38,924 bases of DNA from Paludibacteraceae bacterium (lineage in GTDB: Bacteria; Bacteroidota; Bacteroidia; Bacteroidales; Paludibacteraceae): the NCBI GenBank assembly GCA_017387515.1, contig JAFOFC010000005.1, positions 1 through 38,924 on the forward strand, written 5' to 3'. Position numbers and translations under genes: made by a program. Positions within the stretch are counted from its first letter, which is position 1. Every line of letters begins with the position of its first letter. Positions 1 to 38,924 of the stretch are shown here, one piece after another. Below the pieces are notes generated by a model, which saw only the letters and a program-made list of their open reading frames with translations, searched no databases and had not been told where the DNA came from.

Positions 1-128
1 AAACGACGCGCCAAACCTTTGTTAACAGCCATAGAGGTTGTCATCAAAAAGAATACCAACAACAAGAATGCGATATCCGCCGTAGAACTTGAATTTAACT
101 CAGGTACTTCACGTTTTTGCTTTCCCAT
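1..128 (-). CDS. exbD: ExbD/TolR-family biopolymer transport protein, N-terminal fragment
   Basis: The minus-strand reading begins [20 protein letters not shown] and runs off the left edge after about 42 residues. A short basic cytoplasmic head, a Ser/Thr-Asp pair and one hydrophobic segment (residues about 18-33) form the classic ExbD/TolR start, in which the membrane aspartate carries protons. It is the third gene of a unit with ExbB (623-1432) and a small membrane protein (143-595), all on the minus strand with short gaps. ExbBD uses the proton gradient to energise TonB-dependent outer-membrane transport. The start at 128 is the only ATG that fits. Function follows from family and context, and the periplasmic domain is outside the window. 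Confidence 0.85.
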
Positions 129-142
129 AGTGATATTATTTA

Positions 143-595
143 TTATTTTATTCTTTTAGCCAAAGGTCCAAAGATCATTAGTAAAATAGCAGCACCTACC
201 ATGGTGTAGATGGTGTAAATCATCATATCTACGGTTCTTACGGTTTGTTCGTCTACTACTTCGCCAGTTCCTAGCAAGGTAATTTCTTGACCAGAAGATA
301 GGAAGTAAGTTACAGCCAATACCAAAACAGTTAAACCAATAGAAACAATGGTTTTAATAGCAGAGCCTTTATTAGAGCTCAATTTAATTACAAACTGCCA
401 AAGCGCTGATGCGGCAGCCAAAATTGCTGTTATGAAGAAACATGCATACATCAAGTTAATCATAGCATTGGTGTAAACAGGTTCTACGTAATCAGCATTA
501 GGGTCTACATCGCCACCCGTAAAGAATAGCACTGTAACCACCACCGTAATTGCACAAAGCAAATACAGTACTATGCGTGATAAGTTCTTTAACAT
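143..595 (-). CDS. Small four-helix membrane protein of the exb operon
   Basis: This is a protein of about 150 residues with four hydrophobic stretches: one at the N-terminus, one after the acidic '[10 protein letters not shown]' loop, one around '[16 protein letters not shown]', and one near the C-terminus ending in 'GPLAKRIK'. I recognise no catalytic motif. It lies between exbB and exbD with gaps of 27 and 14 nt, so it is very likely co-transcribed with them. The ATG at 595 is chosen over the TTG at 601 because an AGGAG sits about 8 nt upstream of the ATG. A role as an accessory membrane component of the Exb energy transducer is inferred only from position. Confidence 0.75.
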
Positions 596-622
596 AATCA
601 AATCTCCTATTGATTACAGTGA

Positions 623-1432
623 TTATTTTTTAATTTGATTTTTGGTCAAGATATCCAACATAGTGATTGAAGAATCTTCCATGTCAGCTACAACAGCTTC
701 AATACGAGCCAAGATAAAGTTATAGAAAATTTGAAGGATGATAGCACCGATTAGACCGAACACGGTAGTAATAAGCGCAACTTTAATACCACCTGCTACG
801 ATGGTTGCAGACATATCACCAGCTTGTTGGATACGGTCAAAAGCTTCGATCATACCGATTACAGTACCCATGAAACCGAAGTTAGGACACAAACCGATAA
901 ACAAACCAATCCAGCTTAAGTTCTTTTCCATCATACCTGCTTGTACGCTACCGTAAGCAATGATAGATTTTTCTGCAACGTCCAAACCTTCTTCCATGTG
1001 CAACAAACCTTGATAGAAGATAGAAGCGATAGGACCACGAGCGTTGCGGCAAACTTCTTTAGCAGCTTCGATGCCGTCTTTTTCTAGAGTTTCTTCTACT
1101 TTAGCCAACAATTTTTTAGAGTTGGTAGTAGCAAGGCTCAAGTAGATGATACGTTCAATAGCAATTGCCAAACCTAAAATCAAACACAAAGCAACGGTGC
1201 TCATAAAGCCAGCGCCACCTTCGATAAATTTAGTTTTCAATGCTTGGTGAATACCGCCTTGTTCTTCAGCAGCAACTTCTTCAGCAGCAACTTCTTCTAC
1301 AGCAGGAGCTTCTTCAGCTACTTGTTCTACAGCGGCAGCTTCTTCTGAAATAGGAGCTACTTCATCTTGAGCATAAACACTCATAAAACTTACGCCAGCC
1401 ATAATTGCTAGCACAGCAAATAATTTTTTCAT
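623..1432 (-). CDS. exbB: MotA/TolQ/ExbB proton channel family protein
   Basis: This 269-residue protein starts with a signal-like segment (MKKLFAVLAIMAGVSFMSVYA). An Ala/Glu/Val-rich stretch follows (about 25-58, repeats of EEVAAEE type), then three membrane segments: about 75-97, about 170-195 ('WIGLFIGLCPNFGFMGTVIGMIEAF') and about 212-240. The conserved 'GLxGTVxGMI'-like core and the cytoplasmic loop between the first and second helices are typical of the ExbB/TolQ channel that works with ExbD. The signal peptide plus acidic linker is a longer front end than in E. coli ExbB, and long N-termini are common in this phylum. It heads the operon. A translated repeat-like Ala/Glu region is the only oddity. 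Confidence 0.9.
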   Translation of the reverse strand: MKKLFAVLAIMAGVSFMSVYAQDEVAPISEEAAAVEQVAEEAPAVEEVAAEEVAAEEQGGIHQALKTKFIEGGAGFMSTVALCLILGLAIAIERIIYLSLATTNSKKLLAKVEETLEKDGIEAAKEVCRNARGPIASIFYQGLLHMEEGLDVAEKSIIAYGSVQAGMMEKNLSWIGLFIGLCPNFGFMGTVIGMIEAFDRIQQAGDMSATIVAGGIKVALITTVFGLIGAIILQIFYNFILARIEAVVADMEDSSITMLDILTKNQIKK

Positions 1433-1466
1433 GTTTTTGTTTTTAAAATTAATATGTTAGTTAATA

Positions 1467-1624
1467 ATGTTCGCTTCGCTCACGTTTAGTCGTTTAGTCG
1501 TTGAAGCGTTTAGTCGATTTTATTGACTAATTGACTAATCGACTAATCGGTGAATCGACGAATCGAAGTTTCAAGGAGAAAGGAGAAATAATAATCGACT
1601 TTCGACCTTTGACTTTCGACTTAC
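1467..1624. repeat. Octamer and heptamer short tandem repeat array
   Basis: Between exbB and tRNA-Ser there is a run of 8-bp units. GTTTAGTC occurs at 1484, 1492 and 1508 (with GTTGAAGC at 1500). Then come GACTAATT and GACTAATC twice from 1525, then GGTGAATC and GACGAATC to 1564. The two halves are partly complementary. From 1573 the period changes to 7: AAGGAGA twice, then GACTTTC, GACCTTT, GACTTTC and GACTTAC (1597-1624). The array is preceded by TCGCTTCGCTCA (1471-1482), which recurs at 38859. No coding potential is evident. The same unit families recur at 2601, 8048, 14461, 27728 and 38698. Confidence 0.8.
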
Positions 1625-1637
1625 TACACTGCTTTTA

Positions 1638-1728
1638 TGGCGGAGAAAGCGGGATTCGAACCCGCGATACGCTTTAGGCGTATACACGCTTTCCAGGCGT
1701 GCCTCTTCAACCACTCGAGCATCTCTCC
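1638..1728 (-). tRNA. tRNA-Ser(GGA)
   Basis: On the minus strand the gene starts GGAGAGATGCTCGAGTGG and ends in CTTTCTCCGCCA, giving a 7-bp acceptor stem (GGAGAGA/TTTCTCC with one G-T pair), discriminator G and an encoded CCA. The T arm carries GGTTCGAATCC. The anticodon loop reads CTGGAAA, so the anticodon is GGA, which decodes UCU/UCC serine codons. The 91-nt length with an extended variable arm is that of a type II serine tRNA. It lies downstream of tatD on the same strand and just beyond a repeat array. Confidence 0.95.
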
Positions 1729-1822
1729 AAAGAGACCAGTACCCAATAGGCACTAAAAACGAGTGCAAGATACAAAAAGTAAGCCAATCGGCAAAAGAAA
1801 ATCTTAAAAAAAGATAAGCAAC

Positions 1823-2593
1823 CTATACGAAAAACAAGGTTTTAACATTTTGAGTAGTTTGTTTGTCTACATCTGCAAAAGAAACGTCATACACCTGCGC
1901 TAATTTTTGAGCTACGTATGCCACATAAGCGGGTTCGTTTCGTTTCCCCCTAAAGGGAACAGGAGGTAGATACGGAGCATCCGTTTCTAACAAAATCCTA
2001 GACAGTGGAATTTGCGCAATATCGTCAATAAACTTGGCATTTTTGTAGGTAGAAGGACCGCCTATTCCGTAGTAAAAGTCGCCTAATTTTGCTATTTGTT
2101 GGGCCATTTGGGGCGTACCCGTAAAGCAATGAAACACCCCGCGTAGCTGCGATGGTTTAAACTTCTTTAAACTAGCAACCACCTCGTTAAAAGCATCCCT
2201 ACAGTGTATACAAATGGGTTTTTGCAGCTGTATAGCCACCTCTATTTGATGCTCAAAAACTTCTTGTTGTTGAGGCAAAAACGTTTTATCCCAATACAAA
2301 TCCAACCCTATTTCGCCAATGCCAATATAATCGTTTGCGTGCCGTGCTATTTCGCTGTCAAAAGCCGCCAGTTCTGCCTTATAATTAGCATTTACACTAG
2401 TAGGATGAATACCCATCATCATGGAGCAAAAAGACGGATATGCAGCGGCAAAATTACGCATCGACGCTATGGTAGAAGCATCTACATTGGGCAAAAAAGC
2501 ATGCGTAACGCCAGCATCCAAAGCACGTTGTACCATGGCTGCAGCATCATCGGCAAATGCCTCGTCGTAAATATGGGTATGGGTGTCTATCAT
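1823..2593 (-). CDS. tatD: TatD family metal-dependent hydrolase (DNase)
   Basis: The 256 residues match the usual TatD length. Metal-binding motifs appear in order: 'DTHTHIYD' at the N-terminus, 'GEIGLDLYWD' (Glu ligand), 'PICIHCRDAF', 'FHCFTG' and 'ILLETDAPYLPP' near the C-terminus, together describing the TIM-barrel amidohydrolase fold. TatD enzymes are cytosolic 3'-5' nucleases involved in DNA repair and RNA turnover. The gene follows an HAD phosphatase after a 55-bp gap filled with heptamer repeats, and is followed by tRNA-Ser. The start MIDTHTH is standard. Which of the TatD/YcfH/YjjV paralogue types it represents cannot be decided here. Confidence 0.93.
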   Translation of the reverse strand: MIDTHTHIYDEAFADDAAAMVQRALDAGVTHAFLPNVDASTIASMRNFAAAYPSFCSMMMGIHPTSVNANYKAELAAFDSEIARHANDYIGIGEIGLDLYWDKTFLPQQQEVFEHQIEVAIQLQKPICIHCRDAFNEVVASLKKFKPSQLRGVFHCFTGTPQMAQQIAKLGDFYYGIGGPSTYKNAKFIDDIAQIPLSRILLETDAPYLPPVPFRGKRNEPAYVAYVAQKLAQVYDVSFADVDKQTTQNVKTLFFV

Positions 2594-2600
2594 ATCAAAT

Positions 2601-2648
2601 GAGAAATGAGAAATGAGAAATGAGAATTTATTTCTCCTTTCTCCTTTT
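2601..2648. repeat. Heptamer repeat GAGAAAT and polypyrimidine tail
   Basis: GAGAAAT is repeated at 2601, 2608 and 2615, followed by GAGAATT, and then a pyrimidine run (2631-2649) whose minus-strand reading is AAAGGAGAAAGGAGAAATAA. The same AAGGAGAAAGGAGAAATAA core is found at 1573-1590. On the minus strand the repeat lies in the leader between the HAD stop and the tatD start, and contains purine-rich Shine-Dalgarno look-alikes about 50 nt from the ATG. Confidence 0.75.
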
Positions 2649-3353
2649 TCAACTCTCCACTAGATTACAAATTTGCATCAAATTTGTAATCTGATACGTG
2701 GGTTTAAAGGGCAATGGGTCTGCCGATGGATTGGGATTAAAATACACTTGGTCGATGCCCGCATTTTTTGCTCCCGCTATGTCGGCTTCAAAATTATCGC
2801 CTATTACTAAACTTTGTTTTTTAATGGCATTAGACGATTTAATGGCATAATCAAAGAATACTTTAGAAGGCTTATGCGCCCCTACCTGTTCCGAAAAATA
2901 GCATCGATCAAAATAAGCAGCCAAACCAGTACGTTGTAGTTTTAAGTGCTGAATTTCTACAAAACCATTGGATATTAAAAACAGCTTATAACGCTTATTT
3001 TTCAGCTGCTCTAACACTTGCAAACAACCAGGCATTAAACGCGTTTGCTGGGCCAGTAAAGGCAAATATTCCGCTTCCATTAAAGGGGCTAAATGCAACA
3101 AAGAAGCTTTATAAGAGCGCAATGGATAGGCAAAACGCTCTTTATTTAAAGCCTCTTTGGTTATTTTACCAACTCCGTATAGTTGCCATAACTTTTGGTT
3201 ATTGGCACTATACAAGCGGTAGTATGTTTCAAAATCGGGGAAATGTGCACCTAGTTGAAACGTATCGAACAATACGTTTAGGGTGTATTTTGAATTGGCA
3301 TCAAAATCCCACAAGGTATTATCCAAATCAAAAAACAGGTACTTATACCCCAT
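2649..3353 (-). CDS. HAD-superfamily phosphatase, YjjG-like nucleotidase
   Basis: This 234-residue protein has all four HAD motifs: 'FFDLDNTLWDF' (nucleophile and acid/base Asp) at about 5-15, 'LISNGF' (Thr/Ser motif II) at about 128, a lysine in 'HKPSKVFFDYA' at about 161, and 'VIGDNFEADIAGAKNAG' (acidic motif IV) at about 184-200. The helical cap between motifs I and II and the 'LDNTLWDF' form fit the YjjG subfamily (pyrimidine 5'-nucleotidase/house-cleaning phosphatase). It starts 8 nt after the lipoprotein gene stop, so the two are probably co-transcribed. Substrate assignment is inference. Confidence 0.85.
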   Translation of the reverse strand: MGYKYLFFDLDNTLWDFDANSKYTLNVLFDTFQLGAHFPDFETYYRLYSANNQKLWQLYGVGKITKEALNKERFAYPLRSYKASLLHLAPLMEAEYLPLLAQQTRLMPGCLQVLEQLKNKRYKLFLISNGFVEIQHLKLQRTGLAAYFDRCYFSEQVGAHKPSKVFFDYAIKSSNAIKKQSLVIGDNFEADIAGAKNAGIDQVYFNPNPSADPLPFKPTYQITNLMQICNLVES

Positions 3354-3360
3354 GTGTTGG

Positions 3361-4221
3361 TTATCGAGTTTGGATAATCAAGTAACGCGATACGCTCCAG
3401 AAATCGGTAGCATTTTTAATCACCAATACTTTGGTTTTATCGCTATTTTCTTGAATGGTATACGACGACTCGGGGTGTTTGGTTAAAATTTTAGCCGATT
3501 TAGCACCTGTTTCCAAACGGTCAAATGCACGAATATCTACTGGTGTAAACAACTCGGTACGATAACCCGATTCGCGGTCTTTTACGTTAATATCGTTATC
3601 GCGCAACGCACGACGATTGCCCATAAAGAAGTAAGCACGATGCAATTGAGCGTCTTGGCTGTTCATGATGCTGTCTTGCTCGGTAGTTTTTGCCACCAAA
3701 GCAGCTTCGCGGTCTTGCGACATTCTGTACATTACATTCAAACTATCCAATTGGTAGTTTTTGCTAACCAATTCTTCGCGCAATTGGGTAATTTCGGCTG
3801 TTTTCTTTTTTAAATCAGAAGTTAGTTTATTAACCATGCGTTGCAATTTGGTCGATTTCAAGTCGCTATTGGCCAATTTTTCTTCTAATTCGGCAATTTT
3901 AGCTTGGTTTTCGTACAACAAGTTGTTAATCATGTTCATGTTGTCCGATACTTTTTGACGCATGTTTTCTGATGGATCTTCGCTATCGTACGATGCAAAG
4001 GTTAAGATATTTTGCGACATTCTAATTTCGTCAAACGCAGAATCTACGCCTTGAATAAGGTCTAAGTATTCTTCCATTTCTGCCAACTGACTTTGTTGCA
4101 AAGCCAAGATAGAATCTTTTTCGATTTCTAACTTTTTATGTGCTTCGGTTTTATAATTGCACGAAGCCAAAACAGTTGCTAAAAAGGCAACCAAACATAC
4201 ACTTTTCAAAATTAGTTTCAT
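3361..4221 (-). CDS. Coiled-coil lipoprotein
   Basis: From the ATG at 4221 the product is 286 residues. It has an N-terminal lipoprotein signal (MKLILKSVCLVAFLATVLASC, lipobox LASC), then a long heptad-rich coiled coil (about 25-190, with 'LEEKLANSDLKSTKLQRMV' and 'LTSDLKKKTAEITQLREEL'), and a C-terminal globular part of about 90 residues ('YFFMGNRRALRDNDI' to 'SVSRYLIIQTR'). Similar Bacteroidales coiled-coil lipoproteins are sometimes annotated as Cbp1-type adhesins, a name I cannot verify here. An upstream in-frame start would add 15 residues, but the ATG at 4221 gives a clean signal peptide and is preceded by a -7 box. It probably resides in the cell envelope facing the periplasm or surface. 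Confidence 0.85.
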   Translation of the reverse strand: MKLILKSVCLVAFLATVLASCNYKTEAHKKLEIEKDSILALQQSQLAEMEEYLDLIQGVDSAFDEIRMSQNILTFASYDSEDPSENMRQKVSDNMNMINNLLYENQAKIAELEEKLANSDLKSTKLQRMVNKLTSDLKKKTAEITQLREELVSKNYQLDSLNVMYRMSQDREAALVAKTTEQDSIMNSQDAQLHRAYFFMGNRRALRDNDINVKDRESGYRTELFTPVDIRAFDRLETGAKSAKILTKHPESSYTIQENSDKTKVLVIKNATDFWSVSRYLIIQTR

Positions 4222-4243
4222 ATTATTGAATTTAGATTTGGCA

Positions 4244-4251
4244 CAAAAGTA
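4244..4251 (-). promoter_or_regulatory. -7 promoter box TACTTTTG
   Basis: The minus strand reads TACTTTTG, a perfect match to the Bacteroidetes TAnnTTTG -7 consensus, 22 nt before the lipoprotein ATG at 4221. A T-rich tract lies about 15-25 nt further upstream in place of a clear TTTG -33 box. It would give a leader of about 15 nt for the lipoprotein-HAD-tatD unit. Confidence 0.6.
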
Positions 4252-4276
4252 AGAAAAAAAAAGCACATTGTTAAAA

Positions 4277-5851
4277 TCAAGACGTTTTTAGTTGATTTTT
4301 AACACGATTTAAGTACCAATATAGCATTACCTCGTTGCCCGAAGCAAAATCTTGGAGCGTTAATTCCACACCTTTTACCGCACTTAGTTCGGCTAGCATA
4401 TCGTTCAACAAATAGGTTTCGGTAGTAACATCCTGTTGTTTTTTACGGCGCAAATAGAGGTTACGAGGCACCCAGGGTTTTAGCAGATTTTTTAGCCGTT
4501 GACGGCGCAATTGCGCAGCATGAGTAGGCTTATTAAAAGCAATTTGCAACGGTTCAAACACGTGCTTTAGTAGGTACTCTTGGTAAAACGACTGCTCACA
4601 CAAGGCCGTATACGAAAGCTTGCTAAAAAATTGAATAAAATCTACATCACACAAGGGCAAAAGCACCTTATAACCCAAAAACTCGTACACCCTAGCCGAA
4701 TTAAGAATCTGATGCGCCAACCTATTTTCGGCAATAAACTGCATGGCCACCAACCAAGAGGATTGGTGATGAGGCAAATTTTGCAAAGCCTTTTTAATGT
4801 CTGCGCAAAAGGCTGTATTCCAACAGGGCTTTCCGTATTCAAAAGCATGCAATACCAGTTTACGCCTAATACCCTGCAACGATTCTTTTTCTTTTATGCC
4901 CAACTTGCTAAGATGACTACCGGCATAAAAATCGCCCACATGACCCGGTATAAAAACAGCATTATCTTGCAACAAGCCTTGTTGTTTTAACCACAAAATG
5001 GCATTGTATTCAAACAGCCACATAAAATTTCCATCAGCACCTATGGCATCTACAAACCTAGCAAACGCTGCGGATTTGAATTGTTGCATGCGGTATTGAG
5101 CATCGCGATAATCAATATGATACAGCGGAACTTGCAACGCATCTGCTACTAGCTTTGCTATACCCTGTTCGGCAGGATGATGCCGCCCAACCGTGTAGCA
5201 CAACACATTTTTAACGCCCATTTTATGCAGCATAGCCAACACCAACCTAGAATCGTACCCACCCGAAAGAGGTATCACTACTTGCCTATTTGCTACGCTG
5301 TTTAGCACACGCTTAAAAACCGTTTGCAATACCGTTTCAAAAGCTTTATCTGCCTCTGTTTTTTTTAATAAGGGTGTTACGATGGGTGCTGTATAAGGAC
5401 CAAAGGGAAGTGTTGTAATGCATTGTTCTTCAAACAGGGTAACATAAGCAGGTTTGCCTTGTTTTAGCCCCTTTACCAATGTATTTCCTGTCAACGGAGC
5501 ACCCGTATACAAATACTGCCTACACGCTTCAGGGCTTATTACATCTGCCTTTTGATGCAAAATAGCAGGATTATCGGTTATATGCCAATCGTTGTTAACA
5601 AAACGATAAAATAACGGATACAAACGGGTATGACTAACGGCTATGCAAGCCATGGTAGTTTTATGAATAATAACAGAAAAATCGCCACGCAGGTTTTGCA
5701 GACAATGAGCCACTTGCATGGGCAAATTACAAGCATCTAACGCCATAGCTATTTGTTGCAAAGAACAAGGCTTTACACCGTCGTACACATTACCACAAAG
5801 CGTAATATTGCCATACGACTCCCACCTATGGGCTGTTAAATGAAGTTGCAT
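4277..5851 (-). CDS. Asparagine-synthase-like amidotransferase, glutaminase Cys absent
   Basis: The 524-residue protein has an N-terminal half (about 1-160) that resembles the Ntn glutaminase domain of AsnB but starts MQLHL rather than Met-Cys, so the nucleophilic Cys2 is missing. The C-terminal half is an ATP-pyrophosphatase domain with the P-loop 'IPLSGGYDSRLVLAML' near residue 195 and a long helical tail. Its start overlaps the upstream flippase gene by 16 nt, so the two are translationally coupled. Members next to flippases usually amidate or otherwise modify surface polysaccharides or glycopeptides. That role is inferred from context, and free ammonia or a partner would have to supply nitrogen. 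True asparagine synthesis is less likely. Confidence 0.85.
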   Translation of the reverse strand: MQLHLTAHRWESYGNITLCGNVYDGVKPCSLQQIAMALDACNLPMQVAHCLQNLRGDFSVIIHKTTMACIAVSHTRLYPLFYRFVNNDWHITDNPAILHQKADVISPEACRQYLYTGAPLTGNTLVKGLKQGKPAYVTLFEEQCITTLPFGPYTAPIVTPLLKKTEADKAFETVLQTVFKRVLNSVANRQVVIPLSGGYDSRLVLAMLHKMGVKNVLCYTVGRHHPAEQGIAKLVADALQVPLYHIDYRDAQYRMQQFKSAAFARFVDAIGADGNFMWLFEYNAILWLKQQGLLQDNAVFIPGHVGDFYAGSHLSKLGIKEKESLQGIRRKLVLHAFEYGKPCWNTAFCADIKKALQNLPHHQSSWLVAMQFIAENRLAHQILNSARVYEFLGYKVLLPLCDVDFIQFFSKLSYTALCEQSFYQEYLLKHVFEPLQIAFNKPTHAAQLRRQRLKNLLKPWVPRNLYLRRKKQQDVTTETYLLNDMLAELSAVKGVELTLQDFASGNEVMLYWYLNRVKNQLKTS

Positions 5852-7131
5852 CGTTGTTTTTCGTATTGATGAATTAAGTAATATTGATAAGCGGCATATA
5901 GCAAACGTACCAAAAAACTAACGTAAGAAAATGCCATAACCGCAAACCACACATCGTTTAAATAGATGCCCCAAAGCAAGGCCAAGGCGCGCAACACAAA
6001 CAAGGCCAATTCAACATAAAATTGCTTGTCTTGCTTGCCAAAAATATCAAAAATAAAATCGAACGTATTGGTAAGGGTTATAATGGCTAGCCAAGGCAAC
6101 ATCAGTTGGATGTAGATGCCTACCATGCGCCATTTATCATGCCCCAAAAGCCACCCCGTCAAATCGGGCAAAACAAGGGCCAACCCCGTAAATCCGATGG
6201 CAATAACACATACCGCCACCAACAAGTAACCACGATACGCTTTCCAAATGGATTTATTTTGGTTAACCAGTTGGGTTACATGAGCAAACAATACCTGATA
6301 AAAAGATCTGGTTATTAACGACAAAGGTACAAACGACAAGGTTAGTGCCATGCCAAAATACCCCACATACTTTAAATCAAAAAAAGGCGACAGCAAAAAT
6401 ATGGGCATATTGCCACCTATGTAGTTGACCAACTGTTTGGGTAGGGAAAACAAGGGAAATTTTTGATAGGTACGTGCTACTTCTTTGCACACTTTTGGTT
6501 GCACCAAAAGCAAGGGTTTTAGTTTTGCAAAAGAGCTTGCCACCACGGCACACAACGACAACAAAGGGGCTAACACCACCGAAATTATCATACCTCCTTG
6601 CAAAAATCCAGCATACCCAAAGATGCCTTTAGCACCGGCATTAATGCCACTCTGAGATACCTGATAGGTACTTACCATGCCAAATTGTTGGTTGCGAACG
6701 TACCAAAAATTAAGCAATTGCCAAGTGGCCGAAAAAAACACGTACAAGGGTAACAAATAATACCAATCTGCTAAGGCAGGGACACCAAACAAAGCGGCAA
6801 TTTGGGTAGAGAAGAAAAGGGAAAGTACGCATAGCAAGGTAACTAGCACATTGCAACCCATGCCTACGTGAAAACATGCTGCCCCCCTATCTTCGGTTTT
6901 TGGCAATACGATGGCGCTGTAATACGACCCCGTTGCCAACAAAAGCAAAACACCGCCTATGCTTAGAAACAAATTGAGCAGTCCAAAGTCTTGGGGGCTG
7001 TACCAGCGGGTTAATAAGGGATACATGCAAAAGCCAATAGCCTGCGCTACTACATTGGCAGACAGCAGTTGGAGGGTGCTTTTGACCAACTTACCTTTAA
7101 ACCATTGATGTATGCCTTTTAGGATGCCCAT
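5836..7131 (-). CDS. Oligosaccharide flippase (MOP/Wzx-like)
   Basis: This 431-residue protein is almost entirely hydrophobic, with about 12 predicted membrane helices. The N-terminal 'LQLLSANVVAQAIGFCMYPLLTRWYSPQDFGLLNLFLSIGGVL' pattern is characteristic of the polysaccharide-biosynthesis flippases of the MOP superfamily, which move lipid-linked glycans across the inner membrane. The start MGILKGIHQW lies 6 nt after rsmI, and its end overlaps the asparagine-synthase-like gene. Having only a flippase and a modifying enzyme, without glycosyltransferases nearby, suggests that the rest of the glycan pathway is encoded elsewhere. The substrate is not readable from sequence. Confidence 0.88.
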   Translation of the reverse strand: MGILKGIHQWFKGKLVKSTLQLLSANVVAQAIGFCMYPLLTRWYSPQDFGLLNLFLSIGGVLLLLATGSYYSAIVLPKTEDRGAACFHVGMGCNVLVTLLCVLSLFFSTQIAALFGVPALADWYYLLPLYVFFSATWQLLNFWYVRNQQFGMVSTYQVSQSGINAGAKGIFGYAGFLQGGMIISVVLAPLLSLCAVVASSFAKLKPLLLVQPKVCKEVARTYQKFPLFSLPKQLVNYIGGNMPIFLLSPFFDLKYVGYFGMALTLSFVPLSLITRSFYQVLFAHVTQLVNQNKSIWKAYRGYLLVAVCVIAIGFTGLALVLPDLTGWLLGHDKWRMVGIYIQLMLPWLAIITLTNTFDFIFDIFGKQDKQFYVELALFVLRALALLWGIYLNDVWFAVMAFSYVSFLVRLLYAAYQYYLIHQYEKQRCNFI

Positions 7132-7137
7132 GTATTT

Positions 7138-7803
7138 TTATTTACCTGCCACTACTAGTACAAATTCGCCTTTGGGTTCGTGGGCTGTAAAATGGGCAAT
7201 CAGTTCATCAAGCGTGCCACGAACGGTTTCGTTGTGTATTTTAGATATTTCGCGCGATACGGCTGCCTGCCTTGCGCCACCCAGCACCTCTGCAAGGTGC
7301 TGAAGGGTTTTTACCACCCTATAGGGCGATTCGTAAATAATCATGGTGCGGTCTTCGGTGGCTAGTTGCTGCAAGCGGGTTTGGCGGCCTTTTTTGGGTG
7401 GTAAAAACCCTTCAAAGCAAAACCGGTCCATTGGTAAACCCGAGTTTACCAATGCCGGTATGGCTGCGGTGGCGCCAGGCAAGCACTCTACCTCTATTCC
7501 CTCGGCAGCACATTCCCTAACAATCAAAAAACCAGGGTCAGACAATCCAGGCGTACCAGCATCGGATATCACAGCCCCTGTTTGTCCTTGTTTTAACAAG
7601 TTAATTACCCCTGCTACCGAATGATGCTCATTAAATTTATGGTGCGCCATCAATCGGTTCTCTATGCCAAAATGTTTTAGCAAGATGCCCGACGTACGCG
7701 TATCTTCGGCCAAAATAAAATCTACTTCTTTTAGTACCTTAATGGCCCTAAAAGTCATATCTTCTAAATTACCTACGGGCGTAGGCACTATGTATAATTT
7801 CAT
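7138..7803 (-). CDS. rsmI: 16S rRNA (cytidine(1402)-2'-O)-methyltransferase RsmI
   Basis: The protein opens with 'LYIVPTPVGNLEDMTFRAIKVLKEVDFILAEDTR', the signature of this tetrapyrrole-methylase-fold family. It continues with the SAM-site 'SDAGTPGLSDPG', then 'YESPYRVVKTLQHL' and 'AVSREISKIHNETVRGTLDEL'. RsmI methylates the ribose of C1402 in the 16S rRNA decoding centre. At 221 residues it lacks the C-terminal extension of E. coli RsmI (about 285 residues), a short form common in Bacteroidetes. It is flanked by gaps of 2 and 6 nt, so it belongs to the operon of the coiled-coil protein and the flippase. Confidence 0.95.
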   Translation of the reverse strand: MKLYIVPTPVGNLEDMTFRAIKVLKEVDFILAEDTRTSGILLKHFGIENRLMAHHKFNEHHSVAGVINLLKQGQTGAVISDAGTPGLSDPGFLIVRECAAEGIEVECLPGATAAIPALVNSGLPMDRFCFEGFLPPKKGRQTRLQQLATEDRTMIIYESPYRVVKTLQHLAEVLGGARQAAVSREISKIHNETVRGTLDELIAHFTAHEPKGEFVLVVAGK

Positions 7804-7805
7804 GG

Positions 7806-8531
7806 TTAAACAAATTTACGTTCCAAAATTTCGTAAAAATACACCACGCTAGCATCGTCCTCTTTCCACGTAAAACGCGCAGACAGATAAGCCTTAGCGT
7901 CGCTCATATTAGCAAGCCCGTTTAGTGCTTCTATGGTGTCTAACATCAATTTCTCGTCTTTATTAAACAAATCGTTTCTAAAACGAAAACGGTCGTTCAA
8001 TCCAATGGCCTTTTTAAGGTCGGTAATGATGCGAGCGTCTCTAGAGGGTGTTGACGAATCGGTGTTTTTTGATGACGAATCGGTGAATCGACTAATCGGT
8101 AAATCGGATTCGGGCGCTTCGACAAGCTCAGCGACCGATTTTTTTATTGAGTCGTTTAAGCAATTAGGCGATTCATCGGTTTCACAATTCAACGATTCAT
8201 CAGTTCCGCAATTAGGCGATTCAACGATTCCGCGATTCAACGATTCATCAGTTCCGCAATTAGGCGATTCAACGATTCCGCGATTCAACGATTCATCAGT
8301 TTCACGATTAGGCGATTCATCGACTTGCGACTTTTGACTTGCTACTATTATTTCTAATTGTTTTACGCGCAACTCGCTGGCTTGCAAAGCCGCGGCATCG
8401 GCTTGCATGCTTATCTCTGCTAGGGCTAAACGTTGCTTCATTACTTCTAATTTTTGCCCCATCACATCCAACTGACGTTGTAATCCTTCTACCTCTGTAA
8501 GTAACTCTTTTATTATTGTTACATTATCCAT
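7806..8531 (-). CDS. Coiled-coil protein with translated octamer-repeat insertion
   Basis: Starting at the ATG at 8531 (MDNVTIIKELLTEVEGLQRQ) the product is 241 residues. It has three parts: an N-terminal coiled coil (about 1-65), a Ser/Glu/Asn/Asp-rich region of about 95 residues with a 16-residue period (ESLNRGIVESPNCGTD type), and a C-terminal conserved-looking domain of about 78 residues ('IGLNDRFRFRNDLFNKDEKL' to 'YFYEILERKFV'). I recognise this C-terminal block as recurring in Bacteroidetes hypothetical proteins but know no function. The middle is DNA repeat read in frame, including 'SVAELVEA' from a REP-like sequence. An in-frame GTG at 8564 would add 11 residues and seems unlikely. 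It heads the rsmI operon. Confidence 0.8.
   Translation of the reverse strand: MDNVTIIKELLTEVEGLQRQLDVMGQKLEVMKQRLALAEISMQADAAALQASELRVKQLEIIVASQKSQVDESPNRETDESLNRGIVESPNCGTDESLNRGIVESPNCGTDESLNCETDESPNCLNDSIKKSVAELVEAPESDLPISRFTDSSSKNTDSSTPSRDARIITDLKKAIGLNDRFRFRNDLFNKDEKLMLDTIEALNGLANMSDAKAYLSARFTWKEDDASVVYFYEILERKFV
8048..8336. repeat. Intragenic octamer array with REP-like element
   Basis: The plus strand carries 8-bp units such as GACGAATC, GGTGAATC and GACTAATC (8072-8110), then a REP-like GCTTCGACAAGCTCAGCGAC (from 8116), then a 48-bp tandem repeat (six octamers of the NNCGATTC type) whose copies begin at 8201, 8249 and, partially, 8297. Because 48 is a multiple of three, the copies stay in frame in the coiled-coil gene on the minus strand. 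The REP-like core recurs at 27824 with one change, and the octamer families recur at 1484 and 27728. Confidence 0.85.
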
Positions 8532-8582
8532 AAAATATGTTATTGGTTGGTATTTTCTGCGCACTTTGTTGTGCTTTTTTTA

Positions 8583-8598
8583 TACATTTGCAAATGTA
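8583..8598. promoter_or_regulatory. Palindromic double -7 box TACATTTGCAAATGTA
   Basis: This perfect 16-bp palindrome is TACATTTG followed by its reverse complement, so each strand reads a TAnnTTTG -7 consensus. It lies between the divergent coiled-coil/rsmI operon (start 8531) and the AI-2E permease gene (start 8622), with predicted leaders of about 45 and 25 nt. The two -7 boxes abut, so the divergent promoters would compete for polymerase. A regulator-binding palindrome is an alternative reading. Confidence 0.6.
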
Positions 8599-8621
8599 AT
8601 ATTTTTTAAACGATTGCCCAA

Positions 8622-9722
8622 ATGAACAAACAACCATTTACGCTAGACCGTACGGTTAGAACCATTGGCGCTATTTTATTGCTAGTGGCACTTTTTTTGC
8701 TTACCAAGCGACTAAGCGGCGTTCTATTGCCGTTTGCTGCCGCCTGGCTGTTGGCTTATATGCTTAACCCATTTGTGCATTTTATTCAACATAAACTTAA
8801 AATTAAGCCACGTGGACTAGCCGTTAGTTTGTTATTACTTACTATCATAGCCATTTTTGCCCTTATCATTGTTTTTGCGGCATCGGCTATTACCAACGAG
8901 TTAGTAGAAATGACCACACTGATAGAAGACTATTTTGCATTGAACCACAATGCCAATTTACCTCCTATGTTGCGAGAATTTTTTAATGAGTTGTTTGCTG
9001 GCGTGCATTTTGAAGATTGGATTAAATCCGACAACATTGTAGACACCATTAAATCGCTAGTCCCAAGGGCATTCGACATGGTATCAACATCGTTTAAATA
9101 CCTTACTAGTTTAGTTGTGGTATTCATTTTTTGCTTGTATTTATTTTTTATTTTGATGGATTTTGATAAGCTATCAAACGAATGGCCACAATATATTCCT
9201 CAAAAATACCGTTACTTTATTAATCAATTGGTAAACGACTTGGCCGAAAAAATGAATACCTATTTTCGCAAACAGGCGCTTATTTCGGTTATATTAGGGG
9301 TGTTGTTTGCCATTGGCTTTACCCTACTCGACTTGCCAATGGCCATTTTTATGGGGCTTTTTGTAGGAGTTTTAAACATGATTCCTTACATGCACGGTTT
9401 GGGTATTATTCCGCCCCTTTGTGTAGCCTTAATGCAATCGGCCCTAGGCGAAACCAACTTATGGTGGACAATGGCATTTATAGGCCTTATCTTTGTAGTG
9501 AACCAACTTATTTTAGACCTACTGCTTACCCCTAAAATTATGGGTAATGCCACAGGGTTACATCCTGCCATCATTCTATTATCGCTATCGGTGTGGGGTT
9601 CGTTAATGGGCGTTCTTGGCATGATTATTGCACTACCCATTACAGCATTATTGGTATCGTATTACCAACATTTTATTATTGAAGAAAAAGAACTCCCCAC
9701 TAGCCAACAAAACACAAAATAA
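8622..9722 (+). CDS. AI-2E family transporter (PerM-like permease)
   Basis: The 366-residue protein has N-terminal helices ('TIGAILLLVALFLLTKRLSGVLLPFAAAWLLAYMLNPFV'), a central amphipathic region, and a C-terminal helix cluster with 'ISVILGVLFAIGFTLLDLPMAIFMGLFVGVLNMIPYMHGLG', the usual order of the AI-2E/PerM family. Proteins of this family are inner-membrane exporters or antiporters, and autoinducer-2 transport is proved only for a few. The start follows a -7 box by about 30 nt, and the TPR gene begins 4 nt after its stop. The family call is firm but the substrate is unknown. Confidence 0.9.
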   Translation: MNKQPFTLDRTVRTIGAILLLVALFLLTKRLSGVLLPFAAAWLLAYMLNPFVHFIQHKLKIKPRGLAVSLLLLTIIAIFALIIVFAASAITNELVEMTTLIEDYFALNHNANLPPMLREFFNELFAGVHFEDWIKSDNIVDTIKSLVPRAFDMVSTSFKYLTSLVVVFIFCLYLFFILMDFDKLSNEWPQYIPQKYRYFINQLVNDLAEKMNTYFRKQALISVILGVLFAIGFTLLDLPMAIFMGLFVGVLNMIPYMHGLGIIPPLCVALMQSALGETNLWWTMAFIGLIFVVNQLILDLLLTPKIMGNATGLHPAIILLSLSVWGSLMGVLGMIIALPITALLVSYYQHFIIEEKELPTSQQNTK

Positions 9723-9726
9723 GCCT

Positions 9727-11142
9727 ATGCCTCAACAAGTTGATAAAGCCCTACTTGCGCTCGTAAAAAAATACGAATCTACCCCCGATGCTTACATCGA
9801 GAGCGACGATTACGAATACATTTGCGAGCATTACATTCGTATGGCCCAACTTGAAAAAGCCATTGGTGCTGCAAAAAAAGGGTTATCGTTTCATCCCGAC
9901 CATATCCCTTTTTATTTGCACCTATCTAAGGCATATTTTGAGATGAAAAATTTGGCACTGGCTACAGAACACATTGATTGTGCCATTCAAAAATATCGTA
10001 TATGCGCCGAGCAAAACAACCACCAAATGCCCGCATCGTTTTACGATTATTTGTTTGATGCCTTGTTGTTAAAACTAGAAATTTGTATTCAACAAAACAA
10101 CATGGCCCAAGCATCGTTGTGCATAAAAGAGGCAGAGCAACTTAAAACCACCCATACGTATTCTATGTACTACGATTTTGGGTTGCTGTTTATGAATTAC
10201 GACCTACCTCAGCGTGCGCTTACCTATTGCTTAAAAGCCTGCCGTTTATATCCTAACGATAAAGAATCGTGGGGGCTATTAAGCCATGTTTACTTATTGC
10301 TAGACAACCCCAACAAAGCCATAAAAGCGTTAGAAAAACTAATAGACCTTGACCCTTATTCTGTTAGTGCGTGGTGCAAATTAGGCGCTATCTATTGCGA
10401 TACTCAACAATACATAGAAGCAGAAAAAGCTTTTAGATACGCCCTAAGCATTGACGAAACACATGCAGAAACGTTGTATTATTACGCGGTTTTACACATC
10501 AACACAGGTGCCTATCAAAAAGCCTTTGATTTCTTTTTACAATGCAAAGAGCTAGGATACAACGAACTTAAAACAGAACAGAACCTAGCCATTTGCGAAC
10601 GTAAACTAGGGCAATTAGACGCTTCGGTTAGTCGATTAGCCACGTTGCATCAACAATACCCCCACTTGGTAGATATAAAAATGGAGTACGGCATTTCGCT
10701 GCTAGAAAATAAACAAGCGCCAGAAGCCATCGCCATTTTTGAGCAAGTACACGAGCCTGGTTATGTGATAGATGCTTGGAAATCGCTATCAAGGCTTTAT
10801 TTTGAAACAGGGCAATTAGACACTGCCATTGAATACGCAAAGCAAGTACATGGCATCGAATCTACTCCTGCATGGAACATCTGGTTGGGATACCTATACT
10901 TGCAACAAGACGAACTAGAAAAAGGATTACAACTATTTTTGGCAGCCAAAGAAGTGGACGCTAATTTTCCTACTATCGATTTAAACATAGCATTGGCCTA
11001 CCAACTATTGGGCAACGAAGAAGAGGAAGAAAAATACCTTAGATTGGCCCTACAAAACGACCCCGAATTGGTCATTCAATTTATGCAAGATAACAGCGAT
11101 CTATTTAGTAGTAATTACAAGAATCTATTTAACAAAGAATAA
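9727..11142 (+). CDS. Tetratricopeptide repeat protein
   Basis: With the ATG at 9727 (MPQQVDKALLALVKKYESTP) the product is 471 residues and is built of about ten degenerate 34-residue TPR units, for example 'ESWGLLSHVYLLLDNPNKAIKALEKLIDLDP', 'SAWCKLGAIYCDTQQYIEAEKAFRYALSID' and 'PAWNIWLGYLYLQQDELEKGLQLFLAAKEVD'. There is no signal peptide, so it is probably a cytosolic scaffold. The longer open frame upstream lies inside the permease gene and is rejected as a start. It lies 4 nt after the permease gene and 7 nt before the DedA gene. The partner proteins are unknown. Confidence 0.88.
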   Translation: MPQQVDKALLALVKKYESTPDAYIESDDYEYICEHYIRMAQLEKAIGAAKKGLSFHPDHIPFYLHLSKAYFEMKNLALATEHIDCAIQKYRICAEQNNHQMPASFYDYLFDALLLKLEICIQQNNMAQASLCIKEAEQLKTTHTYSMYYDFGLLFMNYDLPQRALTYCLKACRLYPNDKESWGLLSHVYLLLDNPNKAIKALEKLIDLDPYSVSAWCKLGAIYCDTQQYIEAEKAFRYALSIDETHAETLYYYAVLHINTGAYQKAFDFFLQCKELGYNELKTEQNLAICERKLGQLDASVSRLATLHQQYPHLVDIKMEYGISLLENKQAPEAIAIFEQVHEPGYVIDAWKSLSRLYFETGQLDTAIEYAKQVHGIESTPAWNIWLGYLYLQQDELEKGLQLFLAAKEVDANFPTIDLNIALAYQLLGNEEEEEKYLRLALQNDPELVIQFMQDNSDLFSSNYKNLFNKE

Positions 11143-11149
11143 TTAACTC

Positions 11150-11866
11150 ATGAAGAAATTAATGCTATTATTGGCAACGATATGCTTAACAAGTGTTGCA
11201 TTTGCCACCCCAACAGCAGATAGTACAACAATTGCCGAGCCTAGCCTTATTCAGGTGGTAGAAAACTGGTACGAAGCTAACATGAATTACGGTACCATAA
11301 CAGCACTAATGGCGGTAGAGAGTTCTTTTATCCCTTTCCCATCAGAAATTGTTATTCCACCTGCAGCCTACATAGCCAGCAAACCCGACTCTAACCTCAA
11401 CATTTTTTTAGTGGTCCTTTTTGGAACAGTGGGGGCATTAATTGGAGCATTTATCAATTACTTTTTGGCCCTTTGGCTGGGCAGGCCCATTATTTATAAG
11501 TTTGCCGAAAGCAAATTGGGTAAACTATGCCTACTAAGCAAAGAAAAAATTGTAGTAGCCGAAGAATATTTTGTAAAACACGGTAAAACTTCTACCCTTA
11601 TAGGCCGTCTAATACCTGCCGTAAGGCAACTTATTTCTATACCTGCAGGTTTAGCCCGAATGAACTTTTTATCGTTCACGCTATTTACCTTTATTGGAGC
11701 AGGGTTATGGAACAGTGTATTAGCCCTTTTAGGGTATGTAGCACAAGGACAACAAGACCTTATTGAGGCCTATAGCCACGAACTATCCATTGTTATTCTA
11801 GTCCTTTTAGCACTAGTTATCTTATACTTTATCATTAAAAAATTATGCCAACGAGTAAAAAAATAA
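11150..11866 (+). CDS. DedA/VTT-domain membrane protein
   Basis: This 238-residue protein carries the DedA hallmarks: 'MAVESSFIPFPSEIVIPPAAYIAS' (re-entrant loop with conserved E and P residues), 'GTVGALIGAFINYFLALWLGRPII', and 'HGKTSTLIGRLIPAVRQLISIPAGLARM' with the essential arginines. DedA-type proteins include undecaprenyl-phosphate and phospholipid flippases. An N-terminal signal-like segment (MKKLMLLLATICLTSVAFA) precedes the usual start, an extension of about 35 residues relative to compact members. Its last 22 nt overlap aroE. Substrate assignment (C55-P or another lipid) is inference. Confidence 0.92.
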   Translation: MKKLMLLLATICLTSVAFATPTADSTTIAEPSLIQVVENWYEANMNYGTITALMAVESSFIPFPSEIVIPPAAYIASKPDSNLNIFLVVLFGTVGALIGAFINYFLALWLGRPIIYKFAESKLGKLCLLSKEKIVVAEEYFVKHGKTSTLIGRLIPAVRQLISIPAGLARMNFLSFTLFTFIGAGLWNSVLALLGYVAQGQQDLIEAYSHELSIVILVLLALVILYFIIKKLCQRVKK

Positions 11867-12630
11867 TTACCAAACAATATGGCATCATCGGGCATCCCTT
11901 GGTGCACTCGTACTCGCCTACGTTTTTCAACGAAAAATTTGCACAAAAAGGGCTTAAATCGGAGTACAAGGCATTTGACATTGCCTCGATAGAGGCGTTT
12001 CCCACCATTGTACAAGAGCATCCGCTTATGCGTGGGTTTAACGTAACCATACCCTACAAACAAGCGGTTATGCCCTATTTAGATGAGGTAGATGCCAATG
12101 CTGCCGCCATTGGAGCGGTAAACGTAGTAAAAGTAGAACAAAAAGACGGCAAACCTTACCTAACTGGCTACAACAGCGACTGGTATGGTTTTACCCGCTC
12201 GCTACAACCTTTGTTAAAGCCCTGGCACACCAAAGCCTTGGTATTGGGTACAGGCGGTGCCTCTAAAGGCATTGTATATGCTTTAGAGCAATTAGGTATC
12301 GAATACAAATTAGCGTCGCGTACACCCAAAGATGGGCAATTCTCGTACCAAGACATTAACCCAGCGGTGATGCAAGAGTACACCATTATTATCAACACCA
12401 CCCCTGTGGGCACCTTCCCCAATACCAAAGAGTGCCCCAATATTCCGTACGAACTCATCACAGAGAAGCACTTGGTATTCGATTTAATTTACAACCCCAT
12501 TCGCACCTTGTTTTTGCAACAAGCCGAGATGAAAGGGGCTACCATTCGCAACGGCTGGGAAATGTTTGTGTACCAAGCCCTTCGCTCTTACCAAATTTGG
12601 GAAGGCGTTGAATGGACGCATCAGTTTTAA
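11845..12630 (+). CDS. aroE: Shikimate dehydrogenase
   Basis: The 261 residues contain the substrate-binding 'YGIIGHPLVHSYSPTFFNEKF', the catalytic-lysine segment 'GFNVTIPYKQAVMPYLDEVD', 'GAVNVVKVE', 'GYNSDWYGF' and the nucleotide-binding loop 'VLGTGGASKGIVYAL'. The enzyme reduces 3-dehydroshikimate to shikimate with NADPH in aromatic amino-acid synthesis. The start overlaps the DedA gene by 22 nt. An ATG nearer the conserved 'YGIIG' is not available, so the short N-terminal tail MPTSKKIITKQ is probably real. The spacing indicates translational coupling with the upstream gene. Confidence 0.95.
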   Translation: MPTSKKIITKQYGIIGHPLVHSYSPTFFNEKFAQKGLKSEYKAFDIASIEAFPTIVQEHPLMRGFNVTIPYKQAVMPYLDEVDANAAAIGAVNVVKVEQKDGKPYLTGYNSDWYGFTRSLQPLLKPWHTKALVLGTGGASKGIVYALEQLGIEYKLASRTPKDGQFSYQDINPAVMQEYTIIINTTPVGTFPNTKECPNIPYELITEKHLVFDLIYNPIRTLFLQQAEMKGATIRNGWEMFVYQALRSYQIWEGVEWTHQF

Positions 12631-12648
12631 TTTTAAAACAACAACACC

Positions 12649-13044
12649 ATGGAAAAGAAATTATTACGCGATCCCTACAACCGCATATTAGGGGGAGTAT
12701 CAAGCGGATTAGCCCATTTTTGGGGTTTAGACACTAGCTTAATCAGAGTAGCATGGGTAGGGTTAACATTAATAGGAGGGCTAATAATTCCAGCTATTTA
12801 TTTAGTAATGTGGATTATCGTACCTAAACAAGATCCGTATACAGTACCCGAAAACCAACCAAGACCTTCCAGACTTGGTAGCGTAGCAAAAGGATGCGGT
12901 ATTATCGCACTCTTTGTGCTGGTTCCTATTCTGCTATTTATTGGTTTGATTGTTTTTTACATGCTTTTATTTCTTTTCTGCGGCATTCAAAATGCCATAG
13001 ATATGGGAACCTTTTCGCTAGAACAGTTCTTCAATATGCAATAA
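12649..13044 (+). CDS. PspC domain membrane protein
   Basis: The N-terminal 60 residues ('LLRDPYNRILGGVSSGLAHFWGLDTSLIRVAWVGLTLIGG' to 'YLVMWIIVPKQ') are a textbook PspC domain with one long membrane hairpin. A linker and another membrane segment ('GCGIIALFVLVPILLFIGLIVFYMLLFLFC') follow, for 131 residues in total. PspC domains take part in envelope-stress sensing in the phage-shock response. No pspA or pspB lies nearby, so a stress role is inferred only from the domain. It is the last gene of the plus-strand run before a strong terminator. Confidence 0.88.
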   Translation: MEKKLLRDPYNRILGGVSSGLAHFWGLDTSLIRVAWVGLTLIGGLIIPAIYLVMWIIVPKQDPYTVPENQPRPSRLGSVAKGCGIIALFVLVPILLFIGLIVFYMLLFLFCGIQNAIDMGTFSLEQFFNMQ

Positions 13045-13061
13045 TTTATCAGACACCTAAC

Positions 13062-13094
13062 AAAAAAAAAGACTGCACGCATGCAGTCTTTTTT
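13062..13094. terminator. Bidirectional intrinsic terminator
   Basis: A 7-bp GACTGCA/TGCAGTC stem (13071-13077, 13082-13088) has a CGCA loop. It is flanked by nine A residues on the left and six T residues on the right, which extend the stem and supply a U-tract in either direction. It separates the convergent PspC and pyrC genes, as expected for a shared terminator. Confidence 0.92.
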
Positions 13095-13109
13095 GATATA
13101 AAGCTTCTT

Positions 13110-14450
13110 TTATTTTACAAACCTCAACGCCTCGCCTTTAATGGTATCGTCGATAACGCCGTTTGCATACACAGGGCGGCCGTTTACAAAGGTATAGGCA
13201 ACCGATACAGGGAGCGTCATGCCTTGGTAGGGCGACCAACCGCATTTAGACAGCACATCTTGTTCGGTTATTTCTTTTTTATCGCTACGACGCACAATCA
13301 CCAAATCGGCTTTGTACCCTTTGCGTATAAACCCGCGTTTTTCCATGCGGTACAAGCGGGCTGGATTGTGGCACATTTTTTCTACCACTTGCTCTACACT
13401 CAACACCCCTTGTTTAGCAAGCGATAGCATCAGTGGCAACGAATACTGAATGCCTGGCATACCCGATACAGCCGTTAGGGCATTGCCCTGCTTTTGCGAC
13501 AGCAAATGTGGCGCATGGTCGGTGCCTATTACATCAATTTTGTTGGATGCGGTAGCCTTTAGCAAGGCATTTTTATCGGACAATAATTTAATAGCCGGAT
13601 TACACTTAATGCGAGCACCTAGGGTTTCAAAGTGCGAGGCATCAAACAACAAGTATTGCGGGCAGGTTTCGGCCGTAATCCATTTATCGGCCAACGGTTT
13701 ATCTTCAAACAAGGCCAATTCTTTTTCGGTACTGATGTGCATAACGTGCAAGCGAGTGCCGTATTTGCGCGCCATATTTACTGCCCAAGCGGTCGATTTA
13801 AAGCAAGCTTCGTGCGAACGGATTTGCGGATGAAGCGACACGGGCAAGTCTTCGCCGTATTGGGCCTTGAGTTTGGCTATATTTTCGGCAATAATGGCAT
13901 TATCTTCGGCATGCACGGCCACCAAGGCTTTTACCTTGCTAAATAGAGCCGTCATGGCATCGTTGCTATCTACCAACAAATTGCCTGTGGATGAACCAAT
14001 AAACAATTTAATACCGCAAACTGTTGTAGGATCGGCGGCTAATACATCATCTAGATTGGTATTGGTAGCACCAAGGTAACAACTGTAGTTTACCAACGAT
14101 TTTTCGCCAATCATGGTCATTTTATCGTTCCATGCTGCTAGCGATATGGTAGCAGGGCTGGTATTAGGCATATCCATTACCGATGTTACTCCACCTGCCA
14201 CAGCAGCGCGACTTTCGGTATAAAAATCGGCCTTTTCTGTCATACCTGGGTCGCGAAAGTGCACGTGATCGTCTATCACGCCGGGCATCAGCCAGCAATC
14301 AGAAGCGTCTATCACTTGAGTTGCCTTTTCCCGTACCGAAGCAGGCGCTTCACCCTTAAAGATACTATCGATGGTATCGTTTTTAATCAAAACCGCACCT
14401 TTTACAATGCGGCCTTCGTTTACTATGTGAGCGTTCTCAATTAGAATCAT
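13110..14450 (-). CDS. pyrC: Dihydroorotase (class I)
   Basis: The 446-residue protein has the amidohydrolase metal motif 'DDHVHFRDPGMTEKADF' with the following 'ESRAAVAGGVTSVMDMPNT', the histidine ligands in 'VAVHAED' and 'LHVMHISTEKEL', and the aspartate motif 'IGTDHAPH'. It cyclises carbamoyl aspartate to dihydroorotate in pyrimidine synthesis. The length and motif form fit class I enzymes. It follows the glycosyltransferase gene after a 25-nt gap that contains heptamer repeats, and ends at the bidirectional terminator. Allantoinase or hydantoinase relatives are less likely given the DHVHFRDPG form and the absence of purine or hydantoin genes. Confidence 0.93.
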   Translation of the reverse strand: MILIENAHIVNEGRIVKGAVLIKNDTIDSIFKGEAPASVREKATQVIDASDCWLMPGVIDDHVHFRDPGMTEKADFYTESRAAVAGGVTSVMDMPNTSPATISLAAWNDKMTMIGEKSLVNYSCYLGATNTNLDDVLAADPTTVCGIKLFIGSSTGNLLVDSNDAMTALFSKVKALVAVHAEDNAIIAENIAKLKAQYGEDLPVSLHPQIRSHEACFKSTAWAVNMARKYGTRLHVMHISTEKELALFEDKPLADKWITAETCPQYLLFDASHFETLGARIKCNPAIKLLSDKNALLKATASNKIDVIGTDHAPHLLSQKQGNALTAVSGMPGIQYSLPLMLSLAKQGVLSVEQVVEKMCHNPARLYRMEKRGFIRKGYKADLVIVRRSDKKEITEQDVLSKCGWSPYQGMTLPVSVAYTFVNGRPVYANGVIDDTIKGEALRFVK

Positions 14451-14460
14451 GTTACCCTAA

Positions 14461-14488
14461 GTTAGGAGTTAGGAGTTAGGAGTTAGCT
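14461..14488. repeat. GTTAGGA heptamer repeat spanning a gene end
   Basis: GTTAGGA occurs at 14461, 14468 and 14475, followed by GTTAGCT. On the minus strand the repeat runs through the last codons of the glycosyltransferase gene (its Asn-Ser-stop lies inside it) and into the short gap before pyrC. The unit is the same TAACTCC heptamer class known from cyanobacterial STRR sequences. Confidence 0.8.
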
Positions 14489-15213
14489 TGGGGATATTTA
14501 CGGAACCACGAACGCCACTTTAGTTTAATCACCCCCAATAGGGCTTCGCTAAAGATACCACCGCTCATTTTGGAAGTTCCTAATTCTCGGTTTACAAAAA
14601 TAATGGGCACCTCGGTTATTTTAAATCCACACTTATAGGCGGTAAATTTCATTTCAATTTGGAAAGCATAGCCTACAAATTTAATCTTATCCATCTCGAT
14701 GGTTTGGAGCACCTCTTTTTTGTAGCATTTAAAACCAGCTGTGGTATCAGCAACGGGCAATCCGGTTACAAAGCGTACGTACTTAGATGCAAAATAAGAC
14801 ATTAGCACACGTCCCATGGGCCAGTTTACCACGTTTACACCCGATACATAACGCGAGCCAACTGCCACATCGGCACCATCTAGGCAAGCTTGGCGCAAGC
14901 GTACCAAATCATTGGGATTGTGCGAAAAGTCGGCATCCATCTCGTATACAAGGTCGTAATTATGCGCTAATGCCCACTCAAAACCTGCCATATAAGCACG
15001 CCCCAATCCTTGCTTACCTGGACGTTCTAATATGTGCAACGATTCTGGGAACTCTTGCTGTAAGGTTTTTACTATGTTCGCCGTACCATCGGGCGAATTA
15101 TCGTCTATCACTAAAATATGAAAGGGAACTGAAAGACCAAACACGGCCCTAATAATGGCCTCGATGTTTTCTTTCTCGTTATAGGTAGGGATAAGAACTA
15201 TGCTATCAGACAT
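14476..15213 (-). CDS. Polyprenol monophosphomannose synthase-like glycosyltransferase (GT2)
   Basis: This 245-residue protein is a GT-A fold enzyme. It has the N-terminal 'LIPTYNEKENIEAIIRAVF', 'ILVIDDNSPDGTANIV', the metal-binding 'YEMDADFSHNPNDL' and 'GSRYVSG', followed by 'ADTTAGFKCYKKEVL' and 'EVPIIFVNRELGTSKMSG'. This order and length match single-domain dolichol-phosphate mannose synthase (Dpm1-like) enzymes without C-terminal membrane helices. Such enzymes load a sugar onto a polyprenyl phosphate for later glycan or protein O-glycosylation. The sugar is not readable from sequence. Its stop codon lies in a GTTAGGA repeat, and pyrC follows. Confidence 0.9.
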   Translation of the reverse strand: MSDSIVLIPTYNEKENIEAIIRAVFGLSVPFHILVIDDNSPDGTANIVKTLQQEFPESLHILERPGKQGLGRAYMAGFEWALAHNYDLVYEMDADFSHNPNDLVRLRQACLDGADVAVGSRYVSGVNVVNWPMGRVLMSYFASKYVRFVTGLPVADTTAGFKCYKKEVLQTIEMDKIKFVGYAFQIEMKFTAYKCGFKITEVPIIFVNRELGTSKMSGGIFSEALLGVIKLKWRSWFRKYPQANS

Positions 15214-15236
15214 ACTACATCATTTTTACTGAAACA

Positions 15237-15244
15237 CAAACTTA
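15237..15244 (-). promoter_or_regulatory. -7 box TAAGTTTG upstream of the glycosyltransferase-pyrC operon
   Basis: The minus strand reads TAAGTTTG, matching TAnnTTTG, 23 nt before the glycosyltransferase start at 15213. There is no convincing TTTG -33 box at the expected distance. The AT-rich ATCGAT-containing stretch lies there instead. Confidence 0.5.
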
Positions 15245-15328
15245 CAGAAAAAAATCGATTTTTGCACCTATTTAAGATTTTTTGTCACTCGTTGTTTGTC
15301 GTTTAATCGCATAATCGTTAAACAGCCT

Positions 15329-15356
15329 CACGGACGCACGAGCCGTGCGTCCCTAC
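15329..15356. repeat. Dispersed palindromic (REP-like) element, copy 1
   Basis: The element contains an 8-bp inverted repeat GGACGCAC/GTGCGTCC around a GAGCC loop. The 28 bp from 15329 to 15356 are identical to 38757-38784. The stop codon of the RhuM-like gene (15353-15355 on the minus strand) lies inside its right edge. Confidence 0.9.
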
Positions 15357-16267
15357 AGTTTACCTATCATTTCATCGGCATCGATGCAAGAGAGCAACGA
15401 AACTGCACACAACTTTTTGCCTAGGTCTTTAACTGATGCACCTACGTGATATACCTTATCGTCTATGATTAAAAAACGATCGTGTGCCTTGGTATAAATA
15501 TTTACTGCTATAGGTGGATATTGAGCGTTGTGCTTTTGCAAATCCAATTTAAAGGAACTACTCATGTGCATGGTGTAAATGGTAGTGGGAACATTATCTT
15601 TACGCTTTAAAAGCAAGGTCAAAACAGATTCATCTATGTAATTATCAATCAACACGATGCGCTTTTCTGCCGATTCTACCAACCTACTCATTAATACATG
15701 AGCATCAAATAATTGACCGTCAAAGAAGAGTCTTTCTTTAGGTGGCAACGATGTTTTTACAAAGAAATCTACCTGCTGATTCAAATGCTCTATCTTTTGG
15801 TCATAATCGGCAAAACGCCTATCCACCTTATCTTCTAATTGATTAATACGCTGATTTACAGCATAACCTCGAAGCAAATATTCTTTCAACACCTTGTTGG
15901 CCCATTGACGAAAACGAGTAGCGTTCACACTATTGACACGATAACCAACAGACAATATAACATCCAAATTATAATACTTTGTTATATATTTTTGACGACC
16001 ATCGTTACCCATATATTCCAAAATGGAATATGTGCCGTTCTCTGATAATTCTCCACTGGAATAAATATTACTAATATGCTTAGATATGGCAGGTTGCTTC
16101 ACCCCAAATAGTTCTGCAATTTGTATCTGAGTTAGCCACACCGTTTCATTTTCTAAACGAACATTGAGGCTAATGGTATCGTTAGGACGATAAAGAATAA
16201 TTTCGTTTTGAGAGGAATTTTGAATGCTTTGCAACGCGTCGTTGCTTTGAGAATGGTCTTTGTTCAT
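15353..16267 (-). CDS. RhuM-family protein with PLD-like C-terminal domain
   Basis: The 304-residue protein has an N-terminal DNA-binding-like region ('VWLTQIQIAELFGVKQPAISKHISNIYSSGEL', about 40-75), the RhuM core ('YYNLDVILSVGYRVNSVNATRFRQWANKVLKEYLLRGYAVNQ'), a short coiled coil (about 145-170), and a C-terminal part with 'RIVLIDNYIDESVLTLL' and 'HDRFLIIDDKVYHVGASVKDLGKK', which resembles a degenerate phospholipase D-like domain. RhuM proteins (COG3943) are found in pathogenicity islands and mobile regions, and their function is not settled. The gene stands alone, its stop codon lies in a dispersed palindrome, and imperfect direct repeats bracket it, all consistent with acquisition. A defence or toxin role is possible but unsupported here. 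Confidence 0.85.
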   Translation of the reverse strand: MNKDHSQSNDALQSIQNSSQNEIILYRPNDTISLNVRLENETVWLTQIQIAELFGVKQPAISKHISNIYSSGELSENGTYSILEYMGNDGRQKYITKYYNLDVILSVGYRVNSVNATRFRQWANKVLKEYLLRGYAVNQRINQLEDKVDRRFADYDQKIEHLNQQVDFFVKTSLPPKERLFFDGQLFDAHVLMSRLVESAEKRIVLIDNYIDESVLTLLLKRKDNVPTTIYTMHMSSSFKLDLQKHNAQYPPIAVNIYTKAHDRFLIIDDKVYHVGASVKDLGKKLCAVSLLSCIDADEMIGKL

Positions 16268-16383
16268 AAGATTAAAAAATTAAGATGATAACTGTGATAG
16301 TCACTCGTCGTTTGTGGCTGGTATCGGACGTACAAACCTTTTTAACAAGCTCATGGACAAGAGCTCCGTTTATTAAAGTAGTG

Positions 16384-16391
16384 CAAAGGTA
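16384..16391 (-). promoter_or_regulatory. -7 box TACCTTTG for the RhuM-like gene
   Basis: The minus strand reads TACCTTTG (TAnnTTTG match) about 115 nt before the RhuM-like start at 16267, predicting a leader of about 110 nt. The -33 region falls at the edge of the 77-bp tandem duplication and has no clear TTTG. Confidence 0.5.
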
Positions 16392-16410
16392 CAAAAAATA
16401 GCTGAAATAT

Positions 16411-16573
16411 ACTATCTTTACATAAGATAGGCTGCACCTCGGTATAAAAAAATTAAGCAAGCTTATTTTTTTCTACACTCGGTTTGCACTATCTTTACAT
16501 AAGATAGGCTGCACCTCGGTATAAAAAAATTAAGCAAGCTTATTTTTTTCTACACTCGGTTTGCACTATCTTT
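16411..16573. repeat. 77-bp tandem duplication upstream of mfd
   Basis: Two identical 77-bp copies (16411-16487, 16488-16564) are followed by the first 9 bases of a third. Each copy contains the inverted repeat CTATCTT-TACAT-AAGATAG and a hairpin with TAAGC-AA-GCTTA flanked by runs of seven A and seven T (16446-16472 in the first copy), which looks like an intrinsic terminator on both strands. The two copies carry TATCTTTA, and the truncated third carries TATCTTTG, the mfd -7 box. The rest of the gap 16268-16584 shows only the RhuM promoter and no open reading frame of note. Confidence 0.95.
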
Positions 16574-16574
16574 G
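16567..16574 (+). promoter_or_regulatory. mfd -7 promoter box TATCTTTG
   Basis: TATCTTTG matches TAnnTTTG and ends 10 nt before the mfd ATG at 16585, so the transcript would start only a few bases before the start codon. The -33 region is a T7 tract at 16543-16549 that belongs to the second copy of the tandem duplication. Confidence 0.6.
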
Positions 16575-16584
16575 TACCCATTGT

Positions 16585-19500
16585 ATGAACATAACCGACG
16601 TTATACAGATTATAAAAAAGAGCGAGGGATATAAGGAACTAGAAAAATGGGTAACTAGTTCTTCTAAAGCCCTTAAAATAGGTGGAACACAAGGTTCTGC
16701 CCCTGCTTTGTTTGTACATACCGCCCAAAAAGCAGCCCAATTACCTGCTGTTTATATCTTGCACGATGCCGAAGAGGCAGGGTATTTTTACGGCGATTTG
16801 TGCCAATTATCAGACCAAAACGTCTACTATTTTCCGTCATCGTACAAAAAGAAAATAAAAGACGGGCTTACCAAAGACGCCCCTAACCAAGTGCTACGCA
16901 CCGAGGCACTCAGTGCCCTACAAGGCGATGCGCCAGTTACCCTAGTTACTTACCCCGAGGCGCTAACCGAATTGGTAATAGCCCCTGCCCTACTAAGCAA
17001 AGAAACCTTGCAACTAAAAGTAGGCAATACCCTTAGCACCGATTATGTAATAGAACTGCTGCTTGAATACGGGTTTACCCAAACCGATTTTGTGTACGAA
17101 CCCGGTCAATTCTCGGTACGCGGCAGTTTAATAGACGTATTTTCGTTCTCTAACGATGTGCCTTACCGCATTGACTTTTTTGGCGACGACATTGATAGCA
17201 TCCGCACTTTTGACATCGAAAGCCAGCTATCCATCGAATCGCTAAACGAAATTGCCATTGTATCTAGCACCGTTAATACTACCCAAGAAAACCTAGTGCC
17301 CATTTTTCAGTTCTTTAAGGAACGCACCCTTATGGGGCTTTTTGATGCGGCTTACTGCTTAGATGTAATGACCAACATTGCCAACGAAAATACAGAAAGC
17401 AGTCAATTTATTAATCCCCAAGACATAGCTACCTGTTTTTCGTCTTTTAGATGCATAGAATGGGGGTTGCGCAACCATTTTGCAGCCCGCAAGCAAGTGC
17501 ATTTTAACCAAGCGGTTCAACCCATTTTTCATAAAAACTTTGACCTTGTTAGCACCGATTTTGCCCAACACATCGCACTAGGTTACGAAGTTTTTGTTTG
17601 GAGCGATAACCCCAAACAAATAGATCGTTTAAAAGATATTTTTGAAGATAGGCCCGAAAAAATAAGTTTTACCCCCGTTATTAACATTGTACACGAGGGT
17701 TTTATAGACCACGATTTAAAAATTTGCATCTACACCGACCATCAAATCTTTGAACGTTACCACAAGTATTCGCTCAAATCTACCAAAACTAGGGCAGGCA
17801 AGGTGGTAATGTCGCTTAAAGAATTGATGCAAATACAAGTGGGCGATTATATTGTACACCAAGACCATGGTGTGGGTCGTTTTGGAGGCCTTATCCGCCT
17901 AAACAACGGCGGCAAAGAGCAAGAGGTAATTAAACTTACCTTTAAAGACGACGACATGATTTTGGTGAATATCCATAGCCTGCACTGCATTTCTAAATAC
18001 AAAAGCAAAGACGGCGAACCGCCCAAATTAAACAAATTAGGAACGGCGGCATGGAGTAACCTAAAAGACCGCACCAAAAAGAAGGTAAAAGACATTGCGC
18101 GCGAACTGATTGCCCTATACGCCAAACGCAAAGCAGAGAAAGGGTTTGCCTATTCGGCAGATAGTTATTTGCAACAAGAGTTGGAATCATCGTTTCTTTA
18201 CGAAGACACCCCCGACCAAGCCAAGGCTACCACCATGGTTAAACGCGACATGGAAAGCGACCGCCCCATGGACCGCCTAATTTGTGGCGACGTGGGTTTT
18301 GGTAAGACAGAAATTGCCATGCGAGCCGCCTTTAAGGCTGTAACCGATAGCAAACAAGTGGCCGTGCTGGTTCCCACCACCGTATTGGCTTTTCAGCATT
18401 ACAAAAGTTTTAGCAAACGATTAAAACGATTCCCCTGCAAGGTAGAATACTTAAGTAGAGCCCGCAAAGCATCGGATGTAAAAGACATTACCGATCAACT
18501 AGCATCGGGCAAAATTGACATCTTAATTGGTACGCACAAATTGTTAAGCAAAAGCCTAAAATTTAAAGATTTAGGGCTGCTTATCATCGACGAAGAACAA
18601 AAATTTGGTGTTGCTGCCAAAGAAAAACTAAAACAAGTACGCGCCAACATCGACACGCTTACGCTTACCGCTACGCCCATACCCCGTACGTTGCAGTTTT
18701 CGCTTATGGGTGCACGCGATTTGTCCATTATTAGCACCCCACCGCCCAACCGTTACCCCATTCAAACCGAGTTAATGGGTTGGGACGACGACGCCATAAA
18801 AGACGCCATTGAATTTGAAATAAGCCGTGGCGGGCAAATCTTTTTTGTAAACAACCGCATTAACAACTTGCCCGACCTAGAAAGTCGCATTCGCAAGTTG
18901 GTACCCCAAGCACGCATTTGCATTGGACACGGCCAAATGGATAGCGAAAAGTTAGAAGAAATTATTCTTAACTTTATCAATTACGAGTACGATATTCTGC
19001 TTGCTACCTCTATTATTGAATCGGGCATTGATATTCCTAATGTGAATACCATGTTTATTAACGATGCCCAAAACTTTGGGTTAAGCGATTTGCACCAATT
19101 GCGCGGGCGCGTAGGACGTACCAATAAAAAAGCCTTTTGCTACCTTATTGCACCGCCTATGAGTGGCCTTTCGCCCGATTCTAGGCGTCGATTGCAAGCC
19201 ATCGAGAATTTCTCTGACCTGGGTAGCGGCATTCACATTGCCATGCAAGATTTAGACATAAGGGGAGCTGGTAATATTTTAGGGGGCGAGCAAAGCGGTT
19301 TTATAGCCGATTTGGGCTACGAGACCTACCACCGCATATTAGACGAGGCCATTGGCGAGTTAAAACACGTTGATTTTGCCGATCTTTTTGCCGAAGAATT
19401 GGCTGCCGAAGCCACCAACTATACCACCGATTGTTTGTTTGAATCGGATCTGGAATTGCTGATGCCTGCCACTTATGTAGAAAGCGTATCAGAACGCATT

Positions 19501-19872
19501 CAGCTATATCGTCGCCTAGATGGGCTAAAAACGGAAGAAGAATTACAAGCCTTTGAGGGCGAGCTAAAAGACCGTTTTGGCGAATTACCAGAGGTTACCA
19601 AAGAACTGATTCAGGTAGTACGTCTGCGCCACATAGGCATGCGCAGCGGCATCGAAAAAATGACCCTACGCAAAGGCAAACTTACCGCATACCTACTTAG
19701 CAACAATGAATCAACCTTTTACCAATCGGACATCTTTAATAAGATGCTAGTGTATGCAGTAGAGAACCCACGAGGCACCCTATTTAAAGAAGAAAACGGC
19801 AAGCGCACGCTTACCTTGTTAAACATAAGCAGCGTACAACAAGCCTATAATTGCTTTATGCAGATGCAATGA
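16585..19872 (+). CDS. mfd: Transcription-repair coupling factor Mfd
   Basis: The product is 1,095 residues from the ATG at 16585 (MNITDVIQIIKKSEGYKELE). It has the UvrB-homology front half ('YEPGQFSVRGSLIDVFSFSNDVPYRIDFFGDDIDSIRTFD'), an RNA-polymerase-interaction domain ('GDYIVHQDHGVGRFGGL', about 420), then a RecG-like translocase with Walker A 'GDVGFGKTEIAMR' (about 567), Walker B 'IIDEEQKFGV' (about 668), 'TLTATPIPRTLQFSL', 'ATSIIESGIDIPNVNTM' and 'QLRGRVGRTNKKAFCYL', and a C-terminal TRCF domain. Mfd removes stalled RNA polymerase and recruits UvrA. An upstream TTG at 16561 would add eight residues but overlaps the promoter box. The length is normal. Confidence 0.97.
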   Translation: MNITDVIQIIKKSEGYKELEKWVTSSSKALKIGGTQGSAPALFVHTAQKAAQLPAVYILHDAEEAGYFYGDLCQLSDQNVYYFPSSYKKKIKDGLTKDAPNQVLRTEALSALQGDAPVTLVTYPEALTELVIAPALLSKETLQLKVGNTLSTDYVIELLLEYGFTQTDFVYEPGQFSVRGSLIDVFSFSNDVPYRIDFFGDDIDSIRTFDIESQLSIESLNEIAIVSSTVNTTQENLVPIFQFFKERTLMGLFDAAYCLDVMTNIANENTESSQFINPQDIATCFSSFRCIEWGLRNHFAARKQVHFNQAVQPIFHKNFDLVSTDFAQHIALGYEVFVWSDNPKQIDRLKDIFEDRPEKISFTPVINIVHEGFIDHDLKICIYTDHQIFERYHKYSLKSTKTRAGKVVMSLKELMQIQVGDYIVHQDHGVGRFGGLIRLNNGGKEQEVIKLTFKDDDMILVNIHSLHCISKYKSKDGEPPKLNKLGTAAWSNLKDRTKKKVKDIARELIALYAKRKAEKGFAYSADSYLQQELESSFLYEDTPDQAKATTMVKRDMESDRPMDRLICGDVGFGKTEIAMRAAFKAVTDSKQVAVLVPTTVLAFQHYKSFSKRLKRFPCKVEYLSRARKASDVKDITDQLASGKIDILIGTHKLLSKSLKFKDLGLLIIDEEQKFGVAAKEKLKQVRANIDTLTLTATPIPRTLQFSLMGARDLSIISTPPPNRYPIQTELMGWDDDAIKDAIEFEISRGGQIFFVNNRINNLPDLESRIRKLVPQARICIGHGQMDSEKLEEIILNFINYEYDILLATSIIESGIDIPNVNTMFINDAQNFGLSDLHQLRGRVGRTNKKAFCYLIAPPMSGLSPDSRRRLQAIENFSDLGSGIHIAMQDLDIRGAGNILGGEQSGFIADLGYETYHRILDEAIGELKHVDFADLFAEELAAEATNYTTDCLFESDLELLMPATYVESVSERIQLYRRLDGLKTEEELQAFEGELKDRFGELPEVTKELIQVVRLRHIGMRSGIEKMTLRKGKLTAYLLSNNESTFYQSDIFNKMLVYAVENPRGTLFKEENGKRTLTLLNISSVQQAYNCFMQMQ

Positions 19873-19901
19873 TGCTGTCTAGAACCTTCAACCCCTAAAG
19901 A

Positions 19902-19941
19902 CAACAAAACCGCAACCATAGATTTATGATTGCGGTTTGTT
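19902..19941. terminator. Terminator downstream of mfd
   Basis: A stem ACAAAACCGCAACCATA pairs with TATGATTGCGGTTTGT around GATT, with one mismatch and one bulge. The element is followed by TATTTAAATTTT on the plus strand, and by a T-containing run on the minus strand. It sits between the convergent mfd and lipoprotein genes and could serve both. Confidence 0.8.
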
Positions 19942-19959
19942 ATTTAAATTTTATTCATT

Positions 19960-20484
19960 CTAATTATCCTGAACAAGACGCACAGATCGCTCGTCTCCCA
20001 TATTGCCGCCATAGATACCAACTCCTCCATGGCTGAAGAAAAGAAAATTTGCCATCCCTCTGCCATAACTGAAGTCAAAGTCAAAATCCCCTACTGTAGA
20101 AGGAGAAGAAGAAGAAGACCAATAACTACCTTCACTCCCCACACCTTCCATTCCACCAAAGTAACTGCGATAACCTCCTGCTGGGAGATAAATATAATTC
20201 CCATTTGCTCCTATCACCTTAACCCCCTTCCCAGTCCATTCCCAAGTACAGAATATTTTTAATTCTTCGATTTGATCACGTGTTGGAATTTTATCAGCAA
20301 ACTCAGACTTGGCTTTATCCCACGAATAATATCCTTTCTCATTTTGATTCTTCCATAATGTGCCACTGGGAAGACCTAAATCTACATATTCTGATGTATT
20401 ATTTGAATTACAAGATAAAGCAATATATGCAATTAAAGAGAAAATAGATACTTTTAATAGATTTTTCATAAGTGTTTTACTCAT
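19960..20484 (-). CDS. Lipoprotein with Bacteroidetes/Fibrobacter paralogous domain
   Basis: This 174-residue protein begins with a lipoprotein signal ('MKNLLKVSIFSLIAYIALSC' from the second ATG at 20469). A single domain follows, with 'EYVDLGLPSGTLWKNQNEKGYYSWDKA', 'IPTRDQIEELKIFCTWEW', 'VIGANGNYIYLPAGGYR', 'GSYWSSSS' and a C-terminal 'RSVRLVQDN'. This pattern is that of the Fibrobacter major paralogous domain-like family, often seen in many copies in Bacteroidetes surface proteins, of unknown function. The ATG at 20484 follows GAAGGACTA and is equally possible. The region is more AT-rich than its neighbours. It is probably an outer-membrane lipoprotein. Confidence 0.8.
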   Translation of the reverse strand: MSKTLMKNLLKVSIFSLIAYIALSCNSNNTSEYVDLGLPSGTLWKNQNEKGYYSWDKAKSEFADKIPTRDQIEELKIFCTWEWTGKGVKVIGANGNYIYLPAGGYRSYFGGMEGVGSEGSYWSSSSSPSTVGDFDFDFSYGRGMANFLFFSHGGVGIYGGNMGDERSVRLVQDN

Positions 20485-20872
20485 TAGTCCTTCGATTTAA
20501 ATTTATCCCTACTCACTTAAAGGTATTTCGGGTTACTCCTATTGTATTACTTTTGTCCCAAACTATAAATTCCCATACCCACATAAAAAAAGCGGGACAT
20601 CTTTTGCTGCTTTGTAAGAGGTTTGTATTAGAATTTGCGAGATTCCTATAGACCAACTACAAAACGTCTAAAGACGCCTATAAATATTTAAAATAAGCCC
20701 ACCCTTTTTTATACTCCTATAAATACGGCGCAGGCTGTTTACAAAAATATACACTATACTTAAAATACACAAACGTAAGCGCTTTATTTTTGCAATAAAA
20801 TGTATCTTTGTATCATCACAAAAAAGTAAAGGCACTCATCGCCTAAATTAATAACATCTTAATTTTTATACA
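20485..20872. other. AT-rich 388-bp intergenic region with promoter boxes
   Basis: There is no open reading frame of note. Plus-strand -7 matches are TACTTTTG (20548-20555) and TATCTTTG (20803-20810). The latter is 62 nt before the AlbA_2 gene and is its likely promoter. A short CGTCT-AA-AGACG hairpin lies near 20666. No convincing promoter for the minus-strand lipoprotein was found. The rest is AT-rich sequence without recognised repeats. Confidence 0.55.
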
Positions 20873-22489
20873 ATGAGAACTAATTTATTTAAAAAGTTAT
20901 CAACTGTAGGAGAAGGACTACAGGTTGAGTACAAAACATGCTCAGATAAGGTTTCTGAATCACTCTACGAAACCATTTGTTCTTTTTTAAACCATAGTGG
21001 AGGTAATATCCTTGTTGGCGTTAATGACTATGGTGAAATTGTTGGAATAAACAAAAATAAAATAGAAACAATAAAGTCGAACATAATTACTACAATAAAG
21101 AACCAACAATTATTTCTTCCTTGCCCCTATTTCACTCCTCAGGTAATTGAGATTAACGAGAAAGTTGTCTTACTATTAGAAATTCCATGCGGCCAATATG
21201 TTTATCGCTATAAAGGAAGATATTGGGACAGGAATGGAGATGCTGATATAGACATTACAGACCAACCAGAATTACTATTATCACTTTTTGAACGAAAAAA
21301 TCCACATTTATTTGAAGAACGAATCGTAAAGAATTTAACAATCAATGAGCTAGACCGTGCTACATTCCAATTTTGCAGAAACATTCTTGCTGCAAAAAAA
21401 ACAAATCATCCCTGGATCCACTTATCAGATGAGGAAATATTGATAAAAACTCGACTTGCAAAAATAGATAAAAATAGAAAGGAACTACAATTAAAATATG
21501 CCGCACTCGTTTTGTTTGGAAGCGAATATGCTATTGAAGAGTATATGCCAAGATACAGATTTGAGGCTCTATTTCACATGTGCACATATGAGCAATATCG
21601 TGACAACAAACAATTTCCCAATAGATATGACGATAGAATAACCATGCGATGCAACCTTATAAGAGTATACAATCATCTAACATCATTTACAGAACGATAC
21701 TTGCCGAATAAATTTTATCTACCACCTGGATCTACACAACGTGAGGATTTACGCTGGGATTTATTTAGAGAGATTATAGCCAACTTTTGTGTTCATGCAG
21801 ATTATAGTTCTGGTTACGCATGCTTCTACCATATATTTAAAGACCGTGTTATTACAAAGAATCCCACCAGATTATTACCTGAAATTCCTGAAGGAAAACT
21901 TACATTACAACAACTTAATAATTATACAAAGAATCCACTATTAGTTCGGGTATTTCATGAATTATCATGGGTAGAAGATATGGGGTCAGGAACTAGAAAT
22001 ATATTAAGATATGCTCCTTTATATTATCAAGACTACAAAGTAGAGATAAACAGCAGTGCTCAGTTTTTATTCTCCATTACCTACATGAATACTAATCTTG
22101 AAAATGCCATAAGAAATGAAGACATGTCAGAAGAAATGGAAGAAAATGTTCCCAAAAACGGAGAAATGTCACAAGAAACTCAGAAAAATGTCATAAGAGA
22201 CGGAGAAATGTCACAAGAAACTCAGAAAAATGTCATAAGAAACGAAATTAGCGAGGAAGAGCTAATTGTAGATTTAACAGAACTATCAAAAACCAATCTA
22301 CAAAAGAGACATAGACGCCAGCAAGGTATATTTAATTTGATTAAGCAAAATCCATACATTACAATAGACAAAATGGCTGAATACTTAAATGTGAACGCCC
22401 GTACAATCCACCGTGATATGGAAGAATTAAAGAATTTAATTGAACACATCGGCCCAACTAAAGGTGGCTACTGGAAGATTAAGGATTAA
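20873..22489 (+). CDS. AlbA_2 (Schlafen-type)-HATPase-HTH protein
   Basis: The 538-residue protein has three parts. The N-terminus ('GEGLQVEYKTCSDKVSESLYETICSFLNHSGGNILVGVNDYGEIVGI', about 12-60) is the AlbA_2/AAA_4 domain. The middle ('FREIIANFCVHADYSSGYACFYHIFKDRVITKNP' and 'LSWVEDMGSGTRNI') resembles the C-terminal HATPase found with it. The C-terminus ('GIFNLIKQNPYITIDKMAEYLNVNARTIHRDMEELKNLI') is a winged helix-turn-helix of DeoR type. A 14-residue tandem repeat links the last two. Such proteins act as regulators or in defence-associated loci, and no function can be fixed here. The gene is AT-rich with codon use unlike its neighbours, suggesting transfer. It stands alone. Confidence 0.85.
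   Translation: MRTNLFKKLSTVGEGLQVEYKTCSDKVSESLYETICSFLNHSGGNILVGVNDYGEIVGINKNKIETIKSNIITTIKNQQLFLPCPYFTPQVIEINEKVVLLLEIPCGQYVYRYKGRYWDRNGDADIDITDQPELLLSLFERKNPHLFEERIVKNLTINELDRATFQFCRNILAAKKTNHPWIHLSDEEILIKTRLAKIDKNRKELQLKYAALVLFGSEYAIEEYMPRYRFEALFHMCTYEQYRDNKQFPNRYDDRITMRCNLIRVYNHLTSFTERYLPNKFYLPPGSTQREDLRWDLFREIIANFCVHADYSSGYACFYHIFKDRVITKNPTRLLPEIPEGKLTLQQLNNYTKNPLLVRVFHELSWVEDMGSGTRNILRYAPLYYQDYKVEINSSAQFLFSITYMNTNLENAIRNEDMSEEMEENVPKNGEMSQETQKNVIRDGEMSQETQKNVIRNEISEEELIVDLTELSKTNLQKRHRRQQGIFNLIKQNPYITIDKMAEYLNVNARTIHRDMEELKNLIEHIGPTKGGYWKIKD
22159..22242 (+). repeat. 42-bp in-frame tandem repeat
   Basis: Two 42-bp copies beginning at 22159 and 22201 encode 'GEMSQETQKNVIR' with Asp or Asn at the joint. 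They lie in the hydrophilic linker between the HATPase-like part and the C-terminal winged helix of the AlbA_2 gene. The preceding 'EDMSEEMEENVPKN' segment is a diverged third copy, which points to expansion in steps of 14 codons. Confidence 0.85.
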
Positions 22490-22523
22490 TTGCCGATAAT
22501 ATTGTAAAAATAACTTTATTCAC

Positions 22524-22531
22524 TACCTTTG
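22524..22531 (+). promoter_or_regulatory. -7 box TACCTTTG for trmO
   Basis: TACCTTTG matches TAnnTTTG and ends 16 nt before the trmO ATG at 22548, predicting a leader of about 10 nt. AACTTTATT lies in the -33 area. Confidence 0.55.
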
Positions 22532-22547
22532 CGAATAGCTTTACACC

Positions 22548-23222
22548 ATGGATATGACACCCATCGGGCACATAGAAAACCTTTTTACCGAGAAGTTCGG
22601 TATTCCTCGCCAAAGCGGTTTGGTGGGGGTATTGTCGCGCATTGTTTTGGCCGATGAATTTCGCAACCCCGATGTGTACCGCGGATTAGAAGACTATTCG
22701 CACGTATGGTTAATTTGGGAGTTCTCCGCCAACAAAGAAGTTCCCTTTTCGCCAACCGTGCGCCCACCCCGTTTGGGCGGCAATACGCGCATGGGCGTTT
22801 TTGCTACCCGATCGCCCTATCGTCCCAACAAAATGGGACTATCGTGCGTAAAAATAGAGAAGATAGAGCTACACACCCCAGACGGACCTATTTTGTGGGT
22901 AAGCGGTGCCGATTTAATGAATGGCACGCCCATTTTAGACATCAAACCCTACCTACCCCATAGCGACAGCATTCCAGACGCGAAAGGCGGTTTTTCTACT
23001 CAAGTAGCGTGGCAAACTTTGCAGGTAGAAATACCCGATAATTTATTAGCAGCCATTCCGCAAGAACAGCGCCAAAGCATCATCCAACTGCTTTCGCAAG
23101 ACCCACGCCCTGCCTACCAAAACGACCCCTCTAAGGTGTACGGCGTTACCTACAGCAACCTCAACATTCGCTTTACGGTTGCAGACGGTAAATTAACCGT
23201 TACCGATATTCAACCCCTATAA
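22548..23222 (+). CDS. trmO: tRNA (t6A37) N6-methyltransferase TrmO (TsaA-like)
   Basis: This 224-residue protein carries the TsaA/TrmO signature: 'TPIGHIENLFTEKFGIPRQSGLV' at the N-terminus, 'PPRLGGNTRMGVFATRSPYRPNKMGLSCVKI' (SAM and substrate residues), 'GADLMNGTPILDIKPYLPHSDS', and a C-terminal small domain ('DPSKVYGVTYSNLNIRF'). TrmO adds a methyl group to t6A37, mainly in tRNA-Thr. It is a single-gene unit with its own promoter and a hairpin after the stop. It returns to the base composition of the core genes after the AT-rich island to its left. Confidence 0.93.
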   Translation: MDMTPIGHIENLFTEKFGIPRQSGLVGVLSRIVLADEFRNPDVYRGLEDYSHVWLIWEFSANKEVPFSPTVRPPRLGGNTRMGVFATRSPYRPNKMGLSCVKIEKIELHTPDGPILWVSGADLMNGTPILDIKPYLPHSDSIPDAKGGFSTQVAWQTLQVEIPDNLLAAIPQEQRQSIIQLLSQDPRPAYQNDPSKVYGVTYSNLNIRFTVADGKLTVTDIQPL

Positions 23223-23224
23223 CA

Positions 23225-23256
23225 AATCAGCCGCACCCAATTGGATGCGGCTGATT
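23225..23256. terminator. Hairpin after trmO
   Basis: An 11-bp perfect stem, AATCAGCCGCA (23225-23235) and TGCGGCTGATT (23246-23256), has an inner CCAATTGG. It lies just after the trmO stop and before the convergent lipoprotein gene. It lacks a long T run, so termination is likely but not certain. Flanking ACAA and ATG are unremarkable. Confidence 0.75.
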
Positions 23257-23280
23257 ATGAATCAAGCATGTAAGTAGATC

Positions 23281-23877
23281 TTACTTAAACAAGTTAATAA
23301 TCTCCATAACAGACGATGAAGCCTCTTTTACACTATTGATGCTTTCTGTAACGTTGTTTACAGTTGTTTGTGCTTGGCCAGCTACCTCGGTAATTTTAGA
23401 GGTATCTACCTTAGCTAATTGTTGGGTCAACACATTTACTACTTGATCTTTATTAATATCGTTTACCAAGTTAACAGAACCTGCTACCAAACCTTTACCA
23501 AATTCTGAATAATCAACCGTTCCTTTTTCTGCTTTGGTAATTTTTTGCACTTGTGCAGACAAATTTACCATGTTAAGCAAGTTGTTTAAGTTAGAAAAAT
23601 CAAGCTTACCATCGGCTTTGTATTGGGCATAAAGCGCTTTTAGGGCTACACCCGATTGTTGACCAGCGGTATAACTTTCCGATTGAGCAGGTTGTTGTGC
23701 TGCGCCTAACAATCCTGCCAAGGCATCCATTCCACTAGTATTATTGGTAGTAGTGGTAGTAGTAGGAGCTTGAGTTGTAGCATTTGAATTGCTACCAGCA
23801 GGGGCAGTGGTTTGTTGCATCGAGCCGCAAGCTACCAATGCCATCGATAAAAATAACGAGTAAAAAATCTTTTTCAT
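23281..23877 (-). CDS. Hypothetical lipoprotein
   Basis: The 198-residue protein starts with a lipoprotein signal peptide (MKKIFYSLFLSMALVACGS, lipobox LVAC). A low-complexity Thr/Asn/Ala-rich linker follows (about 22-50, 'TTQAPTTTTTTNNT'), then a helical region with 'VALKALYAQYKADGKLDFSNLNNLLNMV' and repeated Val/Thr/Asn helices to the C-terminus. I recognise no enzyme family. It lies downstream of the fumarate reductase operon on the same strand, beyond a terminator-like hairpin, and probably has its own promoter. It is likely anchored to the outer or inner membrane facing the periplasm. Confidence 0.8.
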   Translation of the reverse strand: MKKIFYSLFLSMALVACGSMQQTTAPAGSNSNATTQAPTTTTTTNNTSGMDALAGLLGAAQQPAQSESYTAGQQSGVALKALYAQYKADGKLDFSNLNNLLNMVNLSAQVQKITKAEKGTVDYSEFGKGLVAGSVNLVNDINKDQVVNVLTQQLAKVDTSKITEVAGQAQTTVNNVTESINSVKEASSSVMEIINLFK

Positions 23878-23888
23878 AAACTATAATT

Positions 23889-23923
23889 TTAAAAATTAGA
23901 GGGTAACCGATTTGATTACCCTC
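23889..23923 (-). terminator. Terminator-like hairpin after the fumarate reductase operon
   Basis: On the minus strand an 8-bp stem GAGGGTAA/TTACCCTC (23899-23923) is followed by TAATTTTTAAAATT. It lies 84 nt after the frdB stop but only 12 nt before the lipoprotein ATG at 23877. It may end the operon or act as an attenuator in the lipoprotein leader. Confidence 0.65.
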
Positions 23924-24006
23924 CTAACTCAATGCTGTAAAATGATCTTTAAAGGAGGGATTTTAAGGCGCCACGCAAAAATCACCCTTTAAAAACATTT
24001 TGTTTA

Positions 24007-24762
24007 TTAGTCTTTGAACTTAGCACACAAAAACTCACGGTTCAAGCGAGCAATGTTAGACAAAGAAACCGATTTAGGACATTCGGCAGCGCAAGCACCG
24101 GTGTTGGTACAGTTACCAAAGCCTAATTCGTCCATTTTAGCTACCATGGCTTTTGCACGTGCAGCAGCTTCTACTCTACCTTGAGGCAACAAAGCCAATT
24201 GGCTTACTTTAGCAGAAACGAACAACATGGCAGAACCGTTTTTGCAGGCAGCAGCACAAGCACCGCAACCAATGCAAGAAGCAGCATCCATGGCTTCGTC
24301 GGCATCTTTTTTAGGAATAGGAATTGCGTTAGCATCAGGAACACCACCTGTATTTACCGATACGAAACCACCTGCTTGGATAATTTTATCGTAAGCACCA
24401 CGGTCTACCATCAAGTCTTTGATTACAGGGAATGCGTTAGAACGCCAAGGTTCTACGGTGATGGTATCGCCATCTTTAAATTTACGCATGTGTAATTGGC
24501 AAGTGGTAACAGCTGCGTCTGGTCCGTGTGGATGACCGTTGATGTATAGCGAGCACATACCGCAAATACCTTCGCGACAGTCGTGGTCAAATGCAATAGG
24601 TTCTTTGCGTTCGCTTACCAATTGTTCGTTTAGTACGTCCAACATTTCCAAGAACGAGCTATCGGTAGAAATGTTGTTAAGTTTGTAGGTTTCAAAACCA
24701 CCCTTTGCTTTAGGGCCAGCTTGACGCCATACTTTTAATGTTATATTAATTGCTTTTTCCAT
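24007..24762 (-). CDS. frdB: Fumarate reductase/succinate dehydrogenase iron-sulfur subunit
   Basis: The 251-residue protein has the [2Fe-2S] cysteines in '[29 protein letters not shown]' and two clusters of the C-terminal ferredoxin domain, '[15 protein letters not shown]' and '[15 protein letters not shown]'. These carry electrons between the flavin subunit and the membrane cytochrome. It is the last gene of an operon with frdA (3-nt gap) and the cytochrome b gene. In Bacteroidetes this three-gene complex commonly acts as menaquinol:fumarate reductase, though the reaction direction cannot be read from the sequence. Length and motifs are normal. Confidence 0.95.
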
Positions 24763-24765
24763 GGC

Positions 24766-26847
24766 TTAAGATTTGTAGTTTCTGGTTTGACGTTTAACAA
24801 ATTCGTAGTTAAGTTCTTCTTTCAACAATTCGGGTTCTTGGTCGTCGCCGGTGTATTTCCAGCAAGAAGCGAACGAGAATTTGTCGTCTTGACGAAGGGC
24901 TTCGCCTTCGGGGGTTTGGTATTCTTCACGGAAGTGACCACCGCACGATTCTTCGCGCATCAACGCGTCGCGGGCCATTAATTCGCCAATTTCAATAAAG
25001 TCAGACAAACGAAGTGCTTTTTCCAATTCGTTGTTCAAATCGTCGGCTTTACCAGGAATGAATACGTTGCTCCAGAATTCTTTCTTAATGGCTTTAATTT
25101 TGGTAAGAGCGGTTTCCAAACCTTCTTTGGTACGACCCATACCTACAAAGTCCCACATTACCAAGCCTAATTCGCGGTGAATGCTATCTACAGAGCGTTT
25201 ACCTTGAATAGCCATCAATTTATCAATTTTATCTTGAACTGCTTTTTCTGCTTCGGCAAATTCAGGAAGGTCGGTGCTCATGCGAGGCACTGAGATTTGG
25301 TCTGCCAAGTAGTTTTGAATGGTGTAAGGCAACACAAAGTAACCATCGGCCAAACCTTGCATCAAAGCAGAAGCACCCAAACGGTTAGCACCGTGATCAG
25401 AGAAGTTAGCTTCACCAATACAGAACAAACCTTTAACCGAAGTTTGTAGTTCGTAGTCAACCCAAATACCACCCATGGTGTAGTGGATAGCAGGGAAAAT
25501 CATCATAGGATCTTCGTATGGATTTTCGTCTACAATTTTTTCGTACATTTGGAACAAGTTACCGTATTTAGCTTCTACTACATCTTTGCCCAAACGTTTA
25601 ATAGCGTCAGAGAAATCCAAGAATACAGCCAAACCAGTAGAGTTTACACCGTAACCAGCGTCGCAACGTTCTTTAGCAGCACGAGATGCTACGTCACGAG
25701 GAACCAAGTTACCAAATGCAGGATAACGACGTTCCAAGTAGTAATCGCGGTCTTCTTCTGGAATATCACGGCCTTTCAAAGTACCAGCTTGCAATTTTTT
25801 AGCATCTTCCAATTTTTTAGGAACCCAAATACGACCATCGTTACGCAACGATTCTGACATAAGGGTTAGTTTAGATTGGAATGCACCGTGTACAGGAATA
25901 CAGGTAGGGTGAATTTGAGCGTAGCAAGGGTTAGCAAAGTAAGCACCTTTACGATACATTTGCATAGCAGCAGAACCGTTAGATGCCATGGCGTTGGTAG
26001 ACAAGAAGAATGCGTTACCATAACCACCAGTACCTACTACAACTGCGTGAGCAAAGAAACGTTCTACACGGCCAGTAACCAAGTTACGAGCAATGATACC
26101 ACGAGCGCGACCGTCAATAACAACCACGTCTAGCATTTCGTAACGAGAGTACATTTTAACTTTGCCTTTGCCAATTTGACGGCTTAGTGCAGAGTAAGCA
26201 CCCAACAACAATTGTTGACCGGTTTGACCTTTTGCATAGAAAGTACGCGATACTTGCGCACCACCAAACGAACGGTTATCCAACAAACCACCGTATTCGC
26301 GCGCAAAAGGAACACCTTGTGCTACACATTGGTCGATGATGTTGTTAGACACTTCTGCCAAACGATAAACGTTGGCTTCACGTGCACGGTAGTCACCACC
26401 TTTAATGGTATCGTAAAACAAACGATAAACAGAGTCACCGTCGTTTTGATAGTTTTTAGCAGCGTTGATACCCCCTTGTGCAGCAATAGAGTGCGCACGA
26501 CGAGGAGAGTCTTGGATACAGAAGTTAAGTACATTGAATCCCATTTCTGCCAACGAAGCAGCAGCAGAAGCACCAGCCAAACCAGTACCTACCACAATTA
26601 CATCCAAACGACGTTTGTTAGCAGGGTTTACCAATTTTTGGTGTGCTTTATAATTGCTCCATTTTTCTGCCAATGGGCCTTCTGGAATTTTAGCATCAAT
26701 TTTAGTGGCTTCGCCTTTTACTGCTTTTACAGCTTCTTTTACCACTTCTTCAGCTTTTTCTTTTGCCTCTAATACAGCATCAACAACTGTATTTTTAACA
26801 AGTTCGGCTGCTTCAGCCAATCCTTGTTTATCGGTTTTTTTAGCCAT
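24766..26847 (-). CDS. frdA: Fumarate reductase/succinate dehydrogenase flavoprotein with N-terminal extension
   Basis: The 693-residue protein has an FAD-binding '[21 protein letters not shown]' (about 83-103), the covalent-FAD histidine in '[16 protein letters not shown]' (about H119), '[15 protein letters not shown]', the catalytic '[15 protein letters not shown]' and the C-terminal helical domain. The usual Bacteroidales protein begins near '[20 protein letters not shown]'. Here about 49 extra residues precede it, rich in Ala, Glu, Lys and Val ('[20 protein letters not shown]'), likely an amphipathic helix. No internal Met or alternative start near the conserved region exists, so the extension is translated. 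It is the second gene of the operon. Confidence 0.95.
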
Positions 26848-26872
26848 ATATAAGTTCTTATTTGATTACTGA

Positions 26873-27556
26873 TTAGATTAGCGACATTACAAAGTAGTAA
26901 ACAACTACAGCAGCAAACATCAATACAACCAAGGTAGAAAGAATGTTTGAGATGCATTTAACACGTGGCATCCAGGTGTTGTTGTTTAAGCCCAAGGTAT
27001 GCAATGCAGACCATACACCGTGGGTAAGGTGGAACCAAATAGCACCTAACCAAACAATATACAACGCTGCATAAGCAGGACATGCAAAAGTTTCTTTAAT
27101 CCAATACACACCGTTGGTTGCATTAGCAATATCAACCGATTCTACACCTGCCATGTGCAAAATTTCTGCAAATTGCATTTTGTACCAGAAATTGAACAAG
27201 TGCAAGCCCAAGCCCAACACAATAATCAGACCCAATGCCAACATGTTTTTAGAAGACCATTCTACGTCAGCTTGACGAGCCGATACTGCATAACGTTCTT
27301 TACCACGTGCACGGTAGTTTTGCATGGTAATGTAGAAAGCATACAAAATATGCACCACTACCAAGAAAGCCAAACCAGCGGTAGCCACTAATGCGTACCA
27401 GTTTGCACCCAAAAATTCACAAATCATGTTGTAACCCTCTTCAGAGATGATTGCAACCAAGTTCATTGCTGCGTGAAACAATAGGAAGAACACCAAAGCG
27501 GCTCCCGAGATGCTCATCACAACTTTTCGTCCAATGGAAGAATTAACTAACCACAT
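26873..27556 (-). CDS. frdC: Fumarate reductase/succinate dehydrogenase cytochrome b subunit
   Basis: This 227-residue protein has five membrane segments. Histidines in or near them ('LLFHAAMNLVAII', 'VVHILYAFY', 'GLGLHLFNFWYKM', 'WFHLTHGVWSALHTLG') are expected to bind two b haems, as in the single-subunit cytochrome b anchors of the Wolinella/Bacteroides type. It starts the operon, with frdA 25 nt downstream. It passes electrons between menaquinone and the iron-sulfur subunit. A strong promoter with both -33 and -7 boxes lies upstream. Confidence 0.93.
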   Translation of the reverse strand: MWLVNSSIGRKVVMSISGAALVFFLLFHAAMNLVAIISEEGYNMICEFLGANWYALVATAGLAFLVVVHILYAFYITMQNYRARGKERYAVSARQADVEWSSKNMLALGLIIVLGLGLHLFNFWYKMQFAEILHMAGVESVDIANATNGVYWIKETFACPAYAALYIVWLGAIWFHLTHGVWSALHTLGLNNNTWMPRVKCISNILSTLVVLMFAAVVVYYFVMSLI

Positions 27557-27610
27557 ACTTTTTTGATTGATAAAATTATTAATTGATTAAATGATTTTAC
27601 TAAAACCTTA

Positions 27611-27641
27611 CAAAAATAGTGAAAAATATACAATCTGCAAA
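27611..27641 (-). promoter_or_regulatory. Promoter of the fumarate reductase operon
   Basis: The minus strand reads TTTG (27641-27638), a 19-nt spacer, and TATTTTTG (27618-27611). Both boxes match the Bacteroidetes sigma-A consensus. It lies 55 nt before the cytochrome b start, giving a leader of about 50 nt. A divergent promoter for rubrerythrin lies 18 bp away. Confidence 0.85.
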
Positions 27642-27659
27642 ATATTCTTGTTTGGTTGC

Positions 27660-27689
27660 TTTGCCAACAAAAAAAATCTCCTAACTTTG
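27660..27689 (+). promoter_or_regulatory. Promoter of the rubrerythrin operon
   Basis: TTTG (27660-27663), an 18-nt spacer and TAACTTTG (27682-27689) match the consensus. The predicted start site near 27695 lies about 225 nt before the rubrerythrin ATG, so the leader consists largely of short tandem repeats. Confidence 0.8.
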
Positions 27690-27727
27690 CATTCAGAGTC
27701 GCTTGTATTTGGGCAAGACCGAATATT

Positions 27728-27916
27728 GAATCGCGGAATCGCAGAATCGCAGAATCGCCGCATCACCATCCATTCGGGCACTTTAATATTTCTTTTGCGA
27801 CTCGGCATAATCAATGCTGGGCACTTCGACAAGCTCAGTGACCGAATGGGGTCGCCTCAACGACTTAACGCCTCGACGACTAAACAACTAAACAACTAAA
27901 CGACTAAACAACAAAA
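27728..27916. repeat. Octamer tandem arrays and REP-like element in the rubrerythrin leader
   Basis: GAATCGCG, GAATCGCA twice and GAATCGCC lie at 27728-27759. A REP-like CTTCGACAAGCTCAGTGACC starts at 27824. Then come octamers CGCCTCAA, CGACTTAA, CGCCTCGA, CGACTAAA, CAACTAAA twice and CGACTAAA, with CAACAAAA ending the run (27853-27916), directly before the rubrerythrin ATG. Related units occur at 1484 and 8048. The gap 27557-27919 also holds the two divergent promoters and no open reading frame I can support. Confidence 0.85.
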
Positions 27917-27919
27917 AAC

Positions 27920-28495
27920 ATGAAATCAATTAAAGGAACCCAAACCGAGAAAAACTTGCTTATTGCCTTTGCAGGCGAAAGCCAAGCACGTAACCGTTAT
28001 ACTTTCTTTGCTAGCGTAGCTAAAAAAGAAGGTTACGAACAAATTGCTGCTAACTTTTTAGAAACAGCAGAACAAGAAAAAGAACACGCTAAAAAATTCT
28101 TCAAATACCTAGAAGGTGGCATGGTAGAAATTACCGCATCATACCCTGCTGGTGTTATTGGTAAAACCATCGACAACCTAATTGCAGCCGCTGCTGGCGA
28201 ACACGAAGAATGGGCAGCTGATTATCCTAAATTTGCCGACATTGCAGAAGCAGAAGGTTTTGACCAAATTGCTACTACCTTCCGCATGATTGCTACTGTT
28301 GAAGCTATGCACGAAGAACGCTACCTAACCTTCCTAAAAAACATGCAAGAAGGTAAAGTGTTCAAAAAAGACCAAGAAGTTACCTGGCAATGCCGCAACT
28401 GTGGTTTTGTGTACAACGGCACCGAGGCTCCAGAAGAATGCCCTGCATGCGCACACCCACAAGCTTATTTTGAAGTAAAAAAAGCTAACTACTAA
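27920..28495 (+). CDS. rbr: Rubrerythrin
   Basis: The 191-residue protein has an N-terminal ferritin-like diiron four-helix bundle with glutamates in 'LLIAFAGESQARNRYTFFA', 'ETAEQEKEHAKKFF', 'AAGEHEEWAADYPKFADIAEAEGF' and 'VEAMHEERY'. A C-terminal rubredoxin-like iron site follows ('CRNCGFVYNG' and 'CPACAHPQAYFEV'). It reduces hydrogen peroxide in anaerobes and is cytoplasmic. It heads a plus-strand run in which the PAP2 gene begins 3 nt after its stop. Its leader is long and repeat-filled. The adjacent divergent fumarate reductase promoter fits an anaerobe adapting to oxygen. Confidence 0.95.
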   Translation: MKSIKGTQTEKNLLIAFAGESQARNRYTFFASVAKKEGYEQIAANFLETAEQEKEHAKKFFKYLEGGMVEITASYPAGVIGKTIDNLIAAAAGEHEEWAADYPKFADIAEAEGFDQIATTFRMIATVEAMHEERYLTFLKNMQEGKVFKKDQEVTWQCRNCGFVYNGTEAPEECPACAHPQAYFEVKKANY

Positions 28496-28498
28496 TAG

Positions 28499-29158
28499 GT
28501 GAAAAATACTTTTCAACTATACAAACAAAATAACGGACCATTCTTAAGCGCATTTGCGCTTATATGGTTCGTTTTTTTGCTAATTGCATTAGAGTATTCT
28601 AAAGCAAATGCCCATTATTTGCTAAACAGTTTCCATGCCCCTTTTTTAGACGTCTTTTTTAAGTATTTTACCTACATTGGTGGTGGGTTTCCTGTATACT
28701 TAGGCATCGCATGGGTGTTGTTTAACAAACGACAAGGGCTTTATATCCTACTAACACAAGGGGTTACTGCTATCTTTACACAAATAGCAAAATATTCCTT
28801 TGCCCATCCACGACCACTTACCTATTTTAGAGAAATAGGATTACCACTACCCCCCACGGTAGATGGAGTACAAGTATGGGATGCCTACCACAGTTTTCCA
28901 TCGGGACACACTTCGGCCACATTTGCCCTATGCGCCTGCTTAGCTGCCATTACACCCCCTAAATACAGGTGGCTACAATTGGCATGGGTATTACTAGGAT
29001 GGCTGGGAGCCTATTCGCGCATCTACTTATCGCAACATTTTGTAGACGATGTTTTATTGGGTTCGGTCATTGGAGTAGGCTGCGCAGGATTTTTATTTGT
29101 TGTATTATTCCAAAAGACATGGGGCGATGCTCCGTTGTTCTCGTTCAAAAAGAAATAA
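28499..29158 (+). CDS. PAP2-family phosphatase
   Basis: The 219-residue protein has six hydrophobic segments and the three phosphatase motifs: 'KYSFAHPRP' (KX6RP), 'PSGHTSATFA' (PSGH) and 'SRIYLSQHFVDD' (SRX5HX3D). Proteins of this type dephosphorylate undecaprenyl pyrophosphate, phosphatidylglycerol phosphate or lipid A at the membrane. The start is a GTG at 28499, immediately after the rubrerythrin stop, as no ATG lies before the first membrane helix. The stop overlaps the mtaB start in TAATG. Substrate identity is unknown. Confidence 0.9.
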   Translation: MKNTFQLYKQNNGPFLSAFALIWFVFLLIALEYSKANAHYLLNSFHAPFLDVFFKYFTYIGGGFPVYLGIAWVLFNKRQGLYILLTQGVTAIFTQIAKYSFAHPRPLTYFREIGLPLPPTVDGVQVWDAYHSFPSGHTSATFALCACLAAITPPKYRWLQLAWVLLGWLGAYSRIYLSQHFVDDVLLGSVIGVGCAGFLFVVLFQKTWGDAPLFSFKKK

Positions 29159-30438
29159 TGTGTACCATGGAATCAACCAAATCATTTGCTTTTTACACAT
29201 TAGGATGCAAACTAAATTTTGCAGAGTCGTCGTACTTAGGTAAAACCTTACTACAAAACGGATTTCGCAAAGCAGAAAAAGGCGAGACACCTAGTATATG
29301 TGTTATCAACACTTGTACGGTAACCGATACGGCCGATAAAAAATGTCGTCAAACCATTCATAAAATACGCAAGCAATACCCTGACACTTACTTAATTGTA
29401 ACAGGATGCTATGCCCAACTTAGCGCCGAAAGCATTGCCCTAATGGAAGGGGTTGATAAAGTATTGGGCGCTAACGATAAATTTGAAATTCCCCAACACT
29501 TGCTTACAGGCAACCACCAGTTACAGGTAAGCGACACCAAAAAGATAACACCTTTTTATCCTTCTTGCTCGGCCGAAGACCGTACCCGCCACTTTTTAAA
29601 AGTACAAGACGGATGCGACTATTTTTGCACCTACTGTGCTATACCTTACGCCCGTGGTCGTAGCCGCAACGGTGCCATTGCCGATTTGGTAAAACAAGCC
29701 CAAGAAGTAGCCCAAAACGGAGGGAAAGAAATCATTTTAACAGGTGTCAACATTGGCGATTTTGGCAAATCAACAGGCGAAACTTGCTTACAACTATTGC
29801 AAGCATTAGACCAAGTAGAAGGCATTGAGCGATTCCGCATTTCGTCCATTGAACCCAACCTTTTAACCGACGAAATTATTGATTTTGTAGCCTCTAGCAA
29901 GCGATTCGCCCCACACTTTCATATTCCCTTGCAAGCAGGCAGTAATGCGGTGCTAACGCTTATGCACCGTCGTTACGATACCAGCCTATTCGCACATAAA
30001 ATACAACTCATTAAGCAAAAAATGCCTCATGCTTTTATAGGTGTGGACGTTATTGTGGGCATGCGCGGCGAAACCGACGAATTATTTGAGCAGTCGTACC
30101 AATTTATTGCATCGCTACCCATTAGCGAACTGCATGTATTTAGCTATTCGGAACGCGCCGGAACAGCTGCTTTGCGCATACCTTACAAGGTTTCGCCTGC
30201 CATCAAAAAAGAGCGCAGCCATCGGTTACTAACCTTATCGAACGCTAAAAAACAAGCGTTTTACCAAAGCCAACTGGGCACACAGCGCAGTGTTTTGTGG
30301 GAATCGACCAAAAAGAATGGGTATATGAGTGGTTTTACCGAAAATTACGTTAAAGTAAAACAACCCTACCAAGCCGATAAAATCAACACATTAACCAGCC
30401 TAACGTTAACCCCCGAACAATTGGATTATGAAATTTGA
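29158..30438 (+). CDS. mtaB: tRNA (t6A37) methylthiotransferase MtaB
   Basis: The product is about 426 residues. It has the UPF0004 N-terminal domain with cluster cysteines in 'FYTLGCKLNFAESSYLGK', 'VINTCTVTDTADKKCRQ' and 'VTGCYAQL', a radical-SAM site 'VQDGCDYFCTYCAIPYARGRSRN' (CX3CX2C), and a C-terminal TRAM-like tail. MtaB turns t6A37 into ms2t6A37 in tRNA-Lys and related tRNAs. The ATG at 29158 overlaps the PAP2 stop by one base. The ATG at 29167 gives MESTKSFAFY and is an alternative. Its end overlaps tgt by 11 nt. The frame stays open upstream of 29158 only as a shadow inside the PAP2 gene. Confidence 0.93.
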   Translation: MCTMESTKSFAFYTLGCKLNFAESSYLGKTLLQNGFRKAEKGETPSICVINTCTVTDTADKKCRQTIHKIRKQYPDTYLIVTGCYAQLSAESIALMEGVDKVLGANDKFEIPQHLLTGNHQLQVSDTKKITPFYPSCSAEDRTRHFLKVQDGCDYFCTYCAIPYARGRSRNGAIADLVKQAQEVAQNGGKEIILTGVNIGDFGKSTGETCLQLLQALDQVEGIERFRISSIEPNLLTDEIIDFVASSKRFAPHFHIPLQAGSNAVLTLMHRRYDTSLFAHKIQLIKQKMPHAFIGVDVIVGMRGETDELFEQSYQFIASLPISELHVFSYSERAGTAALRIPYKVSPAIKKERSHRLLTLSNAKKQAFYQSQLGTQRSVLWESTKKNGYMSGFTENYVKVKQPYQADKINTLTSLTLTPEQLDYEI

Positions 30439-31558
30439 ATTACAACATACCGATCCTAAAAGCAATGCCCGTGCAGGTCTTATTACCACCGACCACGGCA
30501 CTATCCAAACCCCTATTTTTATGCCAGTAGGCACGGTAGGGTCTGTTAAAGGCGTACACCAACGCGAACTTAAAGAAGACATCAAGGCACAAATTATATT
30601 GGGCAACACCTATCACTTGTACCTACGTCCTGGTACCGAAATTTTAAAACAAGCTGGCGGTTTGCATCGTTTTAACGGTTGGGATAAGCCCATTTTAACC
30701 GATAGCGGTGGCTTTCAGGTATTTTCTTTATCGGGCACCCGTAAACTAAAAGAAGAAGGAGTTACATTCCGTTCGCACATTGATGGTTCTAAACACCTGT
30801 TTACGCCAGAAAATGTAGTCGATATTCAACGCCTTATTGGCGCCGACATCACCATGGCATTGGACGAATGCACTCCTGGCGATGCGCCCTACGATTACGC
30901 AAAAAAATCGATGGAAATGACACATCGTTGGCTAACCCGTGGTTTGAATCACTTTAGAGAAACCGAACCTTTGTACGGTTACAACCAAACCTTCTTTCCC
31001 ATTGTACAAGGATGCGTATATCCCGATTTACGCAAAAAATCGGCCGAATTTATTGCCGCACAAAACTGCGAGGGCAACGCCATTGGCGGTTTGGCAGTAG
31101 GCGAACCCACCGAAAAAATGTACGAAATGATAGAGGTGGTAAACGAGATATTACCCAAAGACAAGCCACGCTACCTAATGGGAGTAGGCACTCCTGCCAA
31201 CTTATTAGAAGGCATTGAACGTGGGGTGGATATGTTTGACTGCGTTATGCCTACCCGAAACGGCCGTAACGGCATGCTCTTTACCTTACAAGGCACCATG
31301 AACATGCACAACAAAAAGTGGGCAGACGATTTTTCGCCCATCGACCCTTACGGCACCTCTTATGTAGATACCGCCTACAGCAAGGCCTACCTACGTCACC
31401 TCATTATGACGGGCGAACTATTGGGCATGCAAATTGCTTCCATTCACAACCTTTGTTTTTACGTTTGGCTTACCCAAGAGGCACGTAAGCACATCATAGC
31501 AGGCGATTTTTCTACCTGGAAAGCCGCCATTGTACCTCAACTAATGCGTAGGCTATAA
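30428..31558 (+). CDS. tgt: Queuine/preQ1 tRNA-ribosyltransferase, zinc cysteines absent
   Basis: The 376-residue protein contains the catalytic motifs 'DSGGFQVFSL', 'GGLAVGEPTEKMYEM', 'RYLMGVGTPANLLEGI' and 'FDCVMPTRNGRNG', so it should exchange G34 of tRNAs with preQ1 for queuosine synthesis. The bacterial zinc site C-X-C-X2-C is replaced here by 'PYGTSYVDTAYSKAYLRH' with no cysteine, although the histidine of 'ASIHNLCFY' remains. Whether this holds across Bacteroidetes is unknown to me. Its start overlaps mtaB by 11 nt. The porin gene after it has its own promoter. Confidence 0.95.
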   Translation: MKFELQHTDPKSNARAGLITTDHGTIQTPIFMPVGTVGSVKGVHQRELKEDIKAQIILGNTYHLYLRPGTEILKQAGGLHRFNGWDKPILTDSGGFQVFSLSGTRKLKEEGVTFRSHIDGSKHLFTPENVVDIQRLIGADITMALDECTPGDAPYDYAKKSMEMTHRWLTRGLNHFRETEPLYGYNQTFFPIVQGCVYPDLRKKSAEFIAAQNCEGNAIGGLAVGEPTEKMYEMIEVVNEILPKDKPRYLMGVGTPANLLEGIERGVDMFDCVMPTRNGRNGMLFTLQGTMNMHNKKWADDFSPIDPYGTSYVDTAYSKAYLRHLIMTGELLGMQIASIHNLCFYVWLTQEARKHIIAGDFSTWKAAIVPQLMRRL

Positions 31559-31574
31559 CAAACAAAAAAATTGC

Positions 31575-31582
31575 TATCTTTG
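31575..31582 (+). promoter_or_regulatory. -7 box TATCTTTG for the porin-like gene
   Basis: TATCTTTG matches TAnnTTTG and ends 9 nt before the ATG at 31592. It lies just after the tgt stop codon. No TTTG -33 box is seen, so the call rests on the -7 sequence and position. Confidence 0.5.
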
Positions 31583-31591
31583 TGCGCTTTT

Positions 31592-33523
31592 ATGAAAAAA
31601 TGGGTGTACATACTACTGGTAAGCTGGGCATGGATGCTTAGCCCATTGTTGTATGCACAAAGCACCACCGAAAAAAAACAGCCACCCACATCGGGCGAGG
31701 GAGTAAAAGCTTGGCACATCAACGAAGATTTTGCTGCCGAAACGCCTACCACCCCCGACACGCTGTCGAATGGGTTTCAAATAACATCTACCCCTGCCTA
31801 CATTCGCACCATTGCATCCGAATGGTTGGGCAATATGGGACTTCCTAGCCAATCGGCCATTTTTGCCGACAGGCATCAAACCGATATAGCCGGTGATTTC
31901 TTGTTTAGGCACGCTTACTACGACAACTACCTATCTACCCAACGGGTTTATTTTTTCAATACCCTTAAACCCTACAGCAACTTATCGTATGCTACGGGCG
32001 GCCTTACTCACCATGGCGAAGACCACCTAACAGGCCGATTCAGCATCAATGCCAACCAACGCCTTAACTTTGGCTTATATGCCGATTATGTATACGGCAG
32101 GGGGTCGTTTTATAAACAATCATCGGACGATTTAAACGGCTATATCAATGGCAGTTACCGCGACAAAAAATGGAACGTATACTTTATAGCCGGACTAAAT
32201 AACTTTAGAAACTTCGAAAACGGGGGCATTCAAAACGATGCCTACTTAGGCAGCATAGCCGACCCGCAATCCATTCCCGTTAATATGTCTAATGCCTGGT
32301 CTATCTATAAATCGTTTTACCTATATGCCAATGGGCAATACCACATTGGGTACGACCAAGAAGACCCCAACGATTCCGAAAAAATAAACTTTATACCTGC
32401 TATGACCATTGGTTATAGCGTAAAATACGAAAATAGCCAAAAGAAATACCTAGAAAAAAGCATTAGCGAAGGGTTCTACCAACACAATTACTATTCTGAC
32501 GCCATTAGTAGCGATACCGTTGCCAACCACTTTTTAAAGAATGTTATTTCGTTTACCCTAAACGAAGGATTCCAAAAGTGGGCCCTTTTTGGCGTACGCG
32601 CCTTTGCCGAAATTGACATGGACCGCAACATGCGCATGATTGCCGACTCTACGTATGCCTACGACACCCAAGCCTTGGTCGCAGTAGGGGGCGAACTGTT
32701 TAAACGCAAAGGCAACACCACCTACGGCGTAAACGGCAAAGTTTTTTTGCTAGGCCGCGATAAACGATTGGCCTTTGACGTAACGGGCGATTTTAACTCG
32801 TCGTGGAACATTAGCCAAAAAGACAACCTACGCATGTACCTTAACGTCGAAGGGCATGTTAAAAGCACCAACCCCAGTTATTTTACCGAGCATTACTATT
32901 CCAATCACTTTATTTGGGAAAATCAGTTTGATAACACATGGTCGGCCCGTGCATACGGAAAAATTGGCATCCCCTATAAATATTGCGATTTTAGCATTGG
33001 CGCAGGCTGGCAAGGTTTAAAAAATTACATCTATTTTGACCACAATGCCCTACCTGCCCAAGACAAAGACCACTTTATTCAAATTATCAGTGGCGATGTA
33101 AAACTAAACCTTTCGGTTTGGTGGTTGCATTGGGACAACCAAGTTTCGGTGCAATACAGTAGCCACCCCGACATATTACCCTTACCTCTAATTTCGGCTT
33201 ACAGCAATTTCTACCTTAAAACTAAGTTTTTTAAGCAGCTGTTAACGGTTCAGTTAGGGGTAGATTGCCGCTACAATACCGCTTATTATGCCAACGCATA
33301 CATGCCAGCCACGGGACAATTTCATTTGCAAAACACCACATTAGTAGGCAATTATCCGCTTATGAATGTATACCTCAACCTGCATTTAAAACAGTTTAGG
33401 TTCTTTGTGATGTACTATAACCTATCGCAAACCTTCATGTCGCCTACCTATTACGCAGTACCCCACTATCCGCTTAACCCTGGCATGATTAAATGCGGGC
33501 TTTCTTGGAATTTTTACGATTAA
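31592..33523 (+). CDS. Outer-membrane putative porin (Porin_10-like)
   Basis: The 643-residue protein starts with a signal peptide (MKKWVYILLVSWAWMLSPLLYAQS). Alternating hydrophobic strands rich in Tyr, Phe, Trp and Asn follow, for example 'HHGEDHLTGRFSINANQRLNFGLYADYVYGRG' and 'WNVYFIAGLNNFRNFENGGIQNDAY'. The aromatic C-terminus 'KCGLSWNFYD' suggests a large beta-barrel. The pattern matches the Bacteroidetes Porin_10 family, in which transport substrates are unknown. The open frame extends upstream to a TTG at 31571, but the ATG gives the signal peptide and follows the -7 box. The next gene starts 6 nt after its stop. Confidence 0.82.
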   Translation: MKKWVYILLVSWAWMLSPLLYAQSTTEKKQPPTSGEGVKAWHINEDFAAETPTTPDTLSNGFQITSTPAYIRTIASEWLGNMGLPSQSAIFADRHQTDIAGDFLFRHAYYDNYLSTQRVYFFNTLKPYSNLSYATGGLTHHGEDHLTGRFSINANQRLNFGLYADYVYGRGSFYKQSSDDLNGYINGSYRDKKWNVYFIAGLNNFRNFENGGIQNDAYLGSIADPQSIPVNMSNAWSIYKSFYLYANGQYHIGYDQEDPNDSEKINFIPAMTIGYSVKYENSQKKYLEKSISEGFYQHNYYSDAISSDTVANHFLKNVISFTLNEGFQKWALFGVRAFAEIDMDRNMRMIADSTYAYDTQALVAVGGELFKRKGNTTYGVNGKVFLLGRDKRLAFDVTGDFNSSWNISQKDNLRMYLNVEGHVKSTNPSYFTEHYYSNHFIWENQFDNTWSARAYGKIGIPYKYCDFSIGAGWQGLKNYIYFDHNALPAQDKDHFIQIISGDVKLNLSVWWLHWDNQVSVQYSSHPDILPLPLISAYSNFYLKTKFFKQLLTVQLGVDCRYNTAYYANAYMPATGQFHLQNTTLVGNYPLMNVYLNLHLKQFRFFVMYYNLSQTFMSPTYYAVPHYPLNPGMIKCGLSWNFYD

Positions 33524-33528
33524 TACGC

Positions 33529-34383
33529 ATGAACGAGATAGAAAAGAAAATGGCCAAACGCAAGCACCTGTTTATTGGAGGCGGGAGCATCATCATTGCG
33601 CTCATTATTGTATCGTTCGTACTATTTGCTAGGTCGTACCAACGCAAAACCGACTACGCTCGCATCAAGCAAGTTAACACCCTACGGGTTATTGTAGAGC
33701 CCAACACCATGAGCTACCAAGTAGTGGATATTGATAGCATTGCAGGGTTACAAGCACTCATGATTAAACAATTTGCCCTCGATCATCAGATAGACCGTGT
33801 TGAATTTATCAACGAACCCAACTTATCGGCAGCCATCGACTCGCTTTTACAAAACAAGGTAGATATTTTAGCCTGGCACATTCCCATTTACAACCAAATG
33901 CGCCAAAAAATTAGCTACTCTATTCCTGTTTTTACCAGCCGACAAATGCTCATTCAGCGAAAAGAAAACCCCTCCGATTCTACCGCCTTTATTCGCAATC
34001 AATTGGAACTAGCCAACCAAGACGTTTACATTTTACCTGGGGCTTTTTACAGGCAACGACTCAACAACCTTTCGCAAGAAATTGGCGATAGCATCTTTAT
34101 CAAAGAAATTCAAAATGCCGTGCCTACCGACTTGCTAAACATGCTAGTAGAGCACCATATTGATTATGCCGTATGCGATGAGTTTGTAGCCAGGGTATTA
34201 CTAAAACAGCCTGAATACAAAGGACTTGACATGAGTACCGCTATCAGCTTTACGCAAAACTACTCTTGGGCAATAAACCCCAACACACCTATTTTATGCG
34301 ATAGCATTAATGCTTGGCTGGCCGTATATTTAGAAAGCAAAGCATACAATAAAATTTACCGCCAATACACCGGGGTTAAGTAA
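33529..34383 (+). CDS. Membrane-anchored extracellular solute-binding-like protein
   Basis: The product is 284 residues from the ATG at 33529 (MNEIEKKMAKRKHLF). One N-terminal membrane anchor (about 14-35, 'GGGSIIIALIIVSFVLFAR') is followed by a type 3 periplasmic-binding fold: 'NTLRVIVEPNTMSYQVVDIDSIAGLQALMIKQF' and 'DILAWHIPIYNQMRQKISYSIPVFTSRQMLIQR'. It resembles the front domain of MltF-type proteins but stops without the lytic transglycosylase domain, so it may be an amino-acid or peptide sensor. No permease lies nearby. It starts 6 nt after the porin gene and precedes the diiron regulator, whose operator begins 2 nt after its stop. Confidence 0.8.
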   Translation: MNEIEKKMAKRKHLFIGGGSIIIALIIVSFVLFARSYQRKTDYARIKQVNTLRVIVEPNTMSYQVVDIDSIAGLQALMIKQFALDHQIDRVEFINEPNLSAAIDSLLQNKVDILAWHIPIYNQMRQKISYSIPVFTSRQMLIQRKENPSDSTAFIRNQLELANQDVYILPGAFYRQRLNNLSQEIGDSIFIKEIQNAVPTDLLNMLVEHHIDYAVCDEFVARVLLKQPEYKGLDMSTAISFTQNYSWAINPNTPILCDSINAWLAVYLESKAYNKIYRQYTGVK

Positions 34384-34384
34384 A

Positions 34385-34402
34385 ATCCCCAAAAATGGGG
34401 AT
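34385..34402. promoter_or_regulatory. 18-bp palindromic operator, copy 1
   Basis: ATCCCCAAAAATGGGGAT is a near-perfect inverted repeat. With the flanking A and T it forms two 8-bp arms around AAAA. It lies directly upstream of the -7 box of the diiron regulator gene, centred about 45 bp before the start codon. A closely related site lies at 35375-35392. Arm spacing fits a homodimeric LuxR/NarL-type helix-turn-helix. Binding by the neighbouring regulator is inferred. Confidence 0.7.
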
Positions 34403-34424
34403 TGCTAATCCGTTCTTTTTGTAG

Positions 34425-34432
34425 TACTTTTG
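34425..34432 (+). promoter_or_regulatory. -7 box TACTTTTG of the diiron regulator gene
   Basis: TACTTTTG matches TAnnTTTG and ends 6 nt before the ATG at 34439, so transcription should start at or within a few bases of the start codon. A possible -33 ATTG (34401-34404) overlaps the right edge of the palindromic operator. Confidence 0.6.
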
Positions 34433-34438
34433 CCCACC

Positions 34439-35365
34439 ATGTTGTTTACTAAAGAACTAAAAATTGCAGACATTGTAGAGCAAGATTTTAAGCAAGTGTT
34501 GCTCTTAGAACATTTGGGTATTCCCTTTATTGTTAAAGAGAAAACCGTAGAAAAAATATGTCAAGAATACAACATTAACCCCAATTTATACCTGCATTTT
34601 GCCAGTTTATTTGCCAACCAAATTCCTAGCCAAATTCCCCATTACAACAGCAACGACATTAAGTGCATGGTTAGGTACCTTCAAAACAGCCACCATTATT
34701 ACCTTAACGAGCGTGCCGCTAAAATAGTAAGGATTGTAACACAAATAGCCGAAGAAACCAACTGTGCAGGCATCCATTTGCTAAATGACTTTGTACAAAA
34801 TTACATTGAAGAGGTAAAAAAGCACTTTGATTACGAAAACAACATTGTATTTCCCTACATGATTGCTATGGCCAATAACGAGCCCAACATAGGCAACTAT
34901 AGCATAGCCGAATACAAACAACACCACGACAACATTGACGACAAATTAGCCGACCTTAAAGGACTGCTTATTAAATACCTGCCCTTTGATGATAACGAAA
35001 ACCACCTTAGGCGCAAACTACTGCATTGCTTGTTCGATTTAGAGCAAGATTTAAAGATTCACACGTTAATAGAAGACACGGTACTCATTCCTTTGGTAGA
35101 AAACTTTGAAGGGAAAGAGAACATTGAAACCACTCCTACCATAAGCGAAGAAAAGAAAGCGAACATCGAATTAACAGAAAGAGAGATAGACGTACTTCGC
35201 CTATTACTAGAAGGCTATTCCAACAAGGAGGTAGCCGACAAACTACACATCAGCACCCATACGGTTATTTCGCACCGCAAAAACATCACGGCCAAAACCA
35301 GCATCAAATCGTTGGCAGGTCTTACCATCTACGCCCTTCAAAATGGCATCATCGAGGTAAAATAA
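34439..35365 (+). CDS. YtfE/RIC-like diiron domain fused to LuxR-type HTH regulator
   Basis: This 308-residue protein has three parts. Residues 5-58 resemble the ScdA_N start of RIC proteins ('ADIVEQDFKQVLLLEHLGI') but lack the usual Cys pair. Residues about 75-225 carry a hemerythrin-like ligand set: H85 or H86, H129 with E133 ('HFDYENNIVF'), H162 or H163 ('QHHDNID') and H208 with E212 ('HTLIEDTVL'), in positions close to those known for YtfE. Residues 244-308 are a LuxR/NarL-type HTH ('LTEREIDVLRLLLEGYSNKE', 'ISTHTVISHRKNI'). It is therefore a one-component sensor that binds DNA and probably responds to NO, oxygen or iron. The ATG at 34439 is used. An upstream TTG overlaps the promoter. Confidence 0.9.
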   Translation: MLFTKELKIADIVEQDFKQVLLLEHLGIPFIVKEKTVEKICQEYNINPNLYLHFASLFANQIPSQIPHYNSNDIKCMVRYLQNSHHYYLNERAAKIVRIVTQIAEETNCAGIHLLNDFVQNYIEEVKKHFDYENNIVFPYMIAMANNEPNIGNYSIAEYKQHHDNIDDKLADLKGLLIKYLPFDDNENHLRRKLLHCLFDLEQDLKIHTLIEDTVLIPLVENFEGKENIETTPTISEEKKANIELTEREIDVLRLLLEGYSNKEVADKLHISTHTVISHRKNITAKTSIKSLAGLTIYALQNGIIEVK

Positions 35366-35374
35366 CCCCTCCGC

Positions 35375-35392
35375 ATCCCCATTTTTAGGGAT
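35375..35392. promoter_or_regulatory. 18-bp palindromic operator, copy 2
   Basis: ATCCCCATTTTTAGGGAT is, on the minus strand, ATCCCTAAAAATGGGGAT, which differs from the first operator at one base. It lies about 60 bp upstream of the -7 box of the small barrel gene. A further half-site-like TTTTTGGGATT sits at 35406-35416, in the -33 area. Confidence 0.65.
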
Positions 35393-35437
35393 AAAATTTC
35401 ATTTATTTTTGGGATTGTTACAAAAATAGTATAGTTC

Positions 35438-35445
35438 TACCTTTG
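35438..35445 (+). promoter_or_regulatory. -7 box TACCTTTG of the small barrel gene
   Basis: TACCTTTG matches TAnnTTTG, 38 nt before the ATG at 35484. ATTG at 35414-35417, with a 20-nt spacer, is a possible -33 box and overlaps the half-site TGGGATT, so a regulator bound there could block or aid polymerase. Confidence 0.65.
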
Positions 35446-35483
35446 CATTCCAATCTCGGAACAAAACCATAAACTATACTTAC

Positions 35484-36140
35484 ATGAAATTTAAATTACT
35501 CTTTTCCCTTTTATTTTGTGCACTGAGCGCAGCGCTATGGGCAAGCAACCCCTCTAAAGAAACCAACATGGGCGGCGAACTAGATGTTTACGTTACCTAC
35601 ACACCCGCAGAAGAAGTTACCTTATTTTTAGGCGAAGAACTTACTTTTGCCAACTTTTTAACCCCAGAAAACGGTTTGTTTGATGCTTGTAATACGGTTA
35701 TAGGAGCGGCTTACACACCACATCCTAACATCGCACTAGAAGCGGCCTACGAATTTTTATACGCCAACGCCACCTGCATGGAGCATGTACTAAAACTATC
35801 GGCCATGCCCCAAGTAAGTTTAGGCGATTTTTCGATATCACTCCAAGAAACAGGCCAAATGACGTACGCAGTACCCGAAAACGCCTATTTATGGCATTTA
35901 GTTTCTAAACTAACCCTAGCATATGCCATTCCAGAAACGCCTTTATCGCCCTATGCCTACGTCGAAATGACCAATCCATTAGAGGCTGCACCCGCATCTT
36001 GGTACGACGAATTATGCTACAGAGCAGGGCTAGATTGGGCTGTAAACGAACACAATACCTTGGGATTGTACTATGAATTCTCTCACACACCAGATAGTTA
36101 CTTTCACCTAATAGGCATTGGCTATACATTATCGTTCTAA
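35484..36140 (+). CDS. Small outer-membrane beta-barrel-like protein
   Basis: The 218-residue protein has a signal peptide (MKFKLLFSLLFCALSAALWA) and alternating strands with aromatic residues through to a C-terminal 'HLIGIGYTLSF', which resembles a barrel-targeting end (final Phe). An N-terminal motif 'ELDVYVTYTPAEEVTLFLGEEL' and 'LGLYYEFSHTPDSYFHLIGIGYTL' suggest an eight- to ten-stranded barrel of DUF2490-like type, which I cannot confirm. It lies between the diiron regulator and feoAB and has its own promoter with the palindromic operator. Its role is unknown; link to iron or redox response is inferred. Confidence 0.75.
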   Translation: MKFKLLFSLLFCALSAALWASNPSKETNMGGELDVYVTYTPAEEVTLFLGEELTFANFLTPENGLFDACNTVIGAAYTPHPNIALEAAYEFLYANATCMEHVLKLSAMPQVSLGDFSISLQETGQMTYAVPENAYLWHLVSKLTLAYAIPETPLSPYAYVEMTNPLEAAPASWYDELCYRAGLDWAVNEHNTLGLYYEFSHTPDSYFHLIGIGYTLSF

Positions 36141-36166
36141 AATTAGGAATCTATGCAGAAATAACG

Positions 36167-36174
36167 TAATTTTG
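36167..36174 (+). promoter_or_regulatory. -7 box TAATTTTG of feoAB
   Basis: TAATTTTG matches TAnnTTTG and ends 11 nt before the feoAB ATG at 36186. A second, weaker CCTTTG follows it. No Fur-box-like inverted repeat and no copy of the ATCCCC palindrome are seen here. Confidence 0.5.
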
Positions 36175-36185
36175 ACCTTTGAATT

Positions 36186-38570
36186 ATGTATTTATCCGAC
36201 TTAAAAACAGGCGAAAACGCCATTATATCCAAAGTACATGGTACGGGAAAATTCCGCAAACGTATCATTGAGATGGGCTTTGTTAGAGGCCAAAAGGTAG
36301 AAGTTTTAATGGGAGCACCCCTTAAAGACCCCATTAACTACAAAGTAATGGACTACGAAGTTTCTTTACGAAGAAACGAAGCCGCCCTTATTGAGGTGGT
36401 AGGCATGAACCAGAAAGATGCCACCATCAAATCCGACCAATATAGTGCCATTCAAGACAACGACATCGTTACCATCGCCAAAAACAAAGGCAATACCATC
36501 AACATTGCCTTAGTAGGCAATCCCAACGCAGGAAAAACATCCCTTTTCAACATAGCATCGGGCAAGCACGAACATGTAGGCAACTACACTGGTGTAACGG
36601 TCGATGCCAAAGAGGGCAACATCGACTACAAAGGCTATCGGCTAAACATTTTTGATTTGCCTGGCACCTACTCGCTTACAGCCTATTCGCCCGAAGAGGT
36701 GTTTGTACGCAAACACATCATGGAACAAGACCCCGATATTATCATCAACGTAGTATCGGCATCTAACCTAGAAAGAAACCTATACCTTACCACCCAACTT
36801 ATCGACATGGACATACCCATGGTTATTGCCCTTAATATGTACGATGAGTTGGAAAAAAGCGGAGCAAAACTAAACTACCAAGAGCTTTCTAGCATGTTGG
36901 GTATGTCTATTGTGCCTACCCAAGCTAAAGACGGGTTTACTAAAGACAGCGGCATTACCGAACTATTCGATGCGGTAATTAGCACCTACGAAGGCACCAA
37001 CCCGGTGGTTAAACACATTCACATTAACCACGGCGGCGACCTACAAATCGCCATTAACCGCATCAACAAACTTATCAAACAATCAAGCGATTATAAAAAC
37101 CACTTTTCTAGCCGTTTCTTTGCCGTTAAATTATTAGAAAACGACAAAGGCGCCGAAGAGTTTGTAAAATCCTTGCCCAACGCAGCAGAAATCCTCGATT
37201 ACAAAAGCAAAATTGTCCCTCACATAGAAGAAGAACTAGACGAAGACTGCGAATCGGCCATCATCAATGCCAAATATGGCTTTATTAGCGGGGCCTTAAA
37301 CGAAACTTACACCGAGCCCAAACGCAAATCGTCTGGACTTACCAACATTCTAGACCCCATTGTTACTAATAAGTTTTTAGGGTATCCTATCTTTCTTTTA
37401 TTTATGTGGGTGATGTTTGAATGTACCTTTGTGCTGGGTGCATACCCACAAGATTGGCTAGATGCAGGCGTTGGTATGTTAAACGAATACCTTGCTAGTG
37501 TTATGCCACCGGGGCCACTAACCGATTTGCTACTGGATGGCATTATTAGCGGCGTAGGCGGTGTATTGGTTTTCTTGCCCAACATCCTTATTTTGTATTT
37601 CTTTATCTCGCTAATGGAAGACTCGGGCTACCTAGCCAGGGCTGCCTTTATCATGGATAAAATTATGCACCGCATGGGCTTGCATGGCAAATCGTTTGTA
37701 CCCATGCTAATGGGATTTGGTTGCAACGTACCTGCTATTATGGCCACTCGTACCCTAGAGAGCAAACACAGCCGCCTTATTACCATGCTGGTTATACCGT
37801 TTATGTCGTGTACCGCCCGCATACCGGTTTACATCATTTTTGCTAAAATATTCTTTCCTAATCACGCATCATGGGTAATGTTAGGATTGTATGTGCTAGG
37901 CATTCTAGTGGCGGTTGCATCGGCCAGAATTTTCAAGAAATTTTTAATAAAAGGCGACGAAACTCCTTTTGTTATGGAGCTACCTCCTTACCGTGTACCT
38001 ACCCTTAAATCGGCCATCCACCACATGTGGGAAAAATCGGTTCAATACCTTAAAAAAATGGGTACGCTTATTTTGTTTGCTTCTATCATTGTGTGGGCTT
38101 TGGGTTATTTCCCCATGGCACAAGACGAGAATACCACTGCCTCGCAGCAACTAGAGCAAAGTTACATTGGCCGCATAGGTAAATTCATCGAGCCTGTTAT
38201 TGAGCCCCTAGGTTACAACTGGAAAATGGGTGTGGGAATTGTAGCAGGATTACCAGCCAAAGAATTGGTAGTAAGTACTTTAAGTGTACTATACACCAAC
38301 TCCGAAGACGAAGCTACCGAAGAAAGCAACGCGTTAGCTACCGCCCTAAAACACGAAGTAAAAGCAAATGGCGAGCCCCTATATACCCCAGCCACCGTGC
38401 TATCGTACCTAGTATTTATCTTGCTTTGTTTTCCTTGCATTGCCACCATCATGGCCATTAAATCGGAATCGGGCAGCTGGCGTTGGGCACTGTTCTCTGC
38501 CGTTTACACCACAGGCGTGGCATGGATTATTGCCTTTGCTGTATATAAAATAGGGGGACTATTCTTATGA
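36186..38570 (+). CDS. feoB: Ferrous iron transporter FeoB with fused FeoA domain
   Basis: The 794-residue protein starts with a FeoA SH3-like domain (about 1-72, 'MYLSDLKTGENAIISKVHGT' to 'AALIEVVG'), followed by the FeoB G domain: G1 'GNPNAGKT' (111-118), G2 'GNYTGVTVD' (132-140), G3 'DLPG' (157-160) and G4 'NMYD' (217-220). The guanine-dissociation-inhibitor region and the membrane domain with Gate motifs follow ('FLPNILILYFFISLMEDSGYLARAAF', 'FGCNVPAIMATRTL'). It imports Fe2+ across the inner membrane. FeoA-FeoB fusions are typical of Bacteroidetes. Its stop overlaps the start of the small Cys-rich gene in ATGA, so they are translationally coupled. Confidence 0.97.
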   Translation: MYLSDLKTGENAIISKVHGTGKFRKRIIEMGFVRGQKVEVLMGAPLKDPINYKVMDYEVSLRRNEAALIEVVGMNQKDATIKSDQYSAIQDNDIVTIAKNKGNTINIALVGNPNAGKTSLFNIASGKHEHVGNYTGVTVDAKEGNIDYKGYRLNIFDLPGTYSLTAYSPEEVFVRKHIMEQDPDIIINVVSASNLERNLYLTTQLIDMDIPMVIALNMYDELEKSGAKLNYQELSSMLGMSIVPTQAKDGFTKDSGITELFDAVISTYEGTNPVVKHIHINHGGDLQIAINRINKLIKQSSDYKNHFSSRFFAVKLLENDKGAEEFVKSLPNAAEILDYKSKIVPHIEEELDEDCESAIINAKYGFISGALNETYTEPKRKSSGLTNILDPIVTNKFLGYPIFLLFMWVMFECTFVLGAYPQDWLDAGVGMLNEYLASVMPPGPLTDLLLDGIISGVGGVLVFLPNILILYFFISLMEDSGYLARAAFIMDKIMHRMGLHGKSFVPMLMGFGCNVPAIMATRTLESKHSRLITMLVIPFMSCTARIPVYIIFAKIFFPNHASWVMLGLYVLGILVAVASARIFKKFLIKGDETPFVMELPPYRVPTLKSAIHHMWEKSVQYLKKMGTLILFASIIVWALGYFPMAQDENTTASQQLEQSYIGRIGKFIEPVIEPLGYNWKMGVGIVAGLPAKELVVSTLSVLYTNSEDEATEESNALATALKHEVKANGEPLYTPATVLSYLVFILLCFPCIATIMAIKSESGSWRWALFSAVYTTGVAWIIAFAVYKIGGLFL

Positions 38571-38731
38571 TTTTTCAATGGATAATAGTATCCGTGCTAC
38601 TACTTTTCGCCCTCGTTTTTGTAGGGCGAAAGGTTTACTGCACCATCAAAGGCCGTAATAAATGCGCCTGCTGCACCAAAAACTGCCCCCTGAAACAGTC
38701 AAAGGTCAAAGGTCAAAAGTCAAAGGTCTAA
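38567..38731 (+). CDS. FeoB-associated Cys-rich membrane protein
   Basis: The ATG overlaps the feoB stop (ATGA), and the frame encodes 54 residues: a single membrane helix (MIFQWIIVSVLLLFALVFVG), then 'YCTIKGRNKCACCTKNCPLK' with five cysteines, and a Lys/Ser/Gln tail. The helix plus Cys cluster is the hallmark of the small FeoB-associated proteins, thought to help ferrous iron transport. The last 12 or so residues and the stop are encoded by a GTCAAAG heptamer array, so the true ancestral end was probably around 'CPLK'. Confidence 0.85.
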   Translation: MIFQWIIVSVLLLFALVFVGRKVYCTIKGRNKCACCTKNCPLKQSKVKGQKSKV

Positions 38732-38739
38732 AGTCACTT
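38698..38739. repeat. GTCAAAG heptamer array at the end of the Cys-rich gene
   Basis: GTCAAAG occurs at 38698, 38705 and 38719, with GTCAAAA at 38712, GTCTAAA at 38726 and GTCACTT at 38733. The unit is related, in opposite orientation, to the GACTTTC/GACCTTT heptamers at 1597-1624. It encodes the tail and stop codon of the FeoB-associated protein. Confidence 0.8.
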
Positions 38740-38756
38740 CGCAACATTAAATCAGC

Positions 38757-38784
38757 CACGGACGCACGAGCCGTGCGTCCCTAC
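38757..38784. repeat. Dispersed palindromic (REP-like) element, copy 2
   Basis: The sequence is identical over 28 bp to 15329-15356, with an 8-bp inverted repeat GGACGCAC/GTGCGTCC around GAGCC. It lies after the feo genes. The remaining bases to 38924 hold TCGCTTCGCTCA at 38859-38870 (also at 1471) inside an AAAATGTG/CACATTTT inverted repeat, and no gene. Confidence 0.9.
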
Positions 38785-38924
38785 TTCGTTTCGGCGCTTC
38801 ATCTTCCGACTTGGTTTCCGGTCGGGATTTACACATACAAAAACTACAAAATGTGAACTCGCTTCGCTCAAACAACACATTTTGCTTAACGTTTTTGCAC
38901 ATATAAATCTTTTTCCGACCTCCA

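Follow-up and report, generated by a model that had tools for sequence, protein, structure and literature searches.

We conclude that the protein encoded at 34,439–35,365 (+ strand) in the window, the whole 38,924-nucleotide stretch analysed here (Paludibacteraceae bacterium, assembly GCA_017387515.1, contig JAFOFC010000005.1), is a RIC-type hemerythrin domain fused to a LuxR/NarL-type helix-turn-helix (HTH). We put at roughly 55% the probability that it acts as a one-component iron-status regulator of the CdhR/hemerythrin type, with a diiron domain as gauge, a 20-bp palindrome as its DNA site and activation by the iron-poor form. The position of the gene and the matching DNA sites suggest that, in this gut bacterium, the regulator reads the iron level of the cell and sets iron uptake. 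The fused domain pair (in Prevotella intermedia) and the induction of the corresponding gene pair by iron depletion are already published; the repeated fusion, the link to feoB and the candidate operator are added here.

The reading frame runs uninterrupted from an ATG at 34,439 to a stop codon ending at 35,365, and on the reverse strand stops interrupt the frame read. Pfam recognises Hemerythrin (PF01814) on residues 85–220 (34,691–35,098, + strand; 50.3 bits against a cut-off of 25.3), a hemerythrin-like four-helix domain, and GerE (PF00196), a LuxR/NarL-type HTH, on residues 245–299 (35,171–35,335, + strand; 60.9 bits against 23.5). Reading frame and Pfam thus agree with the initial annotation, which had described a single 308-residue chain carrying both domains. 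The RIC model TIGR03652 spans residues 9–218 (E 1.5e-16), with a score of 60.8 bits that lies far below its cut-off of 204.7. A Foldseek search of the PDB with the whole fusion gave no match at E ≤ 0.001, the best being YtfE at 1.4e-3, while VIA-align placed RIC chains at the top of its ranking. Compared with YtfE of E. coli and ScdA of S. aureus, the window protein falls below the RIC cut-off, lacks the CC motif and has an added HTH. With a hemerythrin domain joined to a LuxR-type regulator it belongs to the CdhR type, in which the two are joined or adjacent; Pfam finds no receiver domain in it, so it is not a response regulator in the sense of a receiver with a phospho-acceptor Asp. In the draft genome (1.76 Mb, 86.85% complete) this gene is the sole match both to the window protein and to the hemerythrin family. 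Its closest named relative, at 98% identity, is L031 from a Paludibacteraceae MAG, and the protein of a same-genus genome (L006, genome G006) is identical to that of L032, on a contig named Candidatus Enterocola.

The presumed diiron ligands, H85, H129, E133, H163, H208 and E212, are unchanged in 102 of 102 homologues. Conservation among homologues had been set beforehand as a test that could refute the proposal of a hemerythrin-like ligand set, and the alignment also settled two ambiguities left by the initial annotation: H85 is the invariant member of the pair H85/H86, and H163 is invariant where column 162 varies. The six residues match the RIC ligand list of PMC9268430, with the first His one residue out of register with YtfE and ScdA in the sequence alignment and its register against RIC uncertain by one. 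Four invariant His and two Glu differ from the canonical hemerythrin set of five His, one Glu and one Asp. Judged from its sequence, the window protein would bind iron in a diiron centre. Residues 1–58 (34,439–34,612, + strand) align with the ScdA/RIC N-terminus, although Pfam ScdA_N gives no match to the 308-residue protein at E ≤ 1. Most bacterial RICs carry a DfCCgG motif in this N-terminal domain; here the ScdA Cys pair aligns with non-Cys residues, as had been noted for an ScdA_N-like N-terminus. The loss of the pair may mark a change from repair to sensing, with one invariant cysteine kept. That cysteine, C41 (34,559–34,561), was absent from the earlier description; it is a single cysteine in the RIC-like N-terminal region that all 102 of 102 homologues, fused or split, retain.

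The nearest known systems are described in PMC10434189 (2023), which reports a hemerythrin–CdhR gene pair in P. gingivalis (PG1236–PG1237) and B. thetaiotaomicron (BT0519–BT0520), raised by iron depletion 6.9–7.3-fold and 16–20-fold, respectively, and a fused version in Prevotella intermedia (PIN17_RS10465). These resemble the window protein in domain pair, adjacent or fused layout, membership of the Bacteroidales and iron context, a likeness drawn solely from the architecture as described. In the main text of that paper the terms motif, promoter, palindrom and operator never occur; the 2010 CdhR paper may describe an operator. Literature searches returned no paper for hemerythrin with LuxR in P. 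gingivalis or Bacteroides, PMC10434189 alone for hemerythrin with feoB in Bacteroidetes, and, judged by titles, nothing on this site for iron or LuxR motifs in Bacteroidetes; in PMC13252398 hemerythrin appears solely within a reference. NarL/LuxR-type response regulators such as VraR, LiaR and ChrA have the HTH in common with the fusion, and the LuxR-type partner of the split form shares a receiver-like N-terminus with them. Unlike these, the window fusion has no receiver, and the phospho-acceptor of the split partners is mostly N. A hemerythrin-type input domain also occurs in V. cholerae Bhr-DGC (PMC10101095); unlike Bhr-DGC, the window protein has a predicted DNA-binding output, and its domain appears RIC-type, not canonical.

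Sought more widely, as the initial annotation had proposed, the same domain pair was found at 110 loci, 85 fused and 25 split, the fused form being already published. A reading of the fusion as unique was rejected, as the fused form is common among the gathered Bacteroidales loci and already in print. Separate, closely spaced hemerythrin and LuxR genes occur in many other sampled genera and families. L024 differs from the other split loci in having its LuxR gene ahead of the hemerythrin gene; this locus is counted as split and included among the 24 partners used for the phospho-acceptor count, and is omitted from the 23-row receiver-model alignment. The split partner has about 200 residues, and its predicted model has a receiver fold (mean pLDDT 89.3), with ChrA, RcsB and VraR ranking high in the match list; Pfam, run on one partner (L018), recognised GerE alone. 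Across the 24 split partners the phospho-acceptor position holds N in 19, D in 3 and S in 2, and the HTH is strongly conserved in both fused and split forms. The receiver is thus degenerate in split relatives and gone in fusions, and sensing without a phosphorelay, as the initial annotation suggested, is probable.

The relation between the two forms was read from a carefully built tree covering 58 hemerythrin domains, 36 of them fused and 22 split, with 5 long-branch rows and 39 further fused rows omitted. In this tree the clade of the window genus joins 14 split rows (100/100), separate from the other fused clades, and the fused/split label requires 4 changes, all forced by starred branches. 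A single origin of the fusion was rejected, with one all-fused clade costing a delta lnL of 152 (p 4e-37). A quick tree of 102 rows requires 6 label changes, of which 3 are forced by starred branches. The split form is probably ancestral, because the receiver-like domain occurs in split partners from either side of the tree. Fusion with receiver loss has probably occurred repeatedly, about four times by parsimony, and such repetition speaks clearly for joint action of the two split proteins. In the 102-row tree L081 and L042, labelled Delongbacteria and Ignavibacteria, nest within Bacteroidota clades and represent transfer or misbinned contigs.

By position, the regulator gene is linked to ferrous iron uptake. 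A FeoA-FeoB fusion, a ferrous iron transporter, lies 0.8 kb downstream (36,186–38,570, + strand). Nothing else in the draft genome matches FeoB_C, and the FeoB_N match of this fusion outscores all others there by a wide margin. Between the regulator gene and the transporter gene lies a DUF2490-like protein, a possible outer-membrane barrel (35,484–36,140, + strand; 28.5 bits, cut-off 29.8). Among 49 genomes with both genes, 16 have a FeoB_C match within 5 kb of a hemerythrin match, with 0.22 expected from genome sizes, and in the remaining 33 feoB is not within 5 kb on the same contig. The linked genomes comprise 9 of 13 in the window's own genus and 7 of 36 outside it, the latter against 0.15 expected (Poisson p 2.6e-10, genomes treated as independent). 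For this count the hemerythrin places were hand-picked as matches reaching into the hemerythrin domain, and G013 was scored as non-adjacent, though feoB at its locus runs to the contig end. The most frequent neighbour cluster is likewise feoB (31 of 102 loci). A second recurrent cluster covers 24 loci, and the 12 of these that are listed are all fused; its member is a conserved protein with an HACCAPC motif found near the fused regulator in many loci (for example L063:6931–7668). A beta-barrel-type gene also recurs near the regulator and feoB, DUF2490-like in the window and OprB where scanned by Pfam, and forms a cluster of 11 loci (L005, L010, L014, L018, L019, L053, L055, L068, L092, L094 and L099). 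The recurrent barrel is possibly an outer-membrane port for iron.

Upstream of the regulator, at 34,384–34,403 (unstranded), lies a candidate operator, the perfect palindrome AATCCC-N8-GGGATT (AATCCCCAAAAATGGGGATT), which at 0 mismatches is single-copy in the 1.76-Mb draft. Its right arm runs on as GGGATTG, 20 bases ahead of TAnnTTTG. We take TAnnTTTG to be the Bacteroidota -7 box and TTG to be the -33 element, which gives a predicted regulator promoter at 34,398–34,432 (+ strand) with GGGATTG at -33, N20 and TACTTTTG at -7 (34,425–34,432). A second operator-like palindrome, with 2 mismatches, lies at 35,374–35,393 (unstranded), upstream of the DUF2490-feoAB unit, whose predicted promoter (35,411–35,445, + strand) has GGGATTG at -33, N20 and TACCTTTG at -7. 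The candidate operator consensus is a 20-bp AATNCC-N8-GGNATT(G) overlapping the -33 element of the predicted promoters. In the window's own genome G.GATTG-N20-TAnnTTTG occurs at 0 mismatches only before the regulator and before the DUF2490-feoAB unit; at 1 mismatch there are 22 matches versus 10 in the control. The palindrome by itself was tried and rejected as a marker: genome-wide, at 2 mismatches, it is hardly enriched (61 versus 50 in the control), and in the window, at 3 mismatches, its 22 matches against 13.86 expected were equalled in 6 of 100 shuffles. Promoter context is therefore required.

Two smaller features of these promoters were seen. The predicted -7 box ends 6 bases ahead of the regulator ATG (34,425–34,439), with equal spacing in L031; the regulator mRNA may therefore have little or no leader. 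In addition, TTTCAT stands as an alternative left arm 8 bases ahead of GGGATTG in the window (35,397–35,410), L096, L172 and L163.

The operator-promoter form recurs across loci. Among 103 loci it has 28 matches, versus 0, 0, 0, 0, 0, 0, 1, 0, 0 and 0 in ten Markov controls and 0 in the reversed loci. A recognised site is present at 30 of the 103, namely at 20 of the 79 fused and 10 of the 24 split loci. Ten hemerythrin genes have the same general promoter form upstream without the candidate site. GGGATTG and TAnnTTTG are 20 bases apart in 20 cases, whereas each of the other spacings between 0 and 60 accounts for at most 2. A left arm, taken as 4 of 5 letters of AATNCC, stands at a gap of 8 in 12 cases, 9 in 7, 10 in 3 and 18 in 1. 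Without selection for the left arm, about 48 of 54 sites carry T at -12, and the adjacent majority letters mirror the right arm. Of 90 promoters of the form NNNNTTG-N20-TAnnTTTG, 20 are preceded by GGGA (0.43 expected) and 10 by GGTA (0.41 expected), and 4 of 10 GGTATT sites have an exact AATACC left arm (L010, L023 and twice L035; L010 and L035 are close relatives). These GG[GT]A promoters stand before a hemerythrin gene, a DUF2490 gene or feoB, or at most 2.3 kb ahead of feoB, in 21 of 30 cases, versus 13 of 53 for other promoters, 10 of them ahead of hemerythrin genes. For hmuY, a known CdhR target, the outcome was weak: 14 stretches from 9 genomes held a single loose site directly before hmuY (L186) and a further one before a gene ahead of it (L187), a count made without a chance control.

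At the genome level, GGGATTG-N20-TAnnTTTG gave 44 matches in 30 of 60 relatives, versus 2 for the backwards control. With T at -12 the pattern gave 51 matches in 44 of 198 genomes of the order, versus 5 control matches. In the same draw the hemerythrin profile (E ≤ 1e-20, a threshold that may take in other hemerythrin proteins) matched 136 genomes; genomes counted as negative are those absent from a match list in which 42 genomes are unprinted. Any site was present in 37 of 136 hemerythrin-positive versus 7 of 62 negative genomes (p 0.008), a site with left arm [CA][CA][CT] in 27 versus 2 (p 9.5e-4) and one with NC[CT] in 17 versus 2 (p 0.03), the three left-arm criteria having been chosen after the sites were seen and the p values treating genomes as independent. 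Among 89 listed sites, some places appearing twice through overlapping loci, 44 have a left arm that agrees in at least 4 of 5 letters; many of the others are found within or before unrelated genes, as expected by chance.

The genes that follow sites were taken from retrieved loci only, and 29 of these genes, plus one split partner, were scanned by Pfam. The genes after sites encode FeoAB (L206, L171), flavodoxin (L173, L172, L028), TonB receptors (L213, L167, L227), OprB porins (L217, L205, L183, L215, L005), ZIP (L178), CDF (L034), an ArsP/HMA permease (L169), CbiX (L209), DUF454 (L180), DUF4395 (L175), TetR and ApbA (L174), GH125 (L163) and an alpha/beta hydrolase (L200), with weak matches at L210 and L214; the downstream genes of L179, L212, L176 and L097 matched no Pfam family. 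In the genome of L171 (G012), the hemerythrin match is on a different contig from the FeoAB site.

On the reading we favour, the RIC-type domain would hold a labile diiron centre, and the occupancy of that centre, or else its oxidation state, would track cytosolic iron. The protein would work as a dimer through its LuxR/NarL HTH on AATNCC-N8-GGNATT(G), centred near -42 if the start site is placed from the -7 box. The iron-poor form would most likely activate its own gene and the DUF2490-feoAB unit in a class-II LuxR-type manner. Class-II geometry is usual for LuxR-type HTHs, and with an operator near -42 that overlaps -33 the simplest account is that the iron-poor form activates in class-II fashion; at low iron the regulator would probably act as an activator. 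A repressor active in its iron-loaded form predicts the same iron response, and a site overlapping -33 suits repression too.

The initial annotation had left the signal as NO, oxygen or iron. Iron status is favoured over NO because of the feoB linkage, the candidate operator sites at iron-acquisition genes and the published induction by iron depletion. That the fusion instead switches genes under nitrosative stress, as YtfE reacts with NO, is improbable: the ligand set is the same as in YtfE, in which an {FeNO} species forms on incubation with NO, but feoB linkage speaks against it, no known NO-detoxification family appeared among the 29 Pfam-scanned downstream genes, which represent part of the sites, and this analysis found no support for NO sensing. 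We also consider it unlikely, if less so, that the protein is an oxygen or redox sensor read out through the oxidation state of its diiron centre, as in hemerythrin-domain sensors, with iron genes merely adjusted by an anaerobe on oxygen exposure. P. gingivalis cdhR is lowered under microaerophilic conditions, and flavodoxin and metal efflux are among the genes after sites; against this, the published pair is induced by iron depletion, the ligands are a 4-His/2-Glu RIC-type set rather than the canonical 5-His hemerythrin set, and good sites are mostly followed by genes for metal uptake or envelope ports. The GGGATTG promoter site might also belong to another iron regulator, Fur- or DtxR-like, with the hemerythrin-LuxR gene a mere member of its regulon. 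This would fit two good sites, one of them ahead of feoAB, that lie in hemerythrin-negative genomes. The perfect 20-bp palindrome directly ahead of the regulator, the association of sites with a hemerythrin match, the class-II geometry and an HTH strongly conserved in fused and split forms speak against it; we hold it unlikely, a little more so than the redox sensor and less so than the NO sensor.

Extending the iron-status reading, we tentatively propose, at somewhat less than even odds, an order-wide Bacteroidales iron circuit. In it, a diiron domain once used in Fe-S repair would gauge labile iron and, through a LuxR-type HTH on a 20-bp operator overlapping -33, control ferrous uptake, outer-membrane ports and flavodoxin, some four fusions each having discarded a dead receiver. 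If so, one of the dominant bacterial groups of gut and mouth would control its iron partly through a diiron sensor, instead of or beside Fur, and a short DNA site would predict target genes. With ligands that do not vary, fusions that recur and a defined candidate operator whose possible targets are listed, the idea is open to direct tests. Separately, L168 (G015:C108) contains the beginning of another hemerythrin-type gene, one that differs in type, with a candidate operator upstream, in a genome that also has a genus-type fused regulator adjoining feoB (L008).
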